Origin: a bacterium
GTDB taxonomy: Bacteria; SZUA-182; DTGQ01
Reading direction: 5' to 3'
NCBI GenBank assembly: GCA_040755755.1
Contig: JBFLZW010000012.1
Location: forward strand, 1 to 64,000
DNA length: 64,000 nt
The notes below the pieces were generated by a model. The model saw only the letters and a program-made list of their open reading frames with translations. It had not been told where the DNA came from and ran no database searches. Below, in pieces: positions 1 to 64,000 of this stretch. The translations under genes and the position numbers were made by a program. The stretch's first letter is position 1, and each line of letters starts with the position of its first letter.

Positions 1-287
1 TAAAAATTAATAAAACTAAATGCCAATCTAACCATTTAATCTTCTTCCGGCTTCCAACTCTTGATTCCTGGCTCTTCTTGCACCAAAGTTTGAACAAAAT
101 TTCTATTGTACGGGCAGTAAGGGCCTATAATACTCTGCATTGTAACCAGCAGCCCGCAAATGTGTCAACGGAAAAGGACAAAGTTAACTCTCTCCATTCA
201 TCCATCCGGATATCCCTATCTTTGAAATATTCTCCAAATTCATCATTATCTTCTCCCCTCCAAGTAGTGCTCCTCAAATTAATTCAC
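1..287. other. AT-rich intergenic stretch, no gene supported
   Basis: I see no gene with a ribosome binding site or family resemblance here. An open frame from about 78 to 344 starts at TTG, has no Shine-Dalgarno and runs through the pyrG promoter, so I do not call it. Positions about 40-80 resemble, in reverse orientation, the GGAGTCAGGAGCCAGGAG-type repeat found elsewhere in this window. Confidence 0.5.
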
Positions 288-316
288 TTGAAATTAAACC
301 AATTGTTAACTATAAT
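288..316 (+). promoter_or_regulatory. sigma-70 promoter for pyrG
   Basis: A TTGAAA -35 box (288-293) and a perfect TATAAT -10 box (311-316) are separated by 17 bp and lie about 45 bp upstream of the pyrG start. It probably drives the pyrG-kdsA-kdsD-kdsC run, whose genes overlap or nearly touch. Confidence 0.7.
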
Positions 317-359
317 AGCGTCTTATATATATGTAAGGTCTTAAAAATGAAGGGGATAG

Positions 360-2800
<2,441 letters not shown>

Positions 2801-2823
2801 CAGCAGGAGTGAATACAAGAACT

Positions 2824-3795
2824 ATGGTTGATCGAGATGCTATTTTGAAGCAGGGCAAGGAAGTGCTGAGAAAGGAGGCTGCCTCGATTCTGAAGGTCGA
2901 GGAGCAGCTTGGGGAGGAATTTGTTCAGGCCGTGGATATTCTCTATCAGTGCAGCGGCCGGGTGGTAACCACCGGCATCGGCAAGTCCGGCCTGATTTGC
3001 AAGAAAATTGCCGCCACCCTTTCGAGTACCGGGACTCCTTCTTTTTTCATGCATCCTGCTGATGCGATTCACGGAGACCTGGGCATGATCGTTCCGGGGG
3101 ATGTGGTGGTGGCCATTTCCAATAGCGGGGAAACGAGTGAAATCAAGCAGTTGATCCCCTTTATCCAGCGGTTCATGATTAAATTGATTTCCATTACCGG
3201 CAATCCCAACTCCACGCTGGCCCGCTTCAGTGATGTTGTTTTGCGGGCCGAAGTCGAGGAGGAGGCATGTCCCCTGAATCTTGCCCCCACGACCAGCACC
3301 ACGGTGGCTCTGGTCATTGGCGATGCCCTGGCCATGTCGCTGATCCGCAAGCGGGGATTTCGGGCAGAGGAATTCGCCCAGTTTCACCCGGGGGGAAAGC
3401 TGGGCAGGCGGCTGTTAAAGGTCAAGGACCTGATGCATTCCGGCAGTCAGATGCCCATAGTGGGGGAGTGGCAGCCCATGAAGGAAGCCATCTACGAGAT
3501 CTCCGGCAAGCGCCTGGGGATGACCTGCGTGGTCAATCAGCAGGGTGAAGTGACCGGGATTGTTACTGATGGAGACATCCGGCGGTTGCTGGAGAAAGAC
3601 ATCAGCTTTCTCACCAAACCCGTAGGCCAGTGCATGAGCCTTCATCCCAAAATGATCGATCCTGATTCTCTTGCCGAGCATGCAGTCCAGGTCATGGAGA
3701 CGCATTCCATTACCTCCCTCCTGATTACGGACCAGGGGAAAAAGCCGATGGGGGTCATTCACCTGCACGATCTTCTCAAAGCGGGGGTAGTCTGA
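2824..3795 (+). CDS. kdsD: arabinose 5-phosphate isomerase, KpsF/GutQ family
   Basis: This isomerase converts ribulose 5-phosphate to arabinose 5-phosphate, the KdsA substrate. An N-terminal SIS sugar-isomerase domain (about residues 35-175, with TTGIGKSGLI and SNSGETSEI) is followed by two CBS domains (about 205-323). I chose the ATG at 2824, giving 323 aa; a GTG at 2809 is in frame but overlaps the GGAG ribosome site. The spacing from that site to the ATG is rather long (14 nt), so the start is not certain. It lies between kdsA and kdsC and overlaps kdsC by 1 bp. Confidence 0.95.
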   Translation: MVDRDAILKQGKEVLRKEAASILKVEEQLGEEFVQAVDILYQCSGRVVTTGIGKSGLICKKIAATLSSTGTPSFFMHPADAIHGDLGMIVPGDVVVAISNSGETSEIKQLIPFIQRFMIKLISITGNPNSTLARFSDVVLRAEVEEEACPLNLAPTTSTTVALVIGDALAMSLIRKRGFRAEEFAQFHPGGKLGRRLLKVKDLMHSGSQMPIVGEWQPMKEAIYEISGKRLGMTCVVNQQGEVTGIVTDGDIRRLLEKDISFLTKPVGQCMSLHPKMIDPDSLAEHAVQVMETHSITSLLITDQGKKPMGVIHLHDLLKAGVV

Positions 3796-4334
3796 TGCCG
3801 GACCCTGCTTCGGGCAATGAACTGGCGGTCAGAGGTCAGCGGATCCGCCTGATAGTCATGGACGTGGATGGAGTTTTGGCTGAAAGCAGGCTTATCTATA
3901 CCGACCGGGAAGGAGAGGTCCGCGCCTTCAGCGTCAAGGATGGCATGGGCATAACCCTGGCCCGGCAGGCCGGGTTGAAAATAGCCCTGATCAGTGGCCG
4001 GGAATCGGCAGTGGTAGCCCGCAGGGCTGCCGAGCTGCAGGTTCCGGATGTATACCAGGGCGTTATCAGAAAGCACGAGCCGTTTTGCCATCTCCTGCAA
4101 AAATATGGCCTTGACCGGGAACAGGTCTGCTATATCGGTGATGACGTCAATGACCTGCCCGTCCTGCGAGATGCCGGTTTGGCTGTTGCTGTGGCCGATG
4201 CGGTGGAAGAGGTCAAGCGGATCGCTCATTATGTGACTTTAGCACGGGGTGGAAATGGCGCTGTCCGTGAGATCATTGACCATATTTTGCATCTTCAGGA
4301 CCTTTATGAGGAGGCAATACAGGCCTTCTGCTGA
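3795..4334 (+). CDS. kdsC: 3-deoxy-D-manno-octulosonate 8-phosphate phosphatase
   Basis: KdsC is a HAD-superfamily phosphatase that releases free Kdo from Kdo 8-phosphate. HAD motif I is MDVDGVL with Asp23 and Asp25. Motif II lies in ALISGR and motifs III/IV in YIGDDVNDLPVL. The 179-aa length and lack of a large cap domain fit the C0 KdsC type. Start and stop overlap kdsD as TGATG. With pyrG, kdsA and kdsD it supplies every step to Kdo except CMP activation; kdsB is not in this window. Confidence 0.96.
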   Translation: MPDPASGNELAVRGQRIRLIVMDVDGVLAESRLIYTDREGEVRAFSVKDGMGITLARQAGLKIALISGRESAVVARRAAELQVPDVYQGVIRKHEPFCHLLQKYGLDREQVCYIGDDVNDLPVLRDAGLAVAVADAVEEVKRIAHYVTLARGGNGAVREIIDHILHLQDLYEEAIQAFC

Positions 4335-4353
4335 AAGCACCTGGTATCGAACC

Positions 4354-5310
4354 ATGAAAAATGTTAATTTTTCTCCAACAGCACGGCATCGAGCCGGCAA
4401 TTACCGCTGGGGAAAGAAGTTTGTCCTGGCCGGCATGCTGCTCCTTCTGTGTCTGGGGGGGGCGGCGTTGTGGTATGATTACCGATATCTGCCATATCAT
4501 CGGTACGATCATGCCGTCAGGATGATGGCTGAAAAGTTTGAAAATCTCAGGAAGAAGGCTGAAGGAATTCAAAAAGGAGGGATTCCCTCATCCGAGGACC
4601 AAACGGTGAATAACGATCAGCCAGTCACTGAAAAGAAAGATCAGCCTGAGAGGAGCGATCAAACGGATTCTCCCGTCTCCCCGGCAGAAGAAACCCTAGC
4701 GGTCGAAAATGTACCGCTGGAAACTCCTGCTGCTGTCCCGGAGAGCCCTTCCCGGCAGGCTGTCTCTCCCCAGGCTGTTGAGGAAAACAGCCCGGAGAAG
4801 ATAACCATTCAGGTCGATAAGGAGACCGAGGAGCAATTTGCAGGATATTTCGTGAAAGTATATTCCAGCATAATGAAGAATGAAGCGGAAAAAGCAGCCG
4901 CTCGCCTTGCCCGGATGAACTATTTGCCGAGAATCGTTCGAGAGCCGGGCTTTGAGGTCATGAAAAATGTCTATCTGGTTACGGATTCTTCGAACATTCA
5001 GGAGATATCTGACCGCCTGACCAGGGACGGATTTTCGGTCTACCTCCAGGAAGATCAGAAAAATCAATATACTATCAGGGTCGGATCATGTTATTATCTG
5101 GAAAGTGCAAAAAGTCTTCTAAAAAGTTTGAAACATAAAGGATATTCTGGTAATATAGTACAGGAAAAAACTGCGGTGAAATTTTACTCCGTCTTTGTAG
5201 GGAGATATTCCCGGTTTGAGGCAGCCCAGGAAGATCAGAGGCAGTTGAGCATGAAAGGGTTTCCCATGGCCACCGTAACTGCGGGAATTCCTGCTTCGGA
5301 CGATCAGTGA
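4354..5310 (+). CDS. membrane-anchored SPOR-domain protein
   Basis: The product is about 318 aa. One transmembrane segment near residues 25-45 (FVLAGMLLLLCLGGAALW) follows a basic N-terminus. A polar, Glu/Pro/Ser-rich linker of about 120 residues comes next, then a C-terminal region (about 165-312) with two SPOR-like alpha/beta units, the second around YTIRVGSCYY and FYSVFVGRYSRF. SPOR domains bind denuded glycan strands at division septa, so a periplasmic cell-wall role is likely. The ATG at 4354 lacks a clear ribosome site; an in-frame ATG at 4306 inside kdsC has a better one. It sits where lptC often follows kdsC but does not resemble LptC. Confidence 0.75.
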   Translation: MKNVNFSPTARHRAGNYRWGKKFVLAGMLLLLCLGGAALWYDYRYLPYHRYDHAVRMMAEKFENLRKKAEGIQKGGIPSSEDQTVNNDQPVTEKKDQPERSDQTDSPVSPAEETLAVENVPLETPAAVPESPSRQAVSPQAVEENSPEKITIQVDKETEEQFAGYFVKVYSSIMKNEAEKAAARLARMNYLPRIVREPGFEVMKNVYLVTDSSNIQEISDRLTRDGFSVYLQEDQKNQYTIRVGSCYYLESAKSLLKSLKHKGYSGNIVQEKTAVKFYSVFVGRYSRFEAAQEDQRQLSMKGFPMATVTAGIPASDDQ

Positions 5311-5311
5311 A

Positions 5312-5749
5312 ATGGTGACCTTGAGGCGGGAAACCGGTGGAGCTGACGGAAAGATGAAGGAAGAAGTTCCGGGGAAAACCGGACAGAAGAGGGAATTCCC
5401 GGAGAAAATGTTTTATAGGATCGGCGAAGTCAGCCAGATTCTTGAGGTAAAGCCTTTTGTAATTCGCTATTGGGAATCGGAATTCAAACAGCTGCGGCCT
5501 GCCAAGAATGAAACGGGGCAGCGTGTTTACCGGAAAAAAGATGTTCTGATCCTGCTCAGGATCAAGGAATTATTATATGAGGAGCTTTATACGATTCCCG
5601 GAGCCAGAAAACGGCTGGAGCGGGACCGCCTTGAAGCCAGAAAACCGAAATCTCCCGATGAAGAATACGGGCAGATTCGGGAAATATTACAGAAGCATAA
5701 AAGAAAATTGATAGAAGTCAAACACTTCCTGGAAAGCTATCCAGGTTAA
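5312..5749 (+). CDS. MerR-family transcriptional regulator
   Basis: The product is 145 aa. The winged-helix DNA-binding domain starts at [13 protein letters not shown] and continues with VIRYWESEF and [18 protein letters not shown], typical of MerR proteins. A charged helical tail follows, with no metal-binding cysteines or effector domain. The start is uncertain: in-frame ATGs at 5354 and 5408 are alternatives, the last preceded by GGAG. It begins one base after the upstream stop and lies just before tRNA-Pro, a MerR-tRNA-Pro neighbourhood familiar from Deltaproteobacteria. The target is unknown. Confidence 0.88.
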
Positions 5750-5751
5750 GG

Positions 5752-5786
5752 AGTGAGAATTCAGGAGTAAGGAGTCAGGAATAGAC
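5752..5786. repeat. GGAGTCAGGA-type dispersed repeat
   Basis: A run of GGAGT-like units (TTCAGGAGTAAGGAGTCAGG) follows the MerR stop codon. The same unit occurs at 8300-8376, inside cysS at 40393-40436, and probably in reverse near 40-80, so it is a dispersed family and not a local accident. Confidence 0.6.
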
Positions 5787-5819
5787 AGATTCCTGATGAG
5801 GCAAGTGACCAGATAATTC

Positions 5820-5893
5820 CGGGGCGTAGCGCAGCCTGGTAGCGCACTGGCATGGGGTGTCAGTGGTCGGAGGTTCAAATCCTCTCGCCCCGA
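5820..5893 (+). tRNA. tRNA-Pro(GGG)
   Basis: A 74-nt cloverleaf: acceptor arm CGGGGCG/CGCCCCG, D arm GCGC/GCGC, anticodon stem CTGGC/GTCAG around loop ATGGGGT (anticodon GGG), and T arm GGAGG-TTCAAAT-CCTCT. The discriminator is A and CCA is not encoded. Confidence 0.93.
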
Positions 5894-5918
5894 TCAGCTT
5901 GATCAGTTATTCGAACGG

Positions 5919-5948
5919 GAAGGGACATGAATCATGTCCCTTCTGTGT
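5919..5948 (+). terminator. perfect hairpin, probable terminator after tRNA-Pro
   Basis: GAAGGGACATG (5919-5929) and CATGTCCCTTC (5933-5943) form an 11-bp perfect stem with a 3-nt loop, followed by TGTGTTTT. It lies 25 bp past tRNA-Pro. It overlaps an in-frame ATG at 5934, which argues against that codon as the start of the next gene. An operator is the alternative reading because the dyad is nearly gapless. Confidence 0.55.
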
Positions 5949-6017
5949 TTTAGCAGGCAGGAGATATGCATAAAGCTAATACTGAGGGTGGTGAGCGGTG
6001 CTGTGAATGTCCCTCTG

Positions 6018-7421
6018 ATGCCGAAAGGCAATGAGCACAAAAAGTATGATGTTATTATCGTCGGTACTGGACCGGCGGCAATCTTTACCGCCCTTGAACT
6101 GGCCGATAGCCGGGCTAAGGTTTTAATGCTGGAGCAGGGCAAGGATATCGGCCAGCGGCAATGTCTGGCTGCCGAGCAGAAGATCACCTGTAACCGGTGT
6201 CAACCCTGCTCTTTGCTCTCCGGGTGGGGTGGAGCCGGGGCTTACAGCGATGGGAAATTGACGCTCTCCTCCGAGGTTGGAGGATTTCTGGATGAGTATT
6301 TGTCCCCGCAGGAGCACAAAGAGCTGATTGACTATGTTGACCAGCTCTACTGCCGGTTCGGCGCTCCGGATTACGTCTACGGCACCGATACTGAAGCCAT
6401 TGTTCAACTTCAGCGAAAGGCGACGCTCCACGATCTGACATTGATCCCATCCCGCATCAGGCATATGGGCACTGACCAGTGCCTGGAAATTCTGAAGACT
6501 TTCCGGCAGCATCTTGATTCCAGAATAGATATGCTTTTTTCCACATCCGTTCAGGAAATCATGGTCCGGGAGGAATCCGCCGTGGGGGTTCGTACTACAG
6601 GCGGGCAGGAATTTTTTTCGGACTTCGTTGTCGTGGCCCCGGGACGGGTGGGAGCGAACTGGCTGAAACGGGAGGCCGATCGGCTGCATCTTGCCACCCT
6701 GAAAAATCCGGTGGACATCGGGGTGCGGGTGGAGGTTCCGGCGGCAGTGCTGGAGCCGCTCACCCAGATTACCTATGAGCCGAAGCTCATTTTCCACAGC
6801 CGGCGGTTTGATGACCGGGTGCGGACCTTTTGTATGAATCCCTATGGAAAGGTGGTTATTGAGTACTGCCAGGGGGTTCATCTGGTCAACGGCCACAGTT
6901 ATGCCAGAAGCAAGACGGAAAATACGAACTTCGCTCTTTTAGTGAGCACGAAATTTACCGAACCCTTCGATCGTCCGATATCGTATGGCCGCTACCTGGC
7001 CCGTCTGGCCAATTTTTTAAGCGGCGGAATCATTGTCCAGCGCCTTGGGGACCTTGTAATGGGCAGACGTTCGACTCCAGATCGAATACGAAGGAATGTG
7101 ATTGTGCCTTCTCTGCCGGAGGCAACGCCGGGAGACCTGAGCTTCGCCCTGCCGTATCGGTATCTGTCAAACATCATCGAGATGCTGGAGGCCATGAGCA
7201 ATCTTGCCCCGGGCATCAATTCACGGCATACACTGCTCTACGGCCTTGAGGTCAAGTTTTATTCCCTGCGCCTGCAGCTTACAAGCTCGTTTGAAACACC
7301 TATTCACAACCTGTATGCTATCGGTGACGGAGCTGGATTGACCCGCGGGCTGATGCAGGCTTCCATCTCGGGAGTAGTGGCAGCGCGAAGCATTCGGCAA
7401 AGGATGACGGGAACCGGCTGA
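6018..7421 (+). CDS. FAD-dependent dehydrogenase, COG2509-like
   Basis: An oxidoreductase of about 467 aa. The N-terminus has a Rossmann dinucleotide-binding motif (VGTGPAA). A cysteine cluster (CNRCQPC) then leads into SGWGGAGAYSDGKL, typical of the uncharacterised FAD-dependent dehydrogenases grouped as COG2509. The C-terminus has a second FAD-contact segment (LYAIGDGAGLTRG). The substrate is unknown. I chose the ATG at 6018, just before the Rossmann fold; upstream GTGs and an ATG at 5934 are in frame, but the last lies in a hairpin. It occupies the place where surE often precedes pcm. Confidence 0.82.
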   Translation: MPKGNEHKKYDVIIVGTGPAAIFTALELADSRAKVLMLEQGKDIGQRQCLAAEQKITCNRCQPCSLLSGWGGAGAYSDGKLTLSSEVGGFLDEYLSPQEHKELIDYVDQLYCRFGAPDYVYGTDTEAIVQLQRKATLHDLTLIPSRIRHMGTDQCLEILKTFRQHLDSRIDMLFSTSVQEIMVREESAVGVRTTGGQEFFSDFVVVAPGRVGANWLKREADRLHLATLKNPVDIGVRVEVPAAVLEPLTQITYEPKLIFHSRRFDDRVRTFCMNPYGKVVIEYCQGVHLVNGHSYARSKTENTNFALLVSTKFTEPFDRPISYGRYLARLANFLSGGIIVQRLGDLVMGRRSTPDRIRRNVIVPSLPEATPGDLSFALPYRYLSNIIEMLEAMSNLAPGINSRHTLLYGLEVKFYSLRLQLTSSFETPIHNLYAIGDGAGLTRGLMQASISGVVAARSIRQRMTGTG

Positions 7422-7447
7422 AAATGCCAGGCAATACCTGAAATCGA

Positions 7448-7621
7448 TTCGCTCATATGGGATAGATGGCACACATCCGATGGTACGTATTAAGGATGGA
7501 AGAATGCTCTCCCGCAGAGACGCAGAGGCGCAGAGAATGACTGAAAATCATATCCTCGGCGTCTCAGCGTCTCTGCGGGAGAAATACACCACTGCCGTGT
7601 CGTCTTTCCCATAAGAGCTAA
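7448..7621. mobile_element. MITE-like element, copy 1
   Basis: A 174-bp noncoding element. Its ends TTCGCTCATAT... (7448) and ...ATAAGAGCTAA (7621) are inverted repeats matching at 20 of 25 positions. TCGA flanks both sides (7444-7447 and 7622-7625) as a possible 4-bp target duplication. A nested hairpin has 16-bp perfect arms, TCTCCCGCAGAGACGC (7508-7523) and its complement (7567-7582). A related element is at 22687-22871. Neither encodes a transposase, so mobilisation in trans is assumed. Confidence 0.7.
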
Positions 7622-7629
7622 TCGATATT

Positions 7630-8289
7630 ATGGAGAATGGAAAAGCTGTGGATTATCAGATTCAGCGGGAGAGGATGGTTCAGGAGCAGTTGATAGCCAG
7701 GGGGATCAAGGATAAGGATGTCCTGCAGGCCATGCGGAAAATACCACGGCATCTTTTCGTAGAGGATGCATTTGCCCTGCGTGCCTATGGAGACCACCCC
7801 CTGCCCATTGGTGAAAAACAGACCATTTCCCAGCCCTATATGGTTGGTTACATGGCCGAAGCCCTGGCAGTGAATAAAAAATCCCGGGTGCTGGAAATTG
7901 GCACCGGCTCAGGGTATCAGACCGCGGTCCTTGCGGAAATCTGCCAGAAGGTTTATTCCGTCGAGCGGATCAAGAGCCTGGCGCAAAAAGCCCAAAAGCT
8001 TCTGGAGCAGCTAGGGTATCATAACTTTCAAATCCTGGTCGATGACGGCAGCAGGGGGTGGCTGGAAAAGGCCCCTTTTCAGGGAATCATTATTTCAGCC
8101 TCGGCGCCCAGTGTCCCTCTCTCCCTGTGTGAGCAGCTCGAAGAGGGTGGACGGATGGTAGTTCCTGTCGGTACGGAAAAGTCCCAGATATTACGCATAG
8201 TCCATAAAAAGAACGGCCGGATCATTGAGGAGGAAAAACTCCATTGCTCATTCGTAAAGCTTATCGGTGAATACGGATGGAGTGAGTAG
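7630..8289 (+). CDS. pcm: protein-L-isoaspartate O-methyltransferase
   Basis: PCM methylates isoaspartyl residues from S-adenosylmethionine so that aged proteins can be repaired. The 219-aa product has the family's IGEKQTISQPYMV segment, SAM motif I (VLEIGTGSGYQTAVLAEI) and a post-I acidic stretch (YSVERI). The ATG at 7630 lies 8 bp past the MITE-like element and has only a weak ribosome site. A GTG at 7648 (V-D-Y-Q...) matches the usual family start better and has GGAA 5 nt upstream. Linkage to an RpoS-like gene recalls the surE-pcm-nlpD-rpoS order. Confidence 0.95.
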   Translation: MENGKAVDYQIQRERMVQEQLIARGIKDKDVLQAMRKIPRHLFVEDAFALRAYGDHPLPIGEKQTISQPYMVGYMAEALAVNKKSRVLEIGTGSGYQTAVLAEICQKVYSVERIKSLAQKAQKLLEQLGYHNFQILVDDGSRGWLEKAPFQGIIISASAPSVPLSLCEQLEEGGRMVVPVGTEKSQILRIVHKKNGRIIEEEKLHCSFVKLIGEYGWSE

Positions 8290-8299
8290 GAAAAAGGCA

Positions 8300-8376
8300 G
8301 CAGCCAGGAGACAGAAGTCAGGAGCCAGGAGAAAAAAGGTATTTATTCTGGCTTCTGACTCCTGAATTCTGACTTG
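8300..8376. repeat. GGAGTCAGGAG repeat pair forming an imperfect hairpin
   Basis: Units such as GTCAGGAGCCAGGAG on one side and CTGGCTTCTGACTCCTG on the other form an imperfect inverted repeat matching at about 19 of 24 positions. It lies between pcm and tRNA-Pro(CGG) and belongs to the same family as the repeats near 5752 and inside cysS. Confidence 0.6.
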
Positions 8377-8444
8377 TGGCATTAATTATACTTGAGAAAA
8401 TTTTCAATTTCTGGTAGGCTTTAGTATCTATCCGCCATTAAAAT

Positions 8445-8519
<75 letters not shown>

Positions 8520-8660
8520 TTTACCATATAGTCAGTGAAATTATCTTCCTGCGTTTGAGAATTCTAAGCATTTAATCCGATCTCTTGCCTGCCCCAGTCG
8601 ATAATACTATTAAGGAAGCAGATTTTCATCCGATTGTTCAACTGGAAGAAGGATACTATA

Positions 8661-9617
8661 GTGGAAAAGTTCTTTGCTGGTGATTTGGATGAGGATACCC
8701 TGCCTGAATTCGATGACGAGGGACTGCTCACCGGGCGCGGAGAATCTTCTGGTTATGAGGAAGATTCGGAACAGCAGGAGCAGGAGGGGAGGAGAGGCAA
8801 AAGAAAGGCCTGTTTTGATCCTGTCCAGAAATATTTCAGTGATGTCAGCCGGTTGAGTGTTTTGACTGCGGAAGAAGAGTTTCTCCTGGCCAAGAGGGCC
8901 TGCCAGGGTGAATTTGAAGCCCGTGCAGAGATGATCAAGGGGAACCTTCGGCTGGTCATCAGTATTGCCAAGAGGTATGTGAACCGGGGACTCCCGCTGC
9001 TGGACCTGATCGAAGAGGGAAACTTAGGGTTAATTAAAGCCGTCGAGCGATACGATCCGGATAAGGGGTATCGGTTCAGTACCTATGCCACCTGGTGGAT
9101 CAAACAATCCATTATCCGGTCTCTGGCCAAACATTCGGGTACGATCCGCCTGCCGATCAATGTTGCCGAAACGGTTAACCGTTTTGTTCACGTACTGCGG
9201 AGCATGGCTCAAAAACTGGGCAGGGATCCGACCTGTTTAGAGCTGGCTCAGGTAATGGATATGCCTCTCGGTAAGATAAAGGAACTTCAGGACTTGCTGC
9301 AGAAGAGCATATCGCTGGACTCCCTTTCGGAAAGCAGGGGAAATACTCCCATCAGGGATTTTCTTGAGGATACATCCACTCTTCCGCCGGACGAATCGAT
9401 TGATGTGTTTGAGCAAAAAAAATATATTTCCATCCTGCTCAGTCTGCTGAACGAAAATGAAAATGAAATCATGCGGTTGCGCTTTGGACTCGATGGAGGA
9501 GGCGGAATGACCCTGGAGCAGATTGGTCAGATCTACGGAGTAACGCGGGAAAGGATCAGGCAGATTGAGGGGGCTGCCGTGCGAAAATTACGGAAATTTT
9601 TGCGAAGGGAAGAATAA
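8661..9617 (+). CDS. rpoS: RNA polymerase sigma factor, RpoS/RpoD-like
   Basis: A group 1/2 sigma-70 factor of about 318 aa, the length of RpoS and much shorter than RpoD. Region 1.2 (DPVQKYFSDVSRLSVLT) is followed by region 2 (NLRLVISIAKRYVNRGLPL, GYRFSTYATWWIKQSI), region 3, and region 4.2 (TLEQIGQIYGVTRERIRQIE). An acidic N-terminal tail of about 50 residues precedes them. I prefer the GTG at 8661 because GAAGGA lies about 9 nt upstream; a TTG at 8634 would add 9 residues. Linkage to pcm supports the rpoS name, but the general-stress role is inference. Confidence 0.88.
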   Translation: MEKFFAGDLDEDTLPEFDDEGLLTGRGESSGYEEDSEQQEQEGRRGKRKACFDPVQKYFSDVSRLSVLTAEEEFLLAKRACQGEFEARAEMIKGNLRLVISIAKRYVNRGLPLLDLIEEGNLGLIKAVERYDPDKGYRFSTYATWWIKQSIIRSLAKHSGTIRLPINVAETVNRFVHVLRSMAQKLGRDPTCLELAQVMDMPLGKIKELQDLLQKSISLDSLSESRGNTPIRDFLEDTSTLPPDESIDVFEQKKYISILLSLLNENENEIMRLRFGLDGGGGMTLEQIGQIYGVTRERIRQIEGAAVRKLRKFLRREE

Positions 9618-9622
9618 AAGGC

Positions 9623-9651
9623 TTGACAGATGCGGCCGGGATGGATATACT
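9623..9651 (+). promoter_or_regulatory. sigma-70 promoter for rho
   Basis: TTGACA (9623-9628) and TATACT (9646-9651) are 17 bp apart and begin 6 bp after the sigma-factor stop codon. Transcription would begin near 9658, leaving about 460 nt of leader before rho. Confidence 0.8.
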
Positions 9652-9657
9652 ATATCT

Positions 9658-10118
9658 CGGAAATCAAATCCGCAAGATGTAGGATATCTCCACCTACCCA
9701 AAGGAACTTTTATCTAACCCAACAAAACTAATTTTAAGGTTTACTTATCCACGATAAAATTTGCTGAAAAAATACGTGATAAAGAGTAATTACCACACAC
9801 TTTAGGTAATTTATGGAAGTTACAGGGTTTTACGAGGTTGATGGTCGAGTAGAGCCGGTCTTCACAATTAATCGGAAACCCTGAAAGAAGTCGTTATCAG
9901 ATTTTCTGCCGATAAGAATAGTGTAGTGATTTTCGGATAGTATTTTGCCTTCCTAGACGCAGTAAAAAATCGAAGTAACTATCAGAAATACTTTTGTTAT
10001 TTCATGTTCGGCAGGAGGGTGAAACCAAGGGTGAGGCAAAGGTGGGGCGATTCACAGCCATTTATGGAAAGGAAGGTACTATTTTTTCAGGAAGACTATT
10101 TATAAGGGATGAGCGCTA
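9658..10118 (+). other. long rho leader with a possible decayed ORF
   Basis: No intact gene over 461 nt. A 23-codon ORF (9813-9884) ends in TGA. After a -1 shift at 9878 the frame stays open to 10105 except for one TAG at 9938-9940, which suggests a decayed gene of about 98 codons. Alternatively the same bases form structured RNA: CAGGGTTT (9823-9830) pairs perfectly with AAACCCTG (9876-9883), and GGTTGAT (9836-9842) pairs with ATTAATC (9867-9873). Long autoregulatory leaders are known for rho in other bacteria. I cannot decide between the two. Confidence 0.4.
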
Positions 10119-11375
10119 ATGAATATCGCTGAGCTTAAACAGAAAAACATGGGCGAATTGAGTGATGTGGCTAAGGAGTTAGGAGTATCATCAATCAGCA
10201 ACTTACGCAAGTCGGAGCTGATTTTTAAAATTTTACAGACCCAGACAGAAAAAAACGGGCTCATTTTTGGTGAGGGGGTTTTGGAAACCCTGCCGGACGG
10301 TTTTGGTTTCCTGCGTGCTCCGGATTATAATTATCTTCCGGGGCCTGACGATATCTATATTTCTCCATCACAAATCCGTAAATTTGACTTACAGACCGGT
10401 GATACGGTTTCCGGCCAGATACGGCCTCCCAAAGATAACGAGAAGTATTTTGCTCTTCTGAAGGTGGAAGCGGTCAACCGTGAAAACCCGGACATGGCCA
10501 AGCAGAAGATACTCTTTGACAATTTGACCCCTCTTTATCCTAACAAGCGCCTCTGTCTGGAAACATCCTCCACCGAACTGTCAGGCCGGATAATGGATTT
10601 ACTGACTCCTATCGGCAAGGGGCAGAGAGGTCTGATCGTATCACCTCCCAGGACCGGGAAAACCATGCTTCTTCAATCAATTGCCAACAGCATTACTCAG
10701 AACCATCCGGAAGTGTTTCTCATTGTGCTCCTGATCGATGAGCGCCCGGAGGAGGTGACCGATATGCAGCGTTCCGTCAAGGGAGAGGTTGTCAGCTCAA
10801 CCTTTGACGAACCGCCGGAGCGGCATATCCAGGTTGCACAGATGGTCATTGAAAAGGCCAAACGGCTTGTGGAATACAAGAACGATGTCGTTATTCTGCT
10901 CGACAGTATCACCCGGTTAGCCCGGGCCTATAACGCCATTATTCCTTCCAGCGGGAAGATTCTTTCCGGCGGTATCGACGCCAACGCCCTTCAGTGGCCA
11001 AAGCGGTTTTTCGGTACAGCCAGAAACATCGAGGAGGGAGGAAGCCTGACTATTATTGCCACGGCCCTGGTTGATACGGGGAGCCGGATGGATGACGTAA
11101 TTTTTGAAGAGTTTAAGGGCACGGGAAATATGGAGATTCATCTGGATAGAAAGCTCGTGGATAAGAGAGTCTTTCCTGCACTTGATATCGATCGTTCGGG
11201 AACTCGAAAGGAAGAGCTGCTGCTGAGCCAGAATCAGTTGAATCGGGTGTGGATACTCAGAAAGATTCTTTCCCCTCTGAGCGTGGTTGAAAAAATGGAA
11301 TTCTTGCAGGAGAAACTGCGGCAAACCAAGAGTAATGAAGAATTCCTGAACTTTATGAACAAGATGGAAGACTAA
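10119..11375 (+). CDS. rho: transcription termination factor Rho
   Basis: Rho is a hexameric RNA-dependent ATPase that releases nascent transcripts. The 418-aa product has the N-terminal helical Rho_N segment ([19 protein letters not shown]), the cold-shock-like RNA-binding domain ([18 protein letters not shown]), Walker A in [10 protein letters not shown], Walker B in [16 protein letters not shown], and the Q- and R-loop region around [18 protein letters not shown]. No large insertion interrupts the RNA-binding domain. It is preceded by a long leader, so autoregulation is possible. Confidence 0.98.
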
Positions 11376-11411
11376 TCCAAAAAATTTTTATTTGACCTCC
11401 CTCTTTTCCCC

Positions 11412-11440
11412 TTGCCTAACGTGTAATATTAGATTACAAT
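11412..11440 (+). promoter_or_regulatory. candidate sigma-70 promoter for rpmE
   Basis: TTGCCT (11412-11417) and TACAAT (11435-11440) are spaced 17 bp apart, about 60 bp upstream of rpmE, in the only sizeable gap between rho and rpmE. Confidence 0.5.
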
Positions 11441-11502
11441 CTAAAGTCTTGTCGAAGTATCTACGGCTAAACTTATTTGCAGGAGAGAAAAGGAGTTAGA
11501 CA

Positions 11503-11724
11503 ATGAAGAAGGGAATTCATCCTCAATACCAGGATGCTGTTATTACCTGTGCCTGTGGCGAGGTTATTCATATCCGCTCGACCAGGCCGCAGATGCATGT
11601 TGAAATCTGTTCCAAGTGTCATCCTTTTTATACGGGAGCCGGTGAACAAAGATTGGTTGACACTGCCGGTCGAATTGAAAAATTCCGGCAGCGGTATGAA
11701 AAAAGTCAGAAGAAAGAGAAATAA
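11503..11724 (+). CDS. rpmE: 50S ribosomal protein L31, zinc-binding type
   Basis: A 73-aa ribosomal protein of the C+ class. CAC near residue 17 and CSKC near residue 36 supply the four zinc-ligand cysteines. The [13 protein letters not shown] signature is typical of L31. AGGAG lies upstream of the ATG. The rho-rpmE-prfA-prmC order is common in Deltaproteobacteria. Confidence 0.96.
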
Positions 11725-11816
11725 TCTGGCGGGAAACCGGGCGGCACATCATAAAAATTCAGGCGGAAGGCAGCAGAGGTATCAAGATGGCCTCGGGCAG
11801 GGAGTAAGAGCAGAAG

Positions 11817-12884
11817 ATGTTTCATAAGTTGGCTGAAGTAGAAAAGAAATTCAACGAGTTGAACAGGAGGCTCAGCGATCCCAAAGTGATTTCGGACCAG
11901 GAGACCTTTCGCGACTACTCAAAGCAGCATGCGGAAATCGCCGGCATCGTTTCCAAATATCAGGAATACCAAAAGATATGTGCGGATATGGAAGAGGCCA
12001 GGGAGATTATCAACCGCAGCAAGGATGAGGAACTGCGGGAGCTGGCCAAGCTTGAGATGGAAGAATATCTGGGCCGCAAGGAGCTCCTTGAACAGGAGCT
12101 TCGTATCCTGCTGCTGCCAAAAGATCCAAACGATGAAAAAAATATCATCCTGGAAATCCGGGCAGGCACCGGAGGTGAGGAGGCTGCCCTTTTTGCTGGA
12201 GATCTGCTGCGGATGTATCTCAAATACGTGGAAATTCAGGGATGGAAAGCGGAGATCCTTGATACCCACACAACAGGGGTCGGCGGATACAAAGAAGTGA
12301 TCATTGGCATCCGGGGTGAGAAGGTGTACAGTCAGTTGAAGTTCGAGAGCGGTGTGCATAGGGTTCAGAGAGTGCCGGTTACGGAAGCTTCGGGAAGAAT
12401 TCATACCTCTACGGTAACTGTGGCCGTATTGCCGGAGGCGGAGGAAATTGATATCGATATCGATCCCAATGAGATCCGGGTGGATATCTTCCGCTCCTCA
12501 GGTCCGGGCGGGCAAAGTGTGAATACTACCGATTCTGCGGTCCGAATTACCCATATCCCGACGGGTATTGTTGTTTCCTGCCAGGATGAGAAGTCCCAGC
12601 ATAAAAATAAGGCCAAGGCCCTGCGGGTTCTTCGCTCCCGGCTGCTGGACAAGCTGCAGAAAGAGCAGCAAAGCGAAATTTCGCAGAACCGGCGTCTCCA
12701 GGTTGGGTCGGGAGAGCGAAGTGAGAAAATCCGCACCTATAACTTCCCGCAAAACCGAATCACCGACCATCGAATCGGGCTGACCCTCTACAAACTGGAC
12801 TCGATTCTTGCCGGGAACCTTCAGGAAATCATCGACCATCTTATTACCTCGGCTCAGGCGGAAGAGCTTAAGCGGGTCGCCTGA
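11817..12884 (+). CDS. prfA: peptide chain release factor 1
   Basis: RF1 ends translation at UAA and UAG. The 355-aa product has the GGQ motif that enters the peptidyl-transferase centre ([18 protein letters not shown]) and the RF1-type tripeptide anticodon PxT as PVT ([15 protein letters not shown]), which separates it from RF2. Length is normal. prmC, whose product methylates the GGQ glutamine, follows 18 bp downstream. Confidence 0.98.
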
Positions 12885-12902
12885 AGCTGATTAACTTGCC
12901 TT

Positions 12903-13805
12903 ATGAAATCTTCCCTTTTCAGGCCGGATATACCGGGAAAACCTGACGTCCGGCGGTCTCTCCCTGCAATCCTGGAGGAGGCTGCACGTCAACTTGATAG
13001 AGCCGGAATCGAGAATTCCCGGTTAGAGGCTGAAGTCCTTCTGGCTCATCTTCTCAAAATCAGCCGTATCGAGCTTTACACCCGGTGGGATGAAGAGCTC
13101 CCGGAATCCGTAAGCCGGGAATTGCAGACACTGCTCTCCAGACGAATTGGCCGCGAGCCGCTGGCCTATATCATTGGCCGGAAGGAGTTCTGGTCGCTGT
13201 GCTTTATGGTGGCCCCCGGTGTGCTGATTCCCCGTCCGGAGACGGAATTTGTAATCGAGGCGGCGCTGCGGCATGCTCAAGACGCAGTCAGGATCATCGA
13301 TGTCGGCACCGGAAGCGGAAATATCGCTGTCTGCCTGGCTCAAGAGCTTCCCAATGCCCGTATCTATGCGGTAGACATTTCCGAAGCAGCGCTGCGGGTG
13401 GCTCGCCGGAATGCGGCTTATCACCAGGTAATTGAGAGAATCATCTTTCTTCAGGCAGATATGCTCTCGGCCTTCGCGCCTGACATCCCCTCAGGATTTA
13501 TTGATTGCATTGTTTCAAACCCCCCCTATATTTCATCAGCGGAAATATCCACGCTGGCCCCGGAAGTCAGGGTTTTCGAACCCCGGGTCGCTCTGGAAGG
13601 CGGAATTGACGGCTTGGGCTGCTACCGCCGGTTGATCCATGAGAGCACGGCGATTTTGAAAGCCGGAGGCAGGATTATTCTGGAAATGGGCTATGGACAA
13701 AAAGATGCCCTGGTCCGAGAGCTTCAGAGTCAGGGGTATGAGGTGCAGGAGATCGTGGTCGATTATGCAGGTATCGATCGGGTGATTGCAGCCAGGTTGG
13801 GATGA
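12903..13805 (+). CDS. prmC: release factor glutamine methyltransferase
   Basis: PrmC methylates the GGQ glutamine of release factors. The 300-aa product has the SAM-binding IIDVGTGSGNIAVCLA and the diagnostic catalytic NPPYIS. The helical N-terminal domain, with EAEVLLAHLL, is also present. It follows prfA closely and is probably co-transcribed with it. Confidence 0.97.
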   Translation: MKSSLFRPDIPGKPDVRRSLPAILEEAARQLDRAGIENSRLEAEVLLAHLLKISRIELYTRWDEELPESVSRELQTLLSRRIGREPLAYIIGRKEFWSLCFMVAPGVLIPRPETEFVIEAALRHAQDAVRIIDVGTGSGNIAVCLAQELPNARIYAVDISEAALRVARRNAAYHQVIERIIFLQADMLSAFAPDIPSGFIDCIVSNPPYISSAEISTLAPEVRVFEPRVALEGGIDGLGCYRRLIHESTAILKAGGRIILEMGYGQKDALVRELQSQGYEVQEIVVDYAGIDRVIAARLG

Positions 13806-13830
13806 ATACTTAAAAAATAAAGGAGGAACC

Positions 13831-15126
13831 ATGAAAATTCTTACCACGCAGCAGGGCAATTTTGCCGGGGAGATAAACCGACTGATCGACCGCTTCTCAC
13901 TGGCGGCTGAAGGGATAGAGGAAAAGGTCAGGGGCATTATTCAGAGAGTGCGGCAGGAAGGTGATCAGGCACTGCTCGATTACAGCCGGGAGTTTGACGG
14001 TGTATCCTTGAGCCGGGAGGACCTTCTGGTGAAGGAGACTGAAATTGAGGATGCCTACAAGCTGGTGAATGATGCTGAAATTTCATCGATGAAATTAAGC
14101 ATCGTAAGGATTCGCGAATTTCACCGTCATCAGAAGAGTAAATCCTGGTTTTACTCTGAAGAAAACGGTACCGTATTGGGTCAGCTCATCACGCCGATCG
14201 AGAAGGCAGGCATTTACGTACCGGGCGGCAAGGCTGCCTATCCGTCATCGGTGATCATGGGTGTGGTACCTGCTCAGATTGCGGGCGTTAAGGATATTTT
14301 CATTGCCTCTCCCCCTGGTAAGGATAAGAAATTGTCTCCGTATACCCTGGTTGCCTGCGATCTTCTGGGAATTAAAAAAATCGGGAAAGTTGGCGGCGCT
14401 CAAGCCGTTGCAGCCCTTGCTTATGGTACCGAGAGTATACCCAGAGTGCAAAAAATTGTTGGTCCGGGTAACATTTATGTAACAATGGCCAAAAAGCAGG
14501 TTTTCGGGCTGGTAGACATTGACATGCTGGCTGGCCCCAGTGAGGTATTGATCCTGGCTGACAAGACTGCTCATCCGGTATACATTGCTGCTGATCTGCT
14601 TTCCCAGGCGGAGCATGACGAGCGGGCCGTGACGATGGTTGTGAGTCCGGAGGATTCGATCATTCAGGAGGTCGAGCGTCAGGTTGCAGCCCAGGTGGAG
14701 CAGTTGTCCAGAAAAGAGATCGCCGGACGTTCCCTGCAGGATTATGGTTATCTCATCCGCACCGGTGACATGGAGGAGGCCATCGGTCTGGTCAACCATC
14801 TGGCTGCCGAGCACTTGATACTGGCAGTAGATAACCCTTTTGCCCTTCTGCCCAGGATACAAAATGCAGGCTCTATATTTTTAGGCCATTTTACCCCGGA
14901 AACCATGGGAGATTATCTGGCGGGACCAAACCATGTCCTGCCGACTTCCGGAACAGCGCGATTTTTCTCTTCCCTTGGGGTGGATACTTTTTGTAAACGA
15001 TCCGGTTTTATGCACTGGACCCGCAGCGGTTTGGAAGAACTGGGTCCCCAGGCGATAATATTGGCAGAAATCGAGGGGCTGACAGCCCATGCCGGGGCTA
15101 TCCGGCGAAGGTTGTCTCAAGATTAG
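13831..15126 (+). CDS. hisD: histidinol dehydrogenase
   Basis: HisD catalyses the last two steps of histidine synthesis, oxidising L-histidinol to L-histidine with NAD+ and zinc. The 431-aa product has zinc-ligand segments QAEHDE and HAGAIRRRL, plus YVPGGKAAYPSSV, VGGAQAVAALAYGT and GPNHVLPTSG. The ATG at 13831 is preceded by a perfect AGGAGG (13821-13826), so the longer frame starting in prmC is not used. No other his gene is in the window. Confidence 0.97.
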   Translation: MKILTTQQGNFAGEINRLIDRFSLAAEGIEEKVRGIIQRVRQEGDQALLDYSREFDGVSLSREDLLVKETEIEDAYKLVNDAEISSMKLSIVRIREFHRHQKSKSWFYSEENGTVLGQLITPIEKAGIYVPGGKAAYPSSVIMGVVPAQIAGVKDIFIASPPGKDKKLSPYTLVACDLLGIKKIGKVGGAQAVAALAYGTESIPRVQKIVGPGNIYVTMAKKQVFGLVDIDMLAGPSEVLILADKTAHPVYIAADLLSQAEHDERAVTMVVSPEDSIIQEVERQVAAQVEQLSRKEIAGRSLQDYGYLIRTGDMEEAIGLVNHLAAEHLILAVDNPFALLPRIQNAGSIFLGHFTPETMGDYLAGPNHVLPTSGTARFFSSLGVDTFCKRSGFMHWTRSGLEELGPQAIILAEIEGLTAHAGAIRRRLSQD

Positions 15127-15291
15127 GGGCAGAGATTTGGTTAGGGAGAGAGGGTTTTTGAGGTTATATTCAATCCGGCTATTCATCCCCGTATGCTTAT
15201 TATTGCAGGTCCAATTTAGTGAGAGCCTTCTCCTGCCATTTTTTCAAAAATAATATATTATTCAATTATATTATCTATTTACCCAGGTAGT

Positions 15292-15321
15292 TTGACAATA
15301 CTAATTTATAAGTGTTATAAT
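15292..15321 (+). promoter_or_regulatory. strong sigma-70 promoter for the secreted-protein pair
   Basis: Perfect TTGACA (15292-15297) and TATAAT (15316-15321) boxes are 18 bp apart within an AT-rich region after hisD. It faces the two secreted-protein genes, with about 440 nt of leader. Confidence 0.75.
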
Positions 15322-15327
15322 TTATTT

Positions 15328-15768
15328 ACATCTCTCGGCAATATACGATATCTCTGCTTCGAAGTAGCCTGGATGGAATAAGCAGGGTATGAGAGAAAGT
15401 GTATTCTCAGTGATTTGGATACGGAAAATCAAAAACTCAGCATCAAGTTAGGTAATCATTTGCATATTATGAACAGATATGCACACTCTTTTTTCTTTGA
15501 TATAGGGGAAAATGGGAAATATCGGATAAAAGAGAAGGTGTGGGTAAAGGAGAGGGACGGAATTATTAAGAGAACAGGCAGGAAGTTAGGGTATCTTTCT
15601 ATTACCGGATCAAATGGCATCTGATTTGCTTATAATTCAATCCAAGGTGTAATTTATTTTTTCAGGGGGGTAGAGGTATAGCATTGATAAGCATAGCCTT
15701 TTTGGATGAAAAATCTTTCAGAAATTTAAGCGGTTTTTTTTGTGTTTGGCGAAAGGGGGTCCTCATTT
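15328..15768 (+). other. long leader region with no recognised RNA family
   Basis: The gap from hisD (15127) to the first secreted-protein gene (15769) is 642 bp and contains the promoter at 15292. Downstream, a 69-codon frame (15415-15624) starts at TTG without a ribosome site; it is rich in Lys and Gly and I do not recognise it. I looked for a cyclic-di-GMP riboswitch pattern and did not see one. A T-rich run (15728-15742) just upstream of the gene could contribute to attenuation, but I found no strong hairpin before it. Confidence 0.35.
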
Positions 15769-17229
15769 ATGGAATTTATTAAAAGCAGCAGGATAACCTG
15801 CCTTTTTCTCCTGGTAGGCATGATCTTTCTTTCAGCATCCGGCTGGGCTTTGGAGCCAACCGTCACCGATGTAACTACCCGGTCTTTCAGTGTAGTTTGG
15901 ACGGAAAGCACCGGCGGTTTAGGTAGTTGCAGCCTCCAGGTCAAAAAAAGCGGTGGCGGATTCGTGGACAGCAGTCAGATTCTTCTCGAATCTGATGAGG
16001 ATGCGCTGGCCCGCGGGGTGATAAAGTTTGAAGTCGTCGGATTGGATTACGGCGCTACCTATACCTATTCGGGAACCAGAAGAAATGGAAGTAGTTTTAA
16101 CGGTTCAAAATCAGTAACTACTGCTCTCTTTAAGGGACTGGTCTCGCTTGATCCGGAGGCCAACGATATTGTAACCAATGATATTTTTCATGTGGCTGTT
16201 TACAATGCCGATGGGAAAACACCGGCTCTGGGTGCTCTGGTGATGGGTGAAATTTATGCGGATGCAAGCTGCACGACCCTGAAAAGCGCTTACCCTCTGA
16301 CCGGCTGGGTTGGATCCGGCATGCCGGGAAATCCCCTGACTGCGGATTATGCGGGTAAGACATTCGATCCCAATAATGTTTCGTATAAAGAATATGCAGC
16401 CTTAAATTTGAACAACCTGTTTGCGGATGATCCGAAAACATCGGCAGTGGACCTCTTTCCCCTTCAGTTAACCGGCGATGATCCGGTTACGAGCACTGTA
16501 GTGGAAGGTGATTATATCAAGGTGACGGTGATTCCAGGCCTGACTGCCACAGCCGGAGATGCGGTACAGATCATGCCGGTTCCGGGCATCACCAGGGTGG
16601 GAACCCAGGAAATCAGCTCAGCCAAGGCAGCCGTGAAGGTCATTTTACAGGCTGGAATGAATACCTTCTCCTATCCGTTTGAAGTGCCTGCCGGCTATAC
16701 CATTAAAAAGCTGGTGGAAGCGATTTACGCAGCAGGAGGGAAAGTCAAGCAGGTCAAACGCTATGACAAGGGCAGTTGGCCGGTGGCAAGCGTTGTGTAT
16801 CTTTCCAGTGGACCCAAGATCAATCCTGCGGCGAGCGGGGAGGTTGCGATCATGCCTGGCGAGGGATATCTGGTCATTATGGATGGTACCGCCTTACCAC
16901 AAAATTTTTATATTAGCGGTTCTCCAACGCCGACCACAATCACTCTTCGTGGTGGCATGAATGTTGTTAATTTCACCCAGATTCCAAGCTTCTATAAAAT
17001 TGTCGACCTGGTCAAGGCAATTTCTGCAGCCGGAGGGAAGGTCAAGCAGATTAAACGCTATGATAAGGGCAGTTGGCCGGTGGCAAGTGTTGTTTATCTT
17101 TCCAGTGGCCCCAAGATTAACCCTGCGGCGAGCGGGGAGGCTCTCATTGAAAGAGGAAAAGCCTATTTAGTCATTATGGACTCAGCTACTCAAGGTACAT
17201 TAACAGTTGATCCGCTTGTAACCAAGTGA
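15769..17229 (+). CDS. secreted protein with N-terminal Fn3-like module and two C-terminal repeats
   Basis: A 486-aa exported protein of unknown function. The ATG at 15769 follows a GGGGGT ribosome site. The signal peptide has a hydrophobic core (CLFLLVGMIFLSASG) with likely cleavage after GWA. A fibronectin type III-like module (about 30-125, TTRSFSVVWTES) matches the N-terminus of the next gene product. A middle domain (about 130-280) follows. Two tandem units of 99 aa end the protein, each with GGKVKQ(V/I)KRYDKGSWPVASV and YLVIMD. I see no anchor or sorting signal. Its place before a 1700-aa relative suggests both act at the cell surface. Confidence 0.75.
   Translation: MEFIKSSRITCLFLLVGMIFLSASGWALEPTVTDVTTRSFSVVWTESTGGLGSCSLQVKKSGGGFVDSSQILLESDEDALARGVIKFEVVGLDYGATYTYSGTRRNGSSFNGSKSVTTALFKGLVSLDPEANDIVTNDIFHVAVYNADGKTPALGALVMGEIYADASCTTLKSAYPLTGWVGSGMPGNPLTADYAGKTFDPNNVSYKEYAALNLNNLFADDPKTSAVDLFPLQLTGDDPVTSTVVEGDYIKVTVIPGLTATAGDAVQIMPVPGITRVGTQEISSAKAAVKVILQAGMNTFSYPFEVPAGYTIKKLVEAIYAAGGKVKQVKRYDKGSWPVASVVYLSSGPKINPAASGEVAIMPGEGYLVIMDGTALPQNFYISGSPTPTTITLRGGMNVVNFTQIPSFYKIVDLVKAISAAGGKVKQIKRYDKGSWPVASVVYLSSGPKINPAASGEALIERGKAYLVIMDSATQGTLTVDPLVTK
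16729..17140 (+). repeat. tandem internal duplication in the secreted protein
   Basis: The 115-bp cores at 16729-16843 and 17026-17140 are nearly identical and 297 bp apart (99 codons), whereas the rest of each unit has diverged. This suggests recent gene conversion of the core or strong constraint on it. Confidence 0.85.
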
Positions 17230-17294
17230 AAAAAAAGAGAAGATTGGACTTTGCATAATACTAAAGATGTATATAGCGAAAGGAGGAGCTTGAC

Positions 17295-20200
17295 ATGCCC
17301 AAGTTTTTAAAACGGTTTTTATTGACTTCCTTATCCATTGGGTTTTTTAGCCTTTTCTGGTTAATAGCACCTCAGTTTGCCGGTGCATTTTCCATAAACG
17401 GAGATGCTGTTACCTATGATGTAACCTTTAGTTCTTTTTGTGTGGTTTGGGAAGGCAAAATTGACGGAACGATATCGTCCTATGAAGTCATAGTTTATAA
17501 CGATCAGGCTGGAAGCAGCCGAAGTGAAGGTTTCGTGTCGAATCCGATCGGTCTGAAAGATAACGGAGTTATGGCGGTTCAGGTGACCGGACTGGCCGCT
17601 CAACAGACATACTACTACCAGATTAAGGTTGTGGAAAATGGCACTGAGTATTACTATCCCTCCACGCCGCCCTTGAAAGAAGTTACAACCCAGTTTGATG
17701 AAGGAGCAGCAGGTAATACCCCTCCTCCCAACCCTTCAGTAATTTTTCGCGTATATTTAGGGGACGGAGCGACCCCGGCTGGAGGAGCTTTTGTTTATAT
17801 GGAAGTGGCTGGCGCAAGCTACCCCGTTGCCGGCAGTACGGATTCCGGTTGGGTTGATGCTGAATATGGCGATGGAACGATTAGCCTGGGTGGTGGAACA
17901 CTTTTCAGTCAAAGTACCAAGAAATATTTAACCCTGAATGGTGGTGAATCCATTACTGTCAAGTGCCTGGGTGGAAGTTATGGCAGCAAGGCAGCAACAA
18001 TCGCAAGCTTTGATCCCAGCCTGATGTGTCAGGTTGGATTTGAATGTGTCGATGAATATGCAAACAAGATCGTATTAGCCCTCAATTCACCACCGAAGAT
18101 CGACTCTCTTGCCAAAGCTTCCGGCTCTGATATCCGAGAGGCTAATGGTAAATATGTGATTAAACCCGGCCAGCAGTTTACCCTGGATGTTTCAGGCTCC
18201 GATCCGGATGAGGGAGAGAGCATAAGCTCATGGGCCCTGAAAAATGCTCCGGATAACAATATGGTAATTACCAGAGATGCAGGAGATTCAAATAAGGCCA
18301 AAATAACCTGGAGCCCGGTAAGCAGTACTCTCGGTGAAACTACGGTCACTATCGAAGCCAGCAACGACAAGACCGGGTCAAGAACCTTCATCGTTCTGGT
18401 TACCGATGGAAAACCCAGCGCCCCGACGTCGGTTTCCGTGGCACCGGCCAGTCCCAAGACCGCTGATGACCTTACCTGTACGGTTACCGGCGGCGTCGAT
18501 CCTCTTGGAGACAATGTAACTTACGTTTACACCTGGTCGAAAAATGGATCAGTACAGAGTGATCTTACCGGAAGCAGCGTACCAAGCAGCCGCACCGCCA
18601 AGGGAGAGACCTGGTCCTGTTCGGTTACAGTCAAAGATACTCCCTTTGATGGCGAGAGTGCACCCAAGGCTTCAAATACGGTAACTATCGCCAACACCCC
18701 GGCCACAGGGACTCCGAGCGTGAGCATCAGTCCTGCCAATCCGGCCGCAGGTACCAACCTGGTTGCTACCGTGAGCACCACAGGATGCACGGATGCGGAT
18801 GGCGACACTTTGGGTTATAGCCTTAAGTGGTTTAAAAATGGTCAGGAAACCAGTAACACTGATCTGACGCTGCCCGGCAGTCAGACCAGGAAGGGCGAGA
18901 GCTGGGTATGCAAAGCCACCCTGACTGAAGGTGGTGTCAGCACCAGTAACATCGGTACATCCAATTCCCTGACTATCGCCAACACGCCGCCTTCTGCTCC
19001 CGGCAACATTTCGATAGAGAAAGTTGCCAATGGCATCAAGTGTACTGTGGGACAGCAGGCCACTGATTCTGATACCAATGACACGGTACAATATATCTAT
19101 AAATGGATATGCACTATAAATGGCGCTATTCAGCCTGCGGTGACCCAGGGGCCTACTGCCGAGCGCAACCAGATATTATCTTCTGGATTGGCCAAGAATC
19201 AGACCTGGCACTGTGAGGTTGCTGCTACTGATGGTACGGCCACAACGGATTATGTGCGAAGCCCTGCTTCCCAGGATTATACCATTGTCAATAATCCACC
19301 GACCAAGCCGGTCGCTTCGACGACTCCTGCCAGCCCTTACAGGGACGAGTCCCTGGTGTGCGCTGTGACCACCCAAAGCACCGATCCGGACGGCGATACG
19401 GTACGCTACACCTATGAATGGTTCAAGGATGGACAGGCAATCCCCGGCAGCAGTACGACGAATACCTCCGCACTCAGCTCTACGCTGCCTTCAAGCGCAG
19501 GCCTGGTGCAGGGATCTCAGTACACCTGCAAGGTTACTCCTTCCGATGGACAGACCGATGGACCGGCCCATACGACAGCAGCCGTAACTATTGGCAACCG
19601 TCCTCCTACCATTGTCATTAAAAGGGGCGGGCAGACAATCGCGGCAGATGTGGTCAGCGTTAATGAAGCCGAGCCTGTTACCCTTGAAATCGTTGGCAGT
19701 GATGCGGATAATAACGGGTTGACCTGCTCCGCAATCACGCTCCCGGATAGTTCAGCTACCTTTGCCAACAATATCTTAAGCTGGACTCCTGCGGTAGGGG
19801 CCTCGGGTGTAAACCAGGGCATGTATCCGGCTACTTTTAAGGTTGAGGAAACCGATGGTAAACCGACGAACCTGTCTGTTACCAAGAGCATCCAGATTCA
19901 GGTAATTTATCCTTCCCAAATGGTCGAAGACTTTGAGTATTTAGCGAGCAGTCCAACGCCGGAGCAGAATGGATGGTTCCGCCTGCAAGGCCAGGGGCAG
20001 ATGAGCGTGTTAGAGGAAGCACTTGATGACAAGACCAATCACTACCTGAAGACGGTTACCTCGCATGCGGATCCTAACTCCATAACAGCTACAGCGCAAC
20101 TTCAATATATTGTTACCAAGTGGCTCAGCAATTTTCTCGATACCCAGGACTTTCCTGAACTGCAATTCAAGATTGCAGACCGCAACACCTATTATGTAGA

Positions 20201-22397
20201 GGTATGTATTCATGCAATCGATAACAGCGGGCAGGGCAGGAATTACTTCCTGCGCTACATTCCTCAGGATCCAGTGAACAATAAGGAATTTGAAGTCAAG
20301 GGACTCTATATCACCTGGTCCATCGGCAGGCAATATATCAATCCAGATGGGGTTCAGATTACCCGGAATATGGAAAAAGACCTTAACCTGGCCATTGCTG
20401 CCACGCAGCAGGAGCAGGTCCACTATGATTACCTGATGGGTATTGTTCTGCGTGGGGATATCGACTATTTAGACGATATTTCCGTGGCTAAAGGGACTCC
20501 TGATTTCACACCTCCCAAGGATGTTCAAAACCTGACCGCTATTGCCAAAGATAAGGCGGTTGTCCTCTCCTGGACTATCCCCGCTGATCAGACGAGCGAT
20601 ACCATAGGCTACCTGATTGAGACCGCAGATGCTCCAAGCAAGGTTGTTAAGGTACCATCTCCGGCCACATCCTATACGATTACCGGATTAACCAATGGCA
20701 AAAATTACACATTCACGGTTAAAGCCTATGACAATGCCCCGGTAAAGGACAAAACCGGCAAGGAAATAATCGGTAACCTCAGCAGCGGTGTTTCCACTTC
20801 CATTCAGCCTCAGAGGGATACTATTGCTCCGGTTTGGCCGGCCAATGCCCTTACCGCTACATCACAGAATAAGGCGGTTCTGTTGAGCTGGACTCGTCCG
20901 AGCGATGCTGATCTGGATTTCTTTGAGATTTTCCAGGATGGGAGCTCCATCAAGGTAGTGGATAAAACCGTTACCAGCTACCGGGTCGCTAATCTGGAGA
21001 ATGATAGGCCCTACAGCTTTACCGTAAAGGCATATGACAATGCAACACCTTCAAATGCCTCAACGGTTTCAGCCACAGCAATTCCAGCACCACCGATCGA
21101 GATCATGGTGGATGGTTTTGATTATTCCGGTACAGAGAAACCAACGGACCACGGCTGGTTCCGTTTGCAGGGTACCGGCAGTATCAACCGTGTAACTCAA
21201 GGTGGAGACAGCTATATGAACCTGGCCACAACGGCCAGCAATAAGCTGAACTTCATCGTTACCAAGTGGATGGATAATCCCGAGGAATGCAACAATCCGG
21301 AGCTTCATTTCGACCTGAGGTCCAGCGGGCAGTGCCGTGTCGAATTTTACATCCTGGCAAGCGATAATAATAAATATTTTCTGAGTTACCAGCCGGATGT
21401 CACGAAGGAGTCTGATTATTGTGAGACTCCGGATAAGGTTCGACAAGGGCTCTATATTACTCACTATCTTGGATGGAAGGGGAGAAATGCAAATAGTGAC
21501 TGGCGCACCATAATCAGGAACCTGAGCAAGGATATTCAGGATGCCCAGGGCCTTGAGAATGTAACCTTTAAGTATCTTCTGGGAATCATCATCCGGGGTG
21601 AATGTGATATCAACAATATCCGGTTGGAAAAAGCCATTCCTGATGTCGATAATCTGATAGCCAGGCCGGACAGCGGTTCGGTAGAGTTGAGCTGGAGCAG
21701 TCAGAACCCGGACGAAGTTAAAGAATTCCATCTCTCTGTTGATGGAGGGGCAGTGGTTGTTATTCCGAATCAACCTAATGCTGGTACAACCAACGAGTAC
21801 AGTTACCAGGCAACTGGCTTGACTAATGGCATTCCCTCAACCTTCACCCTTACCCAGGTCATGGACGATGGGCTGGAAAGCAACGGAGTTGAAATTTCAG
21901 CCGTACCACGGCAGTTCACCTATCATGACGAGTGCAACAATGTGAATAGCTGGGATGACAATGTCGCTGAACTGGGAGATATCGCCACGATCTATGATCC
22001 CCAGGTTCATAGTGATGTTATCTCTATTGTTCCAAACGCCGATTTGGCTTCTCCTGCCCGCTACATGGCGACAACAAGTATTGATACTGCAGGCAAGATT
22101 GTAACTTTGCGTGTCAAGTCTGATGGCGAGTTTATACTCTGGTTCAAAGTAAGGGATAGTTTCTACGTTGAGTATAACTTCCTCTATGCTACCGGCGGAG
22201 CAGTAAATACCGGAGCTTCAATTGGAACCTGGGCTTATAGTTATCTGGGCCAATCCTACACGGATGGCAAATGGCATACGCTGACATTGAATCTGGAAGA
22301 CCTCATGCAGGTATACTACGGCGATGTTGAGCTCACCGGTATTGACGGTGTGGTCATCGGCGGGAATGTTTTGATCGATGATATAATGGTTTATTAA
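17295..22397 (+). CDS. giant secreted Ig/Fn3-repeat surface protein
   Basis: A 1700-aa exported protein starting at an ATG after AGGAGG. A signal peptide (core LLTSLSIGFFSLFWLIA, cleavage near AGA) is followed by an Fn3-like module shared with the upstream gene and a second shared module (about 148-255). Next are an Ig/cadherin-like domain (262-373), four tandem Ig-like repeats of about 100 aa (375-775), mostly with a Cys pair as in LTCTV...WSCSV, and another Ig-like unit (775-870). Three beta-rich modules start near 876, 1270 and 1539; the first two share GWFRLQG. Fn3 domains lie near 1072, 1177 and 1450. No transmembrane anchor is visible. Adhesion or matrix binding is inference. Confidence 0.8.
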   Translation: MPKFLKRFLLTSLSIGFFSLFWLIAPQFAGAFSINGDAVTYDVTFSSFCVVWEGKIDGTISSYEVIVYNDQAGSSRSEGFVSNPIGLKDNGVMAVQVTGLAAQQTYYYQIKVVENGTEYYYPSTPPLKEVTTQFDEGAAGNTPPPNPSVIFRVYLGDGATPAGGAFVYMEVAGASYPVAGSTDSGWVDAEYGDGTISLGGGTLFSQSTKKYLTLNGGESITVKCLGGSYGSKAATIASFDPSLMCQVGFECVDEYANKIVLALNSPPKIDSLAKASGSDIREANGKYVIKPGQQFTLDVSGSDPDEGESISSWALKNAPDNNMVITRDAGDSNKAKITWSPVSSTLGETTVTIEASNDKTGSRTFIVLVTDGKPSAPTSVSVAPASPKTADDLTCTVTGGVDPLGDNVTYVYTWSKNGSVQSDLTGSSVPSSRTAKGETWSCSVTVKDTPFDGESAPKASNTVTIANTPATGTPSVSISPANPAAGTNLVATVSTTGCTDADGDTLGYSLKWFKNGQETSNTDLTLPGSQTRKGESWVCKATLTEGGVSTSNIGTSNSLTIANTPPSAPGNISIEKVANGIKCTVGQQATDSDTNDTVQYIYKWICTINGAIQPAVTQGPTAERNQILSSGLAKNQTWHCEVAATDGTATTDYVRSPASQDYTIVNNPPTKPVASTTPASPYRDESLVCAVTTQSTDPDGDTVRYTYEWFKDGQAIPGSSTTNTSALSSTLPSSAGLVQGSQYTCKVTPSDGQTDGPAHTTAAVTIGNRPPTIVIKRGGQTIAADVVSVNEAEPVTLEIVGSDADNNGLTCSAITLPDSSATFANNILSWTPAVGASGVNQGMYPATFKVEETDGKPTNLSVTKSIQIQVIYPSQMVEDFEYLASSPTPEQNGWFRLQGQGQMSVLEEALDDKTNHYLKTVTSHADPNSITATAQLQYIVTKWLSNFLDTQDFPELQFKIADRNTYYVEVCIHAIDNSGQGRNYFLRYIPQDPVNNKEFEVKGLYITWSIGRQYINPDGVQITRNMEKDLNLAIAATQQEQVHYDYLMGIVLRGDIDYLDDISVAKGTPDFTPPKDVQNLTAIAKDKAVVLSWTIPADQTSDTIGYLIETADAPSKVVKVPSPATSYTITGLTNGKNYTFTVKAYDNAPVKDKTGKEIIGNLSSGVSTSIQPQRDTIAPVWPANALTATSQNKAVLLSWTRPSDADLDFFEIFQDGSSIKVVDKTVTSYRVANLENDRPYSFTVKAYDNATPSNASTVSATAIPAPPIEIMVDGFDYSGTEKPTDHGWFRLQGTGSINRVTQGGDSYMNLATTASNKLNFIVTKWMDNPEECNNPELHFDLRSSGQCRVEFYILASDNNKYFLSYQPDVTKESDYCETPDKVRQGLYITHYLGWKGRNANSDWRTIIRNLSKDIQDAQGLENVTFKYLLGIIIRGECDINNIRLEKAIPDVDNLIARPDSGSVELSWSSQNPDEVKEFHLSVDGGAVVVIPNQPNAGTTNEYSYQATGLTNGIPSTFTLTQVMDDGLESNGVEISAVPRQFTYHDECNNVNSWDDNVAELGDIATIYDPQVHSDVISIVPNADLASPARYMATTSIDTAGKIVTLRVKSDGEFILWFKVRDSFYVEYNFLYATGGAVNTGASIGTWAYSYLGQSYTDGKWHTLTLNLEDLMQVYYGDVELTGIDGVVIGGNVLIDDIMVY

Positions 22398-22441
22398 TAA
22401 CGCCAATAGATAGTAATAAGCCAGGCTTACGCTTGCTGTTG

Positions 22442-22490
22442 AAGGGGTGATAAGGTCAAATGACCTTATCACCCCTTTTCATTTTTTTAT
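22442..22490 (+). terminator. rho-independent terminator after the surface protein
   Basis: AAGGGGTGATAAGGTCA (22442-22458) and its perfect 17-nt complement (22461-22477) form a strong hairpin, followed by TTTTCATTTTTTTATTTT. It lies 45 bp after the surface-protein stop codon. Confidence 0.92.
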
Positions 22491-22585
22491 TTTACTGAAT
22501 TATACTGCCTGATAAAGGATGCATTGAGCATTAGCTCGTTACATCTTGAGAATAAGGTTCCTTCTCCGGCGTTTTAGCATAATCC

Positions 22586-22614
22586 TTGACAGAAATCACA
22601 AAGTCAAATATCAT
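22586..22614 (+). promoter_or_regulatory. candidate promoter for the toxin-antitoxin pair
   Basis: TTGACA (22586-22591) and TATCAT (22609-22614) are 17 bp apart. The MITE-like element lies between this promoter and the antitoxin gene, so the transcript would carry the element's hairpin. Confidence 0.55.
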
Positions 22615-22686
22615 TTTTATAGTAAAGTGTGGATTATTCATGAGTGCATTTCGGGATTCTGGAAAATATTATGTGGGTAAATCCCA

Positions 22687-22871
22687 ATCGCTCATATATG
22701 GTAGCCATCACACTGTTTGGATCTGATGCCTTTAGCGAAGTGAAAATCCTATAGAGGGGATTTCCCGCAGAGACGCAGAGGCGCAGAGGTAAAAAAGACA
22801 AATTATTTTCTCTGCGCCTCTGCGTCTCTGCGGGAGAAATATTACTGTGTTGTCTTACCAATATGAGCGAT
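22687..22871. mobile_element. MITE-like element, copy 2
   Basis: A 185-bp noncoding element with perfect 11-bp terminal inverted repeats, ATCGCTCATAT (22687-22697) and ATATGAGCGAT (22861-22871), and weaker matching further in. CCCA flanks both ends (22683-22686 and 22872-22875) as a likely 4-bp target duplication. A nested hairpin has 25-bp perfect arms (22764-22788 and 22810-22834) built on CCCGCAGAGACGCAGAGG. It shares ends and hairpin core with copy 1. The right end contains an ATG (22863) in frame with the antitoxin gene. Confidence 0.78.
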
Positions 22872-22895
22872 CCCAATAACAGAAAGGATAAAAAA

Positions 22896-23096
22896 ATGTT
22901 AAAAGTTGATGAAATCAAGACAGCCATTGAATCTCTTCCTGATGTTGATTTCGTCCAACTCCGAAAGTGGTTCTTAGGAAAGGACTGGGAAAAATGGGAC
23001 AAACAAATTGAGGCTGACTCAGAGTTAGGGAAATTAGACTTTCTAATCAAAGAGGCGCGTGATGAGAAAAGCAAGGGGAGTTTGAAGGATCTATAA
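22896..23096 (+). CDS. putative antitoxin
   Basis: A 66-aa acidic, helical protein (MLKVDEIKTAIESLP...) with no clear DNA-binding motif. I infer the antitoxin role from its small size and from the toxin-like gene that begins directly after its stop codon. The ATG at 22896 has AAAGGA 5 nt upstream. An in-frame ATG at 22863 lies inside the MITE end and would add 11 residues, so it is unlikely to be the original start. Confidence 0.6.
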   Translation: MLKVDEIKTAIESLPDVDFVQLRKWFLGKDWEKWDKQIEADSELGKLDFLIKEARDEKSKGSLKDL

Positions 23097-23357
23097 ATGC
23101 ATCGGACAACCACTCGTTTCTGGAAATGTTTTGAGAAGCTGCCGGAAGCAGTTCAAAGAATTTCGCGGGAAAACTTTCACCTCTTGAAAATGGACCCTTG
23201 GCATCCATCACTTCATTTTAAGAAGATAGGTAAACTGTGGTCAGTCAGGGTTGGGTTAAACTACAGAGCTCTTGCAGTCGAAGATAATGGGGATTTCATC
23301 TGGGTTTGGATTGGCACCCATGACGAATATGAACAAATGATCAGACAAGTAAGTTAA
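23097..23357 (+). CDS. RelE/ParE-like toxin
   Basis: An 86-aa protein with the pattern of the RelE/ParE toxin superfamily: an N-terminal helical hairpin (FWKCFEKLPEAVQRISREN), a beta-strand stretch (LWSVRVGLNYRALAVE) and a C-terminal WVWIGTHDEYEQMI. Related toxins cut mRNA on the ribosome or poison gyrase; I cannot say which applies. Its ATG abuts the antitoxin TAA, so the pair is surely co-translated. An unrelated housekeeping nuclease function is not excluded. Confidence 0.7.
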   Translation: MHRTTTRFWKCFEKLPEAVQRISRENFHLLKMDPWHPSLHFKKIGKLWSVRVGLNYRALAVEDNGDFIWVWIGTHDEYEQMIRQVS

Positions 23358-23435
23358 TCTTTGCTACGGCCAAGTTTATTTTTGCATTGGATATTGGATA
23401 TAGGTTACGCAGACATACATTAGAATCCATCATCA

Positions 23436-23473
23436 AAAAGAGGCCTCCACAAAATTTTGTGGAGGCCTCTTTT
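23436..23473. terminator. bidirectional terminator between convergent genes
   Basis: A 38-bp perfect palindrome: AAAAGAGGCCTCCACAAAA (23436-23454) followed directly by its exact complement (23455-23473). It ends in a short T run on each strand and lies between the convergent toxin and SurA-like genes. Confidence 0.88.
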
Positions 23474-23477
23474 CGTG

Positions 23478-23497
23478 TGCTTATGGCGCCATAAGCA
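23478..23497. repeat. 20-bp perfect palindrome
   Basis: TGCTTATGGC (23478-23487) is followed directly by its exact complement GCCATAAGCA (23488-23497), 4 bp beyond the bidirectional terminator and about 50 bp from the 3' end of the SurA-like gene. Function unknown; a protein-binding dyad or a second terminator stem are possible. Confidence 0.7.
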
Positions 23498-23545
23498 GGC
23501 AATCTCGCACAACGCCTGGTCTTGGCGTAAGGTTACATATAATGC

Positions 23546-25213
23546 TTACGGCATTGGTGCGGGTGGTACCATAGGAGGAGCGGATGGGCTTGCCGTATTG
23601 ACCAGCTTCATATTTTTGGTGATGGTGGCCTTGGATTTTAGCTGCTCGATATATCCGGTGATTTTTTGCTCCCGTTTTTTATACAGCAGGGTGGGTTCGA
23701 TGATATCTTTGAGATCCTCAAACTTGTTTGCACCAGCCGCTTTTTTATCGGTAACGGAGATAATATCATAGAGCTTCCCCTGTCCACCGCCAAAGTTATT
23801 TCTCTCAACTTTTTTTACTTCTCCAACTTTGGTGGAAAAAGCCGCCTCTTCGAAAGCATGGTCCATCCTGCCACGCTGTATATACCCAATGTCACCGCCC
23901 TTCTCGGCCGAGAACTGGTCGATTGAATGCTGTTTTGCCAGGGCAGCAAACTTTTCACCTTTTTTCAAACGGGCTATAATATCGTCGGCCACTTTACCAT
24001 CACTGACCAGAATATGACTGACCCTGACCCGTTCGGGAATATTCTTGAATTGAGGATCGTCCTTATGTTCATTATAGTAAGCGCGGTATTCATCATCTGA
24101 GGCCTTAATGTCTTTGCAGAGCACATCCATGGCAAACTTATTGGCCAGAATACCATCAGCAAAGATTTGTGTCCGTCTCACGAATTCAGGATCCTTATCC
24201 ATGCCGATACGTTTGGCTTCCATGACGAAAAGCATGTTTTTAATCTTGTCTTCAACCATGTTCTTCAGGAAGGAAGGGTTCTTCAGGAGCGGGCTGTCAA
24301 GAGGATTACCGTAGTTGGCCTGCCCGCCGACAAGGTCATTCAGAATTATCGGGGTGCCGTTTACTTCTGCAACCTGGATTTTCAGCAGGCTTTCATCCCT
24401 GGTCTTTGCTTCTTCAATTTTCGTCAGATTTTTATCAAGTATCTTGACATTAGCCTTGGAGCGCAAACTCTCGAGCAATGAACTGGTAATTTGATCGGTT
24501 TTCTCTTTAGCCATTTTAAACTGGAGATAGTTCTTCTTGCTTTCCAGTTCCTTGCTGGTCAGCTCTTTCCTCTCAATAGCTTTAAAGAGAGCGTATCCTT
24601 CCCGTGTTTTAATGGGCTCACTGACCTGGCCGTCTTTCAATTTGAAAATGACCGCTTCAACCTCTTCCGGAAAAACATTGGTATTGATGATGACAAAGTC
24701 GATATCTCCGCCCTTGTCGGCATTTCTGCCTATGGACTTTTCCTTGGCCATTTTTTCAAAACTGGCTCCCTGCTTTATCTGCTTGAGAATGTTTGCAGCT
24801 TCTTCCTTGGTTTGGGTAACGATCTGCTGGAACCTGACCTTTTGCCGTTCATTGGGAGGTATCAGATTATTCAGTTCCTTGTCAGACAGTTTCGTCTTAT
24901 CAGTAACCTTTTTCTGATAAAAAAACAGAGCCAGTTGCTGTTCATTGATCAGCTTGAGCTGTTGCTGGACCATGGGGTCTTTATCCAGATTCTGCTTTCT
25001 CGCTTCCTGAGCGAGCAGCATGCTGGCGATTATCTGTTGAAGTAAAGTTTCACGGTCTGTCCGGCCCTGTGCAATCTCGTTGAATTCGGCAAGTGTGATT
25101 TTTGTCCCGTTTACTTCAGCAACGGTCTGCTGGGAATCATCAGCCCAGGACTGATGAGTACTCAAAAGGCATAGAGAGCAAAGGACAACAAACATAGCGG
25201 TAATTCTTTTCAT
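23546..25213 (-). CDS. SurA-like periplasmic chaperone with two parvulin units
   Basis: A 555-aa exported chaperone/peptidyl-prolyl isomerase. The signal peptide (core FVVLCSLCLLSTHQSWA) is followed by a SurA-N-like helical segment and a parvulin domain (about 125-215: VRFQQIVTQ, ADKGGDIDF, EPIKTREGYALFK). A second helical segment beginning VAEVNGTPI and a second parvulin (about 395-500: VRVSHILVS, AEKGGDIGYIQRGRM) repeat the whole arrangement. The C-terminus is Pro-rich. Parvulin chaperones assist outer-membrane and secreted proteins, so the nearby giant secreted proteins may be clients (inference). The start has TTTCCTCC (complement of GGAGGAAA) just upstream. Confidence 0.9.
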   Translation of the reverse strand: MKRITAMFVVLCSLCLLSTHQSWADDSQQTVAEVNGTKITLAEFNEIAQGRTDRETLLQQIIASMLLAQEARKQNLDKDPMVQQQLKLINEQQLALFFYQKKVTDKTKLSDKELNNLIPPNERQKVRFQQIVTQTKEEAANILKQIKQGASFEKMAKEKSIGRNADKGGDIDFVIINTNVFPEEVEAVIFKLKDGQVSEPIKTREGYALFKAIERKELTSKELESKKNYLQFKMAKEKTDQITSSLLESLRSKANVKILDKNLTKIEEAKTRDESLLKIQVAEVNGTPIILNDLVGGQANYGNPLDSPLLKNPSFLKNMVEDKIKNMLFVMEAKRIGMDKDPEFVRRTQIFADGILANKFAMDVLCKDIKASDDEYRAYYNEHKDDPQFKNIPERVRVSHILVSDGKVADDIIARLKKGEKFAALAKQHSIDQFSAEKGGDIGYIQRGRMDHAFEEAAFSTKVGEVKKVERNNFGGGQGKLYDIISVTDKKAAGANKFEDLKDIIEPTLLYKKREQKITGYIEQLKSKATITKNMKLVNTASPSAPPMVPPAPMP

Positions 25214-25315
25214 TTTTTCCTCCTTAGAGAGATTATAAACAAAAAAAACACATAGATTGTAGGGCCACAGCCTCTGTGTTAAGGCGAAGAGAGATTTTTG
25301 ACAGGTTTGCTGTTA

Positions 25316-25344
25316 AATATACAGAATTACTTGCCGGATGTCAA
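25316..25344 (-). promoter_or_regulatory. sigma-70 promoter for the SurA-like gene
   Basis: On the minus strand TTGACA (25339-25344) and TATATT (25316-25321) are 17 bp apart, about 100 bp before the start. A weaker plus-strand candidate, TTGACA (25298-25303) with TACAGA (25320-25325), overlaps it and could serve coaE. Confidence 0.75.
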
Positions 25345-25604
25345 CTTTCTCCTCTCCAATTTTTAGAAAAATACAGACATTTTCCTGCTTGCGTCATGAG
25401 TTGTTTCCTGGTATTTTCCGATTATTGCTCTTTTTGAGCTATTTCATTAATGAGGTTAGTTAACTTTATTTTTCATCGGCAGGTAAAATTGTTGGCATCG
25501 TAAGCTTTGCGGCCTGTGGAATCGATCAGCAGGCAGGGAGAGGGAATTCGATGAGATTTTCGTATACCTGAACACAGGGAACGAAGAGAAGAAAAGAGCA
25601 TGCG
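25345..25604. other. intergenic region between the divergent surA-like and coaE genes
   Basis: About 260 bp between the surA-like promoter and the region of the coaE start. I see no gene, tRNA or strong hairpin; the first half is AT-rich. A GTTAAC dyad near 25459-25464 is the only small symmetric element. Confidence 0.5.
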
Positions 25605-25616
25605 ATGAGGGAAAAT

Positions 25617-26237
25617 ATGATTGTCATTGGAATAACCGGAAGTATCGGTTCTGGAAAAAGCACTGTCAGCAGGATGTTTCAGGAACTGGGAGCCAGTGTC
25701 ATTGATGCAGACAGAGTCGCCCGGCAGGTTATGGCTCCATTCGAGGCCGGCTGGTGGGCAGTTTACGAATATTTTGGTCAGGGCATAATCTGTCCGGCTA
25801 CATCTGAAATTAACCGGGCCAAGCTTGGCGAGCTCGTTTTTGAAGATGCTTTTTTGTTACGGAAGCTGAACTCTCTGATTCATCCGTCAATTATCACCAG
25901 GATACAGGATTGCCTGCGGCAACTTTCTGGTCAGGGGGTGAAAATAGCCATCGTTGACGCTCCCCTGCTGATTGAGGCCGGGCTGCATCGTGATGTTGAC
26001 CTGGTTGTGGTTGTCTCTGTAGAGCAGGATATCCAGATAGCCAGGCTGCAAAGCCGGGATTCGGGATTAACGAGGTCGAAAATTTTACAGCGGATTGCCA
26101 GCCAGATGAGCCTGGAGGACAAAAAGAAATATGCTGACTATGTGATCGATAATAATCAATGCCTTGAAAAAACCCGTCAGCAGGTGTATTTGATCTTTCG
26201 GGAGGCGGTTAAAAAGGAAGGGCGATCGAGAGAATAG
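25617..26237 (+). CDS. coaE: dephospho-CoA kinase
   Basis: CoaE phosphorylates dephospho-CoA, the last step of coenzyme A synthesis. P-loop GITGSIGSGKSTVSR is at the N-terminus. The DADRVARQV, LIHPSI and DAPLLIEAGLH segments are typical. I prefer the ATG at 25617 (206 aa) because AGGGA lies 4-5 nt upstream and family members start at this point; an ATG at 25605 would add four residues. Confidence 0.96.
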   Translation: MIVIGITGSIGSGKSTVSRMFQELGASVIDADRVARQVMAPFEAGWWAVYEYFGQGIICPATSEINRAKLGELVFEDAFLLRKLNSLIHPSIITRIQDCLRQLSGQGVKIAIVDAPLLIEAGLHRDVDLVVVVSVEQDIQIARLQSRDSGLTRSKILQRIASQMSLEDKKKYADYVIDNNQCLEKTRQQVYLIFREAVKKEGRSRE

Positions 26238-26392
26238 TTGATTTCAATGATTGATTATGCTATTATTTTAAAATCTGAACTCTGGTAAGACGAGGATACT
26301 TATTGAATTTGCGTACTTTTGATCATATTTTGGTAACAGAAGCATTTCAACCATACTATTTACGAAATAAAGCTTTCATGGGAGGAAAACAG

Positions 26393-26761
26393 TTGATTTA
26401 TTATGAAACATTACTGATTATCAACCCAAACCTGTCTGAAGAGGAAGTGGAGACTCTGGCCCAAAAAATAAAAAAAATCATGGAGGACCTGGGGGCGTCG
26501 ATAATCCAGGCGGAAAACTGGGGTAAAAGACGTTTGGCCTACGAAGTAAAAAAGTTTAAAAAGGGATATTACCTGGCTTATGATTATAAGGTCGAAGCAA
26601 GTGATATGTTAAAAAAGCTGGATGCCGCTCTCCGATATGACGAGCAGGTTTTGAAATATATGACCGTCAATATGAAGGAATCCAATATTGGCAAAGGAAC
26701 TCCAATGGCCACAGCCAAGGAAGGTTTCCGGGAATCGGGGGTGGCGGAGGGTATTGAGTAA
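26393..26761 (+). CDS. rpsF: 30S ribosomal protein S6
   Basis: The product is 122 aa starting at TTG (26393). The choice rests on GGAGG (26381-26385) 7 nt upstream and on S6 proteins normally beginning just before YYETL. The YYETLLIINP, ENWGKRRLAYEVKKFKKGYY and LDAALRYDEQVLKYM segments identify S6. The last base of its stop codon is the first base of the ssb ATG. Confidence 0.96.
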   Translation: MIYYETLLIINPNLSEEEVETLAQKIKKIMEDLGASIIQAENWGKRRLAYEVKKFKKGYYLAYDYKVEASDMLKKLDAALRYDEQVLKYMTVNMKESNIGKGTPMATAKEGFRESGVAEGIE

Positions 26762-27180
26762 TGGCTTCTTATAATAAAGTTATTTTAATGGGAAATCTGA
26801 CAAAAGATCCTGAGCTGCGCTACACCTCAAACGGCCTGGCCGTAGCCCATCTGAGCCTGGCGGTAAACCGCAGATTTACCGCCAAGGAGGGAGAAAAAAA
26901 AGAAGAGGTGGACTTTTTCGATATCGAAACCTGGGATAAACAGGCAGAGCTGTGCAGTGAATATCTCAATAAGGGAAGCGGCGTCCTGATCGAGGGGCGG
27001 CTGAAACAGGACCGGTGGGAAGACGAGACCGGCAGCAAGCGGTCCAAAATCAAGATTGTGGCGACAGCAATCCAGTTCCTGCCCAAGCGGTCTGGTGAGG
27101 AAATCGGAGGAGTGAGTGATGGAGGTGATTTCCCGGACAGTGGAAGCGGATTTGAGGGGAAGAACAACGCTCCATTCTAG
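26761..27180 (+). CDS. ssb: single-stranded DNA-binding protein
   Basis: A 139-aa SSB. The OB-fold begins MASYNKVILMGNLTKDPELRYT and includes DFFDIETWDKQAE and a basic segment with KIKIVATAIQFLP. The C-terminus ends in NNAPF, so the terminal Pro-Phe used to dock repair and replication partners is kept, but the last five residues lack the usual run of Asp. Acidic residues lie further back in the tail. It overlaps rpsF by 1 bp within the conserved rpsF-ssb-rpsR cluster. Confidence 0.96.
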   Translation: MASYNKVILMGNLTKDPELRYTSNGLAVAHLSLAVNRRFTAKEGEKKEEVDFFDIETWDKQAELCSEYLNKGSGVLIEGRLKQDRWEDETGSKRSKIKIVATAIQFLPKRSGEEIGGVSDGGDFPDSGSGFEGKNNAPF

Positions 27181-27280
27181 GATTCAAACAGAGGGGGTTT
27201 GCCGGCAAGTGGGCGGGCACAGTGCTCAATAGTTTATTGAACCATTCTTGTTGAATGGGTATTTTTTCCATGGAGAGTTT

Positions 27281-27514
27281 ATGAAAGCAAAAATGCTGAC
27301 TCGATTTAGAAGAAGAAAAATTTGCAAGTTCTGTGAAGGGAAAATGGATTTTATCGATTTCAAAGACACGAGAAGGCTTCGCAGCTTTATGACGGAAAGA
27401 GGCAAGATCATTCCCCGCCGGATCTCGGGAAATTGCGCCAAGCATCAAAGAGAATTGACCCAGGCGATCAAGAGAGCCAGGAACATCGCACTTTTGCCAT
27501 TTCTGGCTGAATAG
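27281..27514 (+). CDS. rpsR: 30S ribosomal protein S18
   Basis: The product is 77 aa from the ATG at 27281, with GGAG a few bases upstream; a TTG at 27248 is in frame but lacks a good site. [17 protein letters not shown] contains a CxxC pair as in zinc-type S18. [16 protein letters not shown] is the family signature. Confidence 0.96.
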
Positions 27515-27612
27515 TTTTCCCAATTCCCTCACAGTCATCATCCGTAAAGATGCTTTGAGGGCTGCCTGATACCAGATGTGCTCAATGTGCAGACCAGGGA
27601 GTTGAAGATTCC

Positions 27613-28602
27613 TTGAGCAGTAACCAAGAAAGACATGACGATGGCAGTAATTCGAAAGATTATCATGCTCTCAAGAAGACCCCTGCTATTTTGGGATCTA
27701 TCCTCTTGATTATAGGCCTGTTCCTCATATCTCAGCTTTTTCTGATCGCTTTAGTGCCCATTCCCTTGACCTTCATTATCCTGCGGCGGGGAAAGATTCA
27801 ATGGGTAATTGGCGCTTTCCTCCTGGCAGGAACGGTCGCAGTTTTTGCCAAGCCGGATGTGAATCCGTTGTATCATGCTCTGATTATCCTGGGCTGGCTG
27901 AGTTTTGTCTTTGCGGAGCTTTTTGAACGGGGATTGTCGAGCGAGCGGATCATTCTGACAGGTTCAGCGGTCTCGATCATTCTGCTCTTTTTTTTCCTGG
28001 GATTGTATTCCTTCAGAGCTTCCACGGCCCCCGATGCGTTCTTACGCCATGAAATAGACCAATCGATGAGTAAAATCATCGACATCTACGAACAAGGGGG
28101 GATGGAACCTGACCAGGTAGCGATGCTGAAAAAAACATCGCCGCAGATAGAAGAAAGCCTGATCAGTGTATTCCCGGCTATTCTTATTGTCATCCTCATT
28201 TCGGTTGTGCTGATCAATTATTTCCTGCTCCGGCGATGGCTGCAATTTATGGAATTTCCGGTTGAAGACCGAAGGCCGTTTTGGCAATGGATCGTGCCGG
28301 ACTGGTGGGTCTGGCTATTTATTGTATCGGGAATACTCTGGTATTTCCTCAAAGTGCCGCTTCCATCCAGGATTGGTTTGAACTTTCTGGTTGTGGCCAG
28401 TTATTTATACCTGATTCAAGGAGTGGCGATTATCATCTATTTTTTTCAAAAGGGTCGGATACCTTCATTTTTCAGGTATTTGGGATTAGTGGTGGTCCTT
28501 TTCATTCCAGGCAGTTACATCTTCCTGACTCTTGGGGGACTGTTTGACAACTGGATTGATTTCCGAAAGCTCCGGGTCAGGTCTCAGGAAACCGGTGCCT
28601 GA
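27613..28602 (+). CDS. DUF2232 multi-pass membrane protein (YybS-like)
   Basis: A 329-aa integral membrane protein with about eight hydrophobic segments (the first near residues 25-45, the last near 285-310). Its position between rpsR and rplI is where the DUF2232/YybS family is usually found. The function is unknown. The TTG at 27613 is the only plausible start near the GGGAG site at 27597; no in-frame ATG is nearby. Confidence 0.78.
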   Translation: MSSNQERHDDGSNSKDYHALKKTPAILGSILLIIGLFLISQLFLIALVPIPLTFIILRRGKIQWVIGAFLLAGTVAVFAKPDVNPLYHALIILGWLSFVFAELFERGLSSERIILTGSAVSIILLFFFLGLYSFRASTAPDAFLRHEIDQSMSKIIDIYEQGGMEPDQVAMLKKTSPQIEESLISVFPAILIVILISVVLINYFLLRRWLQFMEFPVEDRRPFWQWIVPDWWVWLFIVSGILWYFLKVPLPSRIGLNFLVVASYLYLIQGVAIIIYFFQKGRIPSFFRYLGLVVVLFIPGSYIFLTLGGLFDNWIDFRKLRVRSQETGA

Positions 28603-28658
28603 AGTACGAGCGCTCTGATTTGCCAGGATTTGAGTGAAAAATTACAAGGAGAAAACGT

Positions 28659-29162
28659 ATGGAAATAATTCTTCAAAAAGATGTGCATAACTTGGGACTA
28701 ATCGGTCAGGTAGTTAATGTATCTCCCGGTTATGCCCGCAACTACCTGATTCCGAATAAATTGGCTATCAAGGCAACACCCAAAAACCTTGCTCTGATGA
28801 AGAAGCAGGAGTCCCTCATCAAGGCTGCTCAGGAAAAGGCCAGAAAGGAATATGCTGACCTGGCGGTGCAGTTGGAAAAACTCTCTTTCACCTTTGCCAG
28901 AAAATCGGGAGAAAACGACAGGCTTTTTGGCTCGGTCACCAATGCTGACATTGCTGAAGCTTTAAAAGGCGAGGGGTTTGAGATTGACAAGAAAAGAATC
29001 ATCCTTGAGGAACCTATTAAAGCCCTGGGAATCTTCAAGGTCCCGGTGAAGCTCCACCCGGAAATCATTGCCCAGCTCAAAGTATGGGTAGTAAAAGATG
29101 AGCCGGTGATTAAGAAGGAGACCCCTGCTGAACAGGAGGAAGATACTTCTTCGCAGGAGTAA
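28659..29162 (+). CDS. rplI: 50S ribosomal protein L9
   Basis: A 167-aa L9 with the family N-terminus (MEIILQKDVHNLG), the VSPGYARNYLIPNKLA signature, a long connecting helix (about 45-80) and a C-terminal domain (LFGSVTNADIAEAL). The last 20 residues are an acidic tail. AAGGAG precedes the ATG. It is part of the rpsF-rplI-dnaB cluster. Confidence 0.97.
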   Translation: MEIILQKDVHNLGLIGQVVNVSPGYARNYLIPNKLAIKATPKNLALMKKQESLIKAAQEKARKEYADLAVQLEKLSFTFARKSGENDRLFGSVTNADIAEALKGEGFEIDKKRIILEEPIKALGIFKVPVKLHPEIIAQLKVWVVKDEPVIKKETPAEQEEDTSSQE

Positions 29163-29227
29163 TCCGGGGGGATGGTAGGATACTATCATTTTAGAGTATG
29201 GGGGCTGGAAAAAAAGCAGGTTGCAGT

Positions 29228-30592
29228 ATGAAACCGGAAAGCCATTCGGGAGAGGGGATAGCATTACGGCAGCCGCCGCAGGATCGCGATGCGGAGCGGG
29301 CTGTTCTGGGGGCAATCTGTCTTGAACCGGAATCTATTACTAAAATTATTGATATCATTCAACCGGACAGATTTTACGATCCGGCGCATCGCAAGATTTT
29401 CACCTCGATGCTCGACCTGCACAATCGCGGAATACTCCCTGATTCGGTGACACTCAAGGATGAGTTGATCAGCCGCAACGAGCTGGATGAAGTCGGCGGA
29501 GTAAGCTATCTGATGACTCTGATGGATTCAACGCCGACAGCAGCCAACATCAAATCCTATGCCCAGATCCTGCATAAAAAATTTCTGGCCCGGCAGTTGA
29601 TCGCCGCAGCCACGCAAATAGCTCAGCGGGGATATGAGGAGCAGAAGGAAATCGAAAACCTTTTGGATGATGCCGAGAGATTGATTTTCAATATCTCGGA
29701 GACCAGGGCACATCAGGGCGTCCAGTCCATCCGGTCCATCATCTCCAACAGTTTTCAGTTGATCGAAAAGCTCTATGAGTCCAAAACACGGGTAACCGGC
29801 CTGCCGACCGGCTTTGTCGATTTCGATAGCATGACCTCCGGGCTGCAAAATACGGATCTGGTTATTATTGCAGCCCGGCCATCGATGGGAAAGACCAGCC
29901 TGTGTCTGAATATTGCTCAGCATGTGGCCATAGAAGCGGGAGTTACGGTGCTGATATTCAGTCTGGAGACAGCGAAAGAGCAGATGGTGCTGCGGATGCT
30001 GTGCTCTGAGGCTGAAGTCAGTGGACACAAGCTGCGGACAGGCTACATGGGAGAGCGGGACTGGGAGCGGATGGTGGCGGCTGCGGCTAAATTATCTGAA
30101 GCCAATATCTACATCGATGACTCTGCCTCCATAACCGTCATGGAAATGAGGGCCAGAGCCCGTCGGCTCAGGAAAGAGGCGGGGCTTGGCCTGATCATTG
30201 TGGACTACCTGCAACTGGTCCAGGGACATGGCAGGCAGGAAAGCCGGCAGCAGGAAATTTCCGGGATCTCCCGCAGCCTGAAAGGCCTGGCCAAAGAGAT
30301 GAATATTCCGGTGATTGCCCTGTCGCAATTGAGCCGGGCAGTTGAGACCCGCGATAAAAAAGATAAACGCCCCATACTTTCGGACTTGCGGGAATCAGGG
30401 GCCATTGAGCAGGATGGCGATGTGATCGCCTTTCTCTACCGGCCTGAGCTTTACAATCCGGAAGATGATCCCGGCGTGGCCGAGCTGATCATCAGAAAGC
30501 AGCGTAATGGCCCTATCGGGACAGTGAAATTGGCCTTTCTCAAAGATTATACGAAATTCAAAAACCTGGCCAGGGAAGATGGTTTCTTTTAG
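29228..30592 (+). CDS. dnaB: replicative DNA helicase DnaB
   Basis: A 454-aa hexameric helicase that unwinds the replication fork. The N-terminal primase-interaction domain (DAERAVLGAICLEPESI) is followed by the RecA-like core with Walker A in ARPSMGKTSL, Walker B in LIIVDYLQLVQG and the ESGAIEQDGDVIAFLYR segment. The ATG at 29228 is preferred; an ATG at 29198 would add ten residues. The stop is immediately followed by the alr ATG. Confidence 0.97.
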   Translation: MKPESHSGEGIALRQPPQDRDAERAVLGAICLEPESITKIIDIIQPDRFYDPAHRKIFTSMLDLHNRGILPDSVTLKDELISRNELDEVGGVSYLMTLMDSTPTAANIKSYAQILHKKFLARQLIAAATQIAQRGYEEQKEIENLLDDAERLIFNISETRAHQGVQSIRSIISNSFQLIEKLYESKTRVTGLPTGFVDFDSMTSGLQNTDLVIIAARPSMGKTSLCLNIAQHVAIEAGVTVLIFSLETAKEQMVLRMLCSEAEVSGHKLRTGYMGERDWERMVAAAAKLSEANIYIDDSASITVMEMRARARRLRKEAGLGLIIVDYLQLVQGHGRQESRQQEISGISRSLKGLAKEMNIPVIALSQLSRAVETRDKKDKRPILSDLRESGAIEQDGDVIAFLYRPELYNPEDDPGVAELIIRKQRNGPIGTVKLAFLKDYTKFKNLAREDGFF

Positions 30593-31762
30593 ATGACCTC
30601 TGATTACCGGCCTACCATTGCAGAAATACATCTCGATGCCATTCGAGCAAATATCCGTCAGATCCGGAAAATGGTCGGCCCGACAAGAAAAATAATGCCT
30701 ATCGTCAAATCAAACGCTTATGGGCATGGAGCGCTTCCGGTGGCCAGGGCCCTTGAGCCGGAGATCGACGCTTTGGGGGTGGCCTTTGTCTATGAGGGGA
30801 TTGAGCTGCGAAGAGGGGGAATCCGCTGTCCTATCCTGGTTCTGGGCGGGGGGCAGGATGAGTGCCTGAAACCCGCTCTGGAGGAAAATCTGACCCTGGC
30901 TGTAGGGAGCATGGACATGGCCCAGACCCTTTCGCAGGCAGCCCGGCAGGAAGGGCGGGAAGAAAGGGTGGCCAGGATTCATATTGAAGTCGATACCGGC
31001 ATGGGAAGGCTGGGAATATCCTGGCGTGATGCAGCCGGGGAAATCGCCCGGATAAAGGAATTGCCGAATGTTGAGGTTGAAGGGATATTCAGCCATCTGG
31101 CTACTTCCGATCTCCGGCAGGATGCCTTCACCTTTGTGCAACTGGAGCGGTTTGAACATGTCCTGACGGAGCTGGACCGGCACAACATTCACATTCCCAT
31201 CAGGCATTTGGCCAACAGCGGCGCCATCCTGCAATATCCGCAGACCTGGTTCGACATGGTGCGGCCAGGGCTTATGACCTATGGCCTGTATCCGGCAAAA
31301 CACCTGATGGATGTTATCCCCTTGCAGTTCCCGCTGGCCGTGAAAACCCGCATCCTGCAAATTCACGAGCTGATGGAAGGAGACAGCATCAGCTACGGGA
31401 GGACCTACATCTGCCGGGAACCCAGGCGAATTGCCGCCATTCCGGTCGGATATGCGGACGGTCTTGGCCGGGTTTGTTCCAATAAAGCGGATTTCCTGGT
31501 CAGGGGACACAAGGTGCGGGTTGTGGGCACGATCTGCATGGACCTGTGCATGATCGATATCACCCAGGTTCCGGGGGCTGAAGTCGGAGACGAGGTGATT
31601 TTACTGGGAGGCGAGGAAGGCCAGGCATCGGTGGAACAACTGGCCGGGCTGATGGGCACTATTTCCTATGAGGTTTTATGCTCCTTTGGCCGAAGGGCCA
31701 GGCGGGAATATATCGACCGGGAGGCAGGGGAGAACCCTGGAGATGAGAAAAATTCTCGATAA
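30593..31762 (+). CDS. alr: alanine racemase
   Basis: Alr makes D-alanine for peptidoglycan using pyridoxal phosphate. The 389-aa product has the PLP-lysine signature VKSNAYGHGA with Lys39, and the second catalytic Tyr is expected in the C-terminal barrel-adjacent domain (SYGRTY, VGTICMDLCMIDIT). It begins on the base after the dnaB stop with no ribosome site of its own beyond dnaB sequence, so translational coupling is likely. Confidence 0.97.
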   Translation: MTSDYRPTIAEIHLDAIRANIRQIRKMVGPTRKIMPIVKSNAYGHGALPVARALEPEIDALGVAFVYEGIELRRGGIRCPILVLGGGQDECLKPALEENLTLAVGSMDMAQTLSQAARQEGREERVARIHIEVDTGMGRLGISWRDAAGEIARIKELPNVEVEGIFSHLATSDLRQDAFTFVQLERFEHVLTELDRHNIHIPIRHLANSGAILQYPQTWFDMVRPGLMTYGLYPAKHLMDVIPLQFPLAVKTRILQIHELMEGDSISYGRTYICREPRRIAAIPVGYADGLGRVCSNKADFLVRGHKVRVVGTICMDLCMIDITQVPGAEVGDEVILLGGEEGQASVEQLAGLMGTISYEVLCSFGRRARREYIDREAGENPGDEKNSR

Positions 31763-32513
31763 AATAGGGAGAAAAGTTACCGGTATTTTTACAGAGGCGG
31801 GGAGGTTGAGCATTCTCTTTGTCCAGGCATTGATCGGTATCTTTCATCCTCCTTTTCGCCTTGACCAGAGCCTGAGTCAGATGGAAGAGGTGGGGGTCAA
31901 TTCGGTTTCGGTCACCCTGATTACGGCTGCCTTTACCGGAATGGTGCTGGCCTTGCAAAGCCACATAGGATTCAAGCGCTTCAATGCCGAGTCCCTGGTT
32001 GGAACAGTCGTTGCCCTGTCCGTGACGCGGGAGCTTGGTCCGGTTTTGACCGGGCTGGTAGTTGCGGCCCGCGCCGGATCTTCGATAGCTGCCGAACTGG
32101 GAACAATGCGGGTCACCGAGCAGATTGATGCTCTGACCACTCTGGCGGTCAATCCGATCGAGTATCTCGTTTCTCCCCGCCTTCTGGCCGGATTGCTCAT
32201 GCTTCCCCTTTTAACCGCCCTGGCTGATATTGTGGGCATTCTGGGCGGATATCTGGTCAGCGTTTTTATTTTAGGAGCCAATTCAGTGGTATATATCCGG
32301 CGTACTTTTGACTATCTGGTGCTTCAGGATATCTACAGCGGCATCTTTAAGGCAGCCGTGTTCGGCGTCATCATCACCGTGGTTGGATGTTACAAGGGGT
32401 TTTATGCCGAAGGAGGCGCTCATGGAGTCGGGAATGCGACCACCGGTGCCGTGGTCATGGCGTACATGCTTATTATCGTTTCCAACTATATCATGACAGC
32501 CCTGTTCTTTTGA
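31743..32513 (+). CDS. mlaE: MlaE-family lipid ABC transporter permease
   Basis: The 256-aa permease of a Mla-type system that moves phospholipids between the inner and outer membranes. The family core TAAFTGMVLALQ, the VVALSVTRELGPVLTGLVVAARAG region and the EQIDALTTLAVNPIEYLV coupling segment are present, with about five transmembrane helices. The ATG at 31743 has GGAG upstream and overlaps the 3' end of alr by 20 bp. Followed by mlaF and mlaD. Confidence 0.95.
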   Translation: MRKILDKIGRKVTGIFTEAGRLSILFVQALIGIFHPPFRLDQSLSQMEEVGVNSVSVTLITAAFTGMVLALQSHIGFKRFNAESLVGTVVALSVTRELGPVLTGLVVAARAGSSIAAELGTMRVTEQIDALTTLAVNPIEYLVSPRLLAGLLMLPLLTALADIVGILGGYLVSVFILGANSVVYIRRTFDYLVLQDIYSGIFKAAVFGVIITVVGCYKGFYAEGGAHGVGNATTGAVVMAYMLIIVSNYIMTALFF

Positions 32514-32515
32514 CT

Positions 32516-33271
32516 ATGATTCAGCTCGTTGATATCCATAAATCATTTCGAAACAAACAGGTTCTGAAAGGTGTCAACCTTCAGATCCGGCAAGGGGAAT
32601 CGATGGTGGTCATCGGCGGGAGCGGGTGTGGAAAAAGTGTGCTGATGAAGCATGTCATGGGCCTGATATGGCCTGACCGGGGCCGGGTTTTGGTCCAGGA
32701 CCGGGATCTGGCCTCATGTTCCCGCAGAGAGCTGAACGATATCCGGAAAAAGTTTGGCATGCTGTTTCAGGGAGCGGCACTGTTCGATTCCATGACTGTC
32801 GGACAGAATGTCGGCTTTGGCTTGAAGGAGCATACCTCGTTGTCGAAAGAAAAGATCAGGGAAAAAGTGCGGGAAAAACTTCAGATGGTGGGGCTGCCCG
32901 GTATTGAAGACCTCAGACCGGATGAGCTCAGCGGCGGAATGAAAAAGAGGGTGGGTCTGGCCAGAGCCATAGCCATGGAGCCTGAGATATTGCTCTATGA
33001 TGAGCCGACAACGGGCCTTGATCCGATTATGGCCGATGTTATCAATGATCTGATCATCAGGATGAAAGAAGTCTACAAGGTTACTTCACTGGCCATTACC
33101 CATGATATGAAAAGCGCTTATAAAATTGCCGACCGGATCGGCATGCTGTATGATGGCCGGATTATCGAGGTAGGCACTCCCGAAGAGATCCAGAATACCC
33201 AAAATCCCGTGGTTCGCCAGTTCATTACCGGCAGTGCCAGGGGGCCGATTATGGAAGGGGCGTGTGTGTGA
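32516..33271 (+). CDS. mlaF: Mla-type ABC transporter ATP-binding protein
   Basis: A 251-aa ATPase that powers the MlaE permease. Walker A is GGSGCGKSVLMKH, the signature is LSGGMKKRVGLARA and Walker B is LLYDEPTTGLDP. The ATG lies 2 bp after the mlaE stop. A long open frame upstream within mlaE is not part of the protein. Confidence 0.96.
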   Translation: MIQLVDIHKSFRNKQVLKGVNLQIRQGESMVVIGGSGCGKSVLMKHVMGLIWPDRGRVLVQDRDLASCSRRELNDIRKKFGMLFQGAALFDSMTVGQNVGFGLKEHTSLSKEKIREKVREKLQMVGLPGIEDLRPDELSGGMKKRVGLARAIAMEPEILLYDEPTTGLDPIMADVINDLIIRMKEVYKVTSLAITHDMKSAYKIADRIGMLYDGRIIEVGTPEEIQNTQNPVVRQFITGSARGPIMEGACV

Positions 33272-33272
33272 C

Positions 33273-34790
33273 ATGAAGCTCTTTGCACGGGAAGAAAAAG
33301 TCGGGCTGTTTGTGATTTTAGCCCTGGCATCATTGGCTTACCTGACTGTTAAGGCCGGGAATCTCTCGCTGGGGAAGAAAAAGGGGATGCTGCTCTATGT
33401 GAGCTTCAGTAATACCAGGGGACTGGATGAAGGGGCTCAGGTCAGGGTTTCCGGCGTTGAAGCAGGAAGGGTCGAGGATGTGTCCCTGATCGAGGGAATT
33501 CCCCGGATGACGCTCCTGATTTTTCCCGGAATCAAGATCCATCAGGATGCTGTGGCCAGCATCGAGTCGCAGGGGTTTATGGGGGAAAAGTATGTCGAAA
33601 TTTCGCCCGGAACACCGAATACCCCATATCTTGAAAGCGGCGGCACTATCCGGACCGGTGAGGTAAGCAAGGACTTCGAGCAGGTAGCTCAGCAGATATC
33701 CCTCGTGGCCCAGGATTTAAAGAAGATAACCGAAGCTATCAGAGAAACCATTGCCACGCCTGAAGGAAAGCTGGCCATGAAGCAGAGCCTGGCAAATCTC
33801 CAGGCAATAACCGACCAATTCAAGAATCTTCTGGAGCAAAACGCGGAGCAGATTCATGCCACCGTGAGTAATTTTCAGCAGCTTTCCAGCAACCTCAACA
33901 GGGTGATAGTCAGGAATGAGGCTGAAATCTCCCAAATTATTCATGAATTTCGGTTATTCGCTGAGGTTTTGCGCAAGGAAAGCCCGCAACTGGCCGAGCG
34001 GTTTCAATCAGTGGCTCGAAACCTCGATGAGATTATTGCCGAAAACCGTGACAGCCTCCATCAGGGAGTGGTGAATGCCAATCAGCTCGTTGTGAAACTC
34101 CAGGGCGCCACGGATAAGGTCGACAGCCTGCTGACTACCGTGAATGAGGGAAAGGGAACGATCGGCAAGTTAGTCAAGGATGATACCCTGTACCGTGATG
34201 CACAGGAAACCCTGTCCGGCCTCAAAACCACCCTGGCCAAGGCGGATGCCTTTCATCTGTACCTGGGCTACCGGGGCGAATATCATACCCGCTTTGATAG
34301 GTCGAAGAGCTATATATCCCTGAAGCTCCAGCCGCGGCAGGATAAGTATTATCTGGTCGAGCTGATAGATGATTTTCAGGGTATCACCACCACCAAGGAA
34401 ACCAGCACCTATACTGATGGCAGCGGGCCGGTTAACGAACGGGAGGAAACTACTGAAGAGCAGTTTAAATTCAGTGTCCAGATTGCCAAACGGTTTCAGG
34501 ATGTTGTCTTGCGGGGAGGGCTGCTCGAATCGCAGGGAGGAGTGGGGGTTGATTACCTGTCCTTGAATGACAAACTTCAACTGCATTTTGATGCCTGGGA
34601 TTTTGCGGCCGATAAGCCGCATCTTAAGCTTAATGCGGATTATCATTTTGGCAAATATTTTTTAGTTAATACCGGCGTTGATCATCTGGCGGATGATGAT
34701 CGCCTGAGCTATTTCCTGGGGGCAGGATTCTCCTTTGAGGACGAGGACCTTAAATACCTTCTGGGGAAGATCCCGATCCCGGGGTTATAA
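33273..34790 (+). CDS. mlaD: MlaD-like MCE protein with long C-terminal beta-rich domain
   Basis: A 505-aa substrate-binding MCE protein starting 1 bp after mlaF. An N-terminal membrane anchor (VGLFVILALASLAYLTV) is followed by one MCE domain (about 35-115: GLDEGAQVRVSGVEAGRV, GFMGEKYVEISPG), then a helical, probably coiled-coil region (about 130-300). The final 200 residues are rich in aromatic, alternating beta-strand-like segments (FHLYLGYRGEYHTRF, YFLVNTGVDHL), resembling outer-membrane barrel sequence. Canonical MlaD is about 180 aa, so the extension is notable. It could reach across the periplasm (inference). mlaB and mlaC are not adjacent. Confidence 0.85.
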   Translation: MKLFAREEKVGLFVILALASLAYLTVKAGNLSLGKKKGMLLYVSFSNTRGLDEGAQVRVSGVEAGRVEDVSLIEGIPRMTLLIFPGIKIHQDAVASIESQGFMGEKYVEISPGTPNTPYLESGGTIRTGEVSKDFEQVAQQISLVAQDLKKITEAIRETIATPEGKLAMKQSLANLQAITDQFKNLLEQNAEQIHATVSNFQQLSSNLNRVIVRNEAEISQIIHEFRLFAEVLRKESPQLAERFQSVARNLDEIIAENRDSLHQGVVNANQLVVKLQGATDKVDSLLTTVNEGKGTIGKLVKDDTLYRDAQETLSGLKTTLAKADAFHLYLGYRGEYHTRFDRSKSYISLKLQPRQDKYYLVELIDDFQGITTTKETSTYTDGSGPVNEREETTEEQFKFSVQIAKRFQDVVLRGGLLESQGGVGVDYLSLNDKLQLHFDAWDFAADKPHLKLNADYHFGKYFLVNTGVDHLADDDRLSYFLGAGFSFEDEDLKYLLGKIPIPGL

Positions 34791-34798
34791 TAAAAATT

Positions 34799-36151
34799 AT
34801 GAAAACAGCATTTTATTGTGAATCATGTGGCTTTTATTCACCCAAGTGGCTGGGAAGATGTCCGGAATGCCAGGAATGGAATTCCCTGGTCGAAGTCAAA
34901 GAGGAAGATACCAAAAAAAATTCCGGACGCTCGATCGGGACAAGCACAGCGCCCATTCCCCTGAGCCGTATTGAGACTGCCCAGACGACGAGGATCCGGG
35001 CTGGCATCGAGGAATTTGACCGTGTGCTCGGAGGAGGGATTGTCCCTGGATCAGTGGTTTTGATCTGCGGTGATCCGGGCATCGGAAAATCCACACTGCT
35101 TTTGCAGATCTGCCAGCAACTGGCCCAGACCAGCAAGGGGATTCTCTATGTATCCGGTGAGGAATCCATTCATCAGATCAAGGACCGGGGAATGCGGATT
35201 GGTTCGAATTCCGAAAATATCTATCTGGTATCAGAATCTCATCTTGAGAATATCGAGCAGCACATTCAGGAGGTCCAGCCGCAGATTTTCATTCTGGATT
35301 CCATTCAGACTACCTATACCTCACTGATGCAGGGGCTGCCGGGAAGTGTGGGGCAGATCCGTGAAGTGGCTTCACGGCTCATGGTCAGGGCCAAAAGCCA
35401 GAACATTTCCACGTTTCTCGTTGGTCATGTTACCAAAGATGGCTCGATCGCCGGGCCGCGGGTGCTTGAGCATATTGTAGACACCGTTCTCTATCTGGAA
35501 GGAGAGCGGTATCATACCTATCGAATCCTGCGGACGATCAAGAACCGGTTCGGTCCGACCAACGAGATCGGTGTTTTTGAAATCAAGGAAGGCGGGCTGC
35601 AGGAGGTTGCCAACCCATCGGCCCTTTTTTTGACCGAGCAGACGCTGGGAGTGTCAGGATCGATAGTCGTCTCCAGCCTTGAAGGGACCAGGCCGATTCT
35701 TTCCGAGCTCCAGGCACTGGTTACCCCTGGCAGCATCGGTTTTGCCCGCAGGACAGCGATCGGCGTCGATCCCCAGCGGGTGTCTTTGCTGTTGGCTGTT
35801 CTGGAGAAGCGGATCGGGCTCCGGTTTCAGGATCAGGATGTCTATGTCAATGTAGCAGGCGGATTGAAGCTGAACGAGCCGGCCATAGACCTTGGCATTA
35901 CCATGGCTATTGTTTCCAGTCTGTGGGAGAAGGTCATTAACAAGAACATGGTCATTTTCGGGGAAGTCGGTCTTTCCGGAGAGGTCCGGGGAGTAAATCA
36001 GCCGGAATTGCGGATCCGCGAGGCCCTGAAATTGGGTTTTGACCACTGTGTTCTTCCAGCCAGTAATATCAAATTACTCGATTCCAGGCTGCAAAAGAAT
36101 TGCTGTGGGGTTCGGCGTGTTCAGGAGGCGATCGATCTTTTGTTTGCGTAG
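34799..36151 (+). CDS. radA: DNA repair protein RadA
   Basis: RadA processes recombination branches. The 450-aa protein has an N-terminal four-cysteine zinc finger (CESCGF...CPEC), a RecA-like core with Walker A GDPGIGKSTLL, the RadA-specific KNRFG motif and a C-terminal Lon-like domain (VYVNVAGGLKLNEPAIDLG). Length is normal. It follows mlaD by 8 bp. Confidence 0.98.
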   Translation: MKTAFYCESCGFYSPKWLGRCPECQEWNSLVEVKEEDTKKNSGRSIGTSTAPIPLSRIETAQTTRIRAGIEEFDRVLGGGIVPGSVVLICGDPGIGKSTLLLQICQQLAQTSKGILYVSGEESIHQIKDRGMRIGSNSENIYLVSESHLENIEQHIQEVQPQIFILDSIQTTYTSLMQGLPGSVGQIREVASRLMVRAKSQNISTFLVGHVTKDGSIAGPRVLEHIVDTVLYLEGERYHTYRILRTIKNRFGPTNEIGVFEIKEGGLQEVANPSALFLTEQTLGVSGSIVVSSLEGTRPILSELQALVTPGSIGFARRTAIGVDPQRVSLLLAVLEKRIGLRFQDQDVYVNVAGGLKLNEPAIDLGITMAIVSSLWEKVINKNMVIFGEVGLSGEVRGVNQPELRIREALKLGFDHCVLPASNIKLLDSRLQKNCCGVRRVQEAIDLLFA

Positions 36152-36189
36152 GGAGAGCAGAGAGGGCGAGGGAGATGGAGGGAGAAAAT

Positions 36190-36218
36190 TTGACTTGAAG
36201 TTCAAAGTATAGTATAAT
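36190..36218 (+). promoter_or_regulatory. sigma-70 promoter for carD
   Basis: TTGACT (36190-36195) and a perfect TATAAT (36213-36218) are 17 bp apart and about 25 bp upstream of the carD ATG, giving a very short leader. It may drive the whole carD-ispD-ispF-gltX-cysS run. Confidence 0.8.
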
Positions 36219-36244
36219 GGATTCTATTTCTTGGAGGATCAGAT

Positions 36245-36733
36245 ATGTTTGAGGTGGGAGATAAAGTTGTTTATCCACTTCAAGGGGTTGGTGAGGTTTT
36301 GGCCATCGAGGCTAAAATTATCCTCGGAGTAGAGCAACGATATTATATCTTAAGGATCCTCAGCAACGGCACAACCATCATGGTTCCTATCGATAATGCC
36401 GATGATGTCGGCCTGCGGGAATTGATCGGCCTGGATGAGGTAGAAAAGGTGGTTGATGTTCTCCGGGGGAAAGGAGATCCGATGTCCCCCAAATGGAGCA
36501 AACGATACAAAGATAACATGGATCGTTTGAAAACCGGATCGATTTTTCAATTGGCCTCCGTGCTGCGAAATCTGGTTTTGATGAATCGGAAAAAAGAGCT
36601 CAGCTTCGGTGAGAAGAAAATGCTGGACAGTGTCAAGTCGCTGATTGTGGATGAAATTTCTTATGTCCTGAATGTTCCCAATTCCAGTGTCGAAGCAGAG
36701 CTGGTCCAGATTTTCAGTGAAGCAAGACAATAG
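36245..36733 (+). CDS. carD: CarD/CdnL-family transcriptional regulator
   Basis: A 162-aa RNA-polymerase-binding protein. The N-terminal RID domain (FEVGDKVVYPLQGVGEV) resembles the TRCF interaction domain and binds the RpoB beta-lobe in characterised homologues. The C-terminal helical part (SVLRNLVLMNRKKELSFGEKKML) contacts upstream promoter DNA. Such proteins stabilise open complexes at rRNA and other promoters. The gene has its own promoter and lies just before ispD, as in many Deltaproteobacteria. Confidence 0.92.
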   Translation: MFEVGDKVVYPLQGVGEVLAIEAKIILGVEQRYYILRILSNGTTIMVPIDNADDVGLRELIGLDEVEKVVDVLRGKGDPMSPKWSKRYKDNMDRLKTGSIFQLASVLRNLVLMNRKKELSFGEKKMLDSVKSLIVDEISYVLNVPNSSVEAELVQIFSEARQ

Positions 36734-36754
36734 AGCATAATAGGGTAGGGCAGC

Positions 36755-37441
36755 ATGAAGACCATAGCCTTGGTGGCAGCCGCAGGTGTTGGAATCCGGT
36801 TGGGGGATGGATGCCCCAAGCCATACCGCTGCATTGGACAGCATCCGATGATTTCTTACACTTTACGGGCGATGGACAATTGCCCCGAGATTGACCGGGT
36901 GGTCGTCATCGCGTCTTGCGAAGAGCGGCAATTGTGTGAGCGGGAGATCGTGCCAGCCTGCTGCCTCCACAAGCCATATCAGGTGATAGTTGGCGGAGAG
37001 GAGCGCCAGCAGTCGGTATTTCAGGGGCTTTTGGCCGTCAGGGGGGAAGCGCAGATTGTCGTCATCCATGATGCAGCCCGTCCGTTTGTATCCTGGCAAT
37101 TAGTGCAGCAGTCCATCCACGAGGCGAAAAAGTACGGTTCAGCCATTGCCGGTATTCCGGTGCGGGATACCCTGAAGAGGGTCAATGCCGAGGGACTGGT
37201 AGCGGAAACGGTTCCCCGGACGGGGCTCTTTCTGGCTCAAACTCCGCAGGCTTTTCAATTCGATCTTCTCTGGGCAGCCCATCAACAGGCCCTGGAGGAT
37301 GGATTTCAGGGGACGGATGATTCCGTTCTGGTCGAGCGTATCGGAATAGCCGTGAGAATGATCCAAGGCTCCCTCATGAATATCAAAATCACCTATCCTG
37401 AAGATCTGGAACTGGCTGAAAAGTGGCTGGCTGGCGGTTGA
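36755..37441 (+). CDS. ispD: 2-C-methyl-D-erythritol 4-phosphate cytidylyltransferase
   Basis: IspD attaches CMP to methylerythritol phosphate in the MEP isoprenoid pathway. The 228-aa product has the nucleotidyltransferase loop (AAAGVGIRLGDGCPKPY), VIHDAARPFVS and the IPVRDTLKRV and TPQAF segments. The residues after PK are PYRCIG, not the common PKQFLPL-like sequence, but the catalytic Arg and Lys of the loop are present. It is followed at once by ispF, the step after next. Confidence 0.95.
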   Translation: MKTIALVAAAGVGIRLGDGCPKPYRCIGQHPMISYTLRAMDNCPEIDRVVVIASCEERQLCEREIVPACCLHKPYQVIVGGEERQQSVFQGLLAVRGEAQIVVIHDAARPFVSWQLVQQSIHEAKKYGSAIAGIPVRDTLKRVNAEGLVAETVPRTGLFLAQTPQAFQFDLLWAAHQQALEDGFQGTDDSVLVERIGIAVRMIQGSLMNIKITYPEDLELAEKWLAGG

Positions 37442-37442
37442 G

Positions 37443-37931
37443 ATGAGGGTTGGTCTGGGATTTGATGTACATCCTCTGGTGTCGGGAAGAAAGCTGATTC
37501 TTGGCGGAGTCGAGATTCCTCATGCACTCGGACTGCTGGGGCATTCAGATGCGGATGTTCTTATTCATGCCCTGTGTGATGCGCTTTTGGGTGCCCTGGG
37601 TGAGGGAGATATCGGCGAGCATTTTCCCGATACGGATGCCCGCTATAAGGATATTCCCAGTACCCGGCTGCTGCAATCGGTTCTGGCCTTAATGCGGTCA
37701 CGGAAGTACCGCATCATGAATTGTGATCTGGTTATTATCGCTAATCATCCCAGATTGTCTCCCTATAAAGAAGATATAAAAAAGTCGCTGGCCCGGGAGT
37801 TGGGGGTTACGGAATTCCAGGTAAATATCAAGGCCTCGACAACCAATGGATTACCCTTGTGGGGCAGCCAGGAGGGAATAGCGGCCTATAGTGTGGTTTT
37901 ATTGGAAGAGTATTTGGAAAAGGAACCCTAG
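37443..37931 (+). CDS. ispF: 2-C-methyl-D-erythritol 2,4-cyclodiphosphate synthase
   Basis: IspF forms the cyclic diphosphate in the MEP pathway. The 162-aa product shows metal ligands Asp8 and His10 in GFDVHPL and a His in LLGHSDADVLIHA, plus IKASTTNGLPLWGSQEGIAAYSV. The ATG follows the ispD stop by 1 bp, and the last base of its own TAG is the first base of the gltX GTG. Confidence 0.97.
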   Translation: MRVGLGFDVHPLVSGRKLILGGVEIPHALGLLGHSDADVLIHALCDALLGALGEGDIGEHFPDTDARYKDIPSTRLLQSVLALMRSRKYRIMNCDLVIIANHPRLSPYKEDIKKSLARELGVTEFQVNIKASTTNGLPLWGSQEGIAAYSVVLLEEYLEKEP

Positions 37932-39403
37932 TGGAAAAGATACGAGTAAGATTTGCACCCAGTCCAACCGGGTATCTGCATATCGGCAATGCCAGAACCG
38001 CTCTGTTCAATTGGCTGTTTGCCCGGCATTCCGGAGGGACATTCATTCTGAGGATTGAAGATACCGATACTGACCGGCACGTGGCCGAAGCCGAAGGACT
38101 GATCCTCCAGGACCTGGCATGGCTGGGGCTGGACTGGGATGAAGGCCCGGACAAGGGAGGAGAGTACGGCCCTTACCGGCAATCGGACCGGCTGAAAATT
38201 TATCAGGATTATGCACGAAAGCTCGTGGACTCAGGACGGGCGTACCATTGCTACTGCACACCGCAGGAGCTTGAAGATTCACGGCAGGCGATGCTCAGCC
38301 AGGGCCAGACGCCGCGATATGACGGCAGGTGCCTGCACCTTTCCGAGGAGCAGAAAAGATCTTTTGAGCAGGAGGGCAGGCGGCCTTCGGTGCGGTTTCG
38401 GGTGCTTGAGGATACGGTGGTGGTCAAAGACCTGATTCGCGGTGAGGTGTCGTTCGACGGCCAGACGATCGGGGATTTTATTATCCTGCGCTCGGATGGC
38501 CGGGCAGCGTACAACTTTGCGGTGGTCATCGATGATATCCTGATGAAGATTACCCATGTTTTGCGCGGTGAGGATCATCTGTCCAATACCCCCCGGCAGG
38601 TATTGATTTATCAGGCCCTTGGAGCGGTCCCACCGCAATTCGGGCATATGCCGATGATTCTTGGGCCTGACCGTACGCGCCTGAGCAAGCGGCATGGGGC
38701 AACGTCGGTCATCAGCTACCGGGAAAAAGGGTACCTTCCGGAAGCAATCAGTAACTACCTGACTCTTCTGGGATGGTCCTCCCCTGACGAAAAGGAAATC
38801 CTTCCGAAAGAGGAATTGATCCGTAAATTTACGGCTGACCGGATTAACAAAAGTGCAGCTATCTTTGACCTGACCAAGCTCAACTGGATGAACGGATGCT
38901 ATATCCGGGAAGCTGAACCGGGTCGGATTACCCGGCTGAGCATCCCCTTCTTGCAGGAGCGGGGCTATGTGGCACAGAATCCATCGCCGGAGGATATGCC
39001 CCGCATCAGGGAGATTGTGGCTTCGCTCCAGAGCAAGATGTCATATCTTGCGGAAGTGGCTGACCTTGCGGCTGTGTATTTCGAGGATAAGCCTTCCGTT
39101 GATAAGGAGAGCCAAATCTGGCTGAAAACCCCTGAGTCGATCGCAGTTATCCAGGCACTGGCGGAAGTGCTTGAGAACTCCTCGATCGAGGAATCGGCAG
39201 ATGGCCATGCGGTAATCGAAAAAGTCCAGAAGAAAACCGGCCAGAAGGGGAAAAAGCTGTATATGCCCATCCGGGTTGCATTGACAGGGAAAACCGGAGG
39301 GCCGGAGATGGTGGCAATTTTTTCTCTTGTAGGGCGAGACCGCTGCCTGCGCAGGGTCAGGCACGTTCTATCGCTGGTGGAGCAAGTGACAAGTCATGAG
39401 TGA
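37931..39403 (+). CDS. gltX: glutamyl-tRNA synthetase
   Basis: A 490-aa class I synthetase starting at GTG (37931), overlapping ispF by 1 bp. HIGH is in PSPTGYLHIGNARTALFN and KMSKS is RLSKRHG. A CYC and downstream YDGRC segment may form a zinc site as in bacterial GluRS. Without gatCAB or glnS in view I cannot tell whether it is discriminating. It overlaps cysS by 8 bp. Confidence 0.97.
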   Translation: MEKIRVRFAPSPTGYLHIGNARTALFNWLFARHSGGTFILRIEDTDTDRHVAEAEGLILQDLAWLGLDWDEGPDKGGEYGPYRQSDRLKIYQDYARKLVDSGRAYHCYCTPQELEDSRQAMLSQGQTPRYDGRCLHLSEEQKRSFEQEGRRPSVRFRVLEDTVVVKDLIRGEVSFDGQTIGDFIILRSDGRAAYNFAVVIDDILMKITHVLRGEDHLSNTPRQVLIYQALGAVPPQFGHMPMILGPDRTRLSKRHGATSVISYREKGYLPEAISNYLTLLGWSSPDEKEILPKEELIRKFTADRINKSAAIFDLTKLNWMNGCYIREAEPGRITRLSIPFLQERGYVAQNPSPEDMPRIREIVASLQSKMSYLAEVADLAAVYFEDKPSVDKESQIWLKTPESIAVIQALAEVLENSSIEESADGHAVIEKVQKKTGQKGKKLYMPIRVALTGKTGGPEMVAIFSLVGRDRCLRRVRHVLSLVEQVTSHE

Positions 39404-40835
39404 AATTCGGATCTATAATACCTTAACCGGCCAGAAAGAAAAATTCCATCCCCTGGTTCCGGGAAAGATCGGGATGTATGTCTGCGGAGTAACGGTCTAC
39501 GATCATTGCCACATCGGCCATGCACGTGGAGCAATGATCTTTGACGTTATCCGGCGTTATCTGGAGTACCGGGGATTTGCCGTAAACTACATCCGCAACA
39601 TTACCGATATCGACGACAAGATCATCAAGCGGGCTCAGGAAGAGGGATGCACGGCCCAGGAGATAGCCCAGAAGTACACTGCCGATTACTGCCAGGATAT
39701 GGAGTATTTGGGAGTCAGGCCAGCGAGCAGGGAGCCGAAGGCTACTGAGCACATCACGGACATCGTCGATTTGATCAGGCGTCTTGAGGAGCGGGGATAT
39801 GCTTATCGGGTCGAGGGTGATGTGTACTTTGACATCAGAAAGTTTTCCGATTATGGCAGGCTCTCCAAGAGAAGCCTGGACAGTATGCAGGCCGGGGCCA
39901 GGGTAGAGGTCGATACCCGGAAGAAAGACCCGCTCGATTTTGCCCTCTGGAAGAGTGCCAAAGAGGGTGAGCCTGCCTGGGAAAGCCCCTGGGGACCGGG
40001 GCGTCCGGGGTGGCACATCGAGTGCTCGGCCATGTCGATGAAGCATCTTGGTGAAACCTTCGACCTTCACGGCGGAGGGGAGGATCTGATCTTTCCCCAC
40101 CACGAGAATGAAATCGCCCAGTCTGAGGCTGCTACGGGAAAGCCCTTTGTCCGCTATTGGCTGCATAATGGCTTTGTGAACATTAACCAGGAGAAGATGT
40201 CAAAATCCCTGAAGAATTTTTTCACCATCAAGGAAGTCCTGGCCCGGTACAGCAGTGAAGCCCTGCGCTTGTTTCTGCTGTCCACCCACTACCGCAGCCC
40301 GATCAATTTCACCGATGCAGGGCTGACCGATGCGGCCAGAGCGCTTGAGCGGGTTTATAATACCTTTGACACGGTGGAGCAGCTTTTGAAGGGCAGGAGT
40401 CAGGAGTCAGGAGTCAGGAGCCAGGAGCCGGGAGTGATGAACAACCTGAGATCCTCCTTTGAAAGCGCGATGGACGACGATTTTAATACGGCTGAAGCCA
40501 TTGGCAGACTATTTGAGGGAGTGAAGGAAGTGAATATCTTTATCCAGGATCACCCCTCGATGGATGATGACCAAAGGCGCTGTTTGCGGGAGATGGTGGA
40601 TATTATCAAAGAACTGGGTGGTGTCCTGGGACTTTTCCAGCAATCCGAAGCTCTAACCAAATCAGCCGATGATGATAACATGGTTAATGATTTAATGAAA
40701 ATTATCCTGGAGATTCGCAATACCTGCCGGGCTAAAAAAGAATGGGCTTTGGCTGATCAGATCCGCTCGCTGTTGCAGGAAAAAGGAATTACGATTGAGG
40801 ACCGCAAGGAAGGAACGGTTTGGAAGAGGAAATAA
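39396..40835 (+). CDS. cysS: cysteinyl-tRNA synthetase
   Basis: A 479-aa class I synthetase. HIGH is in CGVTVYDHCHIGHARGAM with the zinc-ligand Cys just before it; KMSKS is KMSKSLKNF. Around residues 333-347 the sequence GRSQESGVRSQEPGV is foreign to the family and is encoded by the GGAGTCAGGAG repeat. It lies between the catalytic core and the DALR-type helical domain (AMDDDFNTAEAIG), so the reading frame and all active-site motifs are kept. The start overlaps gltX. Confidence 0.97.
   Translation: MSEIRIYNTLTGQKEKFHPLVPGKIGMYVCGVTVYDHCHIGHARGAMIFDVIRRYLEYRGFAVNYIRNITDIDDKIIKRAQEEGCTAQEIAQKYTADYCQDMEYLGVRPASREPKATEHITDIVDLIRRLEERGYAYRVEGDVYFDIRKFSDYGRLSKRSLDSMQAGARVEVDTRKKDPLDFALWKSAKEGEPAWESPWGPGRPGWHIECSAMSMKHLGETFDLHGGGEDLIFPHHENEIAQSEAATGKPFVRYWLHNGFVNINQEKMSKSLKNFFTIKEVLARYSSEALRLFLLSTHYRSPINFTDAGLTDAARALERVYNTFDTVEQLLKGRSQESGVRSQEPGVMNNLRSSFESAMDDDFNTAEAIGRLFEGVKEVNIFIQDHPSMDDDQRRCLREMVDIIKELGGVLGLFQQSEALTKSADDDNMVNDLMKIILEIRNTCRAKKEWALADQIRSLLQEKGITIEDRKEGTVWKRK
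40393..40436 (+). repeat. in-frame GGAGTCAGGAG repeat inside cysS
   Basis: Four to five GGAGTCA/GGAGCCA units in tandem are translated as part of cysS. Outside the gene, related repeats lie at 5752-5786 and 8300-8376. Confidence 0.85.
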
Positions 40836-40881
40836 AGAAGCATACAAAAAGATGGCCTGATCAAGTACTCATAGGAATTGC

Positions 40882-41637
40882 ATGGCCGATACCCTGATCT
40901 ACGGAAGAAATAGTGTTCTGGAAGCTCTGCTGGCAGGAAATCGGAAAATCACCGGCCTGGTAGTATCCGAAACCGCTGGCAGCCGGAAAATAGAAGAAAT
41001 AAAAAAGCTCGCCTCCCGGCAGGGAATCGCGGTTCAGTACCGAACGCGCAGGGAGATGGATGAGCTGTGCGGCAGCGGGCAGCATCAGGGAGTGGCAGTA
41101 TTTATCGAGCAGATGCGAGAGTCCGACCTTGACGACATCCTCGATCATGCCGCCCGCAAAAGGGAAGCACCCTTCCTGCTGGTGCTCGACCGGGTGGAGG
41201 ATCCGCGAAATCTGGGGTCGCTGATCCGCACGGGTGAGGCTGCGGGGCTGCACGGGGTGATTATTTCAAAGCACGAGAGCTGCGGGCTGACACCTGCCGT
41301 AGCCAAGGCGGCCAGTGGTGCGCTTGAGTATGTGCCGGTTGTTCAGGTATCGAACCTGGCCATGACCTGTGAAAAATTAAAGAAAATGGGTGTCTGGCTT
41401 TTTGGGGCCAAAGCACAGGAAGGGCGCTCCTGGAGTCAGGCTGATTTTACCCTGCCTCTTGCCCTCCTTTTGGGGAGTGAAGGAAAAGGTTTAAAAAACA
41501 TACTGGAAAAAAAATGTGATTTTTTTGTCTCTTTGCCCATGAGAGGGCACATTTCTTCACTGAATGTTTCGGTAGCTGGTGCGATTCTCATGTATGAAGT
41601 TGTAAGGCAAAGAAATTGGCAGAAATTGGTAGGTTGA
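40882..41637 (+). CDS. rlmB: 23S rRNA (guanosine-2'-O)-methyltransferase, TrmH/RlmB family
   Basis: A 251-aa SpoU-family methyltransferase. The N-terminal substrate-binding domain (YGRNSVLEALLAGNRKI) is followed by the knotted SAM domain with DRVEDPRNLGSLIRTGEAAG, LLGSEGKGL and LNVSVAGAILMYEVVRQR. It probably methylates a guanosine of 23S rRNA; the exact nucleotide is inferred from the family. AGGA lies 6 nt before the ATG. The -35 box of the next promoter overlaps its last codons. Confidence 0.93.
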   Translation: MADTLIYGRNSVLEALLAGNRKITGLVVSETAGSRKIEEIKKLASRQGIAVQYRTRREMDELCGSGQHQGVAVFIEQMRESDLDDILDHAARKREAPFLLVLDRVEDPRNLGSLIRTGEAAGLHGVIISKHESCGLTPAVAKAASGALEYVPVVQVSNLAMTCEKLKKMGVWLFGAKAQEGRSWSQADFTLPLALLLGSEGKGLKNILEKKCDFFVSLPMRGHISSLNVSVAGAILMYEVVRQRNWQKLVG

Positions 41638-41662
41638 CAAAGATTATCATTTATAGTACAAT
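41634..41662 (+). promoter_or_regulatory. sigma-70 promoter for the tRNA-tuf operon
   Basis: TTGACA (41634-41639) overlaps the rlmB stop codon; TACAAT (41657-41662) follows after 17 bp. It lies about 85 bp upstream of the first tRNA and probably drives the tRNA-Thr-Tyr-Gly-Thr-tuf transcript. Confidence 0.8.
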
Positions 41663-41746
41663 CAAATCTACGCTCAATAGCGCTTATTTGTCTTAATTCA
41701 GCATTGACTTATAAGTGTTTAATGAATAGTATGTTCGTTCATTGTC

Positions 41747-41819
41747 GCTGGCGTAGCTCAGTCGGTAGAGCGGCTGATTTGTAATCAGCAAGTCGGGGGT
41801 TCAAGTCCCTTCGCCAGCT
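41747..41819 (+). tRNA. tRNA-Thr(TGT)
   Basis: Acceptor GCTGGCG/CGCCAGC; anticodon stem GCTGA/TCAGC around loop TTTGTAA (anticodon TGT); T loop TTCAAGT. First tRNA of a Thr-Tyr-Gly-Thr-tuf cluster with the same order as E. coli thrU-tyrU-glyT-thrT-tufB. Confidence 0.94.
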
Positions 41820-41841
41820 TCTCTTGACAAGAATCAAAAAT

Positions 41842-41923
41842 GGTGGGGTTCCCGAGCGGCCAAAGGGATCAGACTGTAAATCTGACGGCGATGCCTTCGG
41901 AGGTTCGAATCCTCCCCCCACCA
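41842..41923 (+). tRNA. tRNA-Tyr(GTA)
   Basis: An 82-nt class II tRNA with a long variable arm. Acceptor GGTGGGG/CCCCACC; anticodon stem TCAGA/TCTGA around loop CTGTAAA (anticodon GTA). Confidence 0.94.
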
Positions 41924-41939
41924 CTTTTGTTAAATATGA

Positions 41940-42016
41940 GCGGGAATAGCTCAGTTGGCTAGAGCATCAGCCTTCCAAGTTGAGGGTCGCGGGTTCGAAT
42001 CCCGTTTCCCGCTCCA
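41940..42016 (+). tRNA. tRNA-Gly(TCC)
   Basis: Acceptor GCGGGAA/TTCCCGC; loop CTTCCAA (anticodon TCC); T arm GCGGG-TTCGAAT-CCCGT. Unlike the other tRNAs here, CCA appears to be encoded (42014-42016). Confidence 0.94.
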
Positions 42017-42035
42017 GATTTTCAGTTACTGCCTG

Positions 42036-42108
42036 GCCCACGTAGCTCAGTCGGCGGAGCACTTCCTTGGTAAGGAAGAGGTCACCGGTTCAAATCCGGT
42101 CGTGGGCT
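42036..42108 (+). tRNA. tRNA-Thr(GGT)
   Basis: Acceptor GCCCACG/CGTGGGC; anticodon stem CTTCC/GGAAG around loop TTGGTAA (anticodon GGT). It ends 32 bp before the tuf start codon. Confidence 0.94.
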
Positions 42109-42126
42109 CTAAAGAAAGGAGCGATT

Positions 42127-43340
42127 GGAGGAAATAAGGAATGGCAAAAGAGAAGTATGAAAGGACGAAGCCGCACGTAAATATAGGGACAATCGGGCAC
42201 GTAGATCATGGGAAGACCACCCTGACCTCTGCCATAACCAAGGTATTGGCCAATAAGGGTCTGGCAGAGTATCGGGCCTTTGATCAGATTGACAATGCCC
42301 CCGAGGAAAGAGAGCGGGGGATCACCATTGCCACGGCCCATGTGGAGTATCAGACCGAGAGCCGCCACTATGCTCATGTTGACTGTCCCGGTCATGCAGA
42401 CTATGTGAAGAACATGATCACTGGAGCAGCCCAGATGGATGGGGCCATTCTGGTGGTTTCAGCCGCGGACGGGCCCATGCCTCAGACCAGAGAGCATATT
42501 TTGCTGGCCAGACAGGTTGGTGTGCCCTATATCGTTGTTTTCCTCAACAAAGTGGACATGGTCGATGATGAAGAGCTGCTTGAGCTGGTAGAGCTTGAGG
42601 TCAGAGAGCTGCTGAGCCAGTATGAGTTTCCCGGAGACGAGATTCCGGTAGTCAGAGGCTCTGCTCTGAAGGCGGGAGAGTGTGGCTGCGGCAAAGATGG
42701 CTGCCCCAATTGCAAGGTGGTCTATGACCTGATGAAGGCAGTGGATGAGTATATCCCCCTTCCCAAGCGGGATATCGATAAACCCTTCCTGATGCCGGTA
42801 GAGGATGTGTTCAGCATTTCGGGGCGTGGAACTGTGGCTACCGGCAGAGTAGAGCGGGGCGTTATCAGAGTGGGCGAGGAAGTGGAAATCGTCGGCATCA
42901 AGGAAACGCAAAAGACGGTGGCCACCGGGGTTGAGATGTTCAGAAAGCTGCTGGACGAGGGGCAGGCTGGAGACAACATCGGGGTTCTGCTGCGGGGCAA
43001 GAAGCGGGAAGAAATCGAGCGGGGAATGGTTTTGGCCAAACCGGGCAGCATCACTCCGCATACCAAATTCAAAGCCCAGGTGTACGTACTGTCCAAAGAA
43101 GAAGGCGGAAGGCATACCCCGTTTTTTAATGGTTATCGGCCTCAGTTTTTTGTGCGGACAACGGATGTGACCGGAACCGTTCAATTGCCGGAAGGTGTGG
43201 AAATGGTTATGCCGGGCGATAATGTTGTGATCGTCGGCGAGCTGATTACTCCGATCGCCCTGGAAAAAGAGATGCGCTTTGCCATCCGGGAAGGCGGCAG
43301 GACCGTGGGTGCCGGCGTTGTCAGTGAGATCATCGAATAA
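42127..43340 (+). repeat. tuf direct repeat, copy 1 (1214 bp)
   Basis: From the ribosome binding site (GGAGGAAATAAGG) through the TAA this segment appears identical to 57949-59162; the sequences differ on the first base outside each end. Confidence 0.93.
42141..43340 (+). CDS. tuf: elongation factor Tu, copy 1
   Basis: EF-Tu delivers aminoacyl-tRNA to the ribosome. The 399-aa product has G1 [11 protein letters not shown]3 DCPGHADY and G4 NKVD. At residues 181-191 a [11 protein letters not shown] segment gives four cysteines (CxCx4CxxC) in the G domain where many EF-Tu proteins have an acidic stretch; similar inserts exist in some other bacteria. AAGGA and GGAGG lie upstream. The gene closes the tRNA cluster. 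Protein and DNA match copy 2 at 57963. Confidence 0.98.
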
Positions 43341-43408
43341 ATTTTAAGCAGGTGAAATCGTGGAATCGCAACGAAGCTGATTCTCAACCACAAGGGACAG
43401 GATAAGGA

Positions 43409-43558
43409 ATGAGAGATATCGTAATTTTGGCTTGTTCGGAGTGCAAACACAGAAATTATAACACCACCAGGAATAAGAAAAAGACTCCGAATAAACTTGA
43501 GATAAAGAAGTATTGTCGATTCTGTCGATCCCATACTGTTCATCGAGAAACGAAGTAG
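43409..43558 (+). CDS. rpmG: 50S ribosomal protein L33
   Basis: A 49-aa ribosomal protein, [17 protein letters not shown]..., with CSEC and CRFC supplying four zinc-ligand cysteines. ATAAGGA precedes the ATG. It lies in the conserved tuf-rpmG-tRNA-Trp-secE-nusG order. The last two bases of its TAG stop are also the first two bases of tRNA-Trp. Confidence 0.95.
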
Positions 43559-43630
43559 GCCAGTAGCTCTAACGGCTAGAGCACCGGACTCCAAATCCGG
43601 GGGTTGGGGGTTCGAATCCCTCCTGGCCTG
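43557..43630 (+). tRNA. tRNA-Trp(CCA)
   Basis: Acceptor AGGCCAG/CTGGCCT; anticodon loop CTCCAAA with anticodon CCA inside stem CCGGA/TCCGG; T arm GGGGG-TTCGAAT-CCCTC. It starts within the rpmG stop codon. CCA is not encoded at the 3' end. Confidence 0.94.
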
Positions 43631-43709
43631 CTGAGTCATTTCTCAGATGACGTCAAGAGAGATAACCATTGCCGTATGAATGAGAACTGATAAGAGCAGG
43701 TAGCGCACG

Positions 43710-43895
43710 ATGATTGGAAAAGCGATTCAGTTTATCAGAGAAGTAAGATTAGAGATGAAGAAAGTCACCTGGCCGAGTAAAGCCGAGGTAACAAGCTCAA
43801 CGACTGTGGTTCTGGTGACGACAACAATTATTACTGTTTTTTTATACCTTTGTGACGTAGGGCTGGCACGGGTTATCAGTACGCTGATTAAATAG
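43710..43895 (+). CDS. secE: preprotein translocase subunit SecE
   Basis: A 61-aa single-span SecE. The amphipathic helix with FIREVRLEMKKVTWPSKAEV is the family signature, followed by one transmembrane helix (TTVVLVTTTIITVFLYL). SecE holds the SecYEG channel together. Position before nusG is conserved. Confidence 0.96.
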   Translation: MIGKAIQFIREVRLEMKKVTWPSKAEVTSSTTVVLVTTTIITVFLYLCDVGLARVISTLIK

Positions 43896-44012
43896 AACCT
43901 GAGCAGCTCCGTTTTCTAGGATACCTGGCTTAAGGCAGATTGAAAGTCATGGGATCGAAGAGTTCACGGAAAAGAATCCATGATAGGTTGAAAGGTTGAG
44001 CAAGGGCTAAAC

Positions 44013-44543
44013 ATGGCAAAGGCTTGGTATGTAATACATACCTATTCGGGCTACGAAAATAAAGTCAAGACAAGCATCGAACAGCGGTTGCACCATCTTG
44101 GGATGGGTGAAGTGGTATCTCAGATTCTCATACCAACCGAAGATGTTTTTGAGCTGAAAAAGGGTCAAAAACACGTCACCAGTAAAAAGTTCTTTCCGGG
44201 GTATATTCTGGCAGAGATGGAGATGAACGATGATATCTGGTACATCATCAAGAATACCCCAAAGGTGACTGGCTTTGTCGGAGCAGGATCAAGGCCGACC
44301 CCGATGAGTGAGAGAGAGGTTGAGACCATCCTGGAGCAGATGCGGACCGGGGCTACACGACCCAAGGCTGAGGTCCTGTTCGGGAAAGGGGAACGGGTCA
44401 AAATCATTGACGGACCGTTTACCAGTTTCACCGGGCAGGTTGATGAGATTAACGAAGACCGGGAAAAGGTACGGGTTCTGGTAAGCATTTTTGGTCGGTC
44501 TACCCCGGTAGAGCTCGATTTTGCACAGGTTGAGAAGATATAA
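44013..44543 (+). CDS. nusG: transcription termination/antitermination protein NusG
   Basis: A 176-aa NusG. The NGN domain ([31 protein letters not shown]) binds RNA polymerase; the C-terminal KOW domain ([18 protein letters not shown]) contacts Rho or S10. Length is normal with no insertion. It leads the rplK-rplA-rplJ-rplL-rpoBC series. Confidence 0.97.
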
Positions 44544-44570
44544 GATTGCACAGATAGGGAGCATGCATTT

Positions 44571-44996
44571 ATGGCAAAGAAAATAGTTGGCTATGTAAAG
44601 CTTCAGGTTCCGGCAGGGAAAGCGACTCCATCTCCTCCGGTAGGGCCGGCTTTGGGTCAGCATGGTGTGAACATTATGGAGTTTTGCAAAAATTTCAATG
44701 AGCAGACGAGGGGGCGGGAAGGTCTGATTATTCCGGTAGTGGTAACAGTGTATGCGGATCATTCCTTCACTTTTGTCACGAAAACACCTCCGGCCGCTGT
44801 ACTGTTAAAACGGGCTGCTGGAATTGCCAAAGGTTCAGGGACGCCGAATAAAGAGAAAATTGGCAAGGTTACTAAAGAACAGATTAAAGAGATTGCCACG
44901 ACCAAAATGCCTGACTTGAACGCGATTGATATCGATAGTGCCATCAGGATTGTAGAGGGAACGGCCAGAAGCATGGGTATCGAGGTCGTAGGATGA
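44571..44996 (+). CDS. rplK: 50S ribosomal protein L11
   Basis: A 141-aa L11 with [20 protein letters not shown] at the N-terminus and the rRNA-binding C-terminal domain ([20 protein letters not shown]). It forms the GTPase-associated centre stalk base. Eleven-base gap to rplA. Confidence 0.98.
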
Positions 44997-45006
44997 TGGA
45001 GGGGCA

Positions 45007-45711
45007 ATGAACGCGGGAAAGAACTATACCAATGCGGCAAAAAAGATTGATCCATCTAAACGGTACGATCTGGACGAGGCAATGGTAGCTGTTAAGGAAG
45101 CTGCTTTTGCCAAGTTTGACGAGACCGTAGATATGGCTGTCAGACTTGGGGTAAACCCGAAAAAGTCTGATCAGATGGTAAGAGGATCGGTCGTATTGCC
45201 CTACGGCACAGGCAAGAAGGTAAAGATACTGGTTTTCGCTAAGGGAGAGAAGGAAAAGGAGGCACAAGAGGCAGGGGCAGACTATGTAGGAGGAGATGAG
45301 CTGGTTGAGAAGATCAAAGGGGGATGGATGGATTTCGAGCGTGTGGTTGCCACGCCGGATATGATGGGGAGTGTTGGAAAGGTAGGCAAGATTCTCGGTC
45401 CCCGGGGATTGATGCCCAATCCAAAAACCGGGACTGTTACCTTTGACGTTGCCCAGGTAGTAGGTGATATCAAAAAAGGTAAAGTTGATTTTCGGGTTGA
45501 AAAGGCCGGTATTGTCCATGTACCGATCGGCAAGGTTTCGTTCAGCCCGCAGCAGCTTAAGGATAATGCTTCCGCCTTCCTCGAGACTTTAGTCCGTCTC
45601 AAACCTCCTGCTAGCAAAGGCCAGTATCTCAAGGGCATTGCCATTTCCTCAACTATGGGGCCGGGAATACGTTTGGATGCAGCCAAAATCCGAAATGCAT
45701 TCAGAAGGTAA
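45007..45711 (+). CDS. rplA: 50S ribosomal protein L1
   Basis: A 234-aa L1 with the signature [18 protein letters not shown] and an N-terminal [23 protein letters not shown] lies before the ATG. L1 commonly represses its own operon by binding a leader; I did not identify such a site. Confidence 0.98.
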
Positions 45712-45819
45712 TTGAATAAATCCATCAGCCCCTGTAAAGTCAGCAGTCGGGTCGTACACATTTTCACAAAATAATCGCTTTATGTATCTTTACTATTATA
45801 AAGAGGGGTGTGTCAGTCA
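45712..45819 (+). promoter_or_regulatory. L10 leader region
   Basis: The 108-nt gap between rplA and rplJ is where L10-L12 autoregulation usually acts. It contains CCCCTGTAAAGTCAGCAGTCGG-like sequence near 45729-45750, but I could not fold a confident L10-leader structure. Confidence 0.3.
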
Positions 45820-46335
45820 TTGATCAGGACGGAAAAAGAAAAGCAGGTAGATGAAATAGGAGAAAAACTTCAAAGGGCAAAGGCCGCCGTATTCAGTGAC
45901 TTTTGTGGTCTGAAGGTCAAGAATATGGAGGAGCTGAGGCATCGGCTTCGGGAGCAGAAGGTTGAATTTAAAGTATTTAAGAATACTTTAATTCGAAAAG
46001 CTTTCAAAGGACAGGAGGGGATAGATGACTTCCTGCGGAATCCTACAGCTTTGGCCTTTGGTTACGTTGACCCGGCGGCAGTGGCTAAAATTTTAATCAC
46101 CTATGCCAAGGATAATCCTGCCTTAAAGATCAAGGGTGGAGTTGTTGAAGGCAAGGTTATGAATGTTGCCCAGATCACTTCATTGGCTGAGCTTCCGCCG
46201 AGAGAGGTTCTTCTGGCGAAGGTGGTCATGGGCATCCAGTCGCCATTGCGCGGTTTTATGAACGTGCTGAATGGTCCGCTAACTCAATTGGTGATGGTAT
46301 TAAAAGCGATTGAAGAGAAGAAAAAGAGTCAATAG
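45820..46335 (+). CDS. rplJ: 50S ribosomal protein L10
   Basis: A 171-aa L10 forming the stalk with L7/L12. I chose the TTG at 45820 because family members begin at the equivalent of IRTEKEKQVDEI; a GTG at 45808 is in frame but overlaps the GAGGGG ribosome site. KVFKNTLIRKAF and AKVVMGIQSPLRGF are typical. Confidence 0.95.
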   Translation: MIRTEKEKQVDEIGEKLQRAKAAVFSDFCGLKVKNMEELRHRLREQKVEFKVFKNTLIRKAFKGQEGIDDFLRNPTALAFGYVDPAAVAKILITYAKDNPALKIKGGVVEGKVMNVAQITSLAELPPREVLLAKVVMGIQSPLRGFMNVLNGPLTQLVMVLKAIEEKKKSQ

Positions 46336-46370
46336 CTTACTAAAATAATAGATGAAGGGAGATTTTTAAC

Positions 46371-46760
46371 ATGCCAGAGATTACCAGAGAAGCAGTAATT
46401 GATTACATAGCCAATATGACGGTTTTGGAGCTTTCGGAGTTGGTAAAAGAGTTAGAGGGGAAATTCGGTGTTTCCGCGGCTATGGCCCCGATGGGTGTGA
46501 TGGCTGGCGCGGCTGCTCCGGCAGCGGCAGAAGCAAAACAGGAAGAGCAGACTGAATTCACTGTTACTCTGCTCAACGCGGGTGACAAGAAAATTCAGGT
46601 CATCAAAGTAGTCCGGGCTTTGACCGGCCTTGGATTGAAAGAGGCTAAAGACCTCGTTGACGGCGCTCCCAAACCGGTTAAAGAGCATATTCCAAAGGAA
46701 GAAGCTGAAAAAATCAAGGCCGAACTGGAAAAAGAGGGTGCCAAAGTCGAGATTAAATAA
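46371..46760 (+). CDS. rplL: 50S ribosomal protein L7/L12
   Basis: A 129-aa L7/L12 with an N-terminal dimerisation helix pair ([18 protein letters not shown]), an Ala-rich hinge (about 40-60) and the factor-binding C-terminal domain ([20 protein letters not shown]). GAAGGGAG precedes the ATG. Confidence 0.98.
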
Positions 46761-46816
46761 TTAGTTGAAACATTATTCACGATTTATAGTTAGTACCATT
46801 GTTTATAGGAAATTTT

Positions 46817-49800
46817 ATGGATAACCATAAGAATAGACCCTTAAGAAGGATACGAAAGGATTTTGCTCGAATCCCTCAAATCATGGAGGTTCCGAATCTC
46901 ATTGAGATTCAGAGGAAATCCTACGAACAGTTCCTGCAGGCTGATGTTCCTCCTGAAGCGCGAAAGGATGAAGGCCTCCAAGGTGTATTTACCAGCATCT
47001 TTCCAATCACTGACTTTGGAGATAACTGCTCGCTGGAGTTTGTCTCCTACAGCCTGGGGGAGGCGAAATATACCGTAAATGAGTGCCGGCAGCGAGGGAT
47101 GACCCATGCAGCCGCTCTGAAGGTTGTGGTCAGGCTGATTGTCTGGCAGAAGAACAAGGAACGGCAGACAAAGACCATCAGGGACATTAAAGAGCAGGAA
47201 ATTTATTTGGGAGAGATACCCCTGATGACCGAGCATGGAACATTTATTATCAATGGTACGGAAAGAACCATTGTCAGCCAGATGCACCGGTCGCCTGGTG
47301 TCTTTTTCAGCCATGATAAAGGCAAAACCTATTCGAGCCAAAAGATATTATACATTGCCAGAATCATACCGTATCGCGGATCATGGATTGAATTTGAAGT
47401 CTGTACCAAGGATGCATTGTATCTGCGGATTGATCGGCGAAGGAAGATTCTGGCTACGGTTCTTCTTCGTGCCCTGGGTTTTAAAGAAGATGAGGAAATC
47501 CTGAAGGCATTCTATGCTACCGAGAAAATTATCCTGGAAGGGGAGGGATATAAGCTCCTTAATCCTGACGTTCACGGAGGCGAAAGAGTACCGAAGGATA
47601 TTATAGACCCCGCGAGCGGCCAGATTCTGGTCAAAGCTGGAAGCAAGCTTAACCGTGGTATTCTGAAGCGGATGGAAGAAAGTGGAATCAATCGGCTTCC
47701 GATCGTGATGGAACAGATCGTGGGCAGATATGTTGCCAGGGATGTTATTGATGTCGAGAGCGGCGAAGTTCTCCTGGAATGCAATCAAATAATCACCGAG
47801 GAGAAACTGACGATTCTCCGGGAGAAAAAAATCCCTTCCATTGAGCTTTTGATTATCGAGGAAAGCAATATTGGTTCGTCCCTGCGTGACACGCTGGAAA
47901 AGGATCCTATCAAGACTCAGGAGGATGCCTTAGTTGAGATATATAAAAGGATGCGCCCTGGGGATCCGCCAACCCTGGAGAGCGCCAAGGCTCTTTTTCA
48001 CAGCCTGTTTTATGACTCCAAGCGGTATGACTTGACCAAGGTCGGACGGTTGATTATCAACCGCAGGCTGGGGCTCGATATCGATATAGAAAACCGGCTC
48101 TTGCAGAAAGAAGATTTTGTTGCTGTTATCCGGTATCTCCTCCAGTTGACAAACGGGGTCGGATACGTGGATGACATCGACCACCTGGGAAATCGCAGGG
48201 TCCGGGCGGTAGGAGAGCTTCTGGAGAATCAGTTCCGGGTAGGCCTTGTCAGGATGGAACGGGCCATTAAAGAACGGATGAGCATCCAGGATATGGAAAC
48301 CGTGATGCCGCATGATATTGTGAATTCCAAACCGGTGTCGGCGGTAATCAAGGAATTCTTCGGCAGCAGTCAGCTCTCTCAGTTTCTGGATCAGACGAAT
48401 CCTCTGTCCGAATTAACCCATAAGCGCAGGCTGAGTGCTCTGGGGCCGGGAAGCTTGAGTCGGGAAAGAGCGGGTTTTGAGGTGCGCGACGTGCATCCTA
48501 CCCATTACGGACGCATCTGTCCTATCGAGACACCGGAAGGCCCCAACATCGGTCTTATCGCTTCACTTTCGACCTATGCGCGGGTCAATGATTTCGGTTT
48601 TATCGAAACCCCGTATCGGAAAGTTGTCGATGGCCAGGTTACCGACGAGATAGAATATCTGACCGCATCTCAGGAAGAGCAGTATTCCGTGGCTCAGGCT
48701 AATGCACGGGTTGACGAAGAAGGGCGGTTTATTGATTCTCGAATAGCAGCCAGGACCGGCGGTGAGCCCCGTAAGGTTCTTCCTGAACAAATCAACTATA
48801 TGGATGTTTCTCCCAAGCAACTGGTCAGTGTCTCCGCCTCGCTGATTCCCTTTCTGGAGCACGATGATGCCAACCGCGCCTTGATGGGGTCCAACATGCA
48901 GCGGCAAGCCGTTCCTCTACTGCGGCCCAATGCGCCGTTGGTCGGTACCGGAATGGAATCCGTTGTGGCTCGAGATTCAGGAGCGGTAATCCTGGCTAAA
49001 AGAGATGGCGTGGTTGAACGGGTTGATGCCACGAAAATCATTGTCCGGGTGGATAATGGAAGCGATCTGAAAGGTGAAGAGCCTATCATCGATGTTTATG
49101 AACTGGTAAAATTCCAGCGAACCAATCAAAACACCTGCCAGAATCAGCGTCCAATTGTCAGACCGGGCATGCAGGTAAAAAAAGGTGATATCATAGCCGA
49201 TGGCTCCTCGACAGAGTTAGGCGAACTGGCCCTGGGCCAGAATGTCCTGGTGGCTTTTATGCCCTGGGGCGGATACAACTTTGAGGATGCTATCCTGATG
49301 AGTGAGCGCGTGGTCAAGGAGGACCGGTTTACCTCCATCCATATTGAAGAATTTGAAATCGAGGCCCGGGATACGAAGCTGGGCCGGGAAGAGATCACCC
49401 GTGATATACCGAATGTCGGCGAAGATACTCTGCGCAACCTCGATGACAGCGGTATTATTCGAATCGGTGCGGAGGTCAAGCCGGGTGATGTTCTGGTCGG
49501 CAAGGTGACACCAAAGGGTGAAACGCAACTGACACCGGAGGAAAAGCTTCTGCGGGCCATTTTTGGAGAAAAAGCCGCTGATGTCCGGGATGCCTCTCTG
49601 GTTGCTCCTCCGGGAGTTGAGGGGATTGTAGTTGATGTCAAGGTCTTCTCCCGCAAGGGAGTCGAAAAAGACAAACGGACCACGGAAATTGAAGAGGACG
49701 AAATCGGAAAGCTGAAGAAGGATTTCGAAGATGAAACCAAGATCGTCGAAGAGTCCAAGCAACGAAAAATCCTGGAACTGATTAAGGACGGGCATGTGGA

Positions 49801-50719
49801 AGAGATCGAGCCTGAAGAGCTGGAAGATAATGCGGTCATGGATAAAATCATTGGCGATCCTCTTCTTGAGCCTCAGATCGATGAAATTACCGATTGGGCT
49901 GAGCGGCAGAAAGAAGAGCTGCAACTGGAATTTGAAGATAAGATCTCCCGTTTGGAAAGGGGAGGGGAGCTTCCGCCGGGAGTTATCAAACTGGTAAAGG
50001 TTTACATCGCTATCAAGCGGAAATTGTCTGTTGGCGATAAGATGGCCGGACGGCATGGAAATAAGGGAGTTGTCTCCAAGATACTTGCCGAAGAGGATAT
50101 GCCGTATCTCTCTGATGGAACACCGGTGGATATCGTTCTCAATCCTCTCGGTGTACCTTCCCGAATGAATGTCGGCCAGATTCTGGAAACTCATCTTGGC
50201 TGGGCAGCTAAAGCGCTGGGACTGCATGTATCAACACCGGTATTCGATGGCGCCACTGAAGCTCAGATCCGGGCAGAGCTCAAGAAGGCAGGGCTTCCTG
50301 AAGCGGGGAAAACCACGTTACGGGATGGCCGTACCGGTGATCCGTTCCGCCAGGATGTCACTGTCGGCTATATCTACATGCTCAAGCTGGCCCACCTGGT
50401 TGATGACAAGATTCATGCCCGGTCAATCGGTCCCTATTCGCTGGTAACTCAGCAGCCGCTGGGAGGAAAAGCCCAATTTGGCGGTCAGCGATTCGGAGAA
50501 ATGGAGGTATGGGCACTGGAGGCCTATGGGGCCGCTTATACCTTACAGGAGGTCCTGACAGTAAAATCTGATGATGTAACCGGAAGAACCGATGTCTATG
50601 AGGCAATCGTCAAAGGTGAAAACCTGAACGAACCGGGAATTCCGGAATCGTTCAATGTTCTGGTCAAAGAGCTCCAAAGCCTGTGCCTGGATATTGAACT
50701 GGTAAAAAGCAGTAACTAA
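46817..50719 (+). CDS. rpoB: DNA-directed RNA polymerase subunit beta
   Basis: A 1300-aa beta subunit. I chose the ATG at 46817, with AGGA 6 nt upstream, over a TTG at 46799. The rifampicin-binding region ([20 protein letters not shown]) carries the common sensitive-type Asp, His and Ser residues; the following GPGSL differs from the usual GPGGL. The active-site [13 protein letters not shown] and the C-terminal [17 protein letters not shown] are conserved. It follows rplL with a 56-bp gap. Confidence 0.98.
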
Positions 50720-50764
50720 AAAGTAATATTTTTATAATATCAATACTCTAAAGGAGGGGACTCC

Positions 50765-53700
50765 TTGAGGACCTTTAGAAGCTTTACTGAAAGAAAATCT
50801 GAACGGGTTGAATTTGACTATTTGAAAATCGGCATTGCCTCACCGGATAAAATCAGGTCATGGTCTCATGGTGAGGTCAAGAAGCCGGAGACGATTAATT
50901 ATCGGACCTTCAAACCCGAAAAAGATGGTTTATTCTGCGCCAAGATCTTTGGGCCAACCAAAGATTGGGAGTGTAATTGCGGTAAATATAAACGCATGAA
51001 GCACCGGGGGGTGGTGTGCGATAAATGCGGCGTTGAAGTAATTCAATCCAAGGTGCGACGGGAGCGCCTGGGCCATATAGAGCTTGCCTGTCCGGTATCC
51101 CATGTCTGGTTTTTCAAGGGATTGCCGAGCCGGATCGGTCATCTTCTCGATATGACCCTGCGCGAATTGGAAAAAATACTCTATTTTGAAGCCTATGTAG
51201 TCATTGATCCGGGTGATACGCCGCTGCAAATGCATGAATTGTTGACCGAAGAAAAATACCGTCGGTGTGTTGAGGAATTCGGGGACAGGTTTAATGCCGG
51301 TATGGGAGCAGAGGCCATTAAGGAGCTGCTTAAACGGCTCGATCTTGAAAAGCTTGCCGGGGACCTTCGAGAAGAAATGAAAGCCACCAGCTCAGCCCAG
51401 CAGCAGAAGAAGGTGGCCAAACGGCTCAGAGTTATCGAGGCATTCCTGCATTCTGGAAATAAGCCGGAGTGGATGATCCTGGACGTTATTCCGGTCATTC
51501 CTCCGGAGCTTCGCCCACTGGTGCCTTTGGATGGCGGGCGGTTTGCGACCTCCGACCTGAATGATCTGTACCGCCGGGTGATTAACCGGAATAACCGCCT
51601 CAAGCGCTTACAGGAGCTTCGGGCTCCGGAAGTCATTATCAGGAATGAAAAAAGAATGCTTCAGGAATCGGTGGACGCGCTGTTTGACAATGGACGCAGA
51701 GGCCGGGTGCTCAGGGGACCGAACAATCGCCCCCTGAAATCCTTGAGTGACATGTTGAAAGGCAAGCAGGGGCGGTTCCGCCAGAACCTTCTCGGCAAAC
51801 GGGTCGATTATTCGGGCCGTTCAGTTATCGTGGTTGATCCGCAGCTGAAGCTTCATCAGTGCGGATTACCCAAGAAAATGGCTCTTGAGCTGTTCAAGCC
51901 GTTCATTTATCACCGGCTGGAAGAAAAAGGCTATGTAACCACTATCAAGAGTGCCAAGAAGATGGTGGAAAAGGAAAAGGATGAAATCTGGGAAATTCTG
52001 GAAGAGGTGGTCTCGGAGCATCCCGTTCTGTTAAACCGGGCACCGACACTTCACCGATTGGGAATCCAGGCGTTCGAGCCGCTGCTGGTTGAGGGGAAGG
52101 CAATCCGGATTCACCCGCTGGTTTGTGCAGCCTTCAATGCTGATTTTGATGGAGACCAGATGGCTGTACACATTCCCCTGTCGGTGGAAGCCCAGACCGA
52201 AGCCCGGATATTAATGATGTCAAGCAATAATATCCTCTCACCGGCCAATGGTGAACCTCTCACGGTCCCTACCCAGGATATTGTCTTGGGTTGTTATTAT
52301 CTTACCAAGGAGGGAAGAAGACAGCGGGAGGAAAAGCGGATATTTTCCAATAGTAATGAAGCCATCATGGCTTATGAATGTGGTCAGGTCGATTTACAGG
52401 AAAAGATAAAGCTGCGATTGAATAAAAAAATTATCGAGACGACCGTGGGAAGAGTAATATTCAATGAGATACTTCCCTCCAATATTCCTTATACGAATAA
52501 GGTTCTGAGCAAGAAGGAATTGACAAAACTCATCGGCATCTGCGTACGGCAGTGCGAGCATGATGAAGTCCTTCGCCTGCTGGATGATCTGAAAGAGCTT
52601 GGCTTTCGGTATGCAACCAAAGCCGGCATATCGATCTCGATTGATGATATGAAAATTCCGTCGCGGAAAGATGAGCTGATCCGGAAAGCTGAAAAAGAAG
52701 TTATTGAAGTTGAGCAGCAATACCTTGATGGAATTATCACCGATGGTGAGCGGTACAATAAAGTGGTCGATATCTGGTCCAGGGTCACCGAGCAGGTTTC
52801 CGATGAGATGTTCATGGAGCTCGAAGCCGAGCATGCCCTGGAACAGGCAGGAAAATCGGCAGGCAATGAATTCAATCCTATCTACATGATGGCTGATTCA
52901 GGGGCCAGAGGAAGCAAGCAGCAGATCCGGCAGCTGGCCGGAATGCGAGGACTGATGGCCAAGCCATCGGGAGAGATTATCGAAACTCCGATTACGGCCA
53001 ATTTCCGTGAGGGATTGACTGTTTTACAATACTTTATCTCTACTCATGGTGCCCGGAAAGGGTTAGCTGATACAGCCCTGAAAACCGCCGATTCGGGTTA
53101 TCTCACCAGACGGTTGGTCGATGTTGCCCAGGATGTCATTATTACTGAAGAGGATTGCCGGACCATTGACGGTATCATGGTTACGCCGATCGTTGAAGGT
53201 GGAGAGCTTATTGCTTCGATCAGAGACCGTATCCTTGGCAGGGTAGCACTGGAGGAGATCAGAGATCCAATTACCAACGAGTTACTGGTTGATGCCAATG
53301 TGGAGATTACCGAGGAAATTGCGGCTGAAATTGAAAATTCCGGCATTAAGAAGGTTAAGATTCGATCGGTGTTGACGTGCGAGGCCAAACGCGGAGTGTG
53401 TGCCAAGTGCTATGGCCGTAATCTGTCTACCGGACAATTGGTTGAACTGGGAGAGGCAGTTGGAGTCATAGCCGCTCAATCCATCGGTGAACCCGGAACG
53501 CAGCTCACCATGAGAACCTTCCATATCGGTGGTACGGCCAGCAGGATTGTCGAGCAAACAACCCTGAAAGCCAAAAATGCAGGTACTATTCAGTTTCACA
53601 ATATCAATACGGTCCGGAATAAAGAGGGCTTTCTGGTGGTCATGAACCGCAACGGCAGTATCGGCATTCAGGATGAATCGGGAAGGGAGCGGGAACGGTA

Positions 53701-54874
53701 TCCGGTCGTGTATGGAGCCACCCTGAAAATTGTCGAAGGCCAGAAGGTTGAAAGTGATCAGAGCCTGGTCGAATGGGATCCGTATACCATCCCCATCCTG
53801 ACTGAAGTGGAAGGAAGGCTTCAATATCGAGATGTGGTTGAGGGAATTACCATGAGTGAGGAGGTCGATGAGGTAACGGGTCTTTCTCAAAAGGTCATTA
53901 TCGAGCATCAGGATGAAAAGCGCCAGCCCCGTGTCCATATTAAGGATGAGGCTTCCAATAAAGTATTGGCCACCTATCTTTTGCCTGCTCAGGCCCACCT
54001 GATGGCTGTTGATTCGGCTAAGGTTTTCCCGGGCGATTTGATTGCCAAGATTCCCCGCGAAACCACCAAAACCAAGGACATCACCGGAGGCTTACCCAGG
54101 GTGGCTGAGCTGTTTGAAGCTCGAAAACCGAAAGAGCATGCCACGATTGCTGAAATTGATGGAGAAGTTCGCCTTGGTGGTGTAGTCAAGGGGATGCGCA
54201 AAGTATATGTGAAGAACGATATGGGGGTTGAAGAGGAATATCTGATTCCCCGCGGAAAGCATATCAATGTGCATGATGGTGACAGGGTCAAGGCCGGGGA
54301 GCCGCTCATGGATGGATCGCCCAATCCGCATGATATTCTGCGGGTTTTGGGAGACAAAGAGCTGCAAAAATACCTCGTCAATGAGGTGCAGGAAGTTTAT
54401 CGGCTTCAGGGTGTCAATATCAATGACAAGCATATCGAGGTCATTGTCCGGCAGATGCTTCGATGGGTCAAGATAGAAGATGTCGGGGACACGGACTTCA
54501 TTATCGGAGAGCAGGTTGACCGTTTCCGTTTTCTTGAGGAAAATGAGCGGGTCAAGGCTAAAGGCCTGCGGCCCAGTACCGGCAAACCGTTGCTGCTTGG
54601 CATCACCAAGGCTTCCCTGAGTACGGAAAGCTTTATTTCGGCCGCTTCGTTCCAGGAGATGACCAGAGTACTTACTGAAGCCAGTGTTTGTGGCAAAGTT
54701 GATGAGCTCCGAGGGCTCAAAGAGAATGTTATTGTCGGGCGATTAATCCCGGCTGGTACCGGTTTACGGAGTTACCGGCAAATTAATGTTATTCCTGAAA
54801 AGCAGGTTCCGGAGAAAGGGAGCGTGATCGAGGAGCTGGAGCTCGAGGAGAAAAAGGTATTGACAACTGGTTAA
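50765..54874 (+). CDS. rpoC: DNA-directed RNA polymerase subunit beta-prime
   Basis: A 1369-aa beta-prime subunit starting at TTG (50765) after a strong AAAGGAGGGG site; no competing ATG fits the family N-terminus. Zinc site 1 is [13 protein letters not shown]...CDKC, the catalytic magnesium motif is [12 protein letters not shown], and zinc site 2 includes [11 protein letters not shown]. The trigger-loop region ([37 protein letters not shown]) is intact. Confidence 0.98.
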
Positions 54875-54933
54875 CAGTATAGTATATTCGGAACTCTTTT
54901 GCATATAACTATGGTAAGAAAGGGAAAGGAAGA

Positions 54934-55305
54934 ATGCCAACTATTAATCAACTGGTGAGAAAGGGTCGAAAAAAGGTCTTCAAGAAGAAATCGGCTCCTG
55001 CATTGGATTCTTGTCCGCAAAAGCGCGGGGTTTGCTTAAGGGTGTATACGGTTACTCCGAAAAAGCCAAACTCGGCACTCCGGAAAGTGGCGAGGATCAG
55101 GTTAACCAGTGGAAAAGAAGTCACCGGCTACATACCCGGGGTGGGACATAATTTACAGGAACACTCGATTATTCTGCTTCGAGGAGGCAGAGTAAAGGAT
55201 TTGCCTGGTGTTCGCTATCACATTGTCCGAGGAGCGCTGGATACGGTCGGGGTTCAGGACAGGAAAAAAAGCCGGTCACGATACGGGGCCAAGACACCGA
55301 AATAG
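54934..55305 (+). CDS. rpsL: 30S ribosomal protein S12
   Basis: A 123-aa S12 of the decoding centre. [16 protein letters not shown] and [11 protein letters not shown] contain the wild-type lysines whose mutation gives streptomycin resistance in other bacteria. AAAGGAAGA precedes the ATG. It begins the str operon rpsL-rpsG-fusA-tuf. Confidence 0.98.
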
Positions 55306-55319
55306 GGAGTTTGATTTAT

Positions 55320-55790
55320 ATGCCGAGAAGAGGGATCGTATCCAAAAGAGAATCAATACCAGATATCAGGTATAATGAGGTCATAGTCACCAAGTTTATT
55401 AATACTCTGATGAAGCAGGGTAAAAAAAGCACTGCTGAGAGTATTTTCTATGGGGCGATGGATATTATTCAGCAAAAGACCGGCCAGGAGCCTTTGCAGA
55501 CTTTCAAGCAGGCCCTGAGCAATGTCAAGCCAATTATCGAAGTAAAATCCAGGCGGGTCGGAGGATCAACGTATCAGGTGCCGGTGGAAATTCGGTCCGA
55601 GCGTCGGATCAGTCTGGCCATTCGCTGGATTGTGGACTTCGCCAAGAAGCGGAACGAAAAAAATATGCGGGAAGCTCTGGCAGGTGAATTATTGGATGCA
55701 GCCGGCGGCAAGGGCTCTTCGGTAAAGAAGCGGGAAGATACGCATAAGATGGCTGAAGCTAATAAGGCTTTCGCGCATTACAAATGGTAG
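55320..55790 (+). CDS. rpsG: 30S ribosomal protein S7
   Basis: A 156-aa S7 from the ATG at 55320 ([11 protein letters not shown]); an ATG at 55311 would add three residues. [16 protein letters not shown] and [19 protein letters not shown] identify the family. It abuts fusA. Confidence 0.97.
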
Positions 55791-55799
55791 GTGTGGAGA

Positions 55800-57881
55800 G
55801 TGTCTAAAAAGTTTCCTCTCTCCAAAATACGGAATATCGGAATTATGGCTCACATTGATGCCGGAAAGACAACGACCACTGAACGGATCCTCTATTATAC
55901 GGGAATTACCTATAAGATGGGCGATGTGGATGAAGGCTCTACAGAAATGGACTGGATGGAACAGGAAAGGGAGAGGGGAATAACCATTACATCTGCGGCC
56001 ACTACCTGCTACTGGCGTGATCATCGGATAAACATTATTGATACGCCAGGTCATGTGGATTTTACTGCCGAAGTTGAACGTTCTCTGCGAGTATTGGATG
56101 GAGCGATTACCGTAGTTTGCGGAGTAAGCGGGGTTCAGCCTCAAACGGAAACTGTCTGGCATCAGGCCGAACGGTATCATGTACCCCGGATTGTGCTGGT
56201 TAATAAGATGGATAGAATCGGAGCGGATTTTTTTGCCAGCACAGAGTCAATCGAAAAAAAACTGCATACCAAAACTGCTCTCTTACAAATACCTCTCGGA
56301 AAAGAGAGTGATTTTCGGGGGGTAATAGATCTGATCACAATGCGAGCCATTATCTACGATACTGATGAGCTTGGCGCAACCTATCGAGATGATGTAATTC
56401 CTGATGAATTCATCAGCCTGGCCCAGGAATACCGGAGCAGGCTGCTTGAAGTGGTAGCTGAAGAAGACGAATACCTTACGGAAAAATATCTTGAATCAGG
56501 AGAATTAAGTGAATCGGAGCTGCGGGGAGGAATTAGAAAGGGAACCTTAAGCCTGGCTTTTGTGCCGGTTTTGTGCGGTTCAGCTTTTAAAAATAAGGGA
56601 ATTCAACCCTTGCTTGATGCTGTTGTCGATTATCTGCCAGCACCGACCGATGTTCCGGCAATAGAAGGAATTAATCGGAAAACAAATCAGAAAGAAAAAC
56701 GAGAGGCTTCCGAGAAGGGACCTTTGGCAGCACTTGCCTTTAAAATCTGGAATGATCCCTTTGTCGGGCAACTGACTTTCTTTCGGATATATTCAGGAAG
56801 CCTGCACAGCGGGGCATATGTTTACAACGCCAGTAAGGATTACCGTGAACGGATCAGCCGGCTGCTGCATGTGCATGCTAATAAATGGGAGGATATTCCT
56901 CAAGTTTCTGCGGGAGATATTGCCGCTGCGGTAGGTTTCCGCAAGACAGGAACGGGAGATACCCTCTGTGATGAGCAAAAGCCCATTATTCTGGAAAGAA
57001 TGGAATTTCCCGATCCGGTCATCTATGTCGCCATCGAGCCGAAGACCAAAGCCGATCAGGAGAAACTGTCTTCGACGCTGTATAAGCTGGCGCAGGAGGA
57101 TCCGACATTCAAAATACATATTGACAATGACACCGGCCAGACAATCATTTCAGGGATGGGCGAGCTTCATCTTGAAATCATTACCGAACGAATGCTTCGG
57201 GAATTCAAGGTGCAGGCCAATATTGGTAAACCTCAGGTAGCTTACAAGGAAACGATACGGAAAAAGCATGAAGGCGAGGCAAAATTTATCCGGCAGACCG
57301 GAGGCCGTGGACAATATGGGCATGTTAAATTGATGGTCGAGCCTCGTGAGCGCGGAAGCGGCTTCGAATTCGAGAATGCCCTGGCAGGTGGAATTATTCC
57401 CAAAGAGTTTATTCCGGCAATCAGGGAAGGGATAACCCAGGCAATGGAGACAGGGATTCTGGCTGGATATCCGATGCTGGATATTAAGGCAACCCTCATT
57501 GATGGATCTTTCCATGAGGTTGATTCTTCGGACATCGCCTTCAAAATCGCGGGTCTCATGGCCTTTCAGGACGCTGTCAAGCAGGCAGAGGCAATATTGC
57601 TTGAGCCGGTTATGGAAGTTGAAATCGTCGTCCCAGATGAATTTATGGGAGAGGTAATTGGAGATGTCAATGCCCGCCGGGGCAGAATAGAAAATCTGAG
57701 CTCAAAGAGTGGTGTTCAGATAATTATGGCCAAGGTCCCTCTGGCTGAGATGTTTGGTTATTCAACCAGCCTCCGGTCAATGAGTCAGGGAAGAGGCACT
57801 TTTACCATGGAATTTCGGGAATACGATGAAGTCCCTAATACCATCTCTGAACAGTTACTGGCCAGGATCTATGGGCACTGA
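55800..57881 (+). CDS. fusA: elongation factor G
   Basis: EF-G drives ribosomal translocation. The product is 693 aa from a GTG at 55800, chosen because AGGTG lies 6 nt upstream and the next residues match the family ([20 protein letters not shown]); a GTG at 55791 directly after the rpsG stop is the alternative. G1 [14 protein letters not shown]3 DTPGHVDF and G4 NKMDRIGAD are intact, and domain IV ([12 protein letters not shown]) is present. Confidence 0.97.
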
Positions 57882-57948
57882 TTTGCAGGGGCCATAGGTT
57901 GACTGATTGAGAGCTCCGTTGGTGACGTAAATTAAAAAGGAAAAATCG

Positions 57949-59162
57949 GGAGGAAATAAGGAATGGCAAAAGAGAAGTATGAAAGGACGAAGCCGCACGT
58001 AAATATAGGGACAATCGGGCACGTAGATCATGGGAAGACCACCCTGACCTCTGCCATAACCAAGGTATTGGCCAATAAGGGTCTGGCAGAGTATCGGGCC
58101 TTTGATCAGATTGACAATGCCCCCGAGGAAAGAGAGCGGGGGATCACCATTGCCACGGCCCATGTGGAGTATCAGACCGAGAGCCGCCACTATGCTCATG
58201 TTGACTGTCCCGGTCATGCAGACTATGTGAAGAACATGATCACTGGAGCAGCCCAGATGGATGGGGCCATTCTGGTGGTTTCAGCCGCGGACGGGCCCAT
58301 GCCTCAGACCAGAGAGCATATTTTGCTGGCCAGACAGGTTGGTGTGCCCTATATCGTTGTTTTCCTCAACAAAGTGGACATGGTCGATGATGAAGAGCTG
58401 CTTGAGCTGGTAGAGCTTGAGGTCAGAGAGCTGCTGAGCCAGTATGAGTTTCCCGGAGACGAGATTCCGGTAGTCAGAGGCTCTGCTCTGAAGGCGGGAG
58501 AGTGTGGCTGCGGCAAAGATGGCTGCCCCAATTGCAAGGTGGTCTATGACCTGATGAAGGCAGTGGATGAGTATATCCCCCTTCCCAAGCGGGATATCGA
58601 TAAACCCTTCCTGATGCCGGTAGAGGATGTGTTCAGCATTTCGGGGCGTGGAACTGTGGCTACCGGCAGAGTAGAGCGGGGCGTTATCAGAGTGGGCGAG
58701 GAAGTGGAAATCGTCGGCATCAAGGAAACGCAAAAGACGGTGGCCACCGGGGTTGAGATGTTCAGAAAGCTGCTGGACGAGGGGCAGGCTGGAGACAACA
58801 TCGGGGTTCTGCTGCGGGGCAAGAAGCGGGAAGAAATCGAGCGGGGAATGGTTTTGGCCAAACCGGGCAGCATCACTCCGCATACCAAATTCAAAGCCCA
58901 GGTGTACGTACTGTCCAAAGAAGAAGGCGGAAGGCATACCCCGTTTTTTAATGGTTATCGGCCTCAGTTTTTTGTGCGGACAACGGATGTGACCGGAACC
59001 GTTCAATTGCCGGAAGGTGTGGAAATGGTTATGCCGGGCGATAATGTTGTGATCGTCGGCGAGCTGATTACTCCGATCGCCCTGGAAAAAGAGATGCGCT
59101 TTGCCATCCGGGAAGGCGGCAGGACCGTGGGTGCCGGCGTTGTCAGTGAGATCATCGAATAA
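57949..59162 (+). repeat. tuf direct repeat, copy 2 (1214 bp)
   Basis: Appears identical to 42127-43340, including the ribosome binding site but not the flanks. Confidence 0.93.
57963..59162 (+). CDS. tuf: elongation factor Tu, copy 2
   Basis: The second EF-Tu gene, in the classic str-operon place after fusA, with the same 399-aa protein as copy 1 including the four-cysteine segment at 181-191. Identity extends over the ribosome site. No separate promoter is evident in the 81-bp gap after fusA, so it is probably expressed with the str operon, whereas copy 1 is expressed with the tRNAs. Confidence 0.98.
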
Positions 59163-59261
59163 CCAGCAATCTCAGAAAGCGGCTTTTATTCACAATCTCT
59201 GAAGCGGTAAAAGCTATGGAGAGGACAACCCCTATACGGTGGTTGAGCCAGCGAGGAAGTG

Positions 59262-59570
59262 ATGGAAGGTCAAAGGATAAGAATTAAATTATGTGCATAT
59301 GATCATCAGATTTTAGACCAGTCAGCCGGTGAGATTGTCGAAACGGTGAAGCGGACGGGGGCAAAGGTATCAGGTCCGATACCTTTTCCAACCCGAAAAA
59401 ACCGCTATACTGTGCTCAGATCCCCGCATATTGATAAAAAGTCCAGAGAGCAATTCGAGATCCGGACTCACAAACGGATTTTGGATATTCTGGAACCGAC
59501 ACCGCAGACCGTGGACGCTTTAATGCGCTTGGATCTTCCCTCCGGCGTTGATGTAGAGATTAAGCTATAA
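59262..59570 (+). CDS. rpsJ: 30S ribosomal protein S10
   Basis: A 102-aa S10 beginning [20 protein letters not shown] chose the ATG at 59262 over the GTG at 59259 because GAGG lies 5 nt upstream. [19 protein letters not shown] is the family signature. The next gene is rplD; rplC, normally here, is absent. Confidence 0.97.
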
Positions 59571-59610
59571 CCTTGGATGTAAGATACAAGAAAAAGTTGC
59601 GTGAAAAGAG

Positions 59611-60240
59611 ATGATAAGCTTAGATATCTATAACACTAATAACGAGAAGATCGAACAGATGGAAGTACCGGAATCAGTATTTGATGTACCGGTCAAGGAG
59701 CATCTTTTGCATGATGTTGTCTGTTATCAGCAGGCTAAGAGAAGGAAAGGGAATGCCAGTACCAAGACCCGCGCCGATGTGTCGGGAAGCGGGACAAAGC
59801 CCTGGAGGCAAAAGGGGACTGGGAGAGCCCGGGCAGGATGCAAAAGATCGCCCTTGTGGATAGGAGGAGGCGTTGTCTTCGGACCTCATCCGAGAAGCTA
59901 CGAGTTCAAGGTAAACAAAAAGGTTTTAAACTATGCTCTTCGGTCAGCATTATCAATGAAACGGAAAGAAGGAGATTTACTGGTCCTGAAGGAGTTTGAT
60001 CTTGAGCAACCGAAGACACGACTGGTAAAGGATATTCTTGACCGCCTGGAGATTCGGGAAAAAGTTTTACTCGTAATTGATGGTGAGCAGCATGCAAATT
60101 TGAGATTAGCTGCCAGGAACCTTGCACAAGTAAAGGTCATTGACACCGATGGGTTAAATGTATATGATATCCTCCTATTCAAAAAACTGATCCTGTTACG
60201 GTCAGCAGCTCAAAAGATCGAGGAGAAATTAAGCATATGA
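59611..60240 (+). CDS. rplD: 50S ribosomal protein L4
   Basis: A 209-aa L4 with the exit-tunnel loop (SGTKPWRQKGTGRARAGCKR, SPLWIGGGVVFGPHPRSY) and the C-terminal globular part. The ATG follows rpsJ by 40 bp, and the stop overlaps rplW by 4 bp (ATGA). Confidence 0.97.
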   Translation: MISLDIYNTNNEKIEQMEVPESVFDVPVKEHLLHDVVCYQQAKRRKGNASTKTRADVSGSGTKPWRQKGTGRARAGCKRSPLWIGGGVVFGPHPRSYEFKVNKKVLNYALRSALSMKRKEGDLLVLKEFDLEQPKTRLVKDILDRLEIREKVLLVIDGEQHANLRLAARNLAQVKVIDTDGLNVYDILLFKKLILLRSAAQKIEEKLSI

Positions 60241-60527
60241 AGTCTGCATATGAGATCATTAAAGGGCCCATGATTACGGAGAAGAGCACTGCTCAAAAGA
60301 AACTGTTCAATAAAGTCTCCTTTGAGGTCGACAAGCTGGCCAACAAGATTGAAATCAAGCAGGCTGTTCAGGATATTTTTAACGTTAAGGTAGATAAGAT
60401 ATCGGTCATTCATCTCATGGGCAAAAAAAGGCGGCTTGGTGTACATCAGGGTAAGAGAGCGGACCGGAAAAAGGCAATTGTAACTCTTGCCGAGGGAGAA
60501 ACCATCGAGCTTCTGGAAGGGCCTTAA
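60237..60527 (+). CDS. rplW: 50S ribosomal protein L23
   Basis: A 96-aa L23 at the tunnel exit, with the N-terminal IIKGPMITEKST and NKIEIKQAVQDIFNVKV. It overlaps rplD by 4 bp. Confidence 0.96.
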   Translation: MKSAYEIIKGPMITEKSTAQKKLFNKVSFEVDKLANKIEIKQAVQDIFNVKVDKISVIHLMGKKRRLGVHQGKRADRKKAIVTLAEGETIELLEGP

Positions 60528-60564
60528 CGTCACGGGATAATCACGGCAAAGGTAAAGGATTATT

Positions 60565-61395
60565 ATGGGGATAAAGGATTATAAGCCAGTTACACCGAGT
60601 TTACGAACCCAGACCGTCTCTACTTTTGAAGAGATTACCAAGGAGGAGCCTGAGAAATCGCTTCTGAGGAAGATGACTAAAACCGGCGGCCGGAATAATG
60701 TCGGTCGGCTGACTTCCCGGCATCGGGGTGGTGGTCACAAAAGACGGTACAGGATTATTGATTTCAAGAGGGATAAATTTTCGATTCCGGCCAAGGTTGT
60801 CAGCATCGAGTATGATCCCAATAGAAGTGCCCGCATTGCGCTTTTACATTATGCAGATGGTGAAAAGCGTTATATTCTGGCTCCGAACTCACTGGAAGTG
60901 GGAGCAAAAGTAATGTCAGGGCCTGAGGCTGAGATTCAGGCAGGAAATGCTCTTCCCTTGAAAAATATTCCGGTTGGAAGTGTTATTCATAATATCGAGT
61001 TAAAAAAAGGCAAGGGAGGACAACTGGTTCGCAGCGCGGGCACCAGTGCACAACTGTTGGCCAAAGAGGGCAGCTATGGACACGTACGGTTAACCTCCGG
61101 TGAAGTCCGGCTCGTTCATCTGGATTGCCTGGCAACTATCGGCCAGATAGGGAACATGGATCATGAAAATATCTCTCTCGGCAAGGCAGGTCGAACAACC
61201 TGGCTTGGCAGGAGAAGCAAGGTCCGGGGAGTGGCCATGAATCCTATTGATCATCCTATGGGTGGTGGCGAAGGTAAATCTTCCGGCGGGAGACACCCCT
61301 GTACTCCGTGGGGAAAGCCGACCAAGGGATATAAAACCAGAAGTAATAAACAAACCACCAAGTATATTATCAAAGGCAGAAAGAAGGGGAAATAG
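60565..61395 (+). CDS. rplB: 50S ribosomal protein L2
   Basis: A 276-aa L2. [20 protein letters not shown] and the peptidyl-transferase-proximal [20 protein letters not shown] are both present, so the functionally key histidine segment is intact. Confidence 0.98.
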
Positions 61396-61404
61396 GAGGA
61401 AATC

Positions 61405-61689
61405 GTGGCACGGTCAATAAAAAAAGGGCCATATATTGATCATAATCTTTGGGAAAAGGTTGATAAGATGAATAAGGCCTTGGAAAAAAAAGTAATTAAA
61501 ACCTGGGCACGGAACTCAACTATTTTCCCTGAGATGGTAGGGCACACTATCGTGGTGCATAATGGACGAAAATTTATCCCGGTATACATTACGGAAAATA
61601 TGGTTGGACATAAGTTAGGCGAATTCGCACCTACTCGGACATTTCGTGGACATGGGTCCAAGAGCGAAAAATCAACTAGGGTAAAGTAG
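61405..61689 (+). CDS. rpsS: 30S ribosomal protein S19
   Basis: A 94-aa S19 starting at GTG (61405) with GGAGG upstream. [17 protein letters not shown] and [20 protein letters not shown] identify it. Three-base gap to rplV. Confidence 0.97.
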
Positions 61690-61692
61690 ACA

Positions 61693-62031
61693 ATGAAAGT
61701 AAAAGCTGTTACCAAACATTTACCGACAACTGCGCGCAAGGCCAAGCTTGTAGTTGACCTTATCCGGGGAAAGGGTCTTGAGGAGGCGATTAACATTCTA
61801 AAGTTTACTCCGAGGGCCGCATCTCCCATGATCGAGAAGGTTCTGCGGTCGGCCATGGCTAATGCCAAACAGAACAATGAGATTAAAGACGTCGATAAGC
61901 TTTATGTGTCTGAAATCAGCGCTCAACAGGGGCCGACTCTGAAACGATTCCAGCCAAGGGCCCGTGGACGGGCATTTCGGATTAAAAAAAGGACCAGTCA
62001 TATCTCAATAGTACTGGATGAGAGATTGTAG
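61693..62031 (+). CDS. rplV: 50S ribosomal protein L22
   Basis: A 112-aa L22. The tunnel-lining beta-hairpin (GPTLKRFQPRARGRAFRIKK) and the ARKAKLVVDLIRGK segment are conserved. Confidence 0.97.
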   Translation: MKVKAVTKHLPTTARKAKLVVDLIRGKGLEEAINILKFTPRAASPMIEKVLRSAMANAKQNNEIKDVDKLYVSEISAQQGPTLKRFQPRARGRAFRIKKRTSHISIVLDERL

Positions 62032-62043
62032 GAGGAATAGGTA

Positions 62044-62718
62044 TTGGGACAAAAAGTACACCCTCTTGGATTCAGATTAGGATATACCAAAACCTGGGAA
62101 TCAAAATGGTATTCAAAGAAGGAATACCGGAAAAACCTGCTTGAAGATTTGCATATTCGGGCATTTGTCAGAGAAAAACTCAAAAACGCCGGGGTTTCCC
62201 GCGTTGAAATCGAAAGAGCCTCTGACAGGGTAAAAATTAATATCCATACCGCACGACCCGGTATCATCATCGGGAAAAAGGGAACGGAAGTTGACAAATT
62301 AAAAGATGAAATTCAGGCCCTTACCCATAAGCAAATCTACATTAATATTCACGAGATACGGAAAGCGGAGATTGATGCCCAGTTAATAGCTGAAAATGTA
62401 GCTATGCAATTGGAACGAAGAGTCGCTTTCCGAAGAGCGATGAAAAAGAGGGTTACTGCTGCCCTGCGCTTCGGGGCTGAAGGAATTCGAATCTCCTGTT
62501 CAGGAAGATTGGGAGGCGCTGAAATGGCGCGTCGTGAATGGTATCGGGAAGGCAGGGTTCCGCTTCATACCTTACGTGCTGATATCGATTATGGAACGAC
62601 GATTGCACGAACTACCTATGGGGTAATAGGAGTGAAGGTATGGGTTTTTAAAGGTGAGGTCCTGTCAAAAGAGAAACCAGAGGGAGAGCAGTTAGACAGC
62701 GTCACCTATAACGTTTGA
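62044..62718 (+). CDS. rpsC: 30S ribosomal protein S3
   Basis: A 224-aa S3 starting at TTG (62044) with AGGAGG 6-7 nt before; the following [12 protein letters not shown] is the invariant S3 N-terminus, so the TTG is well supported. The KH domain ([20 protein letters not shown]) and C-terminal [20 protein letters not shown] are present. Confidence 0.97.
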
Positions 62719-62742
62719 GAAAACAAGCTGGAGTAATAAGTC

Positions 62743-63147
62743 ATGTTAATGCCGAATAAAGTAAGGTACCGGAAAGTCCAAAGGGGCAGAATGACCGGGA
62801 AAGCCTATCGTGGTTCAAGACTGGTTTTTGGTGATTATGGTTTAAAGGCCCTGGAGCCGGGGTGGATCACCAATCGGCAGATAGAGGCGGCTCGAATCGC
62901 GATCACCCGCTATGTGAAGAGAGGTGGAAAAGTCTGGATCAATGTTTTTCCCAGCAAACCGGTCAGCAAGAAACCTGCCGAAACAAGGATGGGAAAAGGA
63001 AAGGGTGCTCCGGAATTTTGGGTCGCGGTCATAAAGCCTGGTAAAATTCTCTACGAAATGGAAGGGGTGGCACCTGAAGTAGCCCGTGAAGCTATGAGAT
63101 TAGCTGCCCATAAGCTGCCAATTAGAACACGGTTTGTAGCCAGATAG
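62743..63147 (+). CDS. rplP: 50S ribosomal protein L16
   Basis: A 134-aa L16 beginning [16 protein letters not shown]. The [15 protein letters not shown] segment, including the Arg that is hydroxylated in some bacteria, is present. Confidence 0.97.
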
Positions 63148-63158
63148 GTTTTAGGACT

Positions 63159-63374
63159 ATGAAAGCAAAAGAACTGAGAGATTATAGTGATGAAGAATTA
63201 GGACAAAAAGAGGCTGATTTACGTGAAGAGCTTTTTAAGCTCCGGTTTCAAGCCGCTTCCGGTCAATTAGAAAACTATATGAGAATCCGTCAGGTCAGGA
63301 AAGATATTTCCAGAGTGTTGACTGTATACCGGGAAAGATTGGCCAACAGGGAGAAACAGGGTGCAGGGGAATAG
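63159..63374 (+). CDS. rpmC: 50S ribosomal protein L29
   Basis: A 71-aa two-helix L29 ([32 protein letters not shown]). A short in-frame tail follows the second helix. It ends 4 bp before the rpsQ ATG. Confidence 0.95.
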
Positions 63375-63378
63375 TTCC

Positions 63379-63633
63379 ATGAAGAGCAGGGGACAAAGGA
63401 AAAAAAGAACTGGTACCGTTGTCAGCGATAAAATGGATAAGACGGTAGTTGTAGAAGTCAAAAGAACTATCATTGATCCTACGTATAAAAAGGTTGTTCA
63501 GAAACGAAAACGGTATAAAGCGCATGATGAGGAAAACAAGTATAAAGTCGGCGATAAGGTTGTAATTATGGAAACGAGGCCATTGAGCAAAGATAAGCGG
63601 TGGCGGGTGGTAGCACCGTTATCCTCGAATTGA
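63379..63633 (+). CDS. rpsQ: 30S ribosomal protein S17
   Basis: An 84-aa S17 from the ATG at 63379, with AGGGGA upstream. [18 protein letters not shown] and [20 protein letters not shown] identify the family. A GTG at 63361 inside rpmC is in frame but not needed. Confidence 0.96.
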
Positions 63634-63661
63634 ATATCAGGGGAATTGAGGGTATAATATT

Positions 63662-64000
63662 ATGGTTCAACTTCAAACAATGCTTGATGTAGCGGACAAT
63701 ACGGGAGCCAAAAGGGTGATGTGTATCAAGGTGCTGGGTGGATCCCGGAAACGATATGCTACGATCGGTGATGTCATTGTCGTTACCGTGAAAGAGGCTG
63801 CACCCACCTCGGCAGTGAAAAAAGGAACGGTCAATAAGGCTGTTCTGGTACGAACAGCCAAAGAAGTACGCCGTCCCGATGGCTCGTATATAAAATTTGA
63901 TCAAAATGCTGCAGTACTCATTAATAACCAGGGAGAGCCGATAGGGACACGAATTTTCGGACCGGTAGGCAGGGAATTGCGTGGCAAGAATTTTTCAAAG
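63662..64000 (+). CDS. rplN: 50S ribosomal protein L14 (partial, cut by window end)
   Basis: The first 113 residues of L14, beginning [20 protein letters not shown], with [17 protein letters not shown] near the end of the window. Family members are about 122 aa, so about nine codons lie outside the window. It begins the spc-type gene series. Confidence 0.96.

Follow-up and report, generated by a model that had tools for sequence, protein, structure and literature searches.

A putative sigma54-driven operon for two exported modular proteins

Among the systems consulted, the nearest precedent in function for the locus reported here is that of the PEP-CTERM matrix proteins, among them an exported, RpoN-dependent protein (PepA of Aquincola tertiaricarbonis) that is involved in floc formation (PMC9850573). 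As in that system, a sigma54-type (-24/-12) promoter precedes an exported nonenzymatic protein, and two PrsR-class response regulators score above cutoff in the genome under study, as in RpoN-dependent PEP-CTERM systems. However, the two proteins encoded here, which we call P1 and P2, have other domains, and the role in flocs belongs to the precedent. A PEP motif followed by a transmembrane helix and a basic tail is absent from both (P1 ends in ...DPLVTK and P2 in ...DDIMVY), and no NCBIfam model of that kind matches them. Because this tail is missing, P1 and P2 are not PEP-CTERM members, and the precedent may be taken as an analogy in regulation and location.

P2 also resembles the Fn3/Ig multidomain surface proteins of bacteria, in that it passes the Pfam cutoffs for fn3 and Ig_2, but it differs from them in carrying three additional beta-modules for which Pfam holds no model and in having no anchor. 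A third comparison is with a cohesin-dockerin assembly encoded in the same genome (G000:C67) and in that of a relative (G001:C122), wherein one dockerin protein carries the N-terminal head of P1. That assembly includes MopE-type metal-binding motifs, HYR domains, and a beta-helix protein; Pfam searches find neither a cohesin nor a dockerin domain in P1 or P2.

The locus lies in a 64,000-nt window, by which we mean the whole stretch of DNA that was analyzed. The genome containing it is designated G000; G001 is from the same genus, and G002 is from another genus of the same family. We propose, with middling confidence, that P1 and P2 constitute a two-gene, sigma54-driven operon for exported, nonenzymatic proteins that serve structural or adhesive purposes at the cell surface or in an extracellular matrix. 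A surface or matrix role for such a coexpressed exported pair would be consistent with all of our findings.

The gene for P1 (15769 to 17229, plus strand) encodes 486 amino acids, and that for P2 (17295 to 22397, same strand) encodes 1700. They are separated by 65 nt that include no terminator, and each is preceded by a good Shine-Dalgarno sequence, namely GAAAGGGGG at 15751 to 15759 for P1, which is conserved in G001, and AAGGAGGAG at 17280 to 17288 for P2. An intrinsic terminator with a 17-bp stem and a T-run (22441 to 22478, plus strand) follows P2. Thus, an earlier note on this DNA, which described two adjacent exported proteins with a strong terminator behind them, was right as to the open reading frames, their lengths and coordinates, and the terminator. 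Both N-termini read as Sec-type signal peptides without a lipobox, and neither sequence has a C-terminal anchor or sorting tail. P1 and P2 are real proteins under purifying selection, because their dN/dS values relative to the nearest relative, G001, are 0.096 and 0.107, respectively.

The pair is retained as a unit in related genomes. P1 and P2 are 84% and 77% identical to their G001 counterparts and approximately 52% and 41% identical to those of G002, with the pair in the same order directly behind hisD in both relatives and the two genes adjacent across two genera at a distance of no more than 65 nt. The genes downstream of the pair vary among the three genomes. As the earlier note observed, no sorting or secretion-system gene adjoins the pair in the window, although the next gene downstream, which is convergent, encodes a SurA-like PPIase. 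A 33-nt, near-perfect inverted repeat (CGCAGAGACGCAGAGGCGCAGAGG, 22763 to 22835) of REP/MITE-like character also lies 3′ of the operon. In two further genomes the evidence is fragmentary: the P2 homolog of G004 sits at a contig edge, and G003 has a full-length P1 homolog near a contig end. A full-length P2 was not found in the 91%-complete G003 assembly, which has only a protein resembling beta-module c of P2, encoded elsewhere. Contig edges may account for some of these absences. A search for plasmid-borne relatives found none.

Both proteins begin with the same head, as had been proposed from an N-terminal Fn3-like module and a second module that they have in common. In P1 this head comprises an Fn3-like domain (residues 28 to 118) and a second module (M2, residues 119 to 262), encoded by 15850 to 16554 on the plus strand; the homologous P2 head is encoded by 17391 to 18080 on the same strand. 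The two heads are 29.5% identical over 176 amino acids by BLASTP (E=1e-8), and a P1-family profile finds the P2 N-terminus with E=2.5e-14 in G000 and 2.6e-15 in G001. The fn3 match of P1 (12.8 bits) is below the Pfam cutoff of 25, the predicted P1 structure (pLDDT 61) matches only Fn3 and Ig folds, and P1 has no sequence relatives in the PDB. A profile search for recurrence of the head, as the earlier note had suggested, locates it also on the dockerin protein at G000:C67. It directly follows the signal peptide in that protein, in P1 and P2, and in proteins at loci L040, L041, L062, and L071. The products of the conserved cohesin-dockerin cluster (L031, G000:C67:28000-42000; L032, G001:C122) are a cohesin/HYR protein of 1079 aa, a dockerin protein of the beta-helix/HYR kind, and a 511-aa protein in which a P1-type head is combined with MopE-type metal-binding motifs and an end that resembles a dockerin.

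The C-terminal part of P1 consists of two tandem repeats of a GWN...GYW type, R1 and R2 (16621 to 17202, plus strand). By profile, these match a widespread tandem repeat, with E-values per genome down to 9e-22, that has no name and no match in Pfam or NCBIfam. Repeat proteins from the phylum of L041, a Deltaproteobacteria metagenome-assembled genome, and from elsewhere likewise carry a tandem pair at the C-terminus. Elsewhere the repeat occurs on subtilases and other secreted proteins, whereas in P1 it stands behind the Fn3+M2 head. The starts of R1 and R2 are conserved by position. Their cores (16695 to 17140) are nearly identical to each other within each genome but strongly different between genera, a homogenization that we infer to be the mark of gene conversion. 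The pattern also suggests that the two cores bind the same thing.

The earlier note cast P1 as a partner or cap for P2. Wherever both have been seen together they are adjacent, but the idea is weakened by genes found outside the class. Full-length P1-type genes occur at L041 and on L040, a contig binned as Bathyarchaeota, and the gene behind each of them encodes an exported protein other than P2, which at L041 has PKD domains and, by eye, a dockerin-like end. Because these genes have other exported neighbors, the P1 type is not bound to P2. Relatives that keep one gene without the other, which were to count against the partnership, are also seen in part, in that G003 has P1 and no full-length P2 was found there. 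The P1-type and GWN...GYW proteins encoded on the L040 contig are of a kind typical of bacteria, and the contig is probably a misbinned bacterial one.

These observations bear on a first alternative, in which the two are surface proteins that function independently of each other and have in common no more than a promoter and a head used as a handle for export or display. That the head immediately follows the signal peptide in proteins of diverse kinds, and that P1-type genes have varied neighbors, is what this reading would predict, but the tight adjacency of the pair in two genera is not, and we consider it not very likely. Under the operon model that we prefer, P1 would be the shorter coexpressed partner of P2, with the same head and two repeats of a ligand-binding type, and it might contact P2.

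Beyond its head, P2 is an array of recognizable and unnamed domains (all plus strand). Six Ig-like domains (18096 to 19919), identified by Pfam search and from the sequence with some parts assigned by eye, are ordered as one of Big_9/He_PIG type, four that are Ig_2-like, and another of Big_9/He_PIG type. These are followed by beta-module a (19920 to 20483), two fn3 domains (20484 to 21080), beta-module b (21081 to 21638), a third fn3 domain (21639 to 21905), and beta-module c (21906 to 22394), a distant relative of a and b that ends the protein. Pfam matches Ig_2 with E=1e-8 and 35.6 bits (cutoff 27) and the three fn3 domains with E=1.3e-27 and 96 bits (cutoff 25), and fn3 accounts for the only sequence relatives of P2 in the PDB. 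Four Ig-like repeats, mostly with paired cysteines, had been reported previously, and the pairing is as expected in three of them. The three beta-modules had been called related, which is clearly so for a and b (81 to 101 bits); the relationship of c is weak (up to 13.5 bits; HHalign E=1e-5 for b and c). No Pfam family matches the beta-modules above its cutoff, and neither Pfam nor NCBIfam reveals an enzymatic or catalytic domain in P1 or P2. The description of the pair as unrecognized therefore holds only in part, since the fn3, Ig_2, and Big_9 domains have names and the P1 repeats, for all that they lack one, are widely distributed; the beta-modules are covered by no domain model. A structural model of the C-terminal part of P2, in which the third fn3 domain is the best-modeled portion, is too weak to name a fold (pLDDT 48), and the poor structure prediction for both proteins probably reflects a lack of alignment depth.

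A second alternative is that the beta-modules are carbohydrate-binding domains and that the pair holds extracellular glycans for hydrolases, in parallel with the cohesin-dockerin cluster of G000. This would fit subthreshold matches to Glce_b_sandwich (E=0.0024) and to the xyloglucan-binding SGBP_B (0.08), structural matches to glucuronyl C5-epimerase and glucanase, and the presence of the Fn3+M2 head in a dockerin protein whose neighbor is a cohesin protein. However, the structural matches derive from the low-confidence model, no CBM family scores above threshold, no hydrolase or transporter gene is nearby, and P1 and P2 have neither a dockerin nor a cohesin. We judge this alternative unlikely; with its weak hints, glycan binding may stand as a rival to the model that we favor or as a refinement of it. 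In that model, P2 would be a long rod in which Ig and Fn3 spacers present three beta-sandwich-like modules that probably bind glycan or protein.

Two promoters precede the operon. The first is of the sigma70 type (TTGACA-18-TATAAT, 15292 to 15321, plus strand), matches the consensus at 12 of 12 positions, and is conserved in G001 and, as TTGACT with a spacing of 17, in G002. The second, within the 440-nt leader, agrees perfectly with the consensus of a sigma54 (RpoN) -24/-12 promoter (TGGCATCTGATTTGCTT, 15615 to 15631, plus strand); its GG and GC are correctly spaced, and its sequence is of the TGGCAC-N5-TTGCW type. This box is exact in G000, G001, and G002, at -154, -190, and -155 from the ATG, respectively, within a leader of which a large part has diverged. 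Counts of the motif TGGCAY-N5-TTGCTT in these genomes are 21, 20, and 8, compared with 2, 0, and 0 for a reversed control, an approximately 20-fold excess genome-wide, and rpoN is present in all five genomes tested, including that of the window. Thus, the single strong promoter described in the earlier note is real and conserved, but the description was incomplete, and sigma54 apparently switches on the operon.

Approximately 130 nt upstream of the -24 element lies a conserved 25-nt island (TTTGCATATTATGAACAGATATGCA, 15459 to 15483, plus strand), which is a candidate activator site. It is present once per genome in G000, G001, and G002, and its reversed control is absent. The island is not a regulon-wide operator, as there is one copy per genome at three or fewer mismatches, and a leader peptide beginning within it can be set aside since, by eye, the reading frame is lost in G001. 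No riboswitch or structured RNA is recognized in the leader, wherein Rfam gives no match at the gathering score and the matches at E≤5 do not exceed chance.

In the mechanism that we envision, the sigma54 promoter approximately 150 nt upstream of P1 would start transcription when activated by one of many NtrC-type enhancer-binding proteins, the sigma70-type promoter farther upstream would provide a second start, and Sec would carry both proteins out of the cytoplasm. NtrC-type regulators are abundant in G000, with 92 matches to the PrsR model when receivers and fragments are included; such a count, at about 90, represents a very large repertoire of sigma54 activators. That transcription of the operon depends solely on the sigma70-type promoter, with the leader a regulatory RNA and the sigma54 box a coincidence, is very improbable, for although the sigma70-type boxes are likewise conserved in both relatives, the leader lacks an Rfam match, the sigma54 box has persisted intact within largely diverged sequence, and its motif is enriched genome-wide.

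The beta-modules link P2 to a larger set of proteins. A profile built from modules a and b of P2 and the module of a sigma54-linked gene, L102, gives 18 matches in G000, is matched also in G001 to G004, and has no match in G005 to G008 or G290. The family is thus seen, as judged from these searches, only in the order of the window's genome. Because L102 is itself in the profile, a check with P2 modules only was needed; module b alone, searched against a 13-sequence set, finds L141, L171, and L140 at 21 to 23 bits and others more weakly, and the more distant members are linked to P2 through L102 and L171. G000 holds approximately 11 further exported beta-module proteins (paralogs L162 to L171) of 556 to 792 aa, which have an F[EQ]YW motif close to the N-terminus. 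All 13 family members examined terminate exactly in PWW-x plus a hydrophobic or aromatic residue (PWWSY, PWWGY, PWWAI, and so on). P2 shares the beta-module with this FEYW...PWW-x family but is not a full member, because its C-terminus is not PWW-x.

Of 12 module operons, 6, that of the window included, have within 400 nt upstream a sigma54 site that departs from the motif at no more than one position. Chance would give 1.3% per operon, or approximately 0.15 of 12 (P ~3e-9), for operons that were picked for carrying the module and in a test made after the pattern had been seen. An orthologous single-module gene retains its sigma54 box in three genomes. Further sigma54 sites stand before genes for a type IV pilin, for response regulators, and for exported proteins rich in proline. 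The P1-P2 operon would be one branch of an order-restricted regulon of exported beta-module proteins that includes the pilin. A bolder proposal, which we hold to be distinctly doubtful, is that one beta-module family supplies the parts of an extracellular assembly made by an undescribed sigma54 regulon specific to the order, with the invariant PWW-x tail and the Fn3+M2 head as handles for sorting or assembly and P1-P2 as its largest structural unit.

An orphan pair of surface type would in this way be tied to a specific transcription system, and the regulon is open to bioinformatic tests across the order, and to heterologous expression, without a cultured host. The beta-module family is unnamed in every domain library searched, and both it and the GWN...GYW repeat are common enough to merit named domain models. 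At L168 (G000:C33:74000-79500), a FEYW...PWW paralog has as its neighbor a type IV pilin gene whose sigma54 site has one mismatch. Several of the FEYW/PWW paralogs (L162 to L171) are preceded by genes for short exported proteins with a conserved motif of the H-I-G-I-C-E-F-L type.
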